Below, piece by piece: positions 1-64,000 of a stretch of DNA of 64,000 nt; within the stretch, counting starts at the first letter, position 1; each line of letters begins with the position of its first letter. The notes beneath the pieces were generated by a model, which was not told where the DNA came from, ran no database searches, and saw only the letters and a list, made by a program, of their open reading frames with translations. The DNA lies in the NCBI RefSeq assembly GCF_947494025.1, contig NZ_CANLTQ010000002.1:434001-498000 (forward strand), read 5' to 3'. Origin of the DNA: an uncultured Jannaschia sp. (GTDB taxonomy: Bacteria > Pseudomonadota > Alphaproteobacteria > Rhodobacterales > Rhodobacteraceae). The translations under genes and the position numbers were made by a program.

Positions 1-96
1 GTCCGCGACCCCGCGCCCCATGTGCGGCACCACACCGACGACCTCGCCGCGTTCCTTCGGGACATCGCCGCCGGGCAGGCTATATCCGCCGCATGA
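1..96 (+). CDS. C-terminal end of an unidentified protein (partial)
   Basis: Frame 1 is open from the left edge and gives 31 residues ending DIAAGQAISAA before a TGA. The stop overlaps the ATG of the next gene in an ATGA junction, which suggests translational coupling and argues that this is a real reading frame. Too little is present to name a family. Confidence 0.55.
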   Translation, partial: VRDPAPHVRHHTDDLAAFLRDIAAGQAISAA

Positions 97-1277
97 AGGC
101 GGACACGGAGACGGATATCCTGATCGCGGGGGCGGGCCCGGCGGGACTCGCCGCGGCCGCCGCGCTCGGCACCGAGGGACATCGCGTCCTCCTCGTCGAT
201 CCGGCCGCCCCGGTGGTCGACGCGAACGCGCCCGGCGCCGACCTCCGCACCACCGCGCTCCTGCAGCCCGCGCGCGACCTTCTGGACCGTGCCGGGGTCT
301 GGGACGGGCTCGCCCCCGGGGCGACCGCGCTCTGGACCATGCGCATCGTCGATGCCGCCGCCGCGCCGCCCGTCGCGCGCGACTTCGAGGCGCGGGACAT
401 CTCGGATGCGCCGTTCGGCTGGAACGTCCGGAACGCCGTGCTGCGACGCGCGCTCCTCGACCGGATCGGGGCGCTGCCCAACGTGCAAACGCGCTTCGGC
501 ACCTCGGCGACCGCGCTCTTCGTCCGCGACGCCGCCGCGCGGGTGACGCTCGCGGACGGCATGCGGGTGACCGCCCGGCTGGTCCTCGCCTGCGACGGAC
601 GCGAATCGCCCCTGCGGGAGATGGCGGGGATCAGAACGCGGCGCGCGGATTACGGCCAGACGGCGATCACCTTCGCCGTGACCCACGAGGCGCCGCACCG
701 CGATGTGTCCACGGAGGTCCATGCCTCCGGCGGGCCGTTCACGCTGGTGCCGCTCGCATCCGGCGATGACGGCCATCGCTCCGCGATCGTGTGGATGGAC
801 GATGCCCGCGCGCAGACCCGGCGCATGACGCTCTCCGACGCCGCGTTCCTCGCCGAAGCGCAGGCCCGGTCGGCGGATGCGATGGGCGCCCTCGCCCTCG
901 CCTCGCCCCGCGCCGCCTGGCCCATCGTCTCCGTGCTGGCGGAGCGCTGGACGGCGCGGCGGCTCGCGCTCGCGGCGGAGGCCGCGCATGCCATGCCGCC
1001 GATCGGGGCGCAGGGCCTGAACACCTCGCTCAAGGACGTCGCCGCGATTCGCGATCTCGCCGCGACGGGCGAGCCGGGTGCGCCCGACATGCTCGCCCGC
1101 TACGAGCGCGACCGGCGCGCCGACGTCGCCCTGCGGATGGCCGGGATCGACCTGCTGAACCGGACCTCGCTCGCGGGCCTCGCCCCGGTGCAGGCGCTGC
1201 GCCGCGCGGGGATCGTCGCGCTCCACGACCTGCCCCCGCTGCGCCGCGCGATCATGCGGCTGGGCCTCGGCGCCTGA
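93..1277 (+). CDS. UbiH/UbiF/VisC-family FAD-dependent hydroxylase
   Basis: 394-residue flavoprotein monooxygenase of the type that hydroxylates the ubiquinone ring. The N-terminus has the FAD dinucleotide-binding fold with G13-x-G15-x-x-G18. A second FAD motif near residues 296-309 (AAHAMPPIGAQGLN) matches the C-terminal signature of the UbiH/VisC/COQ6 group, although the usual GD before AAH is replaced by AE. Length is normal for the family. It overlaps the preceding reading frame by 4 nt. Which ring position it acts on cannot be decided from sequence; UbiH, UbiF and UbiL-type roles are all possible. Confidence 0.85.
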   Translation: MKADTETDILIAGAGPAGLAAAAALGTEGHRVLLVDPAAPVVDANAPGADLRTTALLQPARDLLDRAGVWDGLAPGATALWTMRIVDAAAAPPVARDFEARDISDAPFGWNVRNAVLRRALLDRIGALPNVQTRFGTSATALFVRDAAARVTLADGMRVTARLVLACDGRESPLREMAGIRTRRADYGQTAITFAVTHEAPHRDVSTEVHASGGPFTLVPLASGDDGHRSAIVWMDDARAQTRRMTLSDAAFLAEAQARSADAMGALALASPRAAWPIVSVLAERWTARRLALAAEAAHAMPPIGAQGLNTSLKDVAAIRDLAATGEPGAPDMLARYERDRRADVALRMAGIDLLNRTSLAGLAPVQALRRAGIVALHDLPPLRRAIMRLGLGA

Positions 1278-1283
1278 CGGGGT

Positions 1284-2411
1284 TCAGGCGAAGACCTTGT
1301 CCACCACGCCCCGGAGCCGCGCCACCGTCCCGTCCACGTCGCGCAGCTTGTCGAGACCGAAGAGCCCGATGCGGAAGGTCGCGAAGCCCTCGGGCTCGCC
1401 CACCTGCAACGGCACGCCCGCGGCGATCTGCATGCCGTGCGCCGCGAACGCCTTTCCCGACTGCACCTCGGCGGAGGGAGCGTAGCTGACCACGACGCCC
1501 GGCGCGCCGTAGCCTTCGGCTGCGACCGACCGGATGCCGTGCGTCGTCAGCATCGCGCGGACCTTGTCCCCGAGCTCCCGTTGCGCGGCCTTCAGCGCCG
1601 CGAATCCCACGTCCCGCGTCTCCGCGAGCGTGTCGCGGAAGTCGCGCAGCGCGTCGGTGGGCATGGTCGCGTGATAGGCGTGCCCGCCGCCCAGATAGGC
1701 GTCCATGATGGACAGCCATTTCTTCAGGTCCATGGCGAAGCTGTCCGAGGTCGTGGCCCGCACCCGCTCCACCGCCCGCTCGGACAGCATCACCAGCCCG
1801 GCGCAGGGCGAGGCGCTCCACCCCTTCTGCGGCGCGGACAGCAGGACATCGACGCCGGTCGCCTCCATGTCGACCCAGATGCAGCCCGACGCGATGCAGT
1901 CCAGCACCATCAGCGCGCCGACCTCGTGGGCGGCCCCGGCCATCGCGGCGATGTAGTCGTCGGGCAGGATCACGCCCGCGGAGGTCTCCACATGCGGCGC
2001 GAACACCACGTCGGGCCTCGTCTCCCGGATGCGCGCGACGACCTCCGCGACGGGCGGCGGCGCGAAGGGCGAATGGGGGTCGTTGCCGGTCTGGCGGGCC
2101 TTCATCACCTCGGTGCCGCCGGAAAAGGCCCCCGCTTCCATGATCTGCGACCAGCGGTAGGAGAACCAGCCGTTGCGCACGATCAGCGCCCGCGCCCCCT
2201 GCCCGAGCTGTCGCGCGACCGCCTCCATCCCGTAGGTGCCGCCGCCCGGCACGATGGCGACATGCGCCGCGCCGTAGACCTCGCACAATCCGGCATGGAG
2301 GTCGCGCATCACCCCCTGGAAGGCGGCCGACATGTGGTTGAGGGACCGGTCGGTGAAGACCACGGAGAACTCGTCGAGACCCTGCGGGTCCACGTCGTCG
2401 AGAAGTGCCAT
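1284..2411 (-). CDS. class V PLP-dependent aminotransferase
   Basis: 375 residues. It belongs to the alanine/serine-glyoxylate aminotransferase-like branch of fold-type I PLP enzymes. The PLP lysine is K196 in APQKGWS, preceded by the cofactor-contacting VLDCIASG segment (about 169-176). PGGGTYGMEA (55-64) is the phosphate-cup region. The ATG reading MALLDD is chosen because longer in-frame starts run into the regulator region upstream. It lies convergent with the flavin hydroxylase and downstream of two Lrp/AsnC regulator genes on the same strand. The substrate pair is not determined. Confidence 0.85.
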   Translation of the reverse strand: MALLDDVDPQGLDEFSVVFTDRSLNHMSAAFQGVMRDLHAGLCEVYGAAHVAIVPGGGTYGMEAVARQLGQGARALIVRNGWFSYRWSQIMEAGAFSGGTEVMKARQTGNDPHSPFAPPPVAEVVARIRETRPDVVFAPHVETSAGVILPDDYIAAMAGAAHEVGALMVLDCIASGCIWVDMEATGVDVLLSAPQKGWSASPCAGLVMLSERAVERVRATTSDSFAMDLKKWLSIMDAYLGGGHAYHATMPTDALRDFRDTLAETRDVGFAALKAAQRELGDKVRAMLTTHGIRSVAAEGYGAPGVVVSYAPSAEVQSGKAFAAHGMQIAAGVPLQVGEPEGFATFRIGLFGLDKLRDVDGTVARLRGVVDKVFA

Positions 2412-2482
2412 CGGGATGCTCCTGTCGCTGTCGCCCGCCTTGTTCCACGGCAACCGCCGGGGCGCAAAGGGGTCCGACGGTC

Positions 2483-4554
<2,072 letters not shown>

Positions 4555-4630
4555 CGGCTCCGCCCATGACACCGGGCGGCTGCGTCGACGCGGCTGCCCG
4601 GGCACGGAACACGACACCGAACACGACACG

Positions 4631-4660
4631 GGCCCGCCGCGACGGCGATCGCGGCGGGTC
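4631..4660 (+). terminator. possible hairpin terminator after ilvC
   Basis: GGCCCGCCGC and GCGGCGGGTC form an 8-10 bp stem around a 10-nt loop, 76 nt after the ilvC stop. There is no U-tract, so intrinsic termination is uncertain. Confidence 0.4.
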
Positions 4661-4706
4661 CGTCGCTACGCTTGACAGCGCCGCGACCCCGCCCGACACC
4701 GTCGCG

Positions 4707-6155
4707 ATGCTGGACGTGCGCCCCGTCGGATACGTGATCGGTCTTCTGCTCGTGATGCTCGGCGGGGCGATGATCCTGCCGCTCGGCGCCGACCTGATCG
4801 AAGGGAACGGCCATTGGCCCGTCTTCGCCGAGGCCGGGCTGATCACCCTCGTGTTCGGCATGTCGCTGGCGCTCTCGTGCTCCAACGGGGTGCGCGACCG
4901 GCTGAGCCTGCAACAGACCTTCATGCTCACCACCGGCGTCTGGCTCATGCTGCCGATATTCGCCGCCCTGCCGCTGATGATCGGCGCGCCGGACCTGAGC
5001 TACACCGACGCCTTCTTCGAGGCGATGTCGGGGTTCACGACGACCGGCTCCACGGTGATCGTCGGGCTCGACGACCTGCCGGCGGGCATCCTGCTCTGGC
5101 GAGGGCTCCTGCAATGGTTCGGCGGGATCGGGGTCATCGTCATGGCGATGGTGTTCCTGCCGGAACTCCGTGTCGGCGGCATGCAGATGTTCCGCTCCGA
5201 GGCCTTCGACACGCTGGGCAAGGTGTTGCCGCGCGCCGCGCAGATCAGCGGCCTGATCTCGACCATCTACATCGGCGCGACGATTCTCTGCGCGCTCAGC
5301 TACGCGGCCGCCGGGATGAACGGGTTCGACGCCATCGTCCACGCGATGACCACGCTCTCGACCGGCGGGTTCGCGAACTACGACGCGAGCTTCGCGGCGT
5401 TCCAGGGCCTGCACGAATACCTCGCCACGTTCTTCATGCTCGCCGCCGCGCTGCCCTTCGTGCTCTACATCCAGCTCGTGCGCGGCCATGCCGGGCCCCT
5501 CCTGACCAACAGCCAGGTGCGGGCCTTCTTCGCGACCGCGGGCGTGCTGATACTCACGGTGGCGGCGGCGTTGATGATCGTGGACGGCTACGGGTTCGAG
5601 CGCGCGATCCGGGAGGCCATGTTCAACATCGCCTCCATCCTGACGGGAACGGGCTACGCCTCCGTGGACTACATGCAATGGGGCGGGTTCATCATCGCGC
5701 TCTTCTTCTTCTGCGGCCTGATCGGGGGCTGCGCCGGCTCGACCTCCTGCTCGGTCAAGATCTTCCGCTACCAGATCCTCTTCGCCGCCGCGAAAGCGCA
5801 GATCCGCCGCGTCCACTCCCCCCACGGCATCTTCCGCGCGCGCTACGACGGCCGCACGGTGAGCGAGGACGTGCTGTCCTCCGTGATGGCGTTCTTCGTC
5901 CTCTTCGTCGTGACGTTGGGCGTGTTCTCCGTGCTGCTCGCCATGACCGGGCTGGATCTCGTCACCTCGATCTCCGGCGCGGCGACGGCGGTGGCCAATA
6001 TCGGGCCGGGCCTCGGGCCGGTCATCGGGCCGGCGGGCAACTTCGCCTCCCTCGGGGACACGGCGAAATGGCTCCTGTCGGCCGCGATGCTGATCGGGCG
6101 GCTGGAGCTGGTGGTGGTCTACGTGCTCTTCACGCCGGGCTTCTGGCGAACCTGA
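4707..6155 (+). CDS. trkH: TrkH-family potassium uptake protein
   Basis: 482 residues, matching the length of E. coli TrkH (483). The frame continues upstream, but the ATG reading MLDVRPVGYV removes a low-complexity Arg/Ala/Thr-rich segment with no membrane helix. Selectivity-filter-like loops are visible (SGFTTTGST, MTTLSTGGFANYD, LTGTGYASVDY, VANIGPGLGPV), the four repeats expected of a Trk/Ktr channel subunit. It is a membrane protein that works with a TrkA NAD-binding regulatory subunit; no trkA is present nearby. Confidence 0.92.
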   Translation: MLDVRPVGYVIGLLLVMLGGAMILPLGADLIEGNGHWPVFAEAGLITLVFGMSLALSCSNGVRDRLSLQQTFMLTTGVWLMLPIFAALPLMIGAPDLSYTDAFFEAMSGFTTTGSTVIVGLDDLPAGILLWRGLLQWFGGIGVIVMAMVFLPELRVGGMQMFRSEAFDTLGKVLPRAAQISGLISTIYIGATILCALSYAAAGMNGFDAIVHAMTTLSTGGFANYDASFAAFQGLHEYLATFFMLAAALPFVLYIQLVRGHAGPLLTNSQVRAFFATAGVLILTVAAALMIVDGYGFERAIREAMFNIASILTGTGYASVDYMQWGGFIIALFFFCGLIGGCAGSTSCSVKIFRYQILFAAAKAQIRRVHSPHGIFRARYDGRTVSEDVLSSVMAFFVLFVVTLGVFSVLLAMTGLDLVTSISGAATAVANIGPGLGPVIGPAGNFASLGDTAKWLLSAAMLIGRLELVVVYVLFTPGFWRT

Positions 6156-6318
6156 GCGGCGACCCGACGAGGGCATACTCGGCCGCGCCGCCGGGCCACC
6201 GACATCGCCGTCGCGCGCCCGGAGCGACGGGCGCGGGAGCGCCGCCCCGTCCCCTGCCCGCGCGACCGTCGCGTCGTGCCGCCCGTCGTGCCACCCTTGG
6301 AGCGCGGGGCGGCCCGCG

Positions 6319-6347
6319 TTGACGCCGAAACCGTGGCCGCATAGACG
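6319..6347 (+). promoter_or_regulatory. putative promoter for glyQ
   Basis: TTGACG and TAGACG are separated by 17 nt, ending 27 nt before the glyQ ATG. The -35 matches the sigma-70 consensus well and the -10 is weaker. The 219-bp gap after trkH otherwise holds GC-rich sequence with several overlapping inverted repeats and no gene. Confidence 0.45.
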
Positions 6348-6374
6348 CGTCGCGATCGTTCGAAAGGCCCTCCG

Positions 6375-7307
6375 ATGACCCGTCCCGACACGCCCGGATC
6401 GTTTCAGGAGATCATCCTGCGGCTGCAATCCTACTGGGCCGCGCAGGGCTGCGCGGTGCTGCAGCCCTACGACATGGAGGTGGGCGCCGGCACGTTCCAC
6501 CCGGCCACCACGCTGCGCGCGCTCGGCCCCACGCCCTGGACCGCGGCCTATGTGCAGCCCTCGCGCCGTCCCACCGACGGCCGCTACGGCGACAGCCCGA
6601 ACCGCTGGCAGCACTACTACCAGTATCAGGTCATCATCAAACCCAGCCCGCCCGACCTGCAGGAGCTTTATCTCGGCTCGCTCGCGGCCATCGGCATCGA
6701 CATGGCGCTCCACGACATCCGCTTCGTGGAGGACGACTGGGAAAGCCCGACGCTCGGCGCCTGGGGCCTCGGCTGGGAGGTGTGGTGCGACGGCATGGAG
6801 GTGTCGCAGTTCACCTACTTCCAGCAGGTCGGCGGCCACGATTGCCACCCCGTCTCGGGGGAGCTGACCTACGGGCTCGAACGCCTCGCGATGTACGTGC
6901 TGGGCGCCGACGACGGCAACGCCATGCCCTTCAATGCCCCCGACGCGCCGATCCCGCTCACCTACGGCGACGTGTTCCGCGAGGCGGAGGCGCAATACGC
7001 GCGCTGGAACTTCGACGTGGCCGACACCGCGATGCTGGAGCAGCATTTCCGCGACGCCGAGGCCGAGTGCCGCCGTATCCTCGACCAGCCCGCCACCGAC
7101 CCCAAGACCGGCCGCCACATCGTCATGGCGCAGCCCGCCTACGACCAGTGCATCAAGGCCTCCCACCTGTTCAACCTGCTCGACGCGCGCGGCGTGATCT
7201 CCGTGACGGAGCGGCAGAGCTATATCGGCCGGGTCCGCACACTCGCCAGGGCCTGCGCCGACGCCTTCCTCCTGACCCGCGCCGGCGGCCACGACCACGC
7301 CGCCTGA
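6375..7307 (+). CDS. glyQ: glycyl-tRNA synthetase alpha subunit
   Basis: 310 residues, the usual size of the alpha subunit of the bacterial alpha2-beta2 enzyme. It carries the class II catalytic core that forms glycyl-adenylate and charges tRNA-Gly in the cytoplasm. Typical segments are [11 protein letters not shown] (motif 2 region) and [12 protein letters not shown]. The beta subunit gene glyS lies 1.4 kb downstream, separated by two unrelated genes rather than abutting as in many bacteria. Confidence 0.98.
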
Positions 7308-7373
7308 GCGCCGTTAACCCATTCCTCGCCCCGTCGCGCTAAAACGCGCCCACGCACAGGGGGGAGCGCGCGG

Positions 7374-8078
7374 ATGAGCACGATCACGGACGACATCCGC
7401 GCGAAGCGGCAGGCCCGGCGCCTCGGGCAGCGCCTGCGCCGCGCCACCGCGCGCGGTCTCCTCGACGGCATCCTGTCGCAGCTCCGCCCCGGCGACGTGG
7501 CCCTCGATTGCGGTGCCAACGTGGGCGACGTCGCCGAGCCGCTGGCCGAAACCGGCGCGACGGTCTTCGCCTTCGAGCCGGACCCTCTGGCGTTCGACAC
7601 GCTCGCCCGCCGCCTGGCCCCGTATCCGGCCGCCCACGCCGTCCATGCCGCCGTCGGCGTGACCCGCGCGCGGGCCACCCTGCGCCGGTCGAGCCGGTTC
7701 GCGGGCGACGCGCTGGCCGCCACCACCTCCTCGACGCTCCTGCCCGGCAAGCGCGACGCCGACACGGAGGGGGCGCACGACGTGGAGGTGGACGTCCTGT
7801 CCCTGCCCGAACTCATCGCCGCGCTCGCCGCCGGCTCCGTTCCCCCGCCGCTCAAGGGCGCCCCCGGCCGCCTCGCACTCCTGAAGCTCGACGTGGAGGG
7901 CAGCGAGCTCGACCTCCTGCCGACGCTCCACGCGGCGGGCCTTCTGAACAAGATCGCCTGCACCCTGGTCGAGACGCATCAGCGCAAGTTCCCCGACCGG
8001 CGGCGCGACGTTCTCGCCATGCGCCGCGAGATCGCCGCGGCCTACCCCGCCCGCAAGGTCAATCTCGACTGGATCTGA
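7374..8078 (+). CDS. FkbM-family SAM-dependent methyltransferase
   Basis: 234 residues. The SAM-binding motif is DCGANVG (45-51), followed by the acidic FEPDP (67-71). The FkbM signature KLDVEGSE lies around residue 170 and a late VETH segment is present. Family members O-methylate small molecules or sugars; the substrate here is unknown. The start follows GGGGGGAGCGCGCGG. It sits between glyQ and glyS, probably in one transcript, although a role in tRNA charging is not evident. Confidence 0.82.
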   Translation: MSTITDDIRAKRQARRLGQRLRRATARGLLDGILSQLRPGDVALDCGANVGDVAEPLAETGATVFAFEPDPLAFDTLARRLAPYPAAHAVHAAVGVTRARATLRRSSRFAGDALAATTSSTLLPGKRDADTEGAHDVEVDVLSLPELIAALAAGSVPPPLKGAPGRLALLKLDVEGSELDLLPTLHAAGLLNKIACTLVETHQRKFPDRRRDVLAMRREIAAAYPARKVNLDWI

Positions 8079-8150
8079 GGCCCCGCCCATCGCTTGCCCC
8101 CCGGCGGGGCGCGGTGTAGCCCGCCCCCGTCACACAGGGGGCCGCAGGGC

Positions 8151-8681
8151 TTGGGCAAGATCACCGTCATCCTCATCCTCGGCGCCACGTTCCTCGTGGG
8201 CGCCGGCATCTGGTACGCCCAGACGCGGGCCTATTACGCGCCGGTCGAGGGGCCGGTGACGCTCACCCTCGCCGGGGCGGGGGGCGTCGCGCCCCTTCTC
8301 GCCGGGGACATCCGCGCCATCGCCTCGCCCGCCTCGCCGCTCGGCTTCCGCGCCTGCTTCACCCACGAACCGGGCGCGTTGGCCGACCTCCGGCCTGAAC
8401 CCCGCACCGACGCCGCGCCGACCATCGCGCCGGGCTGGTTCGACTGCTTCGACGCGGGCGAGATCGACGCCCTGCTGACCGACGGCACCGCGACCGCCTA
8501 TACCGGCTACCCGAACGCACAATACGGCGTGGACCGCATCGTGGCGCTCGCCGCCGACGGGCGCGGCTGGGCCTGGCATCAGCTCAACGATTGCGGCGAC
8601 CGGGCCTATGACGGCACGCCCACCGGCCCGTCCTGCCCGGACCGCGACACGTTCCAACCGCTCGTCGAGGGGAGCCTCTAG
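8151..8681 (+). CDS. DUF6446-family membrane-anchored protein
   Basis: 176 residues if started at the TTG reading (M)GKITVILILG, preceded by AGGGGG about 9 nt upstream. That start gives one N-terminal membrane anchor (about 3-20) and a periplasmic domain with four Cys (FRACF, WFDCF, NDCGD, PSCPD) that could form two disulfides. An ATG 57 nt upstream would add a Pro/Gly-rich tail in front of the anchor and is less likely. It ends 3 nt before glyS. The family is found beside glyS in Rhodobacterales; its function is unknown. Confidence 0.72.
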   Translation: MGKITVILILGATFLVGAGIWYAQTRAYYAPVEGPVTLTLAGAGGVAPLLAGDIRAIASPASPLGFRACFTHEPGALADLRPEPRTDAAPTIAPGWFDCFDAGEIDALLTDGTATAYTGYPNAQYGVDRIVALAADGRGWAWHQLNDCGDRAYDGTPTGPSCPDRDTFQPLVEGSL

Positions 8682-8684
8682 ACC

Positions 8685-10841
8685 ATGCCCGACCTCCTGA
8701 TCGAACTCCTCTCCGAGGAAATCCCCGCCCGCATGCAGGCCCGCGCCGCCGACGACCTGAAGCGGCTGGTCACGAACGGGCTGGTGGAGGCCGGGCTGAC
8801 CTATGCCGGCGCCGTCGCCCATGCCACGCCGCGCCGCCTCGCCCTCGCGCTGGAAGGGCTGACGGAGGCGAGCCCGACCACCACGGAGGAGCGTCGCGGC
8901 CCCCGCACAGACGCGCCGGAGAAGGCCGTCGAGGGCTTCCTGCGCTCCACCGGCCTCGCCCGCGACGACCTCGCCGTGAAGGACGACAAGAAGGGCCGGG
9001 TCTACGTCGCGAGGATCACCCGCCCCGGCCGCCCCGCCGCGGAGATCGTGGCCGAGGTGCTGGAGACGACGGTCCGCACCTTCCCCTGGCCCAAATCCAT
9101 GCGCTGGGGCACGGGCAGCCTGCGCTGGGTCCGCCCGCTGCGCCGCATCCTCTGCGTGATGACGCGCGAGGACGGGGCCGAGGTGGTCCCGCTGGAGATC
9201 GACGGCCTCGTCGCCGGGAACGTGACCGAAGGCCACCGCTTCATGTCGCCCGGCGAGATCAGGGTAACGTCCTTCGAGGATTACGCGGCGAAGTTGAAGC
9301 GCGCCCACGTGATCCTCGATGCCGGGGAGCGGGCCGAGGCGATCTGGCACGACGCCACCAACCGCGCCTTCGCCGCCGGACTGGAGGTCGTGGAGGACCG
9401 CGCGCTTCTGGCCGAGGTCGCGGGCCTCGTGGAATGGCCGGTCGTCCTGATGGGACAGATCGCCGAGGACTATCTCGACCTGCCGCCCGAGGTGCTGCAA
9501 ACCTCGATGAAGGAGCACCAGAAGTTCTTCTCGGTCCGCGACCGCGACGGCCGCATCACCCGCTTCGTCACCGTCGCCAACCGCGAGACGGCGGATGACG
9601 GCGCGACCATCCTCGACGGCAACACCCGCGTCCTCTCGGCCCGGCTGGCCGACGCCAAGTTCTTCTGGGAGAACGACCTCCGCGTGGCCCGCGCGGGGAT
9701 GAAGGAGTGGCTCGAAGCCCTTGGAAACGTGACGTTCCACGCCAAGCTCGGCTCCCAGCGCGACCGCATCGACCGCATCGCCGCGCTCGCCCGCGAGATC
9801 GCGCCCTCGGTCGGCGCCGATCCCGACTTGGCCGAACGCGCGGCGCGTCTAGCGAAGGCCGACCTGTCCTCCGAAATGGTCTACGAGTTCCCGGAATTGC
9901 AGGGGCTTATGGGGCGGTATTACGCCGAGGCCGCCGGCGAACCCGCCGAGGTCGCGGCGGCGGCGCAGGAGCATTATTCGCCGCTCGGACCCTCCGACGA
10001 CGTGCCGACCGCCCCGGTTAGCGTGGCGGTGGCGCTGGCGGACAAACTCGACACGCTGGCGGGCTTCTGGGCGATCGACGAGAAACCGACCGGATCGAAG
10101 GACCCCTACGCGCTGCGGCGGGCGGCGCTTGGGGTCATTCAGCTAATTGTCAGCAACAGCATTCAGCTACGTTTGAATGCTGAAGAAGAAGGGCCGGTCG
10201 ACGGCGCATTCTGGAATTTGGCGAATGCAGGATTTGGCCGTTGGTTCGAGTGTGAGCCGCTATGGACGGATCTTGCGACTGCAGATGCTGACAAAGTTTG
10301 GATTGACCCTGACAAAACAAGCCTCCTTGCCTTCCTCCACGACCGCCTCAAGGTCCATCTCCGCGACGAGGGCGTCCGACACGACGTGATCGACGCCTGC
10401 CTGACCGGGGACCGCACCGACGACCTCGCCGATCTCGTCGCCCGCGCCCGTGCGCTGAACGCGATGTTCGCGAGCGAGGACGGGGCCGACCTGATCCAGC
10501 TCTACCGCCGGGCCGCCAACATCCTCGCGCAGGCCGAGGCGGCCGACGGCGTGGAATACAGCTTCGGCGCCGACCGCAAGCTTGCCGGGACCGACGCGGA
10601 GCGTGCCCTCTTCGATGCCATCGCGGAGGCCCGCCCCCGCATCGACGCGGCGATGGAGGCCGAGGACTACCCGGCGGCCATGACCGCGCTCGCCGCGCTG
10701 CGCGGCCCCGTCGACGCCTTCTTCGAGGCGGTGCAGGTCAACGCCGAGAACGCGATCCTGCGGCGCAACCGGCTCAACCTGATCTCCGAGATCGTCCGCG
10801 CCGGCACCCGCATCGCCGACCTGACCCGGATCGCCGCCTGA
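8685..10841 (+). CDS. glyS: glycyl-tRNA synthetase beta subunit
   Basis: 718 residues. It carries the tRNA-binding and HD-like domains of the alpha2-beta2 synthetase. The N-terminus (LLIELLSEEIPARMQ) and the central LQTSMKEHQKFFSV are family hallmarks, and the C-terminal anticodon-binding part ends NLISEIVRAGTRIADLTRIAA. Residues about 487-545 are unusual: they are encoded by an AT-richer stretch with different codon use and look longer than the usual linker before LLAFLHDRLKVHLRDEGVRHDVIDAC. The frame stays open, so the protein should be functional. Confidence 0.96.
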   Translation: MPDLLIELLSEEIPARMQARAADDLKRLVTNGLVEAGLTYAGAVAHATPRRLALALEGLTEASPTTTEERRGPRTDAPEKAVEGFLRSTGLARDDLAVKDDKKGRVYVARITRPGRPAAEIVAEVLETTVRTFPWPKSMRWGTGSLRWVRPLRRILCVMTREDGAEVVPLEIDGLVAGNVTEGHRFMSPGEIRVTSFEDYAAKLKRAHVILDAGERAEAIWHDATNRAFAAGLEVVEDRALLAEVAGLVEWPVVLMGQIAEDYLDLPPEVLQTSMKEHQKFFSVRDRDGRITRFVTVANRETADDGATILDGNTRVLSARLADAKFFWENDLRVARAGMKEWLEALGNVTFHAKLGSQRDRIDRIAALAREIAPSVGADPDLAERAARLAKADLSSEMVYEFPELQGLMGRYYAEAAGEPAEVAAAAQEHYSPLGPSDDVPTAPVSVAVALADKLDTLAGFWAIDEKPTGSKDPYALRRAALGVIQLIVSNSIQLRLNAEEEGPVDGAFWNLANAGFGRWFECEPLWTDLATADADKVWIDPDKTSLLAFLHDRLKVHLRDEGVRHDVIDACLTGDRTDDLADLVARARALNAMFASEDGADLIQLYRRAANILAQAEAADGVEYSFGADRKLAGTDAERALFDAIAEARPRIDAAMEAEDYPAAMTALAALRGPVDAFFEAVQVNAENAILRRNRLNLISEIVRAGTRIADLTRIAA
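10141..10320 (+). other. low-GC segment inside glyS
   Basis: By direct count 90 of 180 bases are G or C, against roughly 65-70% on both sides. Codons such as ATT, TTG, GAA, AAA and ACA, rare in neighbouring genes, cluster here. The encoded stretch includes FWNLANAGFGRWFECEP. It looks like sequence acquired from elsewhere and kept in frame. Confidence 0.7.
10157..10182 (+). repeat. perfect 9-bp inverted repeat within the glyS insert
   Basis: CAGCATTCA (10157-10165) and TGAATGCTG (10174-10182) are exact reverse complements around an 8-nt loop. The repeat sits near the left edge of the low-GC segment. Confidence 0.75.
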
Positions 10842-10931
10842 GCCCTCCCGTATCGCGGGCCATCGGGCCCGCCGGCGCCGGGTCCTCCCGGCAACGCTCG
10901 CCTGTCCGTTCGACCCTGCGTGACCCACGGT

Positions 10932-10975
10932 CGTGACACAGCCGTAACACAGGCATAACACAGCCGTAACACAAG
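10932..10975 (+). repeat. four tandem 11-bp repeats upstream of the dikinase gene
   Basis: The units are CGTGACACAGC, CGTAACACAGG, CATAACACAGC and CGTAACACAAG, each 11 bp and directly adjacent. They end 125 nt before the dikinase ATG, in the 259-bp gap after glyS. The period is close to one turn of B-DNA, so a protein could bind all four on the same face. No known operator is recognised. Confidence 0.8.
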
Positions 10976-11100
10976 TAATCGGTCGTGTTTTCGGGAGGCG
11001 GACAGGGTGGAGCGAACGGCGGACGACATTGCGTCACGTTGCACGATGACGCTTGCCGCACCGCGGCATCGACCTATTCTGCATCTGCGAGGATAGGAAC

Positions 11101-13650
11101 ATGCTGGACACGCCCGGATTCGTCGAGATCACCCCTACGGCCGACATTCACGTCGACCGTCACGGCAATCGCGCCAAGTGTCTTCAACGACTTATCCGCA
11201 TGGACCTGCCGGTCCCGCAGACGGTGGCGCTCTCCTTCGACACGGTGCGCGGCATCGCCGAGGGCAGGCTGCCGGACCTTACCACCCTGATCGCGCTCTT
11301 CGACGGACAGCCGAAGCTCCTTTCCGTCCGCTCCTCCTCGGAGGCCGCCGATTGGGGCGGACCCAACGCCGTCCTCAACATCGGCATGAACGACCAGTCC
11401 CACAGCTGGCTTTCCAAGACCTTAGGCGACGAAACCGCCGACCGTCTCTACCTCCGCTTCATCCGCTCCTTCGCCATCGAGGTGATGCGCCTCGACGAGG
11501 AGGCCTTCGCGGAGGCCGAGTCCCCCGCCGCCGCCCGCGACGTCTACGAGGCCGAGATCGACGCGCCTTTCCCGCAAAACACCGCCGACCAGCTCGCCGC
11601 CGTCCTGCGCTCCATGGCGCGGGCCTGGGAGGGAACGTCCGCGCGCCTTCTGCGGCAGGCGCAGGGCGCGCCCGCCGATGCCGGTCTCGGATTGGTCGTG
11701 CAGCGCATGGCGCAGGGAATGGGCCCCGGCCAGTCCGGCGCGGGCGTGGTGCAGTTCGTCGACCCCGGCACCGGCGAGCCGCAAGTGACGGGCCGCTACA
11801 TGGGCCAGTCGATGGGGCGCGAGGCGCTGCGCCACCGGGAGAAGGCGCTCTACCTGACCCGCGACCCGCGCGGACCCTCGCTGCAGGACACGCTGCCCGA
11901 GGTCTATGCCGAGCTGCTCGCGATCGGCGCGCGTTGCCGCGAGCGGTTGCGCGAGGAGATGCAGGTCGAGTTCACCATCGATCAGGGCCGGCTCGCCGTG
12001 CTCGACGCGGTGCGCTGCCCGCGCGAGGCCCGCGCCTCGGTCGCCATCGCCACCGCGCTCGCCCGCGACGGAATCATCCGGCGCTCCGAAGCGCTCCTGC
12101 GGGTGGCGCCCGGGACGCTCTCGCACCTGCTCCACCGGCAGATCGACCCCTCCGCCGAACGCCGGGTGATCGCTCGCGGCGTGGCCGCCTCTCCCGGCGC
12201 CGCGGCCGGCCGGATCGTCTTCGACGCCGCGGCCGCGCAGGCGGCGCTGGCGCGCGACGAACCCTGCATTCTGGTGCGCCGGGAGACGACCCCCGACGAC
12301 GTTCGGGGCATGCATGCGGCCGACGCCATCCTGACCGAGCGCGGCGGCTCGACCAGTCATGCCGCCGTGATCGCGCGCGGGCTCGGCCTGCCCTGCGTCA
12401 CCGGCGCGACGGGTCTGACGATAAGCTATCGCGACAGGCAGGTGCGCCTGCCCGACGGGTCGACCCTGACCGAGGGCGACGTGATCACCGTCGACGGCTC
12501 TTCGGGCCAGGTCCTGTCGGGCAAGATCGCGACCAACGAGCCCGCGCTCGACGGCGCGTTCGGCGATCTCATGTCTTGGTCGGACGCGGTACGCGACATC
12601 GGCGTGCGCGCCAATGCCGATACGGTCGCCGATGCCACCCTGTCGCGGACCTTCGGGGTCGACGGGATCGGCCTGTGCCGGACGGAGCACATGTTCTTCG
12701 AGGAGGGACGGCTCACCGTGATGCGGGAGATGATCTTCGCGGAGACGGGACCGGACCGGGCCGCCGCGCTGGAACGCCTCCTGCCGATGCAGCGGGAGGA
12801 CTTCACCGAGCTGTTCCGCCTGATGTCGGGACTGCCCGTCTGCATCCGGCTTCTCGATCCGCCGCTCCACGAATTCCTTCCCTCCGGCCCCGACGGCATC
12901 CAGGCGCTGGCCGAGGCGCTCGACCGGCCGCTTTCGGAGGTGCGCACCCGGATCGAGGCGATGCAGGAATACAACCCCATGCTGGGCATGCGCGGCGTCC
13001 GCGTCGGGATCGTGCTTCCGGAAATCTACGAAATGCAGGCCCGCGCCATCTTCGAGGCGACCGTGGCCGCGCAGGAGGCGGGGCACGACGTCCACCCGGA
13101 GATCATGATTCCCCTCGTCACCGCCCATCGCGAGGTGGAGCTGGTGAAGCGCCGGATCGACGGCATCGCGGGCGCCGTGCGCGACGAGAGCGGGACCGGC
13201 TTCGACTACCGCGTCGGCGTGATGGTCGAGACGCCCCGTGCCGCGCTCCGCGCCGGCGAGATCGCCGAGACCGCCTCGTTCCTGAGCTTCGGGACCAACG
13301 ACCTCACGCAGATGACCTACGGGCTGTCGCGCGACGATGCGGGCCGGTTCATGTCGGCCTATGTCAACGAGGGCGTTTATCCGGAGGATCCGTTCGGAAC
13401 GCTCGACGTCGACGGGGTTGGCGAGCTTCTGCTGCTCGGCGCGTCCCGCGGGCGCAAGGCGCGGCCCGACGTCGTGCTGGGCCTTTGCGGCGAGCATGGC
13501 GGGCATCCCGACTCGATCGCCTTCTGCCGCCTGGCCGGGTTCGACTACGTCAGCTGCTCGCCATTCCGCGTGCCGGTCGCCAAGCTCGCGGCGGCGCAGG
13601 CGACACTGATGGCGTCGAAGCACGACCAGGCGCGCCGGCCCGAGGGCTGA
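11101..13650 (+). CDS. pyruvate, phosphate dikinase-like PEP-utilising enzyme
   Basis: 849 residues. The swivelling phosphohistidine domain contains LTERGGSTSHAAVIARG, with the phosphorylated His at about residue 420. The C-terminal PEP/pyruvate barrel ends with GLCGEHGGHPDS and DYVSCSPFRVPVAKLAAAQA, as in PPDK, with the catalytic Cys near 796. The N-terminal ATP-binding domain is divergent: the PPDK stretch RSGAxxSMPGMMDT is replaced by RSSSEAADWGGPNA. The start MLDTPGF gives an N-terminus slightly shorter than typical PPDK (about 870-890). A PEP/pyruvate interconverting role is likely; ATP use needs testing. Confidence 0.8.
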   Translation: MLDTPGFVEITPTADIHVDRHGNRAKCLQRLIRMDLPVPQTVALSFDTVRGIAEGRLPDLTTLIALFDGQPKLLSVRSSSEAADWGGPNAVLNIGMNDQSHSWLSKTLGDETADRLYLRFIRSFAIEVMRLDEEAFAEAESPAAARDVYEAEIDAPFPQNTADQLAAVLRSMARAWEGTSARLLRQAQGAPADAGLGLVVQRMAQGMGPGQSGAGVVQFVDPGTGEPQVTGRYMGQSMGREALRHREKALYLTRDPRGPSLQDTLPEVYAELLAIGARCRERLREEMQVEFTIDQGRLAVLDAVRCPREARASVAIATALARDGIIRRSEALLRVAPGTLSHLLHRQIDPSAERRVIARGVAASPGAAAGRIVFDAAAAQAALARDEPCILVRRETTPDDVRGMHAADAILTERGGSTSHAAVIARGLGLPCVTGATGLTISYRDRQVRLPDGSTLTEGDVITVDGSSGQVLSGKIATNEPALDGAFGDLMSWSDAVRDIGVRANADTVADATLSRTFGVDGIGLCRTEHMFFEEGRLTVMREMIFAETGPDRAAALERLLPMQREDFTELFRLMSGLPVCIRLLDPPLHEFLPSGPDGIQALAEALDRPLSEVRTRIEAMQEYNPMLGMRGVRVGIVLPEIYEMQARAIFEATVAAQEAGHDVHPEIMIPLVTAHREVELVKRRIDGIAGAVRDESGTGFDYRVGVMVETPRAALRAGEIAETASFLSFGTNDLTQMTYGLSRDDAGRFMSAYVNEGVYPEDPFGTLDVDGVGELLLLGASRGRKARPDVVLGLCGEHGGHPDSIAFCRLAGFDYVSCSPFRVPVAKLAAAQATLMASKHDQARRPEG

Positions 13651-13737
13651 TCCGAAACCCCGAACGCCCGATGACGGGTCGCGCTCGGCAAGGTCATTCC
13701 GAACCCGGCCGCGGATCCGTCGTTCCGGCGGAAGGAC

Positions 13738-13765
13738 GCGGAACCGGAAGGTTCCGGCGTTCCGC
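13738..13765 (+). terminator. possible hairpin after the dikinase gene
   Basis: GCGGAAC (13738-13744) pairs with GTTCCGC (13759-13765), enclosing a further CGGA/TCCG stem. There is no U-tract. It lies in the 184-bp gap before folB. Confidence 0.35.
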
Positions 13766-13834
13766 GCCGCGGCGGAGGGTTCCACTCCGGCGGGCGACGT
13801 GGTCTGGGAAAGCATTGCGCCAAGGATGGCCCCG

Positions 13835-14707
13835 ATGATCCCGACCGACCCCGACGATTCCTTCCCCGCCTTCGCAACGCCGCGCACGCAAGTCACCCGC
13901 GATCCGCGCGACCGCATCTCGTTGACCGAACATGTCCGCGAGGTCGAGATCGGCGCGTTCCAGGGCGAGCGCGGCAAGACGCAGCGCGTCCGTTTCGACA
14001 TCGTAGCCGAAGTGACGCCGGCGCCCGAGGCGGTGGCCGGCGACGATGTCGACGGGATCCTGAGTTACGACACGCTTTCGGACGCGATCGACGCGGCGCT
14101 GGCGACGGAGCGGTTGAACCTGCTCGAAACGCTTGCGGAGCGCATCGCGGCGCAGATCCTGGCGCATGCCCGCGCCGCCCGCGTCCGTGTCCGGCTCGGC
14201 AAGCTCGACCGCGGGCCCTACGTGCTCGGCGTCGAGATCGTTCGGACGCGCGCGCATCCGGGTCAGGCCGCGTCGGCCTCCGAGGTCCCGCGTCCACGGA
14301 TCCTGTGCCTGCCGTCCGGTGCCCATTCCGCGCGCGGGTTGCCGCGTCTGCTGGACCGGCTGATCGCCGAGGCACCCGTCCTTCTCGTCGCCACGCCCGA
14401 TGGACCCGCGCCGGAGGCCGCGGGGGCGACGGCGCAGCGCCGGATCGACTGTCTCGCTGTTGAGCAGGCGGCCTGGCAGGTCGCGGCGCGCGACGACCGT
14501 TTGAGCGTGGTCGCCACGCGCACGGAGCTGGACTGGTCGCTCCGGCAGCGCCGGGTCGCCCTTTGGGCGCCCGCGCGAGCCGTCGGCGACGCGACCGATC
14601 CGCCGTCCGACCTTCGGGCGGACACGCTGGCTGCCTGGATCGGCGAGCGGCTCGACGCGCGCGATGTGATTCCGGCCGAGGCGGTCGCCCGGGCGCTGCG
14701 GGAATGA
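13835..14707 (+). CDS. folB: dihydroneopterin aldolase domain protein with C-terminal extension
   Basis: 290 residues. The first about 150 form the FolB domain: VREVEIGAFQGERGKTQRVRF, LSYDTLSDAI, and LNLLETLAERIA with the catalytic-region Glu. FolB makes 6-hydroxymethyl-dihydropterin for folate. The remaining about 130 residues are an extension I recognise as common in Rhodobacterales FolB but of unknown role. The ATG at 13835 is preferred over one 9 nt upstream because AAGGA lies 8 nt before it. It overlaps folP in an ATGA junction. Confidence 0.88.
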   Translation: MIPTDPDDSFPAFATPRTQVTRDPRDRISLTEHVREVEIGAFQGERGKTQRVRFDIVAEVTPAPEAVAGDDVDGILSYDTLSDAIDAALATERLNLLETLAERIAAQILAHARAARVRVRLGKLDRGPYVLGVEIVRTRAHPGQAASASEVPRPRILCLPSGAHSARGLPRLLDRLIAEAPVLLVATPDGPAPEAAGATAQRRIDCLAVEQAAWQVAARDDRLSVVATRTELDWSLRQRRVALWAPARAVGDATDPPSDLRADTLAAWIGERLDARDVIPAEAVARALRE

Positions 14708-15696
14708 GCTACGTCCTTCCGCTTCCCGCGAGGGCCGCGACCGGCCCGCGCCTCGCCGGCGGGTGGTGCCGGTTCGACCAGGCCGCGATCCTCGAACGCG
14801 GCCATGCGCCGGAGGTCGTCCCGGTGGCGGAGATCCCCGACGCGACGCTCGCTTCCCTCGTCGCGCCGCGCCCCGCCATCGCCGGGGTGACGTTCCAACG
14901 GCCCTCGATCATGGGCATCCTCAACGTCACGCCAGACAGCTTCTCCGACGGGGGCCGTTTCCTCGCGCCCGCCGACGCGCTCGCCCGGGCGGAAGCGATG
15001 GCCGCGGCCGACATCCTCGACATCGGGGGCGAGAGCACGCGGCCCGGCGCGGGCGCGGTGCCGACCGAGGAGGAGGCCGCGCGCATCCTGCCGGTGATCG
15101 AGGCCTTGCGGGGCCGGACGATCTCCGTCGACACGCGCAAGGCCGCGGTGGCGCGTGCGGCGCTCGAGGCGGGGGCGGGTCTCGTCAACGACGTCTCGGC
15201 GCTGGCCTTCGACCCGGACATGGCGGAGACGGTCGCGGCCGCGAACGCGCCGGTCTGCCTCATGCACAGCATCGGCACGCCGGAGACGATGCAGGACGAC
15301 CCGCGCTACGCCGATGTGGTGCTCGACGTCTACGACGCGCTGGCCGAACGGGTGGACGCGGCCGTGGCCGCCGGTATTCCCCGCGACCGGATCATGATCG
15401 ACCCGGGCATCGGCTTCGCCAAGACGGCCGAGCACAACCTCGCGCTCCTGCGCCGGATCGCCGTCTTTCACGGGCTTGGTCTGCCGATCCTGCTCGGCGC
15501 CTCCCGAAAGCGCTTCGTGGGCACGATCGGCGGGGCGCCGGAGGCGGCGACGCGGATGCCCGGAACGCTGGCAGTCACCCTCGCGGCCGTGGCACAAGGG
15601 GTGCAGATGCACCGCGTCCACGACGTGGCCGAGATGGCGCAGGGTCTGGCACTCTGGCGCGAGACAGGAGGGATCGATGGGCCTCTTTGGCACTGA
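14704..15696 (+). CDS. folP: dihydropteroate synthase
   Basis: 330 residues. The TIM-barrel folate enzyme condenses dihydropterin pyrophosphate with p-aminobenzoate and is the sulfonamide target. The pterin-site motif [15 protein letters not shown] starts at residue 70. [11 protein letters not shown] follows, with [20 protein letters not shown] and [11 protein letters not shown] later. About 65 residues before the core are extra compared with E. coli FolP. It starts inside the folB stop and overlaps glmM by 20 nt, so the three genes form one unit. Confidence 0.97.
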
Positions 15697-17020
15697 CGGC
15701 GTCCGGGGGCGGGCGAACGACGGCGACATGACGGCCGAGATGGCGTTGCGTCTCGGCGCGGCAGCGGGGCTTTATTTCCGGCGCGAGGGCACCGGGCTGG
15801 CCGCGCACCGGGTGGTGATCGGCAAGGACACCCGGCAATCGGGCTACATGCTGGAGAACGCGCTGACGGCGGGGCTGACCTCCACCGGCATGAACGTCCT
15901 CCTCCTCGGTCCCGTGCCGACGCCGGCCGTGGGGCTTCTGGCGCGGTCGATGCGCGCCGATCTGGGCGTGATGATCTCCGCCAGCCACAACCCGGCGGAC
16001 GACAATGGCATCAAGTTCTTCGGCCCCGACGGCTACAAGCTGTCCGACGAGGCGGAGGCCGAGATCGAGCGGATGGTGCGGGCCGGCGTCGCCCCGGCCG
16101 ACGCGCCGAATATCGGCCGCGCCAAGCGCATCGACGACGGACTCGGCCGCTACATCGAATACGCCAAGACGACGATCCCGCCGGGCATGACGCTCGAAGG
16201 GCTCAAGATCGTGATCGACTGCGCGAACGGCGCCGCCTACCGCGCCGCGCCCGACGTGCTGTCCGAGCTCGGGGCGGAGGTCGTCACCGTCGGGGTCGCG
16301 CCCAACGGCCGCAACATCAATCTCGATTGCGGCTCAACCGCGACCGGCACCTGCGCCGAAGCCGTGGTGAGCCACGGGGCGGATCTGGGCATCTCGCTCG
16401 ACGGCGACGCCGACCGGGTGATGATCCTCGACGCCGATGGCAACGTCGCGGACGGCGATCAGTTGATGGCGCTTTTCGCGGCGCGTTGGGCGTCGGAGGG
16501 GCGGCTCAAGGGCGACACGCTCGTCGCGACGGTGATGTCCAATCTGGGGCTCGAGCGCTTTCTCGCCGCGCGCGGCCTGAACCTGCACCGCACGCGGGTC
16601 GGCGACCGCTACGTGGTCGAGGCGATGCGGGCCCACGGGTTCAACCTCGGCGGCGAGCAGTCGGGTCACATCGTGATGACCGATTACGCGACGACCGGCG
16701 ACGGGCTGATCGCGGGGCTGCAATTCCTGGCGGAGATGGTGCGGACGGAGAAGCCCGCCGCCGACCTGATGCACAGCTTCGCGCGCGTGCCGCAAAGGCT
16801 CGAAAACGTCCGCCACGAACGTGGCGCGGCGCCGCTCGACCGGACCGAGGTGCAATCGGCCATCACCGAGGCGGAGGGACGGCTCGACGGCAACGGACGC
16901 CTCCTGATCCGCGCTTCGGGAACGGAGCCGCTGATCCGCGTCATGGCGGAAAGCGAGGATCCGGCGCTTCTGAACGACGTGGTGGAGCGTGTCGCCGACG
17001 CGGTGCGCGCCGCGGTCTGA
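15677..17020 (+). CDS. glmM: phosphoglucosamine mutase
   Basis: 447 residues, the usual length. It converts glucosamine-6-phosphate to glucosamine-1-phosphate for peptidoglycan and LPS precursors. N-terminal [10 protein letters not shown] is diagnostic. The phosphoserine is S103 in [15 protein letters not shown], the Mg site is DGDADR (about 241-246), and the sugar loop is [19 protein letters not shown] is the C-terminal phosphate-binding loop. The ATG follows GGAGGGATCG inside the end of folP, so translation is coupled. Adjacency to folP is common in bacteria. Confidence 0.98.
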
Positions 17021-17158
17021 TCCTGCGATCTGGCAGTCTGGTCGAGCGCAGGAGGAGCACTCGGATGCGCTCGGAGGAGAAGCTCCCGCTATGAGGAGCG
17101 GACGCGGGCCGTCCGGCCTGCAGGTCAGGCAAAACCCGCAAGACGACGCGTTCGCGGC

Positions 17159-18394
17159 TCAAACGAAATGCAGTCCGAGCCCGGCCAGCGCCGCGAGCGC
17201 GAGGGTTTCCAGAAACGGACGCTTCAGGACCAGCAGCCATCCGAACGCGAACACGGCGAGCGCAAGCGCGGCGGGATCGAGCGAGGCCGGCAGCGGCATC
17301 GGGGGCGTGGTGTCCGCGACCCGGCGGAACAGGACATGGATGCCGAACCAGACCGACAGGTTGGCGATCACCCCGGCCACCGCCGCCGATACCATGTCCA
17401 GCGCGCCTCTGAGACGCGGATTGGCGGCAAGCCGTTCGAGATGCGGCGCGCCTGCGAAGATCCACAGAAAGCACGGCACGAATGTCGCCCAAAGCGTGAC
17501 CCCCGCGGAAAGAAGCGCGAGGCCCGTTCCGCCCGGCGCGCCGGCGAGCCAGCCGGTGAACACGGTAACGAGGATGAGCGGGCCTGGCGTCGTCTCCGCG
17601 AGACCGAGCCCGTCGACCATCTGCTCCGGCGTGAGCCAGCCCTGCGTCTCCACCGCGACCTGCGCCAGCGCGGCCAACACCGCATAGGCGCCGCCGAAAC
17701 TGATCGTGGCGAGCCAGCTGAAGAACAGCCCCGCCTCCGCCGGCGTCGAACCGGGCGCGACCGCCACGAGCGCGAGAAGCGGCGTCCACCAGATCGCGAG
17801 CCAGATCGCGATCGTTCGCACGGTGCGAGGGGCCGGACCGCCGGGCGCGCCCCCCTCCCCGGTCCCGCCGCGCAGGGCGCCGACGAGGAGCGCGGTACCA
17901 AGCACGGCCCAGAACGGCGCGCCGAAGATGAAGAGAGCCAGAAAGGCCAGCACCGCGAGAACGGGCGCGACACGCCCACGGAGCGCCTTGGCCCGAAGCT
18001 TCCAGAGCGCGCCCGCCACGATCGCCAGCGCCGCCGCTTTGATGCCGAGGAACGCGGCCTCCACCGGGGGCAGGCGTCCGTAGGCGAGGTAGAGCGCCGC
18101 CAGCGCCATCATCACGACCGCGCCCGGCCCGAAGAAGAGAAGCCCCGCCAGAAGTCCCCCGCCCGTCCCCCGCAACCGCCAGCCGGCGAAGGTGGCGAGC
18201 TGCATCGCCTCCGGCCCCGGCAGGAGCGTGCAGAACCCGAGGCCCCGCAGGAACGTCTCCTCCTCGAGCCAATCCCGCCGCTCCACCAATTCGCGATGCA
18301 TGAGCGCGATCTGCGCCGCCGGCCCGCCAAAGGACAGCAAACCGATCCGCCCGAACACGCGCGCCATCTCCCCCCAGGCGGGCGGGTGCGTCAC
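17159..18394 (-). CDS. chrA: ChrA-family chromate transporter
   Basis: 411 residues, a long-chain ChrA with two homologous membrane halves. Each half carries the FGG signature (IGLLSFGGPAAQIAL and ATISFGGAYAVLAAL), and PGP motifs occur in TLLPGPEAMQLA and ETTPGPLILV. It exports chromate across the inner membrane. The GTG start reading (M)THPPAWGEM places it 1 nt after the folE2 stop; an in-frame ATG nine codons later is the alternative. The C-terminus faces glmM across a 138-bp convergent gap with no clear terminator. Confidence 0.88.
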   Translation of the reverse strand: MTHPPAWGEMARVFGRIGLLSFGGPAAQIALMHRELVERRDWLEEETFLRGLGFCTLLPGPEAMQLATFAGWRLRGTGGGLLAGLLFFGPGAVVMMALAALYLAYGRLPPVEAAFLGIKAAALAIVAGALWKLRAKALRGRVAPVLAVLAFLALFIFGAPFWAVLGTALLVGALRGGTGEGGAPGGPAPRTVRTIAIWLAIWWTPLLALVAVAPGSTPAEAGLFFSWLATISFGGAYAVLAALAQVAVETQGWLTPEQMVDGLGLAETTPGPLILVTVFTGWLAGAPGGTGLALLSAGVTLWATFVPCFLWIFAGAPHLERLAANPRLRGALDMVSAAVAGVIANLSVWFGIHVLFRRVADTTPPMPLPASLDPAALALAVFAFGWLLVLKRPFLETLALAALAGLGLHFV

Positions 18395-18395
18395 C

Positions 18396-19427
18396 TCAGG
18401 CGGACAGCGAGGGGAAAAGGTGCGCGTCCGGTGTCGCCCCGGCGAAAAGCGTGCCGTGGGTGAGGACGGAGACAGCGTCGTGGTTGTGAAGACTTTCCTG
18501 ATGGCTTGCCGCGACGCGGAAATCGGCCGTGCCCGGCAGTTCCGCCAGCCCCTCCGCGAGAAGGCGCACCGCGTCCTCCACGAAGATCGGGTTCGCGGCA
18601 TTGAGCTCCGCGAAGGCCTGCTCGTCCTCGCGCTTGACCATGACCTGCGTCTCGGTCGGGATCTTGGCGCGGGCCATGTCGATCAGGTCTTCCAGCGTCA
18701 CGTCCTCCGTCACCTCGACGGAGATGCGGGCGAGCGATCGCTGCGAATGCGGCGTGGCGAGTTGCCCCCGTGTGCGGCGGGCATGCTCCGAAAGCTCGAG
18801 CGAGCAGGGGCAGGTGGAGGAATAGACGTAGTCCAGATGCAGGATGCGACGCGGCCCGTCACCGCCATGCAAGACTTCCATCGCGACATCGTAATATTGC
18901 CAGCCCGTCAAACCGGAGCGCAGGCTGTCCACCCGGAGCGGCAGTGCGAAGCGCAGCAGAAGGCGGGCATCGACGGCGTCGATCTCGCGCCGGCAGGCCT
19001 CCAGCGCGGCCTCGACGCTCGCGAAGTCGAGGGCTTCGGCATGGTCGTAGAAGGACCGTAGGATGCGGCTCATGTTGATGCCCTTGGCGCCGGCGTCGAG
19101 GCTGACCGTGCCGGTCACGGCGACGTCCACCTCGCGCGGACCGGCCCGCGTCGCGATCTGCATGGGTAGGCGGAACCCCGCGACGCCGACATGCTGGATC
19201 ATCCGGTCGGCGCCGCGGATCGTGCTCGCGGGGCCGTTCTGCATGTCGGGAAGCGTGGCGCGGTAGGCCTCGTCCACGGAATGGTCGGGATAGGACGCGG
19301 CAAGTGCCGGGTAATAGCCGCCGATGGCGGGTTGCCCGCTCAGGGCGTAGCGTTCCAGAAGGTCGAGCGCGCCCCGCGCCTCCGCCTCGGTCGGCTCGCG
19401 GTCAATGTCCGGATGCAGGACGTTCAT
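18396..19427 (-). CDS. folE2: GTP cyclohydrolase IB (FolE2)
   Basis: 343 residues of the FolE2/COG1469 type, a metal-flexible alternative to FolE that makes dihydroneopterin triphosphate for folate and queuosine synthesis. Family segments include VAVTGTVSLDAGAKGINMSR, YSSTCPCSLELSEHARR (metal-site Cys region), PHSQRSLARISVEV and SLHNHDAVS. The start has a strong site, GGGAGGGGCGACATG. Its reaction product feeds the pathway of the folB-folP genes just across on the plus strand. It appears to be co-transcribed with chrA. Confidence 0.95.
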   Translation of the reverse strand: MNVLHPDIDREPTEAEARGALDLLERYALSGQPAIGGYYPALAASYPDHSVDEAYRATLPDMQNGPASTIRGADRMIQHVGVAGFRLPMQIATRAGPREVDVAVTGTVSLDAGAKGINMSRILRSFYDHAEALDFASVEAALEACRREIDAVDARLLLRFALPLRVDSLRSGLTGWQYYDVAMEVLHGGDGPRRILHLDYVYSSTCPCSLELSEHARRTRGQLATPHSQRSLARISVEVTEDVTLEDLIDMARAKIPTETQVMVKREDEQAFAELNAANPIFVEDAVRLLAEGLAELPGTADFRVAASHQESLHNHDAVSVLTHGTLFAGATPDAHLFPSLSA

Positions 19428-19614
19428 GTCGCCCCTCCCTTCGGTTCGCGCTTGCGTGGCCACAGGTGGCCATTTCCGTCGTCCATGTCCAGCCCCGACG
19501 CCCGCGAACGGCGCCCGGAACACAGCCCGGGCAGCCCCGCCGAAGGCGCCGCGCCCGGCGGCATGCGGACGCCATGAGTTTCCGGATCAGGAAGACGCGG
19601 ACGATGCCGGTCCG

Positions 19615-20808
19615 TCAGGCGGCGTCGAGCGCGGCCTCGATGTCGGCCAGAAGATCGTCCGCGTCCTCCAGTCCGACGGACAGGCGGACGAGGCCCGGCG
19701 TGATGCCGAGCGCGGCCTTCTGCTCGTCGGGCAGGCGTTGGTGCGTCGTGGTCGCGGGATGGGTCGCGATCGATTTGGCGTCGCCCAGATTGTTGGAGAT
19801 CAGCACGATCTCGAGGGCGTTCAGGAAGCGGAACGCAGCCTCCTTGCCGCCGGCGAGGTCGAGCGCGAGCACGGTTCCGCCCCGCTCCATCTGCGCGCGG
19901 GCGAGCGCCTGCTGGGGATGGCTCGCGAGATGAGGGTGGATGACGCGGGCGAGCTTGGGATGCCCCTCGACCGCGCGGGCCAGACGCTCCGCCGCTTCCG
20001 CCTGCGCGCGCACGCGGAGGTCGAGCGTTTCGAGCCCCTTCAGCATGACCCAGGCGTTGAACGGCGACATCGACCCGCCGGTATGCTTGAGATAGGGTTC
20101 GGCGATCTTGCGAACGTAGTCCCGCGTCCCGCAGATCACCCCGCCGAGGCAGCGTCCCTGCCCGTCGATATGCTTGGTGGTGGAATAAACGACGACGTCG
20201 GCCCCGAGCTCCAGCGCGCGGGAGAAGGTGGGCGTGGCGAAGACGTTGTCGACGACGACCGTGGCGCCTGCCGCATGCGCGAGGTCGGCGACGGCGCGGA
20301 TGTCGACCACCTCCAGCGCGGGGTTGGAGACGCTTTCGAAGAAGACGGCCCTGGTGCCCTCGCGGATTGCCCCGCGCCAGGCATCGAGATCGGTGCCGTC
20401 GACCAGCGTGACCTCCACCCCGTAGCGCGGCAGGATCTCCTCCAGAATGTAGAGGCAGGAGCCGAACAGCGCCCGGGCCGCGACGACGTGGTCGCCGGCA
20501 CGAAGCATCGAAACCAGCGCACCATTGACCGCGGCCATGCCGGACGCGGTGGCGAAGGCATCCTCCGTCCCCTCGATCGCGGCGATCCGGTCCTCGAACA
20601 TGGCGACGGTCGGGTTGCCGTAGCGGGCATAGATGAATTCCTCCCGCGTGGCGTCGAGGAACCGCGCCTCGGCGGCCTCGGCGCTCTCGTAGACGAAGCC
20701 CTGCGTCAGGAACATCGCCTCCGACACCTCGCCGTATTGCGAGCGGCGGGTGCCGGCATGGACGGCGAGCGTGCGCGGATTGCGCGGGCGGGACGAATTG
20801 TCTTTCAT
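19615..20808 (-). CDS. metZ: O-succinylhomoserine sulfhydrylase
   Basis: 397 residues of the Cys/Met-metabolism PLP family. The PLP lysine is in YSTTKHIDGQGR at about residue 211, and the phosphate-binding YARYGNPT and the TASGMAAVNGAL segment are present. It makes homocysteine directly from O-succinylhomoserine and sulfide. The C-terminus (GLVRLSVGLEDADDLLADI) is typical. The start is preceded by GGAGGTCTTCGAG. MetZ rather than MetB/MetC is supported by the overall sequence and by the SAM-II riboswitch in its leader, a known arrangement in alphaproteobacteria. Confidence 0.92.
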   Translation of the reverse strand: MKDNSSRPRNPRTLAVHAGTRRSQYGEVSEAMFLTQGFVYESAEAAEARFLDATREEFIYARYGNPTVAMFEDRIAAIEGTEDAFATASGMAAVNGALVSMLRAGDHVVAARALFGSCLYILEEILPRYGVEVTLVDGTDLDAWRGAIREGTRAVFFESVSNPALEVVDIRAVADLAHAAGATVVVDNVFATPTFSRALELGADVVVYSTTKHIDGQGRCLGGVICGTRDYVRKIAEPYLKHTGGSMSPFNAWVMLKGLETLDLRVRAQAEAAERLARAVEGHPKLARVIHPHLASHPQQALARAQMERGGTVLALDLAGGKEAAFRFLNALEIVLISNNLGDAKSIATHPATTTHQRLPDEQKAALGITPGLVRLSVGLEDADDLLADIEAALDAA

Positions 20809-20873
20809 CTCGAAGACCTCCTTCGGGTCGCGGGGCACCAGAGTCTCGGAGGATGCGGACGCGGACGTCCCGG

Positions 20874-20930
20874 ATCTCTTTAGCGGATTGTTTCGCGAGG
20901 GCCGCAAGCTGGTTCAAATCCCCTCGCCCG
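20874..20930 (-). ncRNA. SAM-II riboswitch in the metZ leader
   Basis: On the minus strand, P1 is CGAGGG (20921-20926) pairing with CCCTCG (20896-20901). The intervening loop reads GATTTGAACCAGCTTGCGG, and GCGG (20902-20905) can pair with CCGC (20883-20886) to form the H-type pseudoknot. The conserved GCTAAAG follows at once (20878-20884). This is the SAM-II layout. It lies about 65 nt before the metZ ATG and should turn translation off when S-adenosylmethionine is plentiful. Confidence 0.88.
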
Positions 20931-21035
20931 CGGCGTTACTCCGGGGCCGCGGGTCGGTCAAGGCGGGGGTCGCGACGGGTTGCATCCGACGGCCCGCGCG
21001 TCGAAAGATCCGGGGCGAGCAGACGGAGGAACGCC

Positions 21036-21719
21036 ATGGCCCCGATCGAATTTTATTACTGGCCGACGCCGAACGGCTGGAAGATCTCCATCGCGCTCCA
21101 TGAGTTCGATTTGCCCTACGATCTGCGGCTCGTGGATATCGGTGCGGACGCGCAGTTCGACCCGGCCTTTCTGAAGATCAGCCCCAACAACAAGATCCCC
21201 GCCATCGTCGATCCGGACGGGCCGGACGGCGCGCCGATCCCGATCTTCGAGAGCGGCGCGATCCTGCAATACTTGGCGCGCAAGACCGGGCGCTTCTGTG
21301 GCGAGACGGAACGTGAGCGGATCGCGGTCGACGAATGGCTGATGTGGCAGATGGGCGGGCTCGGGCCGATGGCCGGACAGACGCACCATTTCTTGAAATT
21401 CGCGCGCGAGGACGTTCCTTATGCGAAGGCGCGTTACCGCGCCGAGGTCGCGCGCCTTTACGGCCTGCTCGACCAAAAGCTCAGGGCGAGGCGGTTCGTG
21501 GCGGGCGACGGGTTCACCATCGCCGACATGGCGATCTGGCCCTGGGCCTCGCTCTGGAAGGGTCAGGCGCAGACGCTCGACGACAAGCCGGGGATGGCGC
21601 GCTGGCTGGAGGAGGTCGCCGACCGGCCGGGCGTACGGGCCGGCCGCGCGCTTCGGGCGGATCTGCGGCGCGATCCGACGGCCGCGACCGATTGGCGGGC
21701 AACACTCACGACCGGCTGA
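21036..21719 (+). CDS. glutathione S-transferase
   Basis: 227 residues with an N-terminal thioredoxin-like GST domain (YYWPTPNGWKISIAL, NKIPAIVDPDG, FESGAILQYLARKTG) and an alpha-helical C-terminal domain. The N-terminal Thr-Pro-Asn-Gly and ALHEF context resembles the YghU/YfcG (nu-class) enzymes, which have glutathione disulfide reductase activity. The ATG follows ACGGAGGAACGCC. It is divergent from metZ and probably cytoplasmic. The physiological substrate is not inferable. Confidence 0.9.
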   Translation: MAPIEFYYWPTPNGWKISIALHEFDLPYDLRLVDIGADAQFDPAFLKISPNNKIPAIVDPDGPDGAPIPIFESGAILQYLARKTGRFCGETERERIAVDEWLMWQMGGLGPMAGQTHHFLKFAREDVPYAKARYRAEVARLYGLLDQKLRARRFVAGDGFTIADMAIWPWASLWKGQAQTLDDKPGMARWLEEVADRPGVRAGRALRADLRRDPTAATDWRATLTTG

Positions 21720-21787
21720 GGGTCCGGCACTGGTTTCCCGCGCGGCGTCTGCCATAGGATGGCGCGACAGGATCGAGGAGAAGTTTC

Positions 21788-21883
21788 ATGGGGTCCGACG
21801 GCGTGCGGAAGATCGCCTTCGCGGCGCTCGCGGTGCTGGTGGTGCTGGCCGGCGCGGGCGTGCTCGACGGCGGTGGCCTCTGA
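21788..21883 (+). CDS. 31-residue single-pass membrane peptide
   Basis: An ATG preceded by GAGGAGAAGTTTC opens a 31-codon frame with a charged N-terminus (MGSDGVRK), one hydrophobic helix (about 9-26) and a short Asp/Gly tail ending DGGGL. Its TGA overlaps the ATG of the xpaC-like gene (ATGA overlap read as CTGATGG), so translation is probably coupled. No family is recognised. The strong ribosome-binding site and the junction make it credible despite its size. Confidence 0.6.
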   Translation: MGSDGVRKIAFAALAVLVVLAGAGVLDGGGL

Positions 21884-22764
21884 TGGCGCGACGGTTCGGC
21901 GGACGCTATTCCCCGGGCGGCGGACAGGCCGGGTCGCGTGTGCCCGCCGCGATGCGGCCGCCCCTGCGCGGCCGGGCACGGACGACGTTCCTGATGCTGC
22001 TCGGCGCGATCCCGGTGCTGGCCGCCTTCGGACAGGACGGGCCGGTCGCGATGGCGGGCTGCCTGCTCGCCGGGGCGGCAATCTCCGGCGGCGCCTACCT
22101 CACGCGCGAAGGCCTGCTGGCGGAGGCCCGCTGGAGCGAGCGCCGCATCGCACGCCGGCCCGCGATCCCGCGCAAGGCCTTCGGCGGGGTGGCCGTCGGC
22201 GCAGGCGTCATGCTGGGCGCGATGACGGGGCTGGACGGGCTGCTTCCGGGATTGCTCTACGGGCTGATCGCGGGGGGACTGCACGTCGTGGCCTTCGGTC
22301 CCGACCCGATGCGCGACAAGGGGATGGAGGGCGTCGACACGTTCCAGACCGAGCGCGTCGCCCGCACGATCGAGGAGGCGGAGGTCTACTTGACCGCCAT
22401 GCAGGACGCCGTGCTGCGCGCGAAGGACCGTGATGCGGAAGCCCGCGTGGCCCGCGTGTCGGCCACCGCGCGGGAGATGTTCCGCGTGGTGGAGGACGAT
22501 CCGCGCGACCTGAACGCCGCGCGAAAGTTCCTGTCGGTCTATCTGATGGGTGCGCGCGACGCGACGGCGAAGTTCGCCGATCTCTACGCCGCAACGCGCG
22601 ACCGGCAGGCGAAGGTGGACTATTTCAGCCTTCTCGACGATCTGGAACGTGCGATGGATGCACGTCGCGAAACGTTGTTGATTTCCGACCGGACCGATCT
22701 CGATGTCGAGATCGAGGTGCTTCGGGATCGATTGAAGGCCGACGGCCTGCCAACAGGAGAGTGA
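21883..22764 (+). CDS. XpaC-like membrane protein
   Basis: 293 residues. Two or three hydrophobic helices lie in the first about 130 residues (TTFLMLLGAIPVLAAFG, MAGCLLAGAAISGGAYL, LLPGLLYGLIAGGLHVVAFG). A helical cytoplasmic domain follows, rich in charged residues, with DTFQTERVARTIEEAEVYL and FLSVYLMGARDATAKFADLY. This matches the 5-bromo-4-chloroindolyl phosphate hydrolysis (XpaC) family, which is normally paired with TelA as here. The ATG overlaps the stop of the 31-residue peptide, and telA starts 3 nt after its stop. Molecular function is unknown. Confidence 0.82.
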   Translation: MARRFGGRYSPGGGQAGSRVPAAMRPPLRGRARTTFLMLLGAIPVLAAFGQDGPVAMAGCLLAGAAISGGAYLTREGLLAEARWSERRIARRPAIPRKAFGGVAVGAGVMLGAMTGLDGLLPGLLYGLIAGGLHVVAFGPDPMRDKGMEGVDTFQTERVARTIEEAEVYLTAMQDAVLRAKDRDAEARVARVSATAREMFRVVEDDPRDLNAARKFLSVYLMGARDATAKFADLYAATRDRQAKVDYFSLLDDLERAMDARRETLLISDRTDLDVEIEVLRDRLKADGLPTGE

Positions 22765-22767
22765 GCC

Positions 22768-23961
22768 ATGGACACCGCCACGAGGCAGAAGGCCGCGGAG
22801 ACGGCGACCGAGATCGACGAGGTCTCCACGCTGAGCCTGCCCGAACCTGCGGGCGAGGTCACGTCGCTCGCCACCGCCCCCGAACCCGTCGCCGCCGAGA
22901 TCCGCGCGCGGATGGACCGGCTCGACATGACGAACACGCAGTCGATCATCGAGTTCGGCGCCGGGGCGCAGGCCGAGTTGCAGCAGATCAGCCAGTCGAT
23001 GCTGCAGGACGTCAAGAACAAGGATGTGGGCCCGGCCGGCGACAGCCTGCGCGCCATGGTCTCCACCATCCGCGGCTTCTCGGTGAGCGAGCTCGACGTG
23101 CGCCGCAAACGGTCCTGGTGGGAGAAGCTCGTCGGCCGGGCGGCGCCGTTCTCCAAGTTCGTCGCGCGTTTCGAGGACGTGCAGGCGCAGATCGACAAGG
23201 TGACGGGGGATCTGCTGCGCCACGAACACGTGCTCCTGAAGGACATCAAGTCGCTCGACAAGCTCTACGAGAAGACGCTCGATTTCTACCGCGAGCTCGG
23301 CCTCTACATCGCCGCGGGCGAGGCGAAGCTCGCGGAACTCGACGCCGAGACCATTCCCGCGCAGGAGCGAACCGTCGAGACCCTGCCCGAGGGCGACCGG
23401 ATGATCGCCACGCAGGCGTTGCGCGACCTGCGGTCGGCGCGGGACGACCTGGAGCGGCGGGTCCATGACCTGAAGCTCACCCGGCAGGTCACGATGCAGT
23501 CCCTGCCCTCGATCCGGCTGGTGCAGGAGAACGACAAGTCGCTGGTGACGAAAATCAACTCTACCCTCGTCAACACCGTCCCGCTCTGGGAGACGCAGCT
23601 GGCGCAGGCGGTCACGATCCAGCGCTCGCGCGAGGCCGCGGAGGCGGTGCGCGATGCGAACGACCTGACGAACGAGTTGCTGACGGCGAACGCGAAGAAC
23701 CTGCGCGATGCCAACAAGATCGTCCGCACCGAGACGGAGCGCGGCGTCTTCGACATCGAGGCCGTGCGGCGGGCGAACGACGACCTCGTGGCGACCATCA
23801 ACGAAAGCCTGCAGATCGCCGACGAGGGCAAGGCCAAGCGGGCCGAGGCCGAACGGGAGATGCAGCGGATGGAGGCGGAGCTGCGCGAGACGCTCGCCTC
23901 CGCCAGCGCCCGCCGCGACGGGGTCGGCACCAATGCCGGCAACTCGGTTCCGAACGGCTGA
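22768..23961 (+). CDS. telA: TelA-family toxic anion resistance protein
   Basis: 397 residues, soluble and mostly alpha-helical. TelA hallmarks are FGAGAQAELQQISQSML near 63-79, FFxKFV-like APFSKFVARFEDVQAQID, and LPSIRLVQENDKSLVTKINS followed by TVPLWETQLAQAV. The C-terminus is a long coiled coil with AKRAEAEREMQRMEAEL. The family was named for tellurite resistance and is linked to cell-envelope stress. It is preceded by the XpaC partner and followed at 4 nt by a lipoprotein gene. Confidence 0.93.
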   Translation: MDTATRQKAAETATEIDEVSTLSLPEPAGEVTSLATAPEPVAAEIRARMDRLDMTNTQSIIEFGAGAQAELQQISQSMLQDVKNKDVGPAGDSLRAMVSTIRGFSVSELDVRRKRSWWEKLVGRAAPFSKFVARFEDVQAQIDKVTGDLLRHEHVLLKDIKSLDKLYEKTLDFYRELGLYIAAGEAKLAELDAETIPAQERTVETLPEGDRMIATQALRDLRSARDDLERRVHDLKLTRQVTMQSLPSIRLVQENDKSLVTKINSTLVNTVPLWETQLAQAVTIQRSREAAEAVRDANDLTNELLTANAKNLRDANKIVRTETERGVFDIEAVRRANDDLVATINESLQIADEGKAKRAEAEREMQRMEAELRETLASASARRDGVGTNAGNSVPNG

Positions 23962-23965
23962 GCGG

Positions 23966-24913
23966 ATGCGCGCCGCCTTTCTCCTTCCCGTCGCCCTGAC
24001 GCTCGCCGCCTGCCAGCCGATGTCGCCGGAGCCGGTCGAGCCGTCGCCGATCCCGAAGACGCGCCCCGCCCGGCCGCCGGCGCCGTCGGGGGCCGTCTCC
24101 GCGGAAAGCCGGGACGCGCGGGCATTCTATGCCAACCTTCAGGGACGTCTGCTTTCGCAGGGTCTGCTCAAGCGCGACGGCGGACCGGATGCCGAGACCT
24201 TCGATGCCGCGCAGCTCGCGCGCAACTTCGAGCGCATCGCGCTGTTCTCCGAATACGCGGAGACGGAAACCGGGTTCGTGCCGCGACAAAGCCGGGCGCA
24301 GCTTCGCCGCTGGGAAGGGCCGGTGCGGGTGGAGCTGCATTTCGGCCCGTCCGTTCCCGAGGCCACGCGCCGGACGGATCGCGTCCGGGTGCAAAGCTAT
24401 CTGGAGCGCCTGGCCCGCCTGACGGATCACCCGATCGATCTTGTGGAGACGGGCGGGAACTTCCACGTCTTCGTGGCCTCCGTGGACGAGCAGCGCGCGC
24501 TCGGCCCCGCCATCGCGGCCGCGGAGCCGGGCCTCGCGCGGACCACGATCCGGGAAATCGCGCGGCTCGACTGGACGACCTATTGCGCCGTCTACGCCTC
24601 CTCCGCGTCGGAGCGGCCGAACGCCTACGTCTCGGCCATCGCCTTCGTGCGGTCGGAACATCCCGACCTGTTCCGCCAGTCCTGCTACCACGAGGAAATC
24701 GCGCAGGGGCTGGGCCTCGCCAACGACAGCTTCGACGTCAATCCGTCGATCTTCAACGACGACGAGGAATACGCCCTGCTCACCCGGCAGGACGAGCTCC
24801 TGCTGCGGATGCTCTACGATCCCCGCCTCGAGGTCGGAATGGCCGCGGAGGAGGCCCGCCCCCTTATCCGCCGCATCGCCGCCGAACTGCGCCCCGAGGA
24901 CGCCCCGGTCTGA
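23966..24913 (+). CDS. DUF2927-family lipoprotein
   Basis: 315 residues. The lipobox LTLAAC gives lipidation at Cys17, followed by a Pro-rich linker (about 20-50). The DUF2927 body has ARNFERIALFSEY, DHPIDLVETGGNFHVFV and SCYHEEIAQGLGLANDS; the last, HEExxxxLGL, looks like a degenerate zincin-type HExxH region but lacks the second His. The chain is exported and membrane-anchored. It starts 4 nt after telA and belongs to the same operon. Function is unknown. Confidence 0.8.
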   Translation: MRAAFLLPVALTLAACQPMSPEPVEPSPIPKTRPARPPAPSGAVSAESRDARAFYANLQGRLLSQGLLKRDGGPDAETFDAAQLARNFERIALFSEYAETETGFVPRQSRAQLRRWEGPVRVELHFGPSVPEATRRTDRVRVQSYLERLARLTDHPIDLVETGGNFHVFVASVDEQRALGPAIAAAEPGLARTTIREIARLDWTTYCAVYASSASERPNAYVSAIAFVRSEHPDLFRQSCYHEEIAQGLGLANDSFDVNPSIFNDDEEYALLTRQDELLLRMLYDPRLEVGMAAEEARPLIRRIAAELRPEDAPV

Positions 24914-24939
24914 CGCCGCCCCCCGATCAGGAGACGCCC

Positions 24940-26058
24940 ATGCCCATCTTCGACTTCCTTTCCGGCCAGTTCGTCGACGTCATCGAATGGACGGACGGCA
25001 CGCGCGACACACTGGTCCACCGGTTCGAGCGCTACGGCCACGAGATCAAGTACGGCGCCAAGCTCACGGTGCGCGAGGGCCAGGCGGCGGTCTTCGTGCA
25101 CGAAGGGCAGCTCGCCGACGTGTTCATGCCCGGGCTCTACATGCTCGAAACGAACAACATGCCGGTGATGACCACGCTACAGCATTGGGATCACGGCTTC
25201 CGCTCGCCCTTCAAGTCGGAGATCTACTTCGTCTCGACCACGCGGATGACGGACCTGAAATGGGGCACCAAGAACCCGGTCACGCTGCGCGACCCCGAGT
25301 TCGGGCCGGTCCGCCTGCGCGCCTTCGGCAGCTACGCGATCAAGGTCAGCGATCCGGGGCGGTTCCTCACGGAGATCGTGGGAACCGACGGCGAGTTCAC
25401 CCGCGACGAGATCCAGTTCCAGATCCGCAACATGATCGTGCAGGCCGCCTCGCGCGCGCTGGCATCGAGCCGGATCCCGGTCCTCGACATGGCGGCCAAC
25501 ACCGACGAGCTGGGCCGGATCGTGGCTGAGCAGATCTCGGCCACGACGGCCGAATACGGGATCACGGTGCCCGAGCTCTATGTCGAGAACATCTCGCTGC
25601 CGCCCGCCGTGGAAGCCGCGCTCGACAAGCGCACGTCGATGGGCGTGCTGGGTGATCTGGAGAAGTACCGCCATTTCGCCGCCTCCGAGGCGATGCAGAA
25701 CGCGGCCACAACGCCCGGCTCCGGCATGGGAATGGGGCTCGGCGCAGGCATGGGCATGGCGATGGGCAGCATGATGGCGCCCGGCCCCTGGGGTCCGCGT
25801 CCCGCCGGGGCGCAAGCGTCGCAGGCCGCGCCGCCCCCTCCGCCCCCGGTCGAGCATGTCTGGCACGTCGCGAAGGGCGGCGCGACGAGCGGGCCGTTCT
25901 CCAAGGCGCGTCTGGGCCGCATGGTCGCGGAGGGCGAGGTCGCGCGCGAGACCTATGTCTGGACGCAGGGGCAGGACGGCTGGCAGAAGGCGGAGGACGT
26001 GGCGGAGCTAGCGCAGCTCTTCACCGTGATGCCCCCGCCACCGCCGCCGGGCTCGTGA
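24940..26058 (+). CDS. SPFH/virion-core-like protein with C-terminal GYF_2 domain
   Basis: 372 residues. The N-terminal 250 form an SPFH/band-7-like domain of the YdjI type: FVDVIEWTDG, REGQAAVFVHEGQLADVFMPG, TTRMTDLKWGTKNPV and a late EYGITVPELYVENISLP. A Gly/Met-rich linker (about 262-285) and a polyproline run connect to a GYF_2 (DUF4339) domain, WHVAKGGATSGPFS to QDGWQKAEDVAEL. It ends in PPPPPPGS. No membrane helix is evident, so membrane association is likely peripheral. It lies 26 nt after the lipoprotein gene. Confidence 0.86.
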   Translation: MPIFDFLSGQFVDVIEWTDGTRDTLVHRFERYGHEIKYGAKLTVREGQAAVFVHEGQLADVFMPGLYMLETNNMPVMTTLQHWDHGFRSPFKSEIYFVSTTRMTDLKWGTKNPVTLRDPEFGPVRLRAFGSYAIKVSDPGRFLTEIVGTDGEFTRDEIQFQIRNMIVQAASRALASSRIPVLDMAANTDELGRIVAEQISATTAEYGITVPELYVENISLPPAVEAALDKRTSMGVLGDLEKYRHFAASEAMQNAATTPGSGMGMGLGAGMGMAMGSMMAPGPWGPRPAGAQASQAAPPPPPPVEHVWHVAKGGATSGPFSKARLGRMVAEGEVARETYVWTQGQDGWQKAEDVAELAQLFTVMPPPPPPGS

Positions 26059-26104
26059 CGGCAAGCCGCGAAACTTCGTGGCACCCGTCGCCGTGTCTGG
26101 GACC

Positions 26105-26728
26105 ATGAGCGACACGTCCGGCCTCCCTGCCCTCCGCCCCGCGCCGCGCCGGCCGGCGATCCCCCGGCCACGCGTGGACGCGGTTCGCCGGTTGCTGCCT
26201 GCCCGGCGCACGTATCTGAAGGCGCTGCACGGGGCGATGATCCCGCTGACCGGCTGGTTCATGATCGCCACGCCAGATTTCGTGCGGGGCCTGTTCGGGC
26301 CGAAGGGCGCAGCGATAAATTCCGACATCGCGCTCGTCTTCGTGGCGCTGGCACTTCTGTGGTCGGGAGACTATTTCGCGCGCGGCCTCGCGGGACGGCC
26401 CGGGCCGAAGCTTCCGTCGCACCTCCGGACGTTCCACCGCCGCCTGCACAAGACGCTTGTTTGGCTCCTGTTCCTCGTCCCGGTGGGCGGGTTCCTTCTT
26501 GGCCTGACCTCGGAGCGCCTGCTGCTGGCCGGCGGCTGGCTGCCCATCGCGCCGCCGCTCGGGCTCGCGCGGGCGAACGACGTGATGGGCCTCCTGCATC
26601 GGGTCGAATTCTACGCGCTCGGTGCGCTCGTCGTCCTCCACGCCGCGTTCCACGTGTGGCGGCATGTCCGCCTGCGGGACAACGCGCTGCGCATCATGGC
26701 TCCGAAAGTGCTTCATCGCTTTCTTTGA
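26105..26728 (+). CDS. cytochrome b561-like four-helix membrane protein
   Basis: 207 residues with four predicted helices: LKALHGAMIPLTGWFMI, IALVFVALALLWSG, LVWLLFLVPVGGFLLGL and VEFYALGALVVLHAAFHV. Histidines in helix 1 (LHG), in FHRRLHK before helix 3, and in helix 4 (LLHR, VLHAAFHVWRH) could bind two b-type hemes, as in the cytochrome b/b6 and b561 superfamily. The first ATG with a family-like N-terminus is used. It is probably an electron carrier in the inner membrane; its partner is unknown. Confidence 0.75.
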   Translation: MSDTSGLPALRPAPRRPAIPRPRVDAVRRLLPARRTYLKALHGAMIPLTGWFMIATPDFVRGLFGPKGAAINSDIALVFVALALLWSGDYFARGLAGRPGPKLPSHLRTFHRRLHKTLVWLLFLVPVGGFLLGLTSERLLLAGGWLPIAPPLGLARANDVMGLLHRVEFYALGALVVLHAAFHVWRHVRLRDNALRIMAPKVLHRFL

Positions 26729-26829
26729 GCTCGCTTGCCAAGGCCGCCCCGGAGCGGCAGAGAGAGGCCGATGGCCCTGCCCGAGACACCGACTTGCGCG
26801 ACGATGCGCGTTTCCGGCCGACCGGCGCC

Positions 26830-27960
26830 GTGAAGGTTCCCGTCGTCCCCCGCCGCGATCCGGAGCGACCGCGCGAGATCCCGAAGACCGAGGATCACCG
26901 CTTTCCCTGCGAGAATTGCGGCGGCGACATGCGCTTCGAGCCGGCCGCCGGGCGCATGGTCTGCGACCATTGCGGCAACAGCGTCGACGTCGCGCCCGCC
27001 CGCGCCCCGATCCGGGAGATCGACATCCGCGAAGGGCTGCGGGACGACGCCGGCGGCGCCGAGCAGGAGGAGACGCGCGTCCTCGATTGCCCGAATTGCG
27101 GCGCGCAGGTCGAGTTCGACCCGGACTTCCACGCCGCCGAATGCCCGTTCTGCGCCACGCCGGTCGTGACCGGGACGGGCGTGAACCGGCATATCAAACC
27201 CGGCGCCGTCCTGCCCTTCGCGCTGGAGGAGCCGCAGGCGCACGAGGCGATGAACCGATGGCTCGGCTCGCTCTGGTTCGCGCCGAACGGGCTGCGGCGC
27301 TACGCCCGCAAGGGCCGGAAGATGTCCGGCATCTATGTGCCCTTCTGGACCTTCGACGCGCAGACCGAGACGGCCTATTCCGGCCAGCGCGGCGACACCT
27401 ACTTCGTCCGCCGCACCGTGATGCGCGACGGCAAGCCCGTCGTGGTGCAGGTGCCCAAGATCCGCTGGACGCCGCGCCGGGGCCGGGTCCGGCGGTTCTT
27501 CGACGACGTGGTGGTGCTGGCGTCGAAATCCCTGCCGAAAAGCCATACCGACGCGCTCGAACCGTGGGACCTGTCGGGGCTTTCCCCCTATGCGCCGCAA
27601 TTTCTCGCGGGCTTCCGGGCCGAGGCCTATCAGGTGGAGCTCGAGAAGGGGTTCCGCGAGGCACGGGTGCGGATGGACGCGGTGATCGCCCGCGACGTGC
27701 GGATGGATATCGGCGGCGACCAGCAACGCATTACCTCGCTTGACACGGCCATCTCCGACGTGACCTTCAAGCATGTCCTGCTGCCGGTCTGGATCGCGGC
27801 TTACAAGTATCGCGGCGAGACCTTCCGCTTCGTCGTCAACGGCCAGACCGGCCGCGTGCAGGGCGAACGGCCCTATTCGGCGATCAAGATCGCGATCGCG
27901 GTGATCCTCGGCTTGATCCTCGCCGCCATCGCGGGCTTCATCGTCAGCCAGACGCAATGA
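26830..27960 (+). CDS. zinc-ribbon (TFIIB-type) membrane protein, YdjG-like
   Basis: 376 residues with a GTG start reading (M)KVPVVPRRDP; a TTG 36 nt upstream is an alternative and neither has a strong ribosome-binding site. Two zinc ribbons are visible: CENCGG...CDHCGN (about 26-45) and CPNCGA...CPFCAT (about 86-107). A beta-rich body follows (SGIYVPFWTFDAQTE, KHVLLPVWIAAYKYRG), and one C-terminal helix (IKIAIAVILGLILAAIAGFIV). These proteins are sometimes mislabelled primosomal protein N'. In Bacillus a zinc-ribbon protein of this kind (YdjG) works with an SPFH protein (YdjI), the same combination seen here. Confidence 0.8.
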   Translation: MKVPVVPRRDPERPREIPKTEDHRFPCENCGGDMRFEPAAGRMVCDHCGNSVDVAPARAPIREIDIREGLRDDAGGAEQEETRVLDCPNCGAQVEFDPDFHAAECPFCATPVVTGTGVNRHIKPGAVLPFALEEPQAHEAMNRWLGSLWFAPNGLRRYARKGRKMSGIYVPFWTFDAQTETAYSGQRGDTYFVRRTVMRDGKPVVVQVPKIRWTPRRGRVRRFFDDVVVLASKSLPKSHTDALEPWDLSGLSPYAPQFLAGFRAEAYQVELEKGFREARVRMDAVIARDVRMDIGGDQQRITSLDTAISDVTFKHVLLPVWIAAYKYRGETFRFVVNGQTGRVQGERPYSAIKIAIAVILGLILAAIAGFIVSQTQ

Positions 27961-27973
27961 CCGGAGATGCGCG

Positions 27974-28861
27974 ATGATCCTGTGCGCGGGCGAAGCCCTG
28001 ATCGACATGCTGCCGCGCGAGACGGCCGACGGGCCGGGCTTCTATCCGGCCACCGGCGGCGCGGTGTTCAACACGGCGATCGCGCTCGGCCGGCTCGGCG
28101 CGCCGGTGGCGTTCCATTGCGGGCTGTCCTCGGACCTGTTCGGAGCCCGCCTCGCCGACGCCCTCGCGGCTTCGGGGGTGGAGAATCGCGCGGCGATCTC
28201 GGACCGTCCGACCACGCTCGCCTTCGTGACGCTGACCGACGGGCATGCCGAATACGCCTTCTACGACGAGGGCACGGCGGGGCGGATGCTGGCCCCCGCC
28301 GACGCGCCCGACATGAACGGGGTCGAGGCGCTGTTCCTCGGGGGCATCTCGCTGGCCGTGGAGCCTTGCGCGAAAGCCTACGAGGCGCTGGCGCTCGCGC
28401 ACCGGGAACTGCCGATCATGATCGACCCGAACATCCGTCCGGGCTTCGCCCGCGACGAGGCGGCGTTCCGCGCCCGGCTCGACCAGCTCCTCGCCGTGGC
28501 CGACATCGTGAAGCTCTCGGACGAGGACATGCGCTGGCTCGGCATGGATGCGACGGAGGTGCTTGCGCGGGGGCCAAAGGTGCTCTGCCTGACCGAGGGC
28601 GAACGCGGCGTGCGCGCGATCACGACGGAGGGGGAGATCGCGGTGCCGGCCCGCCGGGTCGAGGTGGTGGATACGGTGGGCGCGGGCGACACGTTCAACG
28701 CGGGGTTCATGGCCGGGCTGCACGACGCCGGCGCGCTCGTCACCGGCACGCCGCCCGAGGCCGCGCTGCGCGCCGCGCTGGAGCTCGGCGTCGCCGCGGC
28801 GACCGTCACCGTGAGTCGTGCCGGCGCCAACCCGCCGCGGCGGGACGAGCTCGGGGCATGA
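27974..28861 (+). CDS. PfkB-family sugar kinase, probably fructokinase
   Basis: 295 residues. The PfkB N-terminal [13 protein letters not shown] and [15 protein letters not shown] are present, as is the C-terminal signature [17 protein letters not shown] with the catalytic base Asp near residue 239. It phosphorylates a monosaccharide in the cytoplasm. Fructose is the best guess from overall resemblance to fructokinases, but specificity is not certain. The stop overlaps the dtd ATG (ATGA). Confidence 0.9.
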
Positions 28862-29295
28862 AGGCCGTCGTCCAGCGCGTCGCGGAGGCCCGGGTCGAGA
28901 TCGACGGCGAGGTCGTCGGCCGCTGTGGCCGGGGGCTCATGATCCTCGTCTGCGCGATGGGAGGCGACACGGAGGCGAACGCGGAGGCGCTTGCGGCGCG
29001 GATCGCGAAGCTGCGCGTGTTCCGCGACGACAGCGGGCGAATGAACCGCTCCATCCTGGACACGCAAGGCGCGGCGCTCGTCGTCAGCCAGTTCACGCTG
29101 GCCGCCGACACGTCGCGCGGCAATCGTCCGGGTTTCGCTGCCGCAGCGCCGCCGGAGACGGGCGAACGGCTTTACGAACACTTCGTCGCCGCGCTCCGGG
29201 CGGGGGGCGTGCCCGCCGAGACCGGCCGCTTCGGCGCGGATATGGCGGTGCATCTGATCAATGACGGGCCGGTGACGATCCCGTTGGAACGCTGA
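28858..29295 (+). CDS. dtd: D-aminoacyl-tRNA deacylase
   Basis: 145 residues, the standard size. It hydrolyses D-amino acids, and glycine from mischarged tRNA-Ala, off tRNAs. [21 protein letters not shown], the catalytic [17 protein letters not shown] and the C-terminal NDGPVTIPL with the cis Gly-Pro motif are all intact. It is translationally coupled to the upstream sugar kinase. Confidence 0.97.
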
Positions 29296-29348
29296 TGGAC
29301 GCGCCGCGCCTGCCGGCGTAGCAAGACGGCGTCCATACGAGGTCCGTC

Positions 29349-30719
29349 ATGCCCGATACCGCCCTGCCCGATTCCTGGGATGCCCGCGCCAAGGCGTCCA
29401 GCTTCTTCGGTTTCACCGACCTCCCCTCGATCGAAGCGCGCGGCACGGTCGTGCTGACCCACGGCGAGGGGCCCTACGTCGTCGATACCGAGGGGCGGCG
29501 CTACCTCGACGCCAATTCCGGACTCTGGAACATGGTCGCGGGTTTCGACCACCCGGAACTGACCCGCGCGGCGCAGGAGCAGTATGCGCGTTTCCCCGGC
29601 TACCACGCCTTCTTCGGGCGGATGTCGGACCAGGCGGTGATGCTGTCGGAGCGGCTGGTCGAGGTTTCCCCCTTCGAGACTGGAAAGGTGTTCTACACCA
29701 ATTCCGGGTCCGAGGCGAACGACACGATGGTCAAGATGCTGTGGTTCCTCCATGCCGCCGAGGGGCGGCCGCAAGCACGCAAGATCCTGACGCGCGGCAA
29801 TGCCTATCACGGGGTCACGGTCGTCTCTGCCTCCATGACGGGAAAGCCCTACAACGCGGTCTTCGGCCTGCCCCTGCCCGGCTTCATCCACCTGACCTGC
29901 CCGCATCACTGGCGCGAGGGGCGGCCGGAGGAGAGCGAGGCCGACTTCCTCGCCCGACTCGTCGCCGAGCTCGAGGAGACGATCGCGCGCGAAGGGGCGG
30001 AGACCATCGCCGGCTTCTTCGCGGAACCGGTGCAGGGCGCAGGCGGAGTGATCCCGCCGGTCGAGGGCTATTTCGACGCGATGCTCCCGGTGCTGCGCCG
30101 CCACGGCATTCCGGTGATCGCGGACGAGGTGATTACCGGCTTCGGCCGCACGGGCGAGGTCTGGGGGTGCGAGAGCTACGGCTTCGTGCCGGACGCGATC
30201 ATCTCATCGAAGGCGCTGACCGCGGGCTACTTCCCGATGGGTGCCGTGATCCTCGGTCCGGAACTGTCGGACCGGCTCGACCGGGCGGTGCGCGTCATCG
30301 AGGAGTTCCCGCACGGCTTCACCGCCTCGGGCCATCCGGTCGGCTGCGCCGTGGCGCTGGCGGCGATCGACCTCGTGCTGAACGGCGGACTGCTCGACAA
30401 CGTGCGGCGCCTGATCCCCCGCTTCGAGGCCGGCCTTGCGAAGCTCGCGGCGCATGAACATATCGGCGAGTGGCGCGGTCGGGGCCTCATGGGCGCGCTC
30501 GAGGCGGTGCGCGACAAGGCGACGAAGGAGCCCTTCGGGAGTGAGCTGTCCGTGTCCGAGCAGATCGCGAACACCTGCACCGATCACGGCCTGATCTGTC
30601 GTCCGCTCGGTCAGTCCGTCGTGCTCTGCCCGCCCTTCGTGATGACCGACGCGCAGATGGACGAGATGTTCGACAAGCTCTCCACCTCGCTCGACGCAGT
30701 CTTCGCCGAGGTCGCCTGA
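29349..30719 (+). CDS. class III aminotransferase (omega-amino acid:pyruvate type)
   Basis: 456 residues. The PLP lysine is K288 in ISSKALTAGYFPMG, with IADEVITGFGRTG upstream providing the ring-contacting Asp. The phosphate-binding YTNSGSEANDTMVK and the NAYHGVTVVSASMTG segments are typical of omega-transaminases in roseobacters that act on taurine, putrescine or beta-alanine. It is expected to be cytoplasmic and PLP-dependent. It converges on phaR with only 9 nt between the stops. The amino donor cannot be assigned. Confidence 0.88.
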   Translation: MPDTALPDSWDARAKASSFFGFTDLPSIEARGTVVLTHGEGPYVVDTEGRRYLDANSGLWNMVAGFDHPELTRAAQEQYARFPGYHAFFGRMSDQAVMLSERLVEVSPFETGKVFYTNSGSEANDTMVKMLWFLHAAEGRPQARKILTRGNAYHGVTVVSASMTGKPYNAVFGLPLPGFIHLTCPHHWREGRPEESEADFLARLVAELEETIAREGAETIAGFFAEPVQGAGGVIPPVEGYFDAMLPVLRRHGIPVIADEVITGFGRTGEVWGCESYGFVPDAIISSKALTAGYFPMGAVILGPELSDRLDRAVRVIEEFPHGFTASGHPVGCAVALAAIDLVLNGGLLDNVRRLIPRFEAGLAKLAAHEHIGEWRGRGLMGALEAVRDKATKEPFGSELSVSEQIANTCTDHGLICRPLGQSVVLCPPFVMTDAQMDEMFDKLSTSLDAVFAEVA

Positions 30720-30728
30720 TCTGGGGCG

Positions 30729-31295
30729 CTACTTGTTGAGCTTGGAGAGCATCTCCTGCATCTCCGCAAGCTGCGCGCGGATCGCGTCGAGCTCCTCGCG
30801 CGGTTGCGGCTCGGCCGGTCCGGGTTCGGACGCCTCGGTCGAGCTGTCGGGCGGCGCGGTCCAGCCGCCGGCCATCGCCTTGAAGAACGCGGCCTGCTGA
30901 TCGCGCATGGCCTTGAAGCCGGGCATCTGCCCCATCGGATTCATCACGCCCATGTTCTCGACCATCTTGGACTGGCCCGAGCGCAACATCTCGAAACTCA
31001 TGGCGAGAAAGTCCGGCACGACGGATTGCGTTGTGCCCGTGTAGGAGCGCACGAGATCGGTCAGCACGTTCAGCGGCAGGACGCTCTCGCCCCGGGATTC
31101 GTGTTCGGCGATGATCTGCAGCAGATAGGATCGCGTGAGGTCGTCGCCGGACTTCAGGTCGACGATCTTGACCTCCCGTCCCGCGCGGATGAACCCGGCG
31201 ATATCTTCCAGGGTGACGTAGTCGCTGGTCTCGGTGTTGTAGAGCCGACGGCTCGCATAGCGCTTGATCAAGAGCGGCTTGGTTTCGTCCAACAT
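30729..31295 (-). CDS. phaR: polyhydroxyalkanoate synthesis repressor PhaR
   Basis: 188 residues. The N-terminal PHB/PHA accumulation regulator DNA-binding domain is visible as IKRYASRRLYNTETSDYVTLEDI. A second accumulation domain covers about 70-115 (LPLNVLTDLVRSYTGTTQ), and an acidic/helical tail follows. In Paracoccus, PhaR binds TGC-rich sites and PHB itself, releasing phasin genes when polymer forms. The gene follows phaP on the same strand beyond a strong terminator, so it is probably transcribed from its own promoter in 31296-31356. Confidence 0.94.
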   Translation of the reverse strand: MLDETKPLLIKRYASRRLYNTETSDYVTLEDIAGFIRAGREVKIVDLKSGDDLTRSYLLQIIAEHESRGESVLPLNVLTDLVRSYTGTTQSVVPDFLAMSFEMLRSGQSKMVENMGVMNPMGQMPGFKAMRDQQAAFFKAMAGGWTAPPDSSTEASEPGPAEPQPREELDAIRAQLAEMQEMLSKLNK

Positions 31296-31356
31296 GTCCG
31301 GCCCCCATCGGTTGCAACGGATCAAACCGTAACGGGCATACGGGAAAGCGCAAACG

Positions 31357-31389
31357 AAAAGGGCGGAACACCCGTCCGGTGTTCCGCCC
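31357..31389 (-). terminator. Rho-independent terminator of phaP
   Basis: A perfect 12-bp stem, GGGCGGAACACC with GGTGTTCCGCCC, around a 5-nt loop is followed on the minus strand by TTTTCGTTT. It begins 24 nt after the phaP stop. Confidence 0.93.
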
Positions 31390-31412
31390 CCGATCGAAAG
31401 ACGAAGCTGGCC

Positions 31413-31865
31413 TTACTTGGCGGGCGCCGGGGCCTTCTTGGTGGCCGTGGCCGCCTCGGAGGTGGCCTTCTTGACAGCGGCGGTGGCGTCTTCCTGCGCC
31501 TCCTTGCCGGCGGCCATCATCAGCTCGACCGTGTCCATCTGAACCTTTTTGGCGACCTCGGCGTAGGCGGCCATGTTCTCAGCGGCAACTTCGGCGGAAG
31601 CGGAGGCGAAGTCGGTCATCGCCTTGGCGTAATCCGAAGGGTCTTCCTTCAGCTCGGCCATCGGACCCATCTTCGAAAGCGTCTCACGGGTCCACTTATG
31701 GCCGATCTCGGCCGATTGCTCGGCGGCACCAAGCACGATCTTCGACATCCGCTCGCCAAAGGCGGCCTGCGTCTTGAAGGCTTCGGTCATGGCCGAGGTA
31801 TCGACGGGGAACTGGCCCATCATGTCGGTCATGTACTTCGTGAAGTCTTGGCTCTTGGTCATCAT
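31413..31865 (-). CDS. phaP: phasin (PHB granule-associated protein)
   Basis: 150 residues, helical and amphipathic, with no Cys. The phasin core covers about 25-110 (AFKTQAAFGERMSKIVLGAA, DYAKAMTDFASASAEVAAEN). The C-terminal tail is Ala/Lys/Pro-rich (TKKAPAPAK). Phasins coat polyhydroxybutyrate granules and limit their size. The two ATGs in tandem (MM) allow a start one codon later. It is flanked by phaC upstream and phaR downstream and is probably the main target of PhaR repression. Confidence 0.9.
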   Translation of the reverse strand: MMTKSQDFTKYMTDMMGQFPVDTSAMTEAFKTQAAFGERMSKIVLGAAEQSAEIGHKWTRETLSKMGPMAELKEDPSDYAKAMTDFASASAEVAAENMAAYAEVAKKVQMDTVELMMAAGKEAQEDATAAVKKATSEAATATKKAPAPAK

Positions 31866-31943
31866 GTCGGTCTCTCCGTCTCGTATGTCGGGGCCGGGCC
31901 GGGCAGACCCGACCATCGGGCCGGTTCCTCGGCGGCTGAGGAA

Positions 31944-31991
31944 GACATACATGCTGCAGCGCGGCAATTCAACCATTATTCTGCGTTGCAG
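31944..31991 (-). promoter_or_regulatory. phaP promoter with PhaR-type boxes
   Basis: On the minus strand TTGAAT (31967-31972) and TATGTC (31944-31949) are spaced by 17 nt. CTGCAG (31954-31959) lies in the spacer. Just upstream of the -35, CTGCGTTGCAG (31981-31991) fits the CTGC-N3-GCAG motif reported for Paracoccus PhaR. The expected mRNA start is about 70 nt before the phaP ATG. Confidence 0.65.
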
Positions 31992-32068
31992 CATATCGGA
32001 TAGCCCGACGGGACGCGGGAACGGCCTTACAGGATTGAAAGAACCGGCGTCGCGGCGAAGCACCCGCC

Positions 32069-33922
32069 CTAGCTCGCCCTCGGCAACACGTAGCTGCCGG
32101 GCGCGGGCTCGATCGGGTCGTAGCCGTTGCCGCCCGGCGCCCGCGCCGCCACCTCTTCGCCGGATCGCGGGCGCAGCCACGTTTCCCATCGCGGCCACCA
32201 CGACCCTTCGTTGAACGCGGCCGCCGCAAGCCAGTCCTCCGGGCTTTCCGCATCGGATCCGTTCACGTAATGCCCGTACTTCTTCTTGGAGGGCGGGTTC
32301 ACGATGCCGGCGATATGCCCGGATTGCGACAGGATGAAGGTCTTGTTCTCCGAGCCCATCTTCTGAAGCGAGCGCCACGCGCCGGGCCAATGCGCGATGT
32401 GGTCGGTCTCGGCTGCGATGGCGCAGAGCGGAACGTCGATGTCGTCCAGCGTCAGCCCCTTCTGCTCCAGAAGGTCGAAGCCGGTCGTCGCGAGTTCGTT
32501 GCGGATACAGAGACGGCGCAGGTACTCGGTCACCATCGGGCCGGGCAGGTTCGTGCCGTCGCCGTTCCAATGCAGCAGGTCGAAGGCCGGCGGCGCCTCG
32601 CCCAGCATGTAGGACTTGATTGCCGGGCCGTAGACCAGATCGTTGGAGCGCAGGTAGCTGAATGTCCGTCCCATGAAGAACTTGTCGAGATAGCCCTTCG
32701 CCGCGCTTTCCCGTTCGATGCCGGAAACGAAGTCCTCGTCGAGAAACACCCCCATCTCTCCCGGATCCTCGAAATCGGCCAGCGTCGTGAAAAAGGTAGC
32801 GGACTTGACCGACCGGTCCCCCCGCCGGGCCAGAAGGGCAAGCGTGGCCGACAACGTCGTGCCCGCGATGCAGTAACCGACCGCGTTGACCTGCGACTCT
32901 CCGGTGATGGTCTTGACGGTCTCCATCGCCTCGAGGAATCCGCCCTCGACATAGTCGGACAGCGTCACGTCGGCATGCTCGTGCTCGGGATTGACCCAGC
33001 TCACGACGAAGAGCGTGTAGCCCTGATCGACGATCCACTTGATGAGGGAGTTCTGCGGTTTGAGGTCGAGGATGTAGAACTTGTTGATCCAGGGCGGGAA
33101 CAGGACGATCGGCGTGGCGCGCACCTTTTCCGTCGTGGGCGCGTACTGGATCAGCTCGAAGAGCCGGTCGCGGTAGACGACGCTGCCTTCCGTCGTCGCG
33201 ATGTTGCCGCCGACCTTGAAGGCGTCGGGATCCGACAGCGTGACCAGCCAGTCGCCCCGGTTGGCCTCGATGTCGCGCACGAGGTTCTCGAGCCCTTTCA
33301 CAAGGCTCTCGCCCTCGGTCTCGACCGCGCGCTGCATCGCCTCCGGGTTGGTGGCAAGGAAGTTCGTCGGCGCGAACAGGTCGACGATCTGCTGGCTGAA
33401 GAACTCGACCCGTTTCTTGTCGGCCGCGTCCAGTCCGCCCAGCTCCCGCACCGTATCGCGGATGGCGGACGCGCTGATCTGGTACTGCTGCTTGAGGAAG
33501 TTGTAATAGGGGTGCTCCTGCCACAGCGGATTGGCGAAGCGCCGGTCCGTCGGCTGGTCGTCGGACGCGGGGACGGGTTTGCCGCTCGTCAGCGCGGTCT
33601 GCGCCTCGATCGCGTGCCGCAGCGCCTGACCCCAATAGCCGACCTGCCGCTCGATCAGCTTGCCGGGATTGTTCGCCATCTCCGTCCAGTAGGCCGCCAT
33701 CGCCTTCGCGTAGAGCTCCGTCCCCGGTCCCGTGAGACCCGGATCGGATCGCCGCCGCGACGCGAGCGCGGTCACCAGACGCTTCGTCAGCCCGTCGATC
33801 CGCAAAAGGTTCTTGTTCAGCCGTTCCAGCGCGACGGCGCCCTCCCCGCCCGGATGGTCGCCATTACGCAACGTTTCGTTTCCATCGCCCGATCCGCTCG
33901 TCACTTGCTTTCCCCCCATCAT
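32069..33922 (-). CDS. phaC: class I poly(3-hydroxyalkanoate) synthase
   Basis: 617 residues. The lipase-like box GYCIAG places the catalytic Cys at 351; the Asp and His of the triad lie in AETDHIAHW and SQSGHIAGIVNPP. FPPWINKFYILDL and WVNPEHEHADV are class I signatures. It polymerises (R)-3-hydroxybutyryl-CoA on granules. Two adjacent ATGs (MMGGKQ) are possible starts. Divergent phaZ lies about 100 nt away. The region before the start holds CTGCAACTGC (33924-33933), which resembles a PhaR box. Confidence 0.96.
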   Translation of the reverse strand: MMGGKQVTSGSGDGNETLRNGDHPGGEGAVALERLNKNLLRIDGLTKRLVTALASRRRSDPGLTGPGTELYAKAMAAYWTEMANNPGKLIERQVGYWGQALRHAIEAQTALTSGKPVPASDDQPTDRRFANPLWQEHPYYNFLKQQYQISASAIRDTVRELGGLDAADKKRVEFFSQQIVDLFAPTNFLATNPEAMQRAVETEGESLVKGLENLVRDIEANRGDWLVTLSDPDAFKVGGNIATTEGSVVYRDRLFELIQYAPTTEKVRATPIVLFPPWINKFYILDLKPQNSLIKWIVDQGYTLFVVSWVNPEHEHADVTLSDYVEGGFLEAMETVKTITGESQVNAVGYCIAGTTLSATLALLARRGDRSVKSATFFTTLADFEDPGEMGVFLDEDFVSGIERESAAKGYLDKFFMGRTFSYLRSNDLVYGPAIKSYMLGEAPPAFDLLHWNGDGTNLPGPMVTEYLRRLCIRNELATTGFDLLEQKGLTLDDIDVPLCAIAAETDHIAHWPGAWRSLQKMGSENKTFILSQSGHIAGIVNPPSKKKYGHYVNGSDAESPEDWLAAAAFNEGSWWPRWETWLRPRSGEEVAARAPGGNGYDPIEPAPGSYVLPRAS

Positions 33923-34023
33923 GCTGCAACTGCTAGTATCTCCCCGGACGCAAGCATAGCCTATGCGGCCGGATAAGACAGGGCCTGCTGCGCCCCGTTC
34001 CCAAACCAACGAGGAGTTGCCTC

Positions 34024-35343
34024 ATGCAGTTCATGGCCGCCTATGACATGATGGAAGCCGCCCGCAACGCGAATGCGTGGCTCGGCGCGACGGCGCGCAC
34101 GATGGGCAGCTTTCCGGCAACGGCCCTTGTCCCGAACCCGGCCTTCCAGCTTCTGGCCGCTTGGGGCCAGGTGACGGAGCGCAGCTTTGCCCGCATGATC
34201 GCCAAGCCGGACTGGAATATCCCGCACCTTTCCTCGGCCGAGGGGCAAGACATGATCGTCGAGCCGAAGGTGGAGGTGAGCCGGCCGTTCGGGGACCTGC
34301 TGCGCTTCTCGGTGTCCGGGCGTCCGAAGATGGCCCGGCGCATCCTGCTCGTCGCGCCGATGTCGGGGCATTACGCAACGCTCCTGCGCTCCACCGTCGT
34401 CTCGCTCCTGCCCGATGCGGATGTCTGGGTGACGGACTGGCACAACGCGCGCGACATTCCTGTCTCCGCCGGCAAGTTCGACATCGAGGATTACACCCTC
34501 TACCTCGTCGACTTCATGAAACATCTCGGCGCCGATCTGAACGTGATTGCCGTCTGTCAACCCGCGCCGCTCACGCTGGCCGCGACGGCGCTTCTGGCCG
34601 AGCAGGAGCCGGAGGCGCAGCCGCGCACGCTCACCCTCATCGGCGGGCCGATCGACCCCGACGCGGCCGATACCGACGTCACCGATTTCGGCCGCCGCGT
34701 CACGATGGGGCAGCTGGAACATTCCATGATCCAGCAGGTCGGCTTCCAGCATGCAGGCGTGGGGCGGAAGGTTTATCCGGGGCTGCTGCAGCTCAGCTCC
34801 TTCATCTCGATGAATCTCGAGACGCATGCCCGCGCCATGCGCGACCAGATCATCGCGGTCGCCAACGGAACGGCCTCCGACCACGACCGGCACAACCGGT
34901 TCTACGACGAATACCTCGCGGTGATGGATATGACGGCGGAGTTCTACCTCTCGACCGTGGAGCGTATCTTCAAGGGGCTTGAGATCGCGCAGAACCGCTT
35001 CGTCGTGGACGGACACCGCGTCGATATCGGCAAGATCACCGACGTCGCCGTGAAAACGGTGGAAGGCGGCAAGGACGACATCTCCGCCCCCGGCCAGTGC
35101 GTCGCCGCCCTCGACCTGCTCACGGGTCTGCCGGACGAAAAGAAGGCCAGCCATCTGGAGCCGGATGCGGGCCATTACGGCATCTTCGCGGGCGGCTCCT
35201 GGCGCCGGAACATCCGCCCGCTCGTGCTCGACTTCATCGACGCGAACGCCGAGGGGCCGACGCCGGTGAGAAAGGGGAACTCCGCCCTCCGCTGCGTCGA
35301 GACGCAGGCGCCCGAAGGGGATGGCGAGCGCATCGCGGTCTGA
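34024..35343 (+). CDS. phaZ: intracellular poly(3-hydroxybutyrate) depolymerase
   Basis: 439 residues, an alpha/beta hydrolase of the intracellular PhaZ type. The nucleophile Cys178 lies in VCQPAP, the variant box used by these depolymerases, and the C-terminal His is in EPDAGHYGIFAG. It mobilises stored PHB during carbon starvation. It is divergent from phaC, with which it likely shares a regulatory region. The stop overlaps the start of the next gene by one base (TGATG). Confidence 0.95.
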   Translation: MQFMAAYDMMEAARNANAWLGATARTMGSFPATALVPNPAFQLLAAWGQVTERSFARMIAKPDWNIPHLSSAEGQDMIVEPKVEVSRPFGDLLRFSVSGRPKMARRILLVAPMSGHYATLLRSTVVSLLPDADVWVTDWHNARDIPVSAGKFDIEDYTLYLVDFMKHLGADLNVIAVCQPAPLTLAATALLAEQEPEAQPRTLTLIGGPIDPDAADTDVTDFGRRVTMGQLEHSMIQQVGFQHAGVGRKVYPGLLQLSSFISMNLETHARAMRDQIIAVANGTASDHDRHNRFYDEYLAVMDMTAEFYLSTVERIFKGLEIAQNRFVVDGHRVDIGKITDVAVKTVEGGKDDISAPGQCVAALDLLTGLPDEKKASHLEPDAGHYGIFAGGSWRRNIRPLVLDFIDANAEGPTPVRKGNSALRCVETQAPEGDGERIAV

Positions 35344-35915
35344 TGCCAGAACTGGGTTACGGCTGCGCTTGCGGAACGCTTCGCGGCACAGTCGCGGACG
35401 CGACGTCCGCCGGGTACAGCCACGTCCTGTGTCACTGTCTCGATTGCCGGTCGGCCTATACATGGCTCGGGCACGACGATCCCGGTGTGGTCGACATATT
35501 GCAGACGGCGCAGGACTGCATCCGCCTCACCGAGGGCCAGGATCGGCTACGCGCATTTCGACACACGCCGCGCGGCGCCCTGCGTTGGTACGCGACCTGC
35601 TGCAGCGTACCGCTTTTCGTGACGCCGCTGCGGCCGCGGCTCGTCCATGTCGGGATGAACGCCGACCGGCTGGACGACCCGGCGGCGATCGGTCCGGTCC
35701 GCGCCGAGGGGTTCATCCGCACGCGCGGCGGCAAGGTCCGGCACAAGGGCATCCTCCACATCGCGACCCGCCTCGGAGCGCGCGTGATCGGGCGCAACCT
35801 TTCGGGCGACTGGACGGACACGCCGTTCTTCGATGCGGCCGGAAATCCGATCCGCGAACCCGAAGTGCTGAGCCGGCGAGAGCGGGCCGACGCGCTCGCC
35901 GCGCTACGCGGCTGA
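35343..35915 (+). CDS. DUF6151/GFA-like cysteine-rich protein
   Basis: 190 residues. Cys pairs at GCACG (8-10), CHCLDC (30-35) and TCC (86-87) resemble the zinc-binding pattern of the GFA (glutathione-dependent formaldehyde-activating) fold. The whole best matches the DUF6151 group. The C-terminal third is Arg/Lys-rich (THTRGGKVRHKG-like segment). It overlaps phaZ by one base and should be co-translated, but no link to PHB is known. Function is unassigned. Confidence 0.7.
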   Translation: MPELGYGCACGTLRGTVADATSAGYSHVLCHCLDCRSAYTWLGHDDPGVVDILQTAQDCIRLTEGQDRLRAFRHTPRGALRWYATCCSVPLFVTPLRPRLVHVGMNADRLDDPAAIGPVRAEGFIRTRGGKVRHKGILHIATRLGARVIGRNLSGDWTDTPFFDAAGNPIREPEVLSRRERADALAALRG

Positions 35916-35917
35916 AC

Positions 35918-35950
35918 GTGGAAAGGGCGCCGCGAGGGCGCCCTTTCCGT
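35918..35950. terminator. bidirectional intrinsic terminator
   Basis: GGAAAGGGCGCC (35920-35931) pairs fully with GGCGCCCTTTCC (35937-35948), 12 bp around a 5-nt loop. The gap separates convergent genes, so it can serve both the DUF6151 gene and the symporter gene. Confidence 0.82.
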
Positions 35951-35969
35951 ACCCTCGCCTCGCCGGGTA

Positions 35970-37529
35970 TCAGGCTTTTGCCTTGAAGCGCTGGATCTTG
36001 CCGCTGCGAAGCCGGCTCGAATAGGATTCGAGCTCTCGCTTCACGAGCTTCATCAGGAAGTAGAGCGCGAAGATATTCACCACCGCCATCGAGAAGATCA
36101 TCGCGTCCGAGAAGTCGATCACCGGCCCGAGGCTCGCCGCCGCGCCGATCACCGTGAAGACGCAGAAGATCACCTTGAAGGTCAGCTCCGTTTTCCGGCC
36201 TTCCCCAAAGAGGTAGGTCCAGGCTTTCAACCCGTAATAGGACCACGAGATCATCGTGGAGAAGGCGAAAAGCACGACCGCGACTGCGAGGACGTAGGGA
36301 AACCACCAGATCGCCGTTCCGAAGGCCGCGGAGGTCAAGGCCACGCCCGACGTGTCGCCCACGGTCCGGATCGCGGTGCCCGCCTCGTCGAGCACGAAGC
36401 GCCCGGTCTCCGGATCGGTAATGAGCTGACCGGAAATCGTGATGACGAGCGCTGTCATCGTGCAGATCACGACCGTGTCGATCAGCGGCTCGAGCAGGGA
36501 GACGAAGCCTTCGGTGATGGGCTCGTTCGTGCGTACCGCGCTGTGCGCGATCGCCGCCGAGCCCACGCCCGCCTCGTTCGAGAAGGCCGCGCGCCGAAAC
36601 CCCTGGATCAGCGCGCCGACGAGCCCGCCTGCGACCCCGAGCCCGGTGAAGGCCCCCGCGAAGATCTGTCCGAAGGCCGTCCCGATCATGTCGTAGTTCG
36701 CGATCAGCACGATCACGGCGGCGCCGACATAGAGAAGGCCCATGAACGGCACGATCTTCTCGGTCACGTGGGCGATGGACTTGATGCCACCGACGATGAC
36801 CGCGAAGACCACCGCCGCGAAGACGAGCCCCGTGATGATCCCGGGATAATCGCCGACGATGCCCGCGATCTGCGCATGCGCCTGGTTGGCCTGGAACATG
36901 TTGCCGCCGCCGAGCGCCCCGAAGATGCAGAACACCGCGAAAAGGACCGCGAGGATGCGCCCACCCGGCAGGCCGAGCTCTTCGAAGCCCTTCTGCATGT
37001 AGTACATCGGACCGCCGGAAACGGTGCCGTCGGGGTATTCGTTACGGTACTTCACGCCGAGCGTGCATTCAGTGAATTTCGAGGCCATCCCGAGAAGGCC
37101 CGCGACGATCATCCAGAACGTCGCGCCGGGTCCGCCGATGCCGACCGCGACCGCGACCCCCGCAATGTTCCCCAAACCCACCGTGCCCGAGAGCGCCGTG
37201 GCAAGGGCCTGGAAGTGGCTGACCTCGCCCGCGTCGTTCGGATCCGAATAGTCGCCCTTCACCAGCGCGATGGCATGGCCGAAGAAGCGGAACTGCACGA
37301 AGCCGAAATAGAGGGTGAAGATCGTCGCCGCCACGACGAGCCACATGACGATCCAGGGAAAATCCGTCCCCGGGAACGGCATGAAGATGAAGCTGACGTA
37401 TGGGCCGGTCACGTCGGCGAAGACCGCGTTCACGCGATCGTCGAGGCTCAGCGCCTCTTCCTGCGCGCGCGCAGCGCCGGCGAGCAGTGTCGCGGCACCG
37501 GTTGCGAGAAATGTCTGCGAATGTTTCAT
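35970..37529 (-). CDS. AGCS-family sodium:alanine/glycine symporter
   Basis: 519 residues, about 10-11 membrane helices. The family signature GTVGLGNIAGVAVAVGIGGPGATFWM is near residues 115-140, with CTLGVKYRNEYPDGTVSGGPMYYM after it. The N-terminus looks like a cleavable signal (LATGAATLLAGAARAQ) before an extracytoplasmic segment, as seen in other proteobacterial members. Na+-driven uptake of alanine or glycine is expected. The start follows AAGGGGATCGGA. A universal stress protein gene lies 11 nt upstream and probably shares the transcript. Confidence 0.92.
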   Translation of the reverse strand: MKHSQTFLATGAATLLAGAARAQEEALSLDDRVNAVFADVTGPYVSFIFMPFPGTDFPWIVMWLVVAATIFTLYFGFVQFRFFGHAIALVKGDYSDPNDAGEVSHFQALATALSGTVGLGNIAGVAVAVGIGGPGATFWMIVAGLLGMASKFTECTLGVKYRNEYPDGTVSGGPMYYMQKGFEELGLPGGRILAVLFAVFCIFGALGGGNMFQANQAHAQIAGIVGDYPGIITGLVFAAVVFAVIVGGIKSIAHVTEKIVPFMGLLYVGAAVIVLIANYDMIGTAFGQIFAGAFTGLGVAGGLVGALIQGFRRAAFSNEAGVGSAAIAHSAVRTNEPITEGFVSLLEPLIDTVVICTMTALVITISGQLITDPETGRFVLDEAGTAIRTVGDTSGVALTSAAFGTAIWWFPYVLAVAVVLFAFSTMISWSYYGLKAWTYLFGEGRKTELTFKVIFCVFTVIGAAASLGPVIDFSDAMIFSMAVVNIFALYFLMKLVKRELESYSSRLRSGKIQRFKAKA

Positions 37530-37540
37530 TCCGATCCCCT

Positions 37541-37978
37541 TCACGCGACGACGGTCACGGGCACCACGGCGCCCATGACGAGGTTGGAGGTCGAGGAGCC
37601 GAAGACGCGCCTCACGAAACCGCCCTCGGACATGCGCGCAACGATGATCTGCTCCGCGCCCTCCTCCCGGGCGATCCGGTTGAGCGTGTCGGCCACGTCG
37701 CCGTGGCGGACGATCCCGCGCGCCTTCAGACCCGAAGTCCGCAGCTTTGCGACGGCTGGATCGACGAGCCGCTCGGTCGCGGTCGCGATCTCCTCCTCGC
37801 GCCGGCGATGGCGCTGCGCGTTCTCCTCCGCGGTCTGGAAGGAATAGGGCGACCATTCGATCACGTAGATCACGAACAGCTCGCAATCGCCGATCAGGCC
37901 GGCGAGATGCTGGGCATGCGCCAGCGCCCTCTCGCCCGACGCTTGGCCATCGAGGCCCACGACAAGTTTGACAGTCAT
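37541..37978 (-). CDS. universal stress protein (UspA family)
   Basis: 145 residues forming one Usp domain. The N-terminal VVGLDGQASGERALAHA is typical. The C-terminal nucleotide-binding loop appears as ARMSEGGFVRRVFGSST followed by VVPVTVV, so ATP binding is plausible. It is directly upstream of the AGCS symporter; single-domain Usp proteins are often encoded beside transporters they may regulate. The 226-bp gap to aapP contains no gene and no clear site. Confidence 0.9.
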   Translation of the reverse strand: MTVKLVVGLDGQASGERALAHAQHLAGLIGDCELFVIYVIEWSPYSFQTAEENAQRHRRREEEIATATERLVDPAVAKLRTSGLKARGIVRHGDVADTLNRIAREEGAEQIIVARMSEGGFVRRVFGSSTSNLVMGAVVPVTVVA

Positions 37979-38204
37979 TCTCCGTCTCCTCGGCTGCGGC
38001 CGGATGCGCGGTCGTCGCCACGGGGCCGGCTCATCGGGTCAGTCGTTGGCGCTGCCCCCGCGGGAGCGTAGGAGAAACGTTAACGAAAAGCGCCTGTCAT
38101 GGATGGTTCACACTGCATTCCGACGCAACGCGCGGCATATTTGCCCACCGGGTGCGCAATGTGCCTCCCTTTCGCGCATGTCCGTCATACCGGTCGGCGC
38201 CGGC

Positions 38205-38990
38205 TCAATGGCCGAGGATCTGGCTCAGGAACAGCCTGGTCCGCTCGTTCCGGGGGGATTTGAAGAATGCCTCCGGCTCGTTTTGCTCCACGATCTGCCC
38301 GTCATCCATGAAGATCACGCGGTTCGCCACCTGCCGTGCGAAGCCCATCTCATGCGTGACGCAGAGCATCGTCATCCCCTCCTCGGCAAGCTGGATCATG
38401 GTGTCCAGCACCTCCTTGATCATCTCGGGATCGAGCGCGGAGGTCGGCTCGTCGAAGAGCATGATGCGCGGCCGCATGCAGAGACTGCGGGCGATGGCCA
38501 CCCGCTGCTGCTGCCCGCCGGAGAGCTGACCGGGATACTTGTTCGCCTGGTCCGGGATCTTCACTTTCTCGAGGAAATACATCGCCGTCTTCTCGGCCTC
38601 GCGCTTCGGGATCTTGCGGACCCAGATCGGCGCGAGCGTGCAGTTCTCGAGGATGGTCAGGTGCGGGAAGAGGTTGAAGTGCTGGAAGCACATTCCGACC
38701 TCGGACCGGATCTTGTCGATGTTCTTGAGGTCCGACGAGAGTGGCGTGCCGTCCACGACGATCGAGCCCCGCTGATGCTCCTCCAAGGCGTTGATGCAGC
38801 GGATCAGCGTCGACTTGCCGGAACCGGACGGGCCGCAGATCACGATCCGCTCCCCCCGGTGAACGGTCAGGTCGATATCGCGCAGGACATGGAACGTGCC
38901 GTACCACTTGTTCATGTTGCGGATCTCGATGGCGACCTCGTCGGAGATCTCCATCTGCGGCGTTGCCGTGTCCGTATCGGTCATGGCCAT
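38205..38990 (-). CDS. aapP: general amino-acid ABC transporter ATP-binding protein
   Basis: 261 residues. Walker A is GPSGSGKST (53-61), the signature is LSGGQQQR (about 155-162), Walker B is IMLFDEP and the switch His is in VTHEMGF. It belongs to the polar amino-acid uptake (PAAT) group and energises AapQ-AapM. GGAGG lies 5 nt before the chosen ATG (MAMTD); the second ATG, two codons on, is also possible. It is the last gene of aapJQMP. Confidence 0.94.
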
Positions 38991-39000
38991 ATGACCCTCC

Positions 39001-40299
39001 CTAGCGATGATCGGTTTGCAGCTGGCGCTCGAGCCACTGCGAATATTGCGAGATGCCGTAGCAGACGACGAAGAACATGAGGCAGGCCGCGGCCCAAAGC
39101 TCCCAGTAGATGCCGGCCCACGCGGTCGAGGCGAGGATCGGGCCACGGATCATGCCGACGAGGTCGAACATCGAGATCACCGAGACGAGCGTCGTGTCCT
39201 TGAACAGCCCGACCGCCACGTTGACGATGCCGGGGATCGAGATTTTGAGCGCCTGTGGCAGAATGATGAGACGCATGGCCTGCGCGTAGTCGAGGCCCAG
39301 ACTGTCGGCGGCCTCGTATTGCCCTTTCGGCAGCGCGGCGAGCCCGCCCCGGATCACCTCGGCGATATAGGCGGAGGCGAAGAGCGTGATCATGATGATG
39401 ACGCGGAGGATGAGGTCGAAGTTGGCGTCCGGCGGAAGGAAGAAGGCCAGAACCACGTTCGCCACGAACAACAGCGTGATCAGCGGCACGCCCCGGACGA
39501 ACTCGATGAAAACGACGCAGAAGCCCTTCACGACCGGCAGGCTCGACTGCCGCCCGAGCGCGAGCAGGATCCCGATGGGCAACGATAGCGAGACGCAGAC
39601 GATGCCGAGCACGAGGTTCAGCATGAAGCCCCCCATCGCACGGCTCACCACCGCTTCGAGCCGGAGGAAGCGGGAGAACTCGCCCGCGAGCAGTCCCCCG
39701 ATCCACCAGACCGCGAGCGCGGTGACGACCCCGGCGGCAAGCCCGAGGACGAAGCCGCGTCGTTCGGTGAACGAAAAGGCGAGGTAGCCCGCGACGACGC
39801 CGAGAGCGGCGAAGAGCGGCGTGAGGATCGTGCCGCCCCAGATGAGCCAATAGGCGAGAAACGGATAGATTGCGGTCACAATCAATGTCCAGCGTGGCAG
39901 GAACATGACGAAGAGCGCGGGTGGCACGGCCACGAAAAGCAGGAAGAACGCGAGAACGGGACGCCAGCGCAGGTAGTCCGGATACTGGAACCCGAACAGG
40001 AGCTGCGGCCACCGTTCGCGGAGCACGGCAAAACAGCCGCCGCCGTTGCCTTGCAGGATCTCGCGACATTCCGCGAGGGAACTGCCCTGCCACGTCCCGT
40101 TGACGATCCAGGGAACGACACCCGAAAGCAGAACCCAGATCAGGTAAAGGGCGACGAGCGTCAGAATCGCATTGAACCAGGTCGCGAACAGGTTTTCCCG
40201 CATCCACCGGATCGCACCGGCCTCCTTGGCCGGCGGGGGCGCGGGCGGAATGACGCTTTCACGGACAAAGGCGACGGACTCGGCGTGGGTGTCGCTCAT
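39001..40299 (-). CDS. aapM: general amino-acid ABC transporter permease AapM
   Basis: 432 residues. It is longer than most PAAT permeases, as is typical for AapM, because of extra N-terminal helices. The permease core holds [30 protein letters not shown] and the ABC-contacting EAA loop [22 protein letters not shown]. It forms the inner-membrane channel with AapQ. It starts 1 nt after the aapQ stop in transcription order. Confidence 0.94.
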
Positions 40300-40300
40300 C

Positions 40301-41587
40301 TCAGCGCTCCTTCAGGGCGACGGACGCGTTGTATGCGTTCATGACGGCGGAGATGACGAGGCTGAAGACAAGGTAGAAGGCCATCAGCAGCAGGACGCAT
40401 TCCAGCGCCCGGCCGGTCTGGTTCAGCGTGATGCCGCCCAGCGTGCCGGTCAGGTCCATGTAGCCGACAGCGATCGCCAGCGACGTGTTCTTGGTGATGT
40501 TCAGGTATTGCGAGATCAGAGGCGGGATGATGATCCGGAGCGCCTGCGGCAGGACGACGAGGGACATGACGCGGCCGGGCCTGAGGCCGAGGGCGGCGGC
40601 CGCCTCCGTCTGCCCGCGGCTGATGGCGAGAATGCCCGCGCGAACGTTCTCGGCGATGAAAGCGCCGGTATAGATCGATAGGGCGAACCAGAGGGCGATG
40701 AGCGAGTTCCGGGCCAAGATGCCGCCCTGGAAGTTGAACCCCCGCAACTCGGGCACCTCCCACCTGAGACCGAGGATCAGCAGCGTGAGGATGATGGGCA
40801 CGAACCAGAGCCCGAGGTTGGTCCAGAACGTCGAGGGCCGCCGTCCGGTCGCGTTCTGCCGTTTCGTCGCCCAGGCATTCACGCCCCGTACCGCAAGGAA
40901 CGAAGCGGCGAAGACGGCCAGAACGATCAGCCAGTTCGCAATGCTGGCCACCTCCTGGGCGACCGGGGCGCCGCCATCGGCCGGAACATCGTCGGGCACC
41001 GCGCCGATGCCGTTCGTAAAGTAGGGACGCGGCAGGTAGAAGCCGCGGTTCGTCAGCGCCGCTACCCCGAGGATCGGCGACGCCTCCGGATCGTCCCCGC
41101 GAAAGGCGCTCGGTTGGGGAAGCACGTTCGCCGAGATCGTGAAGATGATCAGGATCCAGATCAGGACGGGGATGTTGCGGAACATCTCTACGTAGAGCGC
41201 CATCAGCTTCCCGACGATCCAGTTGTTCGACAGGCGCAGCACGCCGGCGAAGACGCCGAAGACGGTAGCGGTTACACAGGCAAGAAACGCCACGATCAAC
41301 GTGTTGATGGCGCCGATGAAGCTGGCGCGCAGATGCGACGACTGGCTGGTATAGGGAATCGGTTGCTGATTGATGTCGTAGCCGGCCGGATCGGCGAGGA
41401 AGCCGAAATCGATGCCCGCCTGTTGCAGCACCGGGTTGCGGATTGCGTTGCTCGCAAGCCAGCCGAAAAACACGAACAGGGCGATCAGCGCGATGGCCTG
41501 GAACGTATAGGACCTGTAGCGCTTGTCGCGAACGAGAAGGCTCAGCCTGAATCCGTCCGCATGCGGCGGATCACTCAGTGTCGTCAT
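40301..41587 (-). CDS. aapQ: general amino-acid ABC transporter permease AapQ
   Basis: 428 residues with multiple membrane helices. The core has FLACVTATVFGVFAGVL, YVEMFRNIPVLIWILI and the EAA loop AAALGLRPGRVMSLVVLPQALR. The N-terminal helix is followed by a long periplasmic segment, as in other AapQ proteins. It is separated from aapJ by 144 bp containing a stable hairpin, and abuts aapM. Confidence 0.94.
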   Translation of the reverse strand: MTTLSDPPHADGFRLSLLVRDKRYRSYTFQAIALIALFVFFGWLASNAIRNPVLQQAGIDFGFLADPAGYDINQQPIPYTSQSSHLRASFIGAINTLIVAFLACVTATVFGVFAGVLRLSNNWIVGKLMALYVEMFRNIPVLIWILIIFTISANVLPQPSAFRGDDPEASPILGVAALTNRGFYLPRPYFTNGIGAVPDDVPADGGAPVAQEVASIANWLIVLAVFAASFLAVRGVNAWATKRQNATGRRPSTFWTNLGLWFVPIILTLLILGLRWEVPELRGFNFQGGILARNSLIALWFALSIYTGAFIAENVRAGILAISRGQTEAAAALGLRPGRVMSLVVLPQALRIIIPPLISQYLNITKNTSLAIAVGYMDLTGTLGGITLNQTGRALECVLLLMAFYLVFSLVISAVMNAYNASVALKER

Positions 41588-41694
41588 GTTCGTTCCCCGT
41601 GTTCCGCCGGCTTATCGGACGGGGCGCATTTCGGCCTTCTCGTCCGTCGGGCCGCGATGGACCCGATCATGCCAGTGGCAGATTGTTCTGGCAA

Positions 41695-41720
41695 AGGGGG
41701 CACGGCCATCCGCGCCCCCT
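41695..41720 (-). terminator. hairpin between aapJ and aapQ
   Basis: GGGGGC (41696-41701) pairs with GCCCCC (41714-41719), plus a flanking A-T pair, and is followed on the minus strand by TTTG. A hairpin here would let the binding-protein gene be expressed above the permeases by partial termination and by protecting the aapJ mRNA end. Confidence 0.55.
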
Positions 41721-41731
41721 CCCGTCTTGTC

Positions 41732-42751
41732 TTACCGGAACGGCGGCGCGTATTGCAGTCCGCCCTCGGTGTAGAGCGCGTTCAGACCCCGCTCCAGACC
41801 GACAGCGCTCTCCTCGCCGATATTGCGCGAAAAGATCTCGCCGTAGTTGCCGACCGCCGCGATCGCGTTTTCGGCCCAGCTGCTCTCGAGCCCGATCATC
41901 GCACCGAGCTCGCCCTCGGTGCCGAGTAGCCGGTTCACCTCGGGATTGTCGCCGGCCTCGGTCGCCATCTCTGCCACGTTGTCCTGGGTGACGCCGTATT
42001 GCTCGGCCGCGACGAGCGCGAAGTAGGTCCACCGGACGATGTCGCCCCACTCGCTGTCGCCGTGGCGCACAAGCGGTCCGAGCGGCTCCTTCGAGATCAC
42101 TTCGGGCAGGAGCTTGTAATCGTCAGGCGACGGATAGGTCACGCGCACGGAGGCCAGCGCCGAGCGGTCGGTCGTGTAGACGTCGCAAGCACCGGCGAGG
42201 AACTGGGTCCGCGCTTCCGCCTCGTTCTCGATCGGGACCGGCTCATAGGACATGTTGTTGACGCGGAAGTAGTCCGCGAGGTTCAACTCGGTCGTGGTGC
42301 CGGTCTGGATGCAGATCGTGGCGCCGTCGAGTTCCTCGGCCGAGGACACGCCGAGCGCCGTCGGCACGATGAAGCCCTGGCCGTCGTAGTAGTTGATGGC
42401 GACGAAATCGAACTTCAGGTCGGTGTCGCGCGAAAAGGTCCAAGTCGTGTTCCGGGCCAGCAGGTCCACCTCGCCCGAGGCGAGCGCGGTGAAGCGGGTC
42501 TTGCCGGTCGTGGAAATGAAATTGACCGCGTTCGGATCGCCCAGCACGGCGGCGGCGACGGCCCGGCAGATCGCGACGTCGAAGCCCTGCCATTCGCCGT
42601 TCGCGTCCGGTGCGGCGAAGCCCGGAACGCCGGTATTGACGCCACAGTTCAACGACCCGCGGTCCTGTACGTCGTCGAGCGTCGCGGCGGACGCCCCGGC
42701 GGCGGCGAAGCCGGCGGCGGCCACGGTGCCGAGTAGGACGGATTTCTTCAT
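41732..42751 (-). CDS. aapJ: general amino-acid ABC transporter substrate-binding protein
   Basis: 339 residues with a Sec signal peptide (MKKSVLLGTVAAAGFAAAGA, cleavage near residue 22). The mature protein is a type II periplasmic binding protein with GVNTGVPGFAAPDANGEWQGFDVAICRAVA-type features: the GFDV and CRA segments, the TTWTFSRD motif, and QTGTTTELNLADYF. It captures a broad range of L-amino acids in the periplasm for AapQMP. Its 217-bp upstream gap has an inverted repeat GTGAGG/CCTCAC (42834-42856) and no gene. Confidence 0.95.
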   Translation of the reverse strand: MKKSVLLGTVAAAGFAAAGASAATLDDVQDRGSLNCGVNTGVPGFAAPDANGEWQGFDVAICRAVAAAVLGDPNAVNFISTTGKTRFTALASGEVDLLARNTTWTFSRDTDLKFDFVAINYYDGQGFIVPTALGVSSAEELDGATICIQTGTTTELNLADYFRVNNMSYEPVPIENEAEARTQFLAGACDVYTTDRSALASVRVTYPSPDDYKLLPEVISKEPLGPLVRHGDSEWGDIVRWTYFALVAAEQYGVTQDNVAEMATEAGDNPEVNRLLGTEGELGAMIGLESSWAENAIAAVGNYGEIFSRNIGEESAVGLERGLNALYTEGGLQYAPPFR

Positions 42752-42968
42752 GAATGTACCTCTTCCTGTTCAACCGTCCGCGCTCGCGGACGGGGCCGCA
42801 CCCTTGGTGATATTCGGGTCGGCCCGTTTTCACGTGAGGATGCTTGATCCCCTCACTAACGGGAAAAAGGCCAGATGGGACCCGGAAGGTCAAGGGAGAT
42901 ACACAGGGCCATATCGCCGGACGCTGCGGAACTGTCTATTTTCGCGCTGTTACGACGCGCGCGTCGCG

Positions 42969-43679
42969 TCAGACGTCGTTCAGGAGTCCGAGATAGACCG
43001 CCGCCTGCAGAAACGCGGCCCGCCGGGCGGCAATGCGTTCGGCCTCTTCGGCGTCGAGGCCCCATTGTTCCGCCTGCCAATCCTCGTCGATCCGCGACGC
43101 CGCCCAGAGCCCTTCGACGTCCTGCCTGTCCATCGCCGCCAGACCGATCACGAGACTGCCGGACAGGGACACGAATTCCGACAACGCCGTGAGCTCCCAG
43201 TCCGAGAGCGCCGCGACCCGCCGCCGCAGCGCGTCGAGCGTGGCGTCCGGCTGTGACACGGGGACGACGCCTTCGGTCAGGACGAGGCGGGCTCCGAATT
43301 CAGTGGCGGCCCAGGCGAGGAGCGGGTCCCATGCCGCCGCTTGGCGGGCGGTCAGGCTGCCGGGGCCGGGCGCACGGTAGCAAAGAAGATCCGAGCCGCC
43401 ATACTCCGACAGTCCGGTGACGACCTCGGCCCGCTGCGGGACGACCTTGTCGAGCGTGGCGTTGGCCGCGCGGGTCAGCGGCATGGACAGCGGGTCGATC
43501 CGCTCCTTCTGTGCGCGCCATTCGCTCGCGATTCCCTCGGCGAGCGCTGCGGAGGGGACGACGAGTTCGGTCTTCAACGGTGTGCGGACGGACCGGCCAT
43601 CGAGGCGCACGGCGTGGCCCCGCGGGACCGCTTCCACCGTCGCGTCCGTCCAGAACCGTTTGGGGGACCATTCGCTCAT
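42969..43679 (-). CDS. ATP12-family F1-ATPase assembly chaperone
   Basis: 236 residues. The ATP12 pattern includes KRFWTDATVE, LDGRSVRTPLKTELVVPS, AEGIASEWRAQKERIDPLSMPLTRAANATLD and the central YRAPGPGSLTARQAAAWDPLLAW. In mitochondria the homologue helps assemble the F1 alpha subunit; the bacterial role is presumed similar and the protein is cytoplasmic. The ATG overlaps the stop of the HAD phosphatase gene (ATGA), the last joint in a five-gene minus-strand block. Confidence 0.9.
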   Translation of the reverse strand: MSEWSPKRFWTDATVEAVPRGHAVRLDGRSVRTPLKTELVVPSAALAEGIASEWRAQKERIDPLSMPLTRAANATLDKVVPQRAEVVTGLSEYGGSDLLCYRAPGPGSLTARQAAAWDPLLAWAATEFGARLVLTEGVVPVSQPDATLDALRRRVAALSDWELTALSEFVSLSGSLVIGLAAMDRQDVEGLWAASRIDEDWQAEQWGLDAEEAERIAARRAAFLQAAVYLGLLNDV

Positions 43680-44338
43680 GCCAGACGCGCCTCGATCGCC
43701 GCCGTCAGCGTCGCGAAGTCGCCGGCGACCGGGTCCGCGCCTGCCGCTCCGAGGGCGTCGGCGTCGTGGTAGCCCCAGGCCACGCCGATCATCCGCACAC
43801 CCGCGGCGCCTGCCATCGCGGCGTCGAACGTCGTGTCGCCGATCATCAGCGCGCGGTCGGGCGCGGTTGCCGTCTCCATCAGGGCCTGCTCGATCATCGC
43901 GGGATGCGGCTTCGACGGGTGGTCGTCGGCGCATTGCAGCGTCGCGAACAGATCGCCCCAGCCCTTCGCCGCGATCAGCCGGTCGAGTCCGCGCCGCGAC
44001 TTGCCCGTGGCAATGCCGAGCGTCAGGCCGAGGCCGCGGAGCCGTTCCAGACCTTCGACAACGCCGGGATAAAGCACCGTCTCGCCGTATTCCTCCGCCG
44101 TGGGTGCGTAGGCCGTACGGTAGCCCGCGACGATCTCCGCGCGCGTCGCCTCGTCGAGCTCGGGGGTCAGCCGCGCCACGAGGATCGGCAGGGACAAGCC
44201 CACGCCCCCCAGGATGTCGCGGCGGCCGGGGGCGGGACGGTCGACTGTCGCGAAGGCCCGCTCCATCGTCGTGACGATCACCGCCTGGCTGTCGACCAGC
44301 GTGCCGTCGACGTCGAAGATGACGAGCCCCTCAGGCAA
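43676..44338 (-). CDS. HAD-superfamily phosphatase (phosphoglycolate phosphatase-like)
   Basis: 220 residues. HAD motif I is FDVDGTLVDS (8-17), motif II lies in GIATGKSRRG, and motifs III/IV are KPHPAM and MIGDTTFDAAMA. The cap is a helical C1 domain. Substrates may be phosphoglycolate or other small phosphate esters; sequence alone does not tell. It overlaps rluC upstream by 8 nt and the ATP12 gene downstream by 4 nt. Confidence 0.88.
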   Translation of the reverse strand: MPEGLVIFDVDGTLVDSQAVIVTTMERAFATVDRPAPGRRDILGGVGLSLPILVARLTPELDEATRAEIVAGYRTAYAPTAEEYGETVLYPGVVEGLERLRGLGLTLGIATGKSRRGLDRLIAAKGWGDLFATLQCADDHPSKPHPAMIEQALMETATAPDRALMIGDTTFDAAMAGAAGVRMIGVAWGYHDADALGAAGADPVAGDFATLTAAIEARLA

Positions 44339-45374
44339 GGTCGTCCTCCGCGAAGGGATCGACGGGCACGTCCGCCGCCGACCAGCCCAGCATGTCCCAG
44401 GTCCGCTGCATGTGCTCGGGCAGCGGTGCGGTCAGGTGCAGGCGCGCGCCGGTCATCGGGTGGGTCAACGTCAGGGAGCGCGCATGGAGGTGCAGCTTGC
44501 GGCTGATCTCGCCGCCGAAGGACGCGCCCCAGCCGTCGCCCATGTTTTCCTGCCCGGAGCCGCCGTACTTTCCGTCGCCGGCGATCGGATGCCCCATCTC
44601 GGCCATGTGCACGCGCAACTGGTGCGTACGCCCCGTGACGGGGACGAGCGCGACCCATGCGCCGCGGGAGCCGAGGTTCTCGAGCACGGCATAGTCGCTG
44701 ACCGCGCGTTTCGCGCCGGGAATATCGTCCACCTCTTCGGGATGGACGGCCCGCATCTTCTCGCCCCCCTCTCCGCCGCCGCCGGCCTTGACGAGCCCGT
44801 AGCGGATCGTGCCCATCCGCGGCTGGGGCACGCCGGCCACGGCAGCCCAGTAGATCTTGCGGGTCTCACGGTCACGGAACGCCTCGGACAGCTGCGCGGC
44901 AGTCAGGCGATTGCGCGCCATGAGCATGATGCCCGACGTGTCCTTGTCGAGACGGTGCACGAGGCGCGGCTGCTCATCCGCGTCGAAGCGCAACGCGTCG
45001 CCCAGCCCGTCCACATGCCGCGTCTGTCCGGACCCGCCCTGCGAGGCGAGGCCCGGCGGCTTATTCAGCGCAATCAAATGGTCGTCGCGGTAGAGGACAC
45101 AGGCGCGGATCATCTCCGCGTCGGCCTGCGCCACCTTTTCGCGGCGCGGCGCGGCGGGGGCGCGGTCCTCCGGCAAGGGCGGCACGCGGACCGCCTGCCC
45201 TTCGGCCACACGGGTATTCGCCTTCACCCGGCTGCCGTCGACACGAAGATCACCCTTGCGGCACATCTTCTCGACCTGCCCCTGCGTCACGTTCGGGAAG
45301 CGCCGGCGGAGCCAGCGGTCGAGACGCTGAGCCCCCTCGCCCGTCTCGACGGTTATCGTCTGCACCCCGCTCAC
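44331..45374 (-). CDS. rluC: RluA-family 23S rRNA pseudouridine synthase (RluC type)
   Basis: 347 residues. An S4 RNA-binding domain occupies about 15-75 (QRLDRWLRRRFPNVTQGQVEKM). The RluA catalytic domain follows, with the nucleophilic Asp in HRLDKDTSG near residue 143 and the late RTHQLRVHMAEMGHPIAGD motif. RluC modifies 23S rRNA positions 955, 2504 and 2580 in E. coli; the exact sites here are inferred. The start overlaps the crcB stop by 4 nt. Confidence 0.9.
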   Translation of the reverse strand: MSGVQTITVETGEGAQRLDRWLRRRFPNVTQGQVEKMCRKGDLRVDGSRVKANTRVAEGQAVRVPPLPEDRAPAAPRREKVAQADAEMIRACVLYRDDHLIALNKPPGLASQGGSGQTRHVDGLGDALRFDADEQPRLVHRLDKDTSGIMLMARNRLTAAQLSEAFRDRETRKIYWAAVAGVPQPRMGTIRYGLVKAGGGGEGGEKMRAVHPEEVDDIPGAKRAVSDYAVLENLGSRGAWVALVPVTGRTHQLRVHMAEMGHPIAGDGKYGGSGQENMGDGWGASFGGEISRKLHLHARSLTLTHPMTGARLHLTAPLPEHMQRTWDMLGWSAADVPVDPFAEDDLA

Positions 45375-45736
45375 GGAACCGCCCGGGCAATGGCGAGCGC
45401 GACGGCAAGCGCGAGCAGACTGAGACCCACCGACAGGACGACGTAAACCAGCGCCGCGCCGCTCTGGCCGCGCTCGATCAGGGTCAGCGTTTCCAGGGAG
45501 AAGGCCGAAAAGGTCGTGAAACCGCCGAGCACGCCGGTCAGAATGAAAGGCTGCAAGTCCGGCAGGCCCGCCCGTCCGAGCAGGACTGCGCCCAGCCCCA
45601 TGGCAAAGCTGCCGGTGACGTTGATCGTCAGGACCGCGACGGGAAAGCCGTCGCGCAGGAGCGCTGTGCCGACGAGGTAGCGCAGCGACGCGCCGAGCGC
45701 GCCGCCGAGCGCGACGGAGATCAGGGGAAAGGTCAT
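45371..45736 (-). CDS. crcB: CrcB/Fluc fluoride channel
   Basis: 121 residues with four helices. GGALGASLRYL, the polar INVTGSFAMG stretch in helix 2, and GVLGGFTTFSAFSLE (the Phe-box and Thr-Phe-Ser segment lining the fluoride pore) are all intact. A dual-topology dimer exports fluoride through the inner membrane. It is 31 nt downstream of rarA. No fluoride riboswitch is apparent in that gap. Confidence 0.95.
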   Translation of the reverse strand: MTFPLISVALGGALGASLRYLVGTALLRDGFPVAVLTINVTGSFAMGLGAVLLGRAGLPDLQPFILTGVLGGFTTFSAFSLETLTLIERGQSGAALVYVVLSVGLSLLALAVALAIARAVP

Positions 45737-45767
45737 GGGCGCCCTGTCGATCCTGCGCGGCCCGGTG

Positions 45768-47093
45768 TCAACCGTCGCCCCGGACGCGACGCTTCTCGCG
45801 CTGCTCCACGAACCAGTCGAGCCGGCGGCCCAGCTCCCGCTCGAAGCCGCGGTCAACGGGGACGTAGTAGACCGGCCGCTTCATGTCGTCGGGGAAGTAG
45901 TTCTGTCCGGAGAATGCGTCGACCTCGTCGTGGTCGTAGGCGTAGCCCGCGCCGTAGCCCTGCTCCTTCATGAGCTTCGTCGGCGCATTGCGAATGTGCT
46001 TGGGCGGCGGCTCCGATCCGGTCCTGGCCGCGCCGGCGACGGCGGCCTTGTACGCGGCGTAGGCGGCGTTCGATTTCGGCGCGAGCGCGAGGTATATGAC
46101 CGCGTTGGCGATCGCGAGTTCGCCCTCCGGGGAGCCCAGTCGCTCGTAGGTCTCCCAGGCTTGAAGGCAGATTCCCTGCGCCTGCGGATCGGCAAGGCCG
46201 ATATCCTCCACCGCCATCCGCGTGACCCTGCGGGCAAGATAGCGTGGGTCCTCGCCCCCCGCGAGCATCCGCGCGAGCCAGTAGACCGCGGCGTCCGGGT
46301 CGCTGCCGCGCACCGATTTGTGGAGTGCGGAGATCAGATTGTAATGCGCGTCACCGGATTTGTCGTATTGCGCCGCACGGCGCTGCAGGCGGCGGGACAG
46401 CGTGTCGCGGTCGACCGGACCCTTGGCGCCCCATGCGGCGATCTGCTCGATGAGGTTCAGCAGAGCGCGACCGTCGCCGTCCGCCATCTCCTGCATCGCC
46501 TCGCGTGCCTCGCCATCGAGGGGCAGCTTGGCGCCGAGCTCCTTTTCCGCGCGCTGCGTCAGGAGTTCCATGTCGCGTAGCGTAAGGCGTTCGAGCACGA
46601 GAACCTGCGCCCGCGACATCAGCGCGGCGTTGAGCTCGAAGGAGGGGTTCTCCGTGGTCGCGCCCACGAGCGTGATCGTCCCGTCCTCCATGTGCGGCAG
46701 GAAGCTGTCCTGCTGCGCCTTGTTGAAGCGGTGGATCTCGTCGACGAAGAGGAGCGTGCCCTTGCCGTTCGCGCGCCTGTTCCGTGCCGTCTCGAACACT
46801 TTCCGCAGGTCGGCAACGCCGGTGAAGATGGCGCTGATCTGGACGAAATGCCGGCCCGTCCGGTCGGCGAGGAGGCGCGCGATGGTCGTCTTGCCGACGC
46901 CGGGCGGACCCCAGAGAACGAGGCTCGGCAGCGTCCCCTCCAGCATCGTCGTCAGAGCACCGTCGTCGCCGAGCAGGTGCCCCTGCCCGATCACCGTGTC
47001 GAGGGCTGCCGGGCGAAGCCGGTCCGCTAGCGGGACCGGCGCGTTCGGAACATCGGATGCGGGCTGTGGCGCGGTGTCGAAGAGGTCTGTCAT
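45768..47093 (-). CDS. rarA: replication-associated recombination protein A (MgsA/RarA AAA+ ATPase)
   Basis: 441 residues. The AAA+ core has Walker A GPPGVGKTT (about 62-70), Walker B LLFVDEIHRFN, sensor 1 GATTENPSFE and an SRAQ arginine-finger region. The C-terminal tetramerisation domain has YWLARMLAGGEDPRYLARR and GYAYDHDEVDAFSGQNYFPD. It acts at stalled replication forks. It heads the rarA-crcB-rluC-HAD-ATP12 block; luxI ends 54 nt upstream. Confidence 0.96.
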   Translation of the reverse strand: MTDLFDTAPQPASDVPNAPVPLADRLRPAALDTVIGQGHLLGDDGALTTMLEGTLPSLVLWGPPGVGKTTIARLLADRTGRHFVQISAIFTGVADLRKVFETARNRRANGKGTLLFVDEIHRFNKAQQDSFLPHMEDGTITLVGATTENPSFELNAALMSRAQVLVLERLTLRDMELLTQRAEKELGAKLPLDGEAREAMQEMADGDGRALLNLIEQIAAWGAKGPVDRDTLSRRLQRRAAQYDKSGDAHYNLISALHKSVRGSDPDAAVYWLARMLAGGEDPRYLARRVTRMAVEDIGLADPQAQGICLQAWETYERLGSPEGELAIANAVIYLALAPKSNAAYAAYKAAVAGAARTGSEPPPKHIRNAPTKLMKEQGYGAGYAYDHDEVDAFSGQNYFPDDMKRPVYYVPVDRGFERELGRRLDWFVEQREKRRVRGDG

Positions 47094-47147
47094 GCCCCTT
47101 CATGTAGCCCTTGGAGGGCCGCACGGGAAGCCACCGGCCGGACCGGA

Positions 47148-47735
47148 TCAGTGGACCTTGGTCGCCATCGAGATGTTGACAGCCACACTCATGGAACCGC
47201 CGATGTCGAGCACCGGCCCTGCGGGTACGCAGTCGAGCCCGACCCGCCGCGCCAGGCGCGGCGAATTCGCGGGGATCAGTCCCAGCACCGACGTCGCGCC
47301 GAGCGTGCGCCCAGCCTGAACCATCTCGGAGATGAGCTGCATCTGCACGCGAAGTCGTTTGTTTGAGGGAACCTCGTTCGCCACGAAGACACGGCTCGAT
47401 TCCCAAATTTCCGGGTTCACGGGTGCGTCGTCGAAGAGCAGGTTGGGTGGAATGGTTTCCAGCAAGCCCAGCTGCGCGTCCCGGATCATATAGGTGTAGA
47501 TGCCGCAGCGATGCGTCGTGGGTGTCAGCCGGACGCCGGCGAGGATGCGGCCGTTATCGTGTACGGCCACCCAGCGGCTGGCCGGAGTGTCGTATTGATC
47601 GAACTCCATGCCGTCGGCGGCGGGAAGATCCCACTTCGCCTGCTCGATGAAGGTCCGGTGCCGCGCGCGCAACAGGTCGGCAAAAAGCGGACCGTGGGCA
47701 TGAAGGTTGTCGAAGGACAGCGTTGTGACTTGCAT
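47148..47735 (-). CDS. luxI: LuxI-family acyl-homoserine lactone synthase
   Basis: 195 residues. Invariant LuxI positions are visible: the Arg in ARHRTFIEQAKWD (with Phe and Trp), the acidic pair in EFDQYD, and the Glu/Arg in WESSRVFV. SMSVAVNI at the C-terminus is less typical. It makes an AHL signal from SAM and an acyl-ACP or acyl-CoA; chain length cannot be read from sequence. The luxR gene lies 83 nt upstream in the same direction. Confidence 0.93.
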   Translation of the reverse strand: MQVTTLSFDNLHAHGPLFADLLRARHRTFIEQAKWDLPAADGMEFDQYDTPASRWVAVHDNGRILAGVRLTPTTHRCGIYTYMIRDAQLGLLETIPPNLLFDDAPVNPEIWESSRVFVANEVPSNKRLRVQMQLISEMVQAGRTLGATSVLGLIPANSPRLARRVGLDCVPAGPVLDIGGSMSVAVNISMATKVH

Positions 47736-47765
47736 GACAATAGCTTTCGTTGCCGGTGAGGCGGT

Positions 47766-47777
47766 TGCACCGGTTCA
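47766..47777 (-). promoter_or_regulatory. possible lux-box-like inverted repeat before luxI
   Basis: TGCACCGGTTCA is symmetric at 10 of 12 positions and lies about 31 nt before the luxI ATG, between luxR and luxI. It is shorter than a classical 20-bp lux box and rather close to the start codon. Confidence 0.3.
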
Positions 47778-47818
47778 GGGTTCTCGTGATGTGCGGTCGT
47801 CGGGTGGGCCAGACCCGC

Positions 47819-48433
47819 TCAGATCAGCCTAAGCTCTCTAGCGATCCTCAAGGCCTCCGCCGTGGTGCGGACGCCCAGCATGCCGCACGCGCTAGCGAGC
47901 CTGGCATCGAAGACGTCCTCGCTGATCCCGAGCCGCATCGCCGCGTCCTCGGAGGTCAGTCCTTCGGCGGAAAGAACGAGCGCCTCGACGGCGACGGGGG
48001 TCAGCTTCTGCGGAAAGTCGGCGGCCTGATGCAACTTGTCCGTTATGGCGGCCGTCTCCGCGATTTCCTCGTCGGTGAATTCCCGTTCGCCATGCGCGAT
48101 GCCCACGATCGTTCGCGAGGTGATCTTGCCGCAGGAAATGACTGCGCCAAAACGTAGCCCGAACTCATGAGCCTTGTTCATCACGCCGAACGGATCAGGC
48201 AGCGCGATCTCGCTCCAGCGGACCGTGCCCGTCTTGCTGATACCCCAGAACACTAGGGGATCGCGGAGCGAATAGGCATTGGTGGCGTAGAAGTCCTGCC
48301 ATGCCTGCGGATAGGTGCTGCGAAGATAGAGGGGCTGCGCGAAACGGATATGGATACCCGTCTGCCACCCCGCCGGAGCGATCTCCGTCAGCCTTTCCAT
48401 GGCCTTCGATATTTGATGTCGTTTATCGGACAT
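47819..48433 (-). CDS. luxR: LuxR-family AHL-responsive regulator
   Basis: 204 residues, somewhat short for a LuxR protein. The N-terminal autoinducer domain includes YPQAWQDFYATNAYSLRDPLVFWG, carrying the conserved Trp, Tyr and Asp-Pro of the ligand pocket. The C-terminal LuxR helix-turn-helix (about 145-200) reads LTPVAVEALVLSAEGLTSEDAAMRLGIS. The start MSDKRHQ is preferred over an ATG two codons earlier because GGAAG lies 6 nt before it. It is probably the cognate receptor of the adjacent LuxI. Confidence 0.9.
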   Translation of the reverse strand: MSDKRHQISKAMERLTEIAPAGWQTGIHIRFAQPLYLRSTYPQAWQDFYATNAYSLRDPLVFWGISKTGTVRWSEIALPDPFGVMNKAHEFGLRFGAVISCGKITSRTIVGIAHGEREFTDEEIAETAAITDKLHQAADFPQKLTPVAVEALVLSAEGLTSEDAAMRLGISEDVFDARLASACGMLGVRTTAEALRIARELRLI

Positions 48434-48591
48434 GACCATCTTCCAACCGTTGACGGAGTTACATCAACATTACGGCCCGATTGTTGAGGCTGGAAGGGTT
48501 AATGAATCGCTAATCCTGGCAAAAAGGTATTTCGATTTCTTCCTTTAGTTCCCTGTTAACGAGATCGTCCTATCGTCGCCGGGTCCGAATA

Positions 48592-48621
48592 GAAAAGGGC
48601 CCGACCGTGATGGCCGGGCCC
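48592..48621 (-). terminator. Rho-independent terminator after rplQ
   Basis: A 10-bp stem with one mismatch (48597-48606 with 48612-48621) around GTGAT is followed on the minus strand by TTTTCTATT. It begins 26 nt after the rplQ stop and ends the alpha operon. The remaining gap up to luxR (48440-48591) is AT-richer and probably contains the luxR promoter. Confidence 0.92.
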
Positions 48622-48646
48622 CGTTGCAGTTGCGGTGCGACTTGAT

Positions 48647-49066
48647 TCAGCCGAGTTCGGCGTCCTCGGCCTCGAGGCGCGCACGATCCGCAGCGCCCTT
48701 CGCATCGACATCCCGGTCGACAAACTCGATGATCGCCATCGGTGCCATGTCCCCGTAGCGGAACCCGGCCTTCAGCACGCGGACATAGCCGCCCGGACGC
48801 TCCTTGTAGCGCGGTCCAAGCACGTCCATCAGCTTGGCGAGATGCCGGTCTTCCTTGAGCCGCGAGCGCAGCAGGCGGCGGGAATGGAGGTCGCCGCGGC
48901 CGGCGAGCGTAACCATCTTCTCGACGATGCGGCGAAGCTCCTTCGCCTTCGGAAGGGTTGTCTTGATCTGCTCGTGCTCGATCAGCGAGCCGGCCATGTT
49001 GGCGAACATCGCGCTGCGATGCTCGTGGGTCCGGTTAAGGCGGCGGTATCCGCGGGCGTGACGCAT
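48647..49066 (-). CDS. rplQ: 50S ribosomal protein L17 (bL17)
   Basis: 139 residues. [20 protein letters not shown] and [21 protein letters not shown] are diagnostic. The C-terminal extension with several Glu/Asp residues (LEAEDAELG) is usual for alphaproteobacteria. It is the last gene of the alpha operon, 110 nt after rpoA, followed by a strong terminator. Confidence 0.98.
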
Positions 49067-49176
49067 GATTTCACTCCAGTTTCATTATACTTTGTCCGGG
49101 CCACGATGCGTGTCGCGACCTCACCTATTGGGGCGGAATGCCCAGGTCGCGGGACGCCCGCAGGCGTCCCGCGCGA

Positions 49177-50193
49177 TCAGAACTCGTTCTCGAACTTCTT
49201 GGCGAGATCCTCGATGTTTTCCGGCGGCCAATCCACGATCTCCATGCCGAGGTGCAGACCCATCCCCGAGAGCACTTCCTTGATCTCGTTCAGTGACTTC
49301 CGGCCGAAATTGGGGGTGCGCAGCATCTCCGCCTCGGTCTTCTGGATCAGGTCCCCGATATAAACGATGTTGTCGTTCTTCAGGCAATTGGCCGAGCGGA
49401 CCGAAAGCTCCAGTTCGTCCACCTTTTTCAGCAGGAGCGGGTTGAACTCAAGATCGTCGGCGGCCTCGGCACCGCGCGCGGCCTCTGGCTCGTCGAAGTT
49501 GACGAAGACCTGCAACTGGTCCTGCAGAATGCGGGCGGCGTACGCAACCGCGTCGTCGGGCGCGAGCGAACCGTCGGTCTCAAGCTTCAGCGTCAGCTTG
49601 TCGTAGTCGAGCACCTGCCCCTCGCGGGTCGGCTGCACCTCATAGGAGACCTTCTTGACCGGCGAATAGATCGCATCAATCGGAATGAGGCCGATCGGAG
49701 CATCCTCGGGCTTATTCTTGTCGGCGGAGACGTAGCCCTTCCCGACATCCACGGTAAGTTCCATGTAAAGGTCGGCACCGTCATCGAGATGGCAGATAAC
49801 GTGGTCGCGATTCAGAACCTCGATCCCGTTCGACTCCGTGATGTCGCCCGCGGTGACGACCATCGGACCTTTGGCAGAGATCGAGACACGCTTCGGCCCT
49901 TCGACCTCCATCTTGAGACTGACGCCCTTAAGGTTCAGGATGATGTCGGTCACATCCTCGCGAACGCCCGAAACGCTCGAGAACTCATGGAGCACGTTGT
50001 CAATCTGGACGCTGGTTATGGCGGCGCCCTGGAGCGACGACATGAGAACGCGGCGCAGCGCATTGCCGAGCGTCAGGCCGAAGCCACGCTCGAGCGGTTC
50101 GGCTACGACGGTAGCCTGACGGGCCGGATTGTTGCCCGGACGAACATCAAGCTGTTGCGGCTTGATGAGTTCCTGCCAATTCTTGTGGATCAT
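49177..50193 (-). CDS. rpoA: RNA polymerase alpha subunit
   Basis: 338 residues. The N-terminal assembly domain has [24 protein letters not shown]. The C-terminal domain has [21 protein letters not shown] and [14 protein letters not shown], which binds UP elements and activators. The ATG reading [10 protein letters not shown] is chosen because GGAGG lies directly before it. No rpsD lies between rpsK and rpoA, as is usual in alphaproteobacteria. Confidence 0.98.
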
Positions 50194-50306
50194 GCCCTGT
50201 CCCTCCATTCCTGTCCGGCGCCGGGGCGGATGGCGCGGGACTCCCGAGGTGTGTCAAACGGCGGAACGGGGGCCGTCGAGCGGCCCCCGTCGGATCGATA
50301 GGCGGA

Positions 50307-50699
50307 TCAGACCCGGCGGCGCTTCGGCGGACGTACACCGTTATGTGCGATGGGCGTCACGTCGCGGATCGCGGTGATCTGCAGGCCGGCGGCAGCCAGC
50401 GCACGCAGCGCGGATTCGCGTCCGCCGCCCGGGCCCTGGACCTCGACATCAAGTGTCTTCATGCCGTGTTCCTGCGCCTTGCGAGCCGCATCTTCAGCGG
50501 CCATCTGCGCGGCGTAGGGGGTCGACTTCCGCGAACCCTTGAAGCCCATCGTACCGGCCGACGACCAACTGATGGCGTTGCCCTGCACGTCGGAGATCAG
50601 TATCTTGGTGTTGTTGAACGAAGAATTCACATGCGCCACACCGGCGGCGATATTCTTGCGTTCCTTGCGCTTCGGAGCGCGGCGGGTATCTCGTGCCAT
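50307..50699 (-). CDS. rpsK: 30S ribosomal protein S11 (uS11)
   Basis: 130 residues. [20 protein letters not shown], the [21 protein letters not shown] block and the C-terminal [12 protein letters not shown] are all characteristic. The protein lies on the 30S platform at the mRNA exit. It starts 15 nt after rpsM. Confidence 0.99.
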
Positions 50700-50714
50700 G
50701 TCTGTGCGCTCCCC

Positions 50715-51083
50715 TTATTTCTTCTTGCCGGCGATGGCTTTGGCCGGCCCTTTGCGGGTCCGCGCGTTGGTGTGGGTCCGTTGACCCCGCACCGGCAGGT
50801 TGCGGCGATGGCGTAAGCCGCGGTAGCAACCGAGATCCATCAGGCGCTTCACGTTCATCTGCGTCTCGCGGCGCAGGTCGCCCTCAACCGTAACGTTCGC
50901 ATCGATGAACTCGCGGATCGACAGGACCTCGGCGTCCGACAACTCGTTGATGCGGCGGGATCCGTCGATCCCCGTTGCCTCAACGATTTCGCGGGCCTTC
51001 GATGGGCCGATTCCCGTAATATAGGTCAGGGCGACGGGAACACGTTTCCCGGTCGGAATGTTGACACCAGCGATTCGAGCCAA
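50715..51083 (-). CDS. rpsM: 30S ribosomal protein S13 (uS13), TTG start
   Basis: 122 residues, the standard length, when started at the TTG reading (M)[20 protein letters not shown] is placed 5 nt before it. No ATG in frame gives a sensible N-terminus; a longer reading would add an unrelated Arg-rich leader. The Lys/Arg-rich C-terminus ([20 protein letters not shown]) is intact. It contacts 16S rRNA in the head and the P-site tRNA. Confidence 0.97.
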
Positions 51084-51169
51084 GAGAGCTTCCTTCTTTG
51101 TTGCGGTTCCGTAGCCCCAGAACCTTTTTTCACAACGCCCAGACCGTCTACGATCGGACAAAAACAGAT

Positions 51170-51193
51170 GCCGGAAATCTCGAGATTCCCGGC
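51170..51193 (-). terminator. hairpin with U-tract in the adk-rpsM gap
   Basis: A 24-bp palindrome with a single mismatched pair (22 of 24 positions symmetric) is centred on TCGA. It is followed on the minus strand by ATCTGTTTTTG. It could end adk transcripts or act as an attenuator in the rpsM leader. Confidence 0.6.
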
Positions 51194-51203
51194 GGAGATC
51201 GCG

Positions 51204-51231
51204 ACCTAAGGGCTATTGACAGGCGCGTCAA
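51204..51231 (-). promoter_or_regulatory. possible promoter before rpsM
   Basis: TTGACG (51226-51231) and TTAGGT (51204-51209) are spaced by 16 nt on the minus strand. The hairpin at 51170-51193 would lie just inside the transcript. Confidence 0.35.
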
Positions 51232-51249
51232 GCACTGCGCGGCGGACTG

Positions 51250-51900
51250 TCAAGATGTTTTTGACACCGCCTCCGCAATGCTCGCCCCGACATCTTGGAT
51301 CTCGCCGAGGCCATCTACGACCCGTAACGCACCCTTGCAATGATAATACCCGATCAGCGGGGACGTCTGCTTGTAGTAGGCGAGAAGACGGGTCTTGAGG
51401 CTTTCCTCGTTGTCGTCGGCCCGCCGGGTGAACTTTGCGCTGCCGCACTTCACGCACTGCCCGTCGTCAGGCACGGGACGCGTGAGATCGTTGTAGACCT
51501 CGCCACAAGCCGCGCAAGTCGATCGCGCTATGATTCGAGCCACGAGCGTTTCGTCGTCCACCCGCATCTCGATCACGGCGTCGAGGGTGTTCCCTTTCCG
51601 GTGAAGCAGCGCTTCGAGTGCGTCAGCCTGCGCAAGCGTCCGGGGAAAGCCATCGAAGATCAGGCCGCCGCCGGTGTTACCCTCGAGCTTCTCCTCGATC
51701 AAACCGATGACGATCTCGTCGGTCACGAGCTCGCCCCGGTCCATGATCCCGGCCACGCGGTTGCCGATTTCCGTTCCGGAACTCCGCGCCTCACGGAGCA
51801 TGTCACCCGTCGAGAGTTGGACCATGCCGCGTTCGTCGACGAGCCTTCGTGCCTGCGTTCCCTTGCCCGCTCCGGGCGGTCCCAGAAGGATGATGTTCAT
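51250..51900 (-). CDS. adk: adenylate kinase, zinc-type lid
   Basis: 216 residues. The P-loop is GPPGAGKGT (7-15), followed by the AMP-binding STGDMLR. The long lid carries four Cys in CAACGEVY and CVKCGS, a structural zinc site. It converts ATP and AMP to two ADP. The ATG overlaps the secY stop (ATGA), the usual position in this operon. Confidence 0.97.
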
Positions 51901-53255
51901 CGGCGTGCCGTTCCCTTGTTCCGTCCGCGCCGCTTTCCACGCAGCTGCGATTTCTCGATCAGACCTTCGTACTGGTGTGCCAGAAGGTGCGATTGGACCT
52001 GCTGGATCGTATCCATGCCCACAGACACAATGATCAGGATCGACGTGCCGCCGAAATAGGCGGTGATCGCAAGCTCCTGCCGCACGATCTCGGGAATCAG
52101 GCAGACGAGCGCCAGATAGCCGGCGCCGAGCACCAAGACGCGATTGACGACGTATTCGAGGTATTCCGCGGTCCGTCGCCCGGGCCGGATTCCGGGAATG
52201 AAGCCGTTCTGGTTCTTCAGGTTGTCGGCGACGTCGTCTGTCTTGAAGGCGACGTTATGCGTATAGAAATACGCGAAGAACACGATCATGGCCGCGAAGA
52301 ACAGCAGGTAGAGCGGCTGCCCCGGCCCGAAATAGGCGAGGATCGTCGACATGATCGGCCCCGAATTGGCGCCGGAGAAGGTGCTGATCGTCGTCGGCAG
52401 GAGCAGCAGCGACGACGCGAAGATCGCAGGAATGACTCCGGCGGGGTTCACCTTGATCGGCAGATGGCTCGATCCGCCGTCATAGACCTTCATGCCGACT
52501 TGGCGGCGCGGGTACTGGATGTGGACCTTCCGCAGGCTCCGCTCCATGAAAACCACAAACAGAAGCGTTCCGAGCAGCATCGCGAGCACGCCGAGGATTA
52601 CGGCCGTGGAGATCGCCCCGGTCCGCCCCTGGACGAAGAACTGCGCGAAGGCCGACGGAAGCTCGGCCACGATGCCGACGAAGATGATGAGCGAGATGCC
52701 GTTGCCGATCCCGCGGGCGGTGATCTGCTCACCCAGCCACATCAGGAACATCGTGCCGCCCACAAGCGTGATCACACATGAGGCGATGAAGAACCATCCG
52801 GGCGTATGCACGAGGTCGCCGGATTGTAGCGACACCGCCAGGCCGTAACCCTGCAACGTCGCCAGCGCGACCGTGCCATAGCGCGTGTACTGGTTGATCT
52901 TCTTTCGACCGGCCTCGCCCTCCTTCTTGAGGGATTCGAGCTGCGGCACCATCGCCGTCATCAGCTGGATGATGATCGAGGCCGAGATGTAGGGCATGAT
53001 TCCGAGGGCGAAGACGCCCATCCGCCCGATCGCACCGCCGGTGAACATGTTGAGCACGCCACCAAGGCCCGCGCTCGCATCCTCGACGAAGCGGCGAAGC
53101 TGCTCCGCGTCGATGCCGGGCACGGGGATATAGGTGCCGACCCGGTAGATGATCAGAAGGCCGATCGTGAACAGGATGCGTTGGCGCAGCTCCTTCGCCT
53201 TGCCGAACGCGCCCCAGCTCATGTTCGCGGCCATTTGCTCCGCAGCAGACGCCAT
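51897..53255 (-). CDS. secY: preprotein translocase subunit SecY
   Basis: 452 residues, ten membrane helices. Landmarks are [26 protein letters not shown], the plug/helix 2 region [18 protein letters not shown]-like segment, and PFKGIRPG-type [18 protein letters not shown] in the cytoplasmic loop that contacts the ribosome and SecA. It forms the Sec channel with SecE and SecG, encoded elsewhere. It lies 105 nt after rplO and is coupled to adk. Confidence 0.98.
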
Positions 53256-53360
53256 GCGAGCCTCTCTTGAAACGGGAACGCCGCCCGACGGATTTCCCCG
53301 CAGACGGCGTTCGGAAAACGTGGAACCGATGTAGGCGGCGCCGTGACCGCCTGCAACCGA

Positions 53361-53828
53361 TCAGGCGTCGGCGACCGCCGGAAGCGTGACCGATCCGCCT
53401 GCCTTTTCCACCGCCTCGACCGCACCTCGGGACGCGCCGGTGACGGTGATCGCGGCCTTCGCGGTCAACTCGCCCTTGCCAAGCAGACGGACGCCGTCAA
53501 GCTTGCGACGCACGACGCCGGCAGAGACGAGGCTGTCCTCGGTGATGTCGTTCGCGTCGAGGCGACCGTTGTCGATAAACTCCTGGATTTTCGACAGATT
53601 GACGACGGCGAAGGCCTTCCGGTTCGGCTTGTTGAAGCCGCGCTTCGGCAGACGTTGGTAAAGCGGCATCTGGCCGCCCTCGTAGCCATTAATGGCCACG
53701 CCGGAGCGGGACTTCTGGCCCTTGATGCCACGGCCGCCGGTCTTGCCGATGCCGGAGCCCGGGCCGCGGCCGACGCGCTTGCGCTTCCGCGCCGCACCGT
53801 CGTTGTCGCGCAGTTCGTGCAGTTTCAT
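53361..53828 (-). CDS. rplO: 50S ribosomal protein L15 (uL15)
   Basis: 155 residues. [41 protein letters not shown]-type N-terminus, with the [15 protein letters not shown] motif in the middle, defines L15. Unlike most genomes, the upstream neighbour is not rpmD but a metallo-hydrolase gene 189 nt away. A promoter-like sequence at 53915-53943 could supply it. Confidence 0.98.
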
Positions 53829-53914
53829 GATCGCTTCTCCTCTTGCCGGACAACCTCCCCGAAGCGATGCGGGAGGGACACGGCGCTATATTCACGTCCA
53901 TCGAGGACCCGGCG

Positions 53915-53943
53915 CGCATAGCGAGGCCGTACGACGAATGCAA
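53915..53943 (-). promoter_or_regulatory. putative promoter restarting the ribosomal cluster before rplO
   Basis: TTGCAT (53938-53943) and TATGCG (53915-53920) are spaced by exactly 17 nt on the minus strand, about 87 nt before the rplO ATG. It lies downstream of the inserted genes, where transcription of rplO-secY-adk would otherwise depend on read-through. Confidence 0.6.
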
Positions 53944-54017
53944 GTGAATCGAAAGGCTCGACGCTCCTACCGCCCGGGCCGGCAGGCTACGCCGCCCGGG
54001 CCGCGCATGTCTGACGA

Positions 54018-54803
54018 TCAGCCGAGCTCGTCAGGCTTGTACCAATCGTCGGTCCTCACTTCCGTCGCATCGCCGGCGAGCTGCGCGAACTCAGCCGGAT
54101 CCTGCGTGCCGCCGTCGCGGCCGTGGTAATGGTAGGGATAGACGTAGGTCGGCGTGAATTCCTGCACGGCAGACGCAGCCTGTTCGGCGTCCATTGTGAA
54201 AGGAAGGTTCATGCAAAGAAATGCCAAGTCGATATTCTCAAGCGCCCGCATCTCCGGAGTGTCTTCGGTGTCCCCCGAAATGTAGATACGAAAATCCTCG
54301 AAAGCGAGGACATAGCCGTTGTCACGGCCCTCCGGATGGAACTCAAGGCGCGCCTCGGTGGTGTTGTAAGCCGGAATGGCCTGAATTCCGACGTCGCTAA
54401 AGCTCGTCTCGTCACCGTTCGCCATCTCCTCGGCCCTGGCACGTAGATTTTCGGAAAGCATCCCATAGACTGCAGGGTTCGCGATGATGCGCGTGTCGTC
54501 TCCGATGAGGTCCGAAAGGGTCTCCTCATCGTAATGATCGCCGTGTTCGTGCGTGATCAGGATGAGGTCGGGCGGCGGCAGATCCTCATATTGCGCGGCG
54601 CCGCCCACCGGATCGGCATAGATCACGCCTGCCGGCGTTTCCATCACGAAAGAGGCGTGGCTTACCGGATGGACCGTGATCGGTCCGGCACCGGTTCGAA
54701 ACACGTCGGCGTCATGCGCCTCCGCCCGGGCGGAAAATGGCAGAACAGTTATTGTGCCGGTCGCGGCAACCGTTGCGAGAAAGGTACGTCTTGTCTGGGT
54801 CAT
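54018..54803 (-). CDS. Tat-exported metallo-beta-lactamase-fold hydrolase
   Basis: 261 residues. The N-terminus TQTRRTFLATVAATGTITVLP is a twin-arginine signal ending ARA near residue 27. The metal site THEHGDHYD (HxHxDH) is intact, followed by SGDTEDTPEM and a C-terminal YPYHYHGRDGG supplying further His. It resembles the UlaG/YtnP-like L-ascorbate-lactonase branch; the substrate is unknown. The start follows AGGAGGAACTAAC. It lies within the ribosomal cluster, between rpmD and rplO, in the operon's direction but with its own strong start. Confidence 0.87.
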   Translation of the reverse strand: MTQTRRTFLATVAATGTITVLPFSARAEAHDADVFRTGAGPITVHPVSHASFVMETPAGVIYADPVGGAAQYEDLPPPDLILITHEHGDHYDEETLSDLIGDDTRIIANPAVYGMLSENLRARAEEMANGDETSFSDVGIQAIPAYNTTEARLEFHPEGRDNGYVLAFEDFRIYISGDTEDTPEMRALENIDLAFLCMNLPFTMDAEQAASAVQEFTPTYVYPYHYHGRDGGTQDPAEFAQLAGDATEVRTDDWYKPDELG

Positions 54804-54976
54804 GTTAGTTCCTCCTGCGAAACACAGGATCTAGCCTCTCCTCTACACCTGACCACGTACTATGATCGTCAGCGGAAAAGGGGTGCCCACCGGACGAGCC
54901 CCTGACACGAAATGCTGAAAGATCGCTTCGATCGGCCGAATTTCGACCAGCTTTCCTTTCACACAACGCGTGGCCG

Positions 54977-55904
54977 GTGTCCGAAGGGACAAAAAAGGTG
55001 TCGAGCGTCCCGAAAACATCTTCGGGGACTTTGGCGAAGCCACGGGTCCGAAGGCTTCCCCTGCCGGTCGCGGATATCGCCCTGAACTTCTGCCGCGACC
55101 CGTTATGCGCGACCTGCGGCGTTCTGCCCGATCCGCTCAGGCGACCCGAAGGCATGCCACCACCGGCTTCAGGCGTGCTCCGGGGCGTGGTCGTCGGCAA
55201 GGCGCGCGAAGAACATTGCCAGTGTCCCGCGTGTGGAACGGCCTCCCGGGCGAAGAACAACCGTGCGGTCGTGGAGGAGCGTGAGCGGATTCGCCGCCTG
55301 CGCCAGACCGACTCGGCCAGACCCGCCTGCCGGATCGCGGGGTCTGCGAGCGAACAGTTCCCCGCCGACGACCATCCCGAACTCTACCAAAGCTTAGGAC
55401 GGACGAAGGTCGGTGATCCGCGGTGGCGGTGACTTCGACGGCGTTGAAGCGCATGCCTTCCGGGTTCCCTGTCGAGATCGTCGACAAAGAAGTGGCCTGC
55501 CGCCCGATCGGCGAGCCGATCGGTGCCCGGTTCCCGTATCCCTTCCCGGCCAAGAGCGGGCCGAATAAGCCCGTCCCGCTCCTGACGGACAGTCCCAAAC
55601 GTCAGCGCACGCCCGAAGGCACGTTCGATGCGCCTGTCGACGTCGCGCAGCGTCGACAGCTAGGTCCGCCGCTTCCGCTCGAACGGGCGGTTTGCTACGC
55701 GCTCGCAGATCCCCACGGACGCACCCGGAGCGGCATCGCCTCTCCGATCCATCCGTGCCGGCAAAACCCGTAAACATCCACCGCTTCCACCACGACGGGA
55801 CGGAGCCGGGTCGGGGCAAAGAAACGCCCGCAATGCGGATCGGGCTGGCTCACGGGCGGATCCATGAGCGGGATCTGTTGCGACATCGTCAGGATACGCA
55901 TTGA
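54977..55904 (+). pseudogene. degraded zinc-ribbon DDE-type transposase
   Basis: Three successive frames on the plus strand carry pieces of one protein. Frame one (to 55432) has ALNFCRDPLCATCGV, CQCPACGTASRAKNNRAVVEE and LGRTKVGDPRWR. Frame two (about 55423-55773) has CRPIGEPIGARFPYPF and SGPNKPVPLLTD. Frame three (to 55904) has KETPAMRIGLAHGRIHERDLL, the usual end of these transposases. The central catalytic region is missing and frames shift at least twice, so it cannot be active. The family is judged from memory. No clear terminal inverted repeats were found; 54804-54976 and 55905-55994 hold no other gene. Confidence 0.65.
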
Positions 55905-55906
55905 AA

Positions 55907-55930
55907 GACCCGCCGTTTCAGCGGCGGGTC
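55907..55930 (-). terminator. hairpin after rpmD at the insertion boundary
   Basis: GACCCGCCG (55907-55915) pairs perfectly with CGGCGGGTC (55922-55930), 9 bp around a 6-nt loop. On the minus strand it is followed by TTTCAA, a short U-tract. It lies 65 nt after the rpmD stop and may end the upstream ribosomal transcript. Confidence 0.6.
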
Positions 55931-55994
55931 GTCAACATTTGCCGTCAGGCACCGGCCCGGGGAACGGCCTTTCGTAACGGTATAAAGAAGCCGG

Positions 55995-56183
55995 TCAGCC
56001 TCGCTCTTCCACGATCTCCACCAGATGCGAGATTTTCGCGATCATTCCGCGAATGGAGGGCGTGTCCTCGAGCTCCCGCGTCTTGTGCATCTTGTTAAGC
56101 CCAAGGCCCACCAGGGTGGCGCGCTGCTTCTCGGGCCGACGGATCGGGCTCCCGATCTGTTTCACGACAATTGTCTTCGCCAT
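55995..56183 (-). CDS. rpmD: 50S ribosomal protein L30 (uL30)
   Basis: 62 residues. [30 protein letters not shown] is the L30 core. It follows rpsE by 3 nt. About 2.2 kb of inserted sequence separates it from rplO, its normal next neighbour. Confidence 0.98.
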
Positions 56184-56186
56184 GGA

Positions 56187-56771
56187 TCAGGCCTCCTCGG
56201 CTACTTGCGACGACTCGGCCGGCGCCTCGTCGCGCTTGGGCAGGATGTCGGCGACCTTCTTGCCGCGACGTTGCGCGACCGAACGCGGGCTCGCTTCCTT
56301 GGTCAAACCGTCGAGCGTTGCCCGGATCATGTTGTAGGGGTTCTGCGACCCGATGGACTTCGAGACCACGTCCTTGATGCCAAGCATCTCGAACACGGCG
56401 CGCATCGGACCACCGGCGATGATGCCGGTACCTTCCGGCGCTGTGCGCATCACGACGCGACCGGCGCCGTGGCGACCATTCATGTCGTGGTGCAGTGTAC
56501 GACCGTCGCGCAGCGGGACACGAATCATCTGACGCTTCGCCTGCTCGGTAGCCTTGCGGATGGCCTCGGGGACCTCCTTGGCCTTTCCCTTGCCGAAGCC
56601 GACGCGACCCTTCTGGTCGCCCACGACGACGAGCGCCGCAAAGCCGAAGCGCTTGCCGCCCTTTACCGTCTTCGAGACGCGATTGATCGCCACAAGGCGA
56701 TCGGCGAATTCCGGGGTTTCGTCGCGATCGCGCCCGCGGCCGCGGCCCCTGCTGTTGTCACGTTCCGCCAT
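56187..56771 (-). CDS. rpsE: 30S ribosomal protein S5 (uS5)
   Basis: 194 residues. The N-terminus has an Arg/Gly-rich run before the S5 dsRBD-like domain ([23 protein letters not shown]). [26 protein letters not shown] lies in the C-terminal domain. It contributes to decoding accuracy. It is 100 nt after rplR. Confidence 0.98.
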
Positions 56772-56871
56772 GCGGCACTCCTTTTCGGTTCCGGGCCGCG
56801 CCCGGATGGATACGATCCCAGGTGAGCCTCAGGCTCCCGGATCATCGAGGGGGCGCGAACGCCCCCTTCAC

Positions 56872-57231
56872 TCAGAATTTCAATCCGCCTTCGCGCGCCG
56901 CGTCGGCCAGCGCCTTGACCCTGCCGTGGAACAGGAAGCCACCGCGGTCGAAATACACGTCGTCGACGCCCGCCTTCTTCGCACGCTCCGCGATCGCGGC
57001 GCCGATCTTGCTGGCCGCCTCGACGTTGTTCTTGCCGACAAGCCCCAAATCCTTCTCGAGCGTCGAGGCCGAGGCGAGCGTACGGCCCGCCACGTCGTCG
57101 ATCACCTGAACCGAGATGTTCTTGTTGGAGCGATGCACCGAAAGACGCGGGCGTCCGGCCGCCATCCTGCGAAGTTTGTTCCGGACGCGCAGTCGGCGTT
57201 TCAGGAACAGATCCCGTTTGCTGTTTGCCAT
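56872..57231 (-). CDS. rplR: 50S ribosomal protein L18 (uL18)
   Basis: 119 residues. [28 protein letters not shown] and the C-terminal [25 protein letters not shown] are typical of this 5S rRNA-binding protein. The ATG reading MANSKRDLF is preceded closely by the rplF stop (11 nt). Confidence 0.98.
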
Positions 57232-57242
57232 CTGTCTGGTCC

Positions 57243-57776
57243 TTACTTCTTCTTGCCTTCCTTGCGGAAGATGAACTCGCCTTTGTAGCGGATACCTTTG
57301 CCCTTGTAGGGCTCCGGCGACCGCCATTCGCGGATGTTGGCCGCGACCTGACCGACGAGCTGCTGATCGATGCCCTCGACGACGATGTCGGTCTGCTTCG
57401 GGGCCGTCACCGTGACGCCCTCGGGCACCTCGAAGTTGACGTCGTGACTGTAGCCCAACGCGAGCTTCAGGGTGTTGCCCTGCATCTGCGCGCGGTAGCC
57501 GACGCCGGTGATCTCGAGCTCCTTCTTGAAGCCCGTGGTCACGCCGGTGACGAGGTTCTCGACCATCGTACGTGCCATGCCCCACTGCTGGCGCGCGCGT
57601 TTGGACTTGCCGCGCGGCGTGACCGTCACGGCATTATCCGCGATGGCAAGCGTCACATCGTCCGTGGCTGTGAAGTCGCGGGTACCCTTCGGCCCCTTGA
57701 TCGTAACCTTCTGACCGGAGATCGAGGCCTCCGCGCCCGAGGGCAGCGGCACGGGCCGTTTGCCGATACGAGACAT
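57243..57776 (-). CDS. rplF: 50S ribosomal protein L6 (uL6)
   Basis: 177 residues. [14 protein letters not shown] starts it; [20 protein letters not shown] and the C-terminal [24 protein letters not shown] are the conserved blocks of its two repeat domains. It sits near the sarcin-ricin loop. It is 11 nt after rpsH. Confidence 0.99.
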
Positions 57777-57787
57777 TGCAACCCTCC

Positions 57788-58180
57788 TCAGAATACGGTG
57801 CAGAGCACTTCGCCGCCGACATTGGCGGAGCGTGCTGCTGAATCGGACATGACGCCACGCGACGTGGAGACAATGGAGACGCCGAGGCCCTGACGAACAG
57901 ACGGCAGGTCGGCGACGGCCATGTAGACGCGGCGACCTGGCTTCGAGACGCGCTTCACCTCGCGGATGACCGGCGTGCCTTCGTAGTACTTCAGCGCGAT
58001 CTCAAGCGTCGGATGACCTTGGTGGTCGCTCGACGACTCGTAGCCGCGAATGTAGCCCTCGTCTGCCAGCACGTCGAGGACGTGCGCGCGCAGCTTGGAT
58101 GCGGGGGTGGAAACGGTGGTCTTGCCACGCATCTGCGCGTTGCGGATGCGCGTCAGCATATCACCGATAGGATCGTTCAT
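57788..58180 (-). CDS. rpsH: 30S ribosomal protein S8 (uS8)
   Basis: 130 residues. [21 protein letters not shown] at the N-terminus and the C-terminal [26 protein letters not shown] are diagnostic. It is a primary 16S rRNA binder and, in E. coli, a repressor of the spc operon. It is 14 nt after rpsN. Confidence 0.99.
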
Positions 58181-58194
58181 CTATCTGACCTCCC

Positions 58195-58500
58195 TTACCA
58201 GCTCGATTTGACCATGCCGGGGATCTTCCCCTGCGAGGCAAGATCGCGCAGCATGATGCGGCTGAGCTTGAGCTTCCGATAATAGGCACGGGGCCGTCCG
58301 GTGAGCTGGCAGCGGTTGTTGAGACGGGTCGGCGAGGAATTGCGCGGCAACTCGGCCAGCTTCAGCCGGGCCTTGAAGCGCTCTTCCACCGGCTTCGACT
58401 CGTCATTGGCGATGTCCTTCAGAGACGCGCGCTTGGCGGCATACTGCTTCACCAGCCGCTCGCGCTTCTTCTGGCGTTCGATCATGGATTCTTTGGCCAT
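58195..58500 (-). CDS. rpsN: 30S ribosomal protein S14 (uS14), zinc-independent
   Basis: 101 residues. This is the long, Cys-free form: the usual zinc CxxC pairs are absent, and [27 protein letters not shown] is the conserved C-terminus. It follows rplE by 10 nt. Confidence 0.98.
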
Positions 58501-58510
58501 GTCTATTTCC

Positions 58511-59074
58511 TCAGCTGTTGAACGGCATGTTGAAGTGCTTCAACAGCGCCTTGGCTTCCGCATCCGTCTCGGCAGTGGTGCAGATGATGATATCCATGCC
58601 CCAGACCTCATCGACCTTGTCAAAATTGATCTCGGGGAACACGATGTGCTCCTTGAGGCCCATAGCGTAGTTGCCGCGGCCGTCGAAGCTTTTGCCGTTC
58701 ACGCCGCGGAAGTCGCGGACGCGGGGCAGCGCGATCGTGATCAGACGGTCGAGGAACTCGTACATCCGGGCGCCGCGCAGCGTCACCTTCGTGCCGAGAG
58801 GCATGCCCTCACGGACACGGAAGCCGGCGATGGACTTTTTCGCCTTGGTGATAACGGCCTGCTGACCCGCGATGGTAGAGAGGTCGTCCTGCGCCGATTT
58901 CGCCTTCTTGGAGTCGCGAACGGCTTCTGCGCCAGCCCCGATGTTCAGGACGATCTTGTCCAAACGCGGGATCTGCATGACGTTCTTGTAGCCGAACTCT
59001 TCCTTCAGCGCGGGCTTGATCGTGTCCGCGTAGACGGATTTCAGACGCGGCGTGTAATTTGCCTGGTCGAGCAT
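58511..59074 (-). CDS. rplE: 50S ribosomal protein L5 (uL5)
   Basis: 187 residues. [43 protein letters not shown] and the C-terminal [26 protein letters not shown] are characteristic. It binds 5S rRNA and contacts the P-site tRNA. The ATG overlaps the rplX stop by one base. Confidence 0.99.
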
Positions 59075-59379
59075 CAGATCACGTCTCCCGTAGTCTTGGC
59101 AAAGCGCACCTTCTTGCCGTCATCGAAACGGAAACCGACGCGTGTGGCCTTCCCGTTGCCGTCGATGACGGCAAGGTTCGACAAGTCGATCGGCATCGCC
59201 TTCGGAATGCGGCCGCCCTGCGAGGTCTGGCTCTGGCGCGTATGCCGGATCGCCATATTGACGCCCTCGACGACGGCCTTGCCGGCTTTCGGATCCACGC
59301 TGACGATCTCGCCCTCGCGGCCCTGATCCTTGCCGGCCAGGACGCGGACCTTGTCGCCCTTGCGGAGTTTGGCAGCCAT
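59074..59379 (-). CDS. rplX: 50S ribosomal protein L24 (uL24)
   Basis: 101 residues. The KOW motif [22 protein letters not shown] is at the N-terminus. It starts 50S assembly on 23S rRNA. The ATG reading MAAKLRKG overlaps the rplN stop by one base (TGATG), so translation is coupled on both sides. Confidence 0.98.
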
Positions 59380-59747
59380 CACAGCACCTCCGGCGCGAGC
59401 GAGATGATCTTCATGAAATTCTTTGCACGCAGTTCGCGAACCACGGGCCCGAAGATACGGGTGCCCACCGGCTCGTTGTTGTTGTTGAGGATCACGGCGG
59501 CGTTCCGGTCGAAGCGGATCGCTGTGCCGTCGTCACGGCGCACTTCCTTGGCGGTGCGCACGACAACGGCCTTGCGGACGTCACCCTTCTTCACGCGGCC
59601 CCGCGGAATGGCCTCCTTCACCGACACCACGATGATGTCGCCGACGGAGGCGTATTTCCGTTTGGACCCGCCCAGAACCTTGATGCACTGAACACGGCGT
59701 GCGCCGCTGTTGTCAGCAACATCCAGGTTGGTTTGCATCTGGATCAT
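59379..59747 (-). CDS. rplN: 50S ribosomal protein L14 (uL14)
   Basis: 122 residues. [30 protein letters not shown] and [17 protein letters not shown] are highly conserved. The start MIQMQT allows an alternative three codons in. It is 73 nt after rpsQ. Confidence 0.99.
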
Positions 59748-59820
59748 TGGTTTCTCCCGACCTTTGGGGAGGCGATGCGTGCCTTGCGCCCCAGGGTTTC
59801 GATTTCGTCAGGTCAGCGCC

Positions 59821-60051
59821 TTATTCGGCGATGACCTCCCACCGCTTCGTCTTGGACTTCGGCGGACATTCCTGAATGCGGACCACGTCGCCGACCTTGA
59901 ATTGGTTGGTCTCGTCGTGGGCGCGGTACTTCTTCGACTTCCGGACCGTCTTGTGCAGGAGCGGGTGCTTGAAGCGGCGCTCGATCGAGACGGTGACGGT
60001 CTGGGCGTTCTGGTCGGAGGTGACGACGCCCTGCAGGATACGCTTCGGCAT
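59821..60051 (-). CDS. rpsQ: 30S ribosomal protein S17 (uS17)
   Basis: 76 residues. [21 protein letters not shown] and the central [21 protein letters not shown] are diagnostic, with [13 protein letters not shown] near the end. It lies 4 nt after rpmC. Confidence 0.99.
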
Positions 60052-60055
60052 GGGC

Positions 60056-60265
60056 TCAGGCCTCCGTGTTCGCGGCTTCGGCCGCCTTCTGGTTCAGAAT
60101 CGTGCTCACGCGGGCGACGTCGCGACGGACGGCACGGATGCGCGCGGTGTTCTCGAGCTGACTCGTCGCAGCCTGGAAGCGCAGATTGAACGCCTCTTTC
60201 TTGAGCTGCTTCAGCTGGTCCCGGAGCTCGTCCGGCGTCTTGTTTCTCAGATCGCTGGCGTTCAT
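60056..60265 (-). CDS. rpmC: 50S ribosomal protein L29 (uL29)
   Basis: 69 residues. [39 protein letters not shown] is the L29 helical hairpin. It lies near the nascent-chain exit. Its upstream neighbour is an oxygenase gene rather than rplP, and a promoter-like sequence lies 78 nt before its ATG. Confidence 0.98.
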
Positions 60266-60342
60266 CGCCGGCTCCTTTCTGCAACATCACCGGCAGGCCC
60301 CGGATGGGGTCACCTGATTCCCGGTGGAGGGTGAGTTCAGGG

Positions 60343-60371
60343 CCTATAGGAGGACCTGCGGGAAATGACAA
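60343..60371 (-). promoter_or_regulatory. sigma-70-like promoter upstream of rpmC
   Basis: On the minus strand TTGTCA (60366-60371) and TATAGG (60343-60348) are separated by exactly 17 nt. It lies in the 163-bp gap after the oxygenase gene and would drive rpmC-rpsQ-rplN and following genes independently. Confidence 0.7.
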
Positions 60372-60428
60372 CCGATACATCGAGGTCGAGCCGAGTTTCC
60401 TGTCGCACCCGCCGATGTGGTGACGCAT

Positions 60429-61049
60429 TCAGCGCCAAGCGTAGTTGAAACTGACGCTGATCCGCTCCTCCTCGGAGGTATTGAGCGGAACCTCGTGGCG
60501 CAGCCAGCTCTCCCACAGAAGAACCTCGCCGGACGACGGCCGGACATAGGCGAAACTACGCAGGTCGGACGGCGCGTCCTTCCGGCGCGGCGGCGCGGCC
60601 ATCATGAAAGCCAAGCGCGGATCCTCGAACCTGATCGCCGACGCGCCATCCGGCATCGTCACGTAGGTTGTGCCCGAGATCACCGAGTGCGGATGGAGAT
60701 GCCCCGAATGGCTTCCACCCTCCGGCAGAATGTTCACCCAGATGTCCTCGAGAACCAGACGCCCCTCCCCGAGATCGAAGGCAAGATCCTCGACAAAGGC
60801 GGCGACGTGCGCGTCTAGGGATTTTACCAGATCCGCAAAGATCGGAAAGCGCCATGCGAGGTCGGTCAACGAGGCATAGCTCGTATAGCCGGGGAACCCG
60901 TTTTCCTCGCACCACGCCTGCCCCGCCTCGTCATCCTCGGCGATCGAGAGGCAGGACGCCTCGAGCTCTCCTGCATCGACCGTCGGGGCGTGATCCGATA
61001 GCTGAGCGCGGTAAAGGCGCGTGGCGAAGAGGGAGGAGATGTCAGACAC
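60429..61049 (-). CDS. TIGR02466-type 2-oxoglutarate/Fe(II) oxygenase
   Basis: 206 residues with a GTG start reading (M)SDISSLFATRLY; AGGA lies about 8 nt before it. A further upstream GTG would add 16 Arg/Gly-rich residues. The double-stranded beta-helix fold is suggested by WVNILPEGGSHSGHLHPHSVISGTTYV, which carries the first metal His residues, and by LLWESWLRHEVPLN, carrying the distal His, with ERISVSFNYAWR as the 2-oxoglutarate-binding end. The substrate is not known. It sits inside the S10 operon between rplP and rpmC, on the same strand. Confidence 0.83.
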   Translation of the reverse strand: MSDISSLFATRLYRAQLSDHAPTVDAGELEASCLSIAEDDEAGQAWCEENGFPGYTSYASLTDLAWRFPIFADLVKSLDAHVAAFVEDLAFDLGEGRLVLEDIWVNILPEGGSHSGHLHPHSVISGTTYVTMPDGASAIRFEDPRLAFMMAAPPRRKDAPSDLRSFAYVRPSSGEVLLWESWLRHEVPLNTSEEERISVSFNYAWR

Positions 61050-61102
61050 GGCAGCGATCCTGTTGCTGCGTCCGCCGGACCTGCCTCGGGCGGACACGAG
61101 AA

Positions 61103-61128
61103 GGCCCCCGCCGTTCCCGGCAGGGGCC
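61103..61128 (-). terminator. stable hairpin between rplP and the oxygenase gene
   Basis: GGCCCC (61103-61108) pairs with GGGGCC (61123-61128); inside, after one mismatch, further G-C pairs leave a small loop. On the minus strand it is followed by TTCTCG, only a weak U-tract. It may reduce transcription into the oxygenase gene. Confidence 0.6.
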
Positions 61129-61159
61129 GATCAATTGGCGATTTGGGCCGCCGCTTGCG

Positions 61160-61573
61160 TCACCAATCCTCGCGGACCACGGTGCGCGTCTTGATCGGCA
61201 GCTTCATCGCCGCGAGCCGAAGCGCTTCACGCGCGATATCCTCGCTCACACCGTCGATTTCGAACATGATGCGGCCGGGCTTCACCTTGCAGGCCCAGTA
61301 ATCGACGGAGCCCTTACCTTTACCCATCCGCACCTCGGTCGGCTTGGAGGTGACCGGCAAATCCGGAAAGATCCGGATCCAGACGCGGCCCTGACGCTTC
61401 ATGTGTCGCGTCATCGCTCGTCGGGCGGCCTCGATCTGGCGCGCGGTAACGCGCTCGGGCTGCGTGGCCTTGAGGCCATACGTGCCGAAGTTCAGGTCGG
61501 ACCCGCCCTTCGCCTCGCCGTGAATGCGGCCTTTGAACTGCTTGCGGAACTTCGTCCGTTTCGGCTGTAGCAT
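61160..61573 (-). CDS. rplP: 50S ribosomal protein L16 (uL16)
   Basis: 137 residues. [19 protein letters not shown] begins it; [30 protein letters not shown]-type and [25 protein letters not shown] are conserved. The Arg in the RMGKGKG loop region corresponds to the L16 residue hydroxylated by the ribosomal oxygenase YcfD/RoxA in E. coli. It follows rpsC by 12 nt and is followed by a hairpin and the oxygenase gene. Confidence 0.98.
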
Positions 61574-61585
61574 CGTGCTTCCTCC

Positions 61586-62320
61586 TTACCGGCGACCGCG
61601 CGGGCGGTCGTCGCGACGCCCGCCGCCGGCACCACGGGGGGACGGGCCATCCTGCAATTCCTGCGCCTTGCGATCACGGGCAGAGGGATCGTGGTCCATG
61701 ATCTCGCCTTTGAAGATCCAGACCTTGATCCCGATGATCCCGTACGGCGTGGTCGCCTCCGAATGCGCGTAATCGATATCCGCGCGCAGCGTGTGCAGCG
61801 GCACCCGCCCCTCGCGGTACCACTCGGTCCGCGCGATTTCCGCACCGCCGAGACGGCCGGCCAGATTCACTCGGATGCCGAGCGCGCCCATGCGCATGGC
61901 ATTCTGCACCGACCGCTTCATTGCACGGCGGAACGAGACCCGACGCTCCAGCTGCTGGGCGATGCTCTCGCCCACAAGCTGCGCGTCGAGTTCCGGCTTG
62001 CGAACCTCGACAATGTTGAGATGCAGCTCACTGTCCGTCATCGCGGCGAGCTTCTTGCGAAGAACCTCGATGTCGGCGCCCTTTTTGCCAATGATGACGC
62101 CCGGACGCGCGGTGTGGATCGTGACGCGGCACTTCTTGTGCGGACGCTCGATCACGACGCGGCTGACACCGGCCTGCTTGCATTCCTTCTCGATGAACTC
62201 CCGCATGCGCAGGTCCTCGAGCAGGAGGTTTCCGTAGTCCTTTGTGTCCGCGTACCAGCGGCTGTCCCAGGTGCGATTGACCTGAAGCCGCATGCCGATC
62301 GGATTGACCTTGTTGCCCAT
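61586..62320 (-). CDS. rpsC: 30S ribosomal protein S3 (uS3)
   Basis: 244 residues. [22 protein letters not shown], the KH domain with [18 protein letters not shown], and [22 protein letters not shown] are all present. The C-terminus ends in an Arg/Gly-rich tail. It lines the mRNA entry channel. The ATG overlaps the rplV stop by one base. Confidence 0.99.
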
Positions 62321-62700
62321 CAGGCTTGCTCCTCGACTTGCCGCACCTTGATCGTGATCTCCGAGAACGGCTTGATGATCCGTCCGAACCGGCCACGAGC
62401 CCGCGGGCGACCGCGCTTCATGGTCAGGTTCTTGCCGACCCAGGCCTCGGCGACGACCAGCTCGTCGACGTCCAGGTTATGGTTGTTTTCGGCATTCGCG
62501 ATCGCCGATTGCAAGCACTTGCGCACGTCGATCGCGATCCGCTTCTTGGAGAAGGTCAGGTCGCTCAGGGCGCGTTCGACCTTCTTGCCGCGGATCATCG
62601 CGGCGACAAGGTTCAGCTTCTGCGGGCTGGTGCGCAGCGACCGCAGCTTCGCCATGGCTTCGTTCTCAGCCACGCGGCGGGGATTCTTTTCCTTGCCCAT
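62320..62700 (-). CDS. rplV: 50S ribosomal protein L22 (uL22)
   Basis: 126 residues. [44 protein letters not shown] and the exit-tunnel hairpin [17 protein letters not shown] are intact; this loop is where macrolide-resistance changes occur. It is 3 nt after rpsS. Confidence 0.99.
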
Positions 62701-62703
62701 GAC

Positions 62704-62982
62704 TTACTTCCTCTTGGCTTTCTTGTCGGCCGCATGCCCGTAATAGGTGCGCGTCGGGGAATACTCGCCGAACTTCTGGCCGATCATGTCCTCGGACACG
62801 TTGACCGGAATATGCTTCTGGCCGTTGTAGACGCCGAAGGTGAGGCCGACGAATTGCGGCAGGATGGTGGAGCGGCGTGACCAAATCTTGATCACGTCGT
62901 TGCGGCCCGATTCACGAGCGGCTTCGGCCTTCTTCAGGACGAACGCGTCCACAAAGGGCCCTTTCCAGACGGAACGGCTCAT
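62704..62982 (-). CDS. rpsS: 30S ribosomal protein S19 (uS19)
   Basis: 92 residues. [35 protein letters not shown] and [23 protein letters not shown] are the conserved blocks. It starts 1 nt after the rplB stop. Confidence 0.99.
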
Positions 62983-62983
62983 G

Positions 62984-63826
62984 TCAGCGGCCTTTCTTCT
63001 TGGCGTGACGCGACCGGACGATCAGCCGGCTGGACGCCTTGTTCGTGTTGCGGGTGCGGGCACCCTTCGTCGGCTTGCCCCACGGCGTGACCGGATGACG
63101 TCCGCCCGAGGTGCGACCTTCGCCGCCACCATGCGGGTGATCGATCGGGTTCATGACGACGCCACGCACGCTCGGGCGAATGCCCTTGTGACGGTTGCGG
63201 CCGGCCTTGCCGATGTTCTGGTTCGAGTTGTCCGGGTTCGAGACCGCGCCGACCGTTGCCATGCATTCCTGTCGCACAAGCCGCAGCTCGCCGGAGGAAA
63301 GACGGATCTGCGCGTAACCGCCGTCGCGACCGACGAACTGGGCGTAGGTTCCAGCCGCACGCGCGATCTGGCCCCCCTTGCCGGGTTTCAACTCGATGTT
63401 GTGGACAATCGTGCCGATCGGCATTCCCTGAAACGGCATCGCGTTGCCGGGCTTGATGTCCGCACGGGCCGAGGCGACGACCCGGTCGCCCACGGCGAGC
63501 CGCTGCGGCGCGAGGATATACGCCTGCTCGCCGTCCGTGTAGCGGATCAGCGCGATGAACGCGGTCCTGTTCGGATCGTACTCGATCCGTTCCACGTTCG
63601 CCTGGACGTCGAGCTTGTTACGTTTGAAATCGACGATCCGATAGAGCCGCTTTGCTCCGCCGCCCTTGCGGCGCATCGTGATCCGTCCGGTGTTGTTCCG
63701 GCCGCCGTGTTTGGTCAGCCCCTCCACGAGGGACTTGACCGGCCGGCCTTTCCACAGCTCCGAACGGTCGATCAGAACCAGCCCCCGCTGGCCCGGCGTC
63801 GTCGGCTTGTACGACTTGAGTGCCAT
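62984..63826 (-). CDS. rplB: 50S ribosomal protein L2 (uL2)
   Basis: 280 residues. The N-terminal OB-like and C-terminal SH3-like domains hold [19 protein letters not shown] and the catalytic-region [25 protein letters not shown] with its conserved His. It is near the peptidyl-transferase centre. rplW lies 110 nt upstream. Confidence 0.99.
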
Positions 63827-63903
63827 GTTACCTGTCTTCCGTTTGCAGTGTCGGCGGGATGTTCCCGCCCGAGGTCAAAGGGCCCCGAAGGTCCCCGTCG
63901 AAA

Positions 63904-63927
63904 CGGCCGGCCCACACGGGCCGACCG
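63904..63927 (-). terminator. GC-rich hairpin between rplW and rplB
   Basis: Positions 63904-63913 pair with 63918-63927 with one mismatch, around a 4-nt loop, and TTTCG follows on the minus strand. It lies within an operon, so partial attenuation is more likely than full termination. Confidence 0.4.
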
Positions 63928-63936
63928 GCAATGGGC

Positions 63937-64000
63937 TCAAAGCCCCGTAGTCACGTCGATCGTGTTGCCCTCTTCAAGCGTCACGTACGCCTTCTTCACG
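63937..64000 (-). CDS. rplW: 50S ribosomal protein L23 (uL23), C-terminal part
   Basis: The last 20 codons are present, reading KKAYVTLEEGNTIDVTTGL before TGA, the normal end of alphaproteobacterial L23. The gene runs off the right edge of the window. It precedes rplB as in the standard S10 operon. Confidence 0.92.
   Translation of the reverse strand, partial: VKKAYVTLEEGNTIDVTTGL

Follow-up and report, generated by a model that had tools for sequence, protein, structure and literature searches.

A TIGR02466-family gene held between rplP and rpmC across a bacterial family, with a three-histidine signature on a predicted prolyl-hydroxylase-type fold

Introduction

In Escherichia coli, YcfD hydroxylates Arg81 of ribosomal protein L16, as described in PMC4295552, and the 2-oxoglutarate (2OG) oxygenase OGFOD1 is described as hydroxylating a proline of ribosomal protein uS12 (PMC4396695). 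A bacterial prolyl hydroxylase is described with an HxD...H metal site formed by H124, D126 and H183 (PMC6235002).

Here we analyse a TIGR02466 gene that lies between the ribosomal protein genes rplP and rpmC of an uncultured Jannaschia sp. and that we call ox. The whole stretch of DNA analysed, 64,000 nucleotides, is referred to as the window.

Results

Position and family of ox

The interval 60266-61159 is exactly the space from the rpmC start (60265) to the rplP stop codon (from 61160), and all three genes lie on the minus strand, confirming the position given in a preliminary description of this DNA (Table 1). The assignment to TIGR02466 made there was borne out by a full-length profile match of 276.2 bits against a cut-off of 62.5, covering model positions 2-200 of 201. 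PF13759 (2OG-FeII_Oxy_5; 117.3 bits, cut-off 27) was the sole significant Pfam domain, and the Pfam scan returned nothing else except a weak PF13640 match, in agreement with the earlier placement of the gene outside the JmjC subfamily. The closest named relative, among the matches listed, came from an uncultured Jannaschia (88% identity).

A longer mechanical ORF extends to 61097. ATG occupies the exact GTG position in 79 of 80 named relatives, and an in-frame stop lies within 16 codons upstream of the ox start in 37 of the 80; by sequence comparison, the GTG and not the longer frame is the true start.

Table 1 Features of the rplP-rpmC junction in the window
Feature	Position	Strand	Details
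ox	60429..61049	-	TIGR02466 / PF13759; GTG start, AGGA upstream, 206 sense codons
rplP (L16), final S10-side gene	61160..61573	-	PF00252, 183.7 bits
rpmC (L29), opening spc-side gene	60056..60265	-	PF00831, 93 bits
Terminator-like hairpin after rplP	61103..61128	-	counterpart in 67/82 ox-in-gap genomes
-35-like TTGTCA, promoter-like site before rpmC	60366..60371	-	motif in 44/82 ox-in-gap genomes
-10-like TATAGG, promoter-like site before rpmC	60343..60348	-	same motif survey
H-x-H codons (H116, L117, H118, A1 numbering)	60693..60701	-	coordinates hand-computed from gene start

Retention at the junction across the family

We surveyed 198 genomes of the bacterial family, one per genus, taking a PF13759 match of at least 110 bits as an ortholog of ox. 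PF13759 matched in 133 of the 198 genomes and reached this score in 117. The rplP comparison covered 150 of the 177 genomes with rplP, so that 14 of the 117 ortholog genomes went unpaired. Among the 103 ortholog genomes with rplP, ox lay within 8 kb of rplP in 92 and downstream of it in 91; in those 92 its orientation was that of rplP in 54 and the opposite in 38. Of the other 11 genomes, 7 have ox beside rpmC, at the opposite side of the cluster, and in 4 the fetched stretch held none of ten S10/spc proteins.

We then compared 150 rplP regions, from 149 survey genomes plus the window. Ox was inside the rplP-rpmC gap in 82 (49 on the same strand, 33 on the opposite one) and near rplP, with rpmC outside the view on that strand, in 10. 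The junction was closed, with rplP and rpmC at most 400 bases apart, in 36; a further 7 were open gaps without a full ox, and 15 showed neither ox nor rpmC by rplP. In 25 of the 150 regions overall, rpmC was not visible on the strand of rplP; G009, one of these, has ox on the other side of rplP. Gene order across the family, which the preliminary description had singled out as a check, thus gave a strongly positive answer: in this one-per-genus survey, ox is present in 82 of the 89 open rplP-rpmC gaps. One of the 7 gaps without a full ox (L264, from G184, a genome without a listed ortholog) carries a truncated N-terminal remnant, a sign of decay in place. The 80 named loci, whose retrieval by an ox query biases them towards ox, agree: both flanks are visible in 71, and every one of these carries ox in the gap (42 in the same orientation, 29 in the opposite one). 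Assembly error or a local oddity was ruled out by the family survey and the named loci.

The minimum number of orientation changes was 15 on the ox tree, clearly below the value for shuffled labels (26.3), and 23 on the ribosomal tree, hardly below shuffled labels (26.0). For presence of ox, the ribosomal tree called for no fewer than 24 changes, against 39.8 with shuffled labels, a kind of count that does not distinguish gain from loss. All trees were built with FastTree only, and counts of genera are not independent events. Distances among ox proteins tracked those among ribosomal proteins (r 0.46, with 0 of 500 permutations as high); the benchmark for this value is the correlation of 0.62 between two halves of the ribosomal set. 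The picture fits mostly vertical descent with losses, some transfer being possible.

Other junctions of the cluster

As a control, we examined 17 junctions from rplB to secY. Where both genes were in view, 14 never exceeded 400 bases, and rplB-rpsS did so once; the often-open junctions were two, rplP-rpmC (89/125) and rpmD-rplO (48/79). The window is itself split at the second of these, with rpmD (55995-56183) and rplO (53361-53828) ~2.2 kb apart on either side of 53829-55994; a gene within that gap (54018-54803) has a Tat-like signal and an HEHGDH motif and looks metallo-beta-lactamase-like by eye.

With the named loci added, 154 of 160 open rplP-rpmC gaps held ox or (one) its remnant, and the next real gene family after it was found in 9 of the 160, an occupancy that rules out the view of the gap as home to many interchangeable genes, ox among them. 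The commonest inhabitant of rpmD-rplO was present in 16 of 84 open gaps (named loci included). One hole of the cluster therefore has a fixed resident amid changing company, whereas the other has no constant inhabitant.

Transcription signals around ox

The preliminary description had placed a hairpin before ox and a promoter after it, and both were located. The hairpin reads GGCCCCTGCCG-GGAA-CGGCGGGGGCC, then TTCTCGTG; the promoter-like site, TTGTCA-17-TATAGG, has 9 of 12 matches and lies 77 nt before rpmC. A strict general scan of 56000-64000 listed neither, returning 0 promoters and 7 terminators, where 6.9 were expected by shuffling.

The two window signals are nevertheless convincing because they recur across relatives. 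A terminator-like hairpin follows rplP in the large majority of genomes with ox in the gap (Table 1; ~1.6 expected), whether ox lies on the same strand (40/49, 1.1 expected) or the opposite one (27/33, 0.5 expected), and also at 16 of 36 closed rplP-rpmC junctions (0.3 expected). The pattern TTGNCN-N16-18-TATA occurs within 220 nt before rpmC in just over half of the ox-in-gap genomes, against 0.2 expected; it is also present in 5 of the 7 open gaps that lack ox and at 5 of 36 closed junctions. Expected counts in the hairpin and promoter-pattern surveys came from first-order resampling. Before ox itself, the same pattern was found in 0 of 49 same-strand and 1 of 33 opposite-strand cases.

The earlier notion of a regulated unit embedded in the operon is not supported by this comparison: the cluster is divided by the terminator-like hairpin and the promoter-like site, and ox faces the opposite way in 33 of its 82 copies. 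Given a hairpin after rplP and a promoter-like site before rpmC, many family members seem to transcribe the S10 and spc sides as separate units, with ox in between. Ox is probably not an ordinary operon member.

Context outside the family

Proximity of ox to ribosome genes was observed in this bacterial family alone: of the ten S10/spc proteins, none was found within ~5 kb of any of 20 orthologs that belong to other families of the class. Among 30 neighbour proteins of ox elsewhere, no family recurred but one methyltransferase, which is encoded upstream of ox in two loci (L349 and L351) and falls below the cut-off of every NCBIfam model listed; neighbour genes outside the family were called by a home-made choice of ORFs.

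A second translation context for ox does exist, beside pth. The ox and pth genes of Sphingomonas parapaucimobilis share a 4-base overlap, and ychF lies two genes further along. The order pth-ox-ychF is also found in G228, which is sphingomonad-like, its Pth being 76% and its YchF 84-86% identical to those of S. parapaucimobilis. Across 79 genomes of G228's family, 17 carry orthologs of at least 214 bits; in 3 of these (G228, G578 and G554) ox follows shortly downstream of pth in the same orientation, and in the other 14 it does not. The pth neighbourhoods with a TIGR02466 gene, in S. parapaucimobilis and three other genomes, are L370:3423-6156, L348, L384 and L382; ychF comes next in two of them.

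At G571:C122:25178-26465 (L389), a more remote TIGR02466 paralog scoring 86 bits is separated by ~170 bases from pth, which is encoded on the other strand. In Synechococcus phage S-CAM3, a homolog (L431:105-701) sits between the psbD and glutaredoxin genes. That ox is a phage or plasmid gene was rejected: it matched 19 of 50,697 phage and 4 of 72,556 plasmid records, all below 60% identity, and the best plasmid match (59%) is the Sphingomonas ortholog.

Metal motif and predicted fold

We aligned 103 family orthologs and compared 66 distinct motif regions, repeats dropped. All 66 have HxH...H...R (H116, H118, H184 and R195 in A1 residue numbering, to which 1 must be added to count the initiator), where the preliminary description had expected HxD...H. 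The HxD/E...H metal triad of the 2OG/Fe(II) superfamily is thus absent from ox. An acidic residue two positions after H118 occurs in 1 of the 66, the HDHTD of a cyanophage P-SSM2 homolog (L366:198-788). The basic residue expected on the last strand for 2OG is present, R195 being kept in 66 of 66.

Segment 171-203 of ox aligns with PF13640 proteins at a probability of 79. A profile alignment with seven PF13640 proteins, ambiguous and of low confidence, set their HxD on H118-x-120 and not on H116-x-118; neither register supplies a carboxylate in ox.

The AF2 model of ox (pLDDT 75) matched PHD2 and other 2OG oxygenases in Foldseek and VIA and contains the double-stranded beta-helix of that group. 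After ox's own relatives, the nearest folds were mostly protein prolyl hydroxylases, including a bacterial one that hydroxylates EF-Tu. The predicted overall fold of ox is accordingly of PHD type; the PHD-type HxD...H is not present.

L16 and L29 as candidate substrates

PF08007, the domain of YcfD/RoxA, had no match in ox, in the window's genome or in any of the 24 family members searched, and ox as a YcfD-like JmjC enzyme is ruled out. Absence of PF08007 in 24 of 24 is what a replacement of YcfD would leave behind, and the stretch RMGKGKG, whose Arg we take to be Arg81 of E. coli L16, is present in 147 of 150 L16 sequences. The stretch persists, however, whether or not ox is present, and is missing in L246 and L265, without ox, and in L287, with it. 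Three genomes (G001, G003 and G004) have neither PF08007 nor an ortholog of at least 110 bits; loss of YcfD therefore needs no replacement.

A search for residues that covary with ox in ten ribosomal proteins gave 22 columns with independent pairs, none significant among the columns listed. The top column was L16 S25, with Ser in 94% of regions with ox and 36% of those without (150 regions); its independent pairs numbered 4.6 one way and 0.3 the other, with a median p of 0.125.

Discussion

Our analysis points to ox as a double-stranded-beta-helix protein of predicted PHD shape with an invariant HxH...H...R signature. It may have been inserted between rplP and rpmC early in the bacterial family and would then have been mostly held at that site between the S10 and spc units, while the genes around it turned over and its own orientation changed. 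Most likely it would oxidize, and probably hydroxylate, a protein of the translation machinery in an O2-dependent manner, candidate targets being ribosomal proteins and factors such as EF-Tu. Ox would on this account bind metal, use 2OG, be catalytic and have a translation substrate, and a role in protein synthesis is plausible. We tentatively favour, at somewhat less than an even chance, the reading of ox as a PHD-type metalloenzyme that oxidizes a translation component.

The main rival, passive retention, is nearly as likely. Ox would serve a useful function unrelated to ribosomes, having entered by a single insertion a permissive gap between essential, rarely rearranged units, and would have stayed because relocation is rare, other genes in the gap being lost without selection. 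Such a gap would be made safe by the terminator-like hairpin ahead of it and the promoter-like site behind it; outside the family ox mostly lies away from translation genes, and its orientation varies. Openness of the junction also tracks ox, since besides the 82 of 89 open gaps that hold it, 36 of 43 regions without ox at the site are closed, as if ox had opened the gap. Because these 36 of 43, counted among regions with rpmC in view and without a full ox at the site, are closed, a founder effect is possible in which ox opened the first hole. Passive retention does not sit easily with rpmD-rplO, the second often-open gap, which shows turnover without a fixed resident, nor with the separate pth context. 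The locus has, moreover, been restless (at least 15 or at least 23 orientation changes, depending on the tree), yet only 4 of 103 orthologs are without any of the ten S10/spc proteins in the stretch that was fetched.

A bolder extension of the translation-component reading seems to us unlikely, if worth stating: ox would be a natural three-histidine version of the PHD fold, whose engineered counterpart is dead, acting as an O2-gated modifier of the translation machinery, and a tie to ribosome synthesis would have kept it between S10 and spc through dozens of genera and many inversions.

Improbable, in our estimate, is that ox is not a 2OG hydroxylase and performs other chemistry (for example 2OG-independent thiol oxidation) or acts as an O2 or metal sensor. 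HxH in every one of the 66 motifs, of which a single one has an acidic residue two places beyond H118, is what such a protein might show; but the Arg after the distal His, at the usual 2OG-binding place, is equally invariant, and the predicted fold is PHD-like. Least probable is an L16- or L29-specific hydroxylase replacing YcfD/RoxA, these being the substrates that the preliminary description found attractive. It is a possible but unsupported idea given that the fold and family of ox differ from those of YcfD, that the best L16 covariation is not significant and that nothing ties ox to L16.

Should ox prove to modify a component of translation, a whole large family of bacteria would carry an unrecognized modification of the ribosome or of a factor, set by O2 and 2OG. 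If the three histidines hold a metal, this is a PHD-shaped enzyme that dispenses with the carboxylate that defines its superfamily. Even if the junction is a mere harbour, the pair of junctions, one with a fixed resident and one with none, offers a well-controlled setting in which to ask what keeps genes in place.

Comparison with known systems

No paper on the function of TIGR02466 or PF13759 proteins was found in the open literature searched. Close relatives of ox have crystal structures, deposited as uncharacterized TIGR02466 / PF13759 proteins: 3bvc (Roseovarius nubinhibens ISM_01780) and 2rg4 (Oceanicola granulosus). The R. nubinhibens ISM gene (L089) itself lies in an rplP-rpmC gap, in the opposite orientation.

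YcfD/RoxA is a bacterial oxygenase acting on the ribosome (L16), like the role proposed for ox, but it is a JmjC_2 (PF08007) protein and ox belongs to a different domain family. OGFOD1, a 2OG oxygenase that targets a ribosomal protein, would resemble ox in its proposed role, but it is eukaryotic and has an HxD site. The Pseudomonas putida prolyl hydroxylase (4j25, 4iw3) and human PHD2 are 12-18% identical to ox, and these prolyl hydroxylases use HxD...H where ox has HxH...H.
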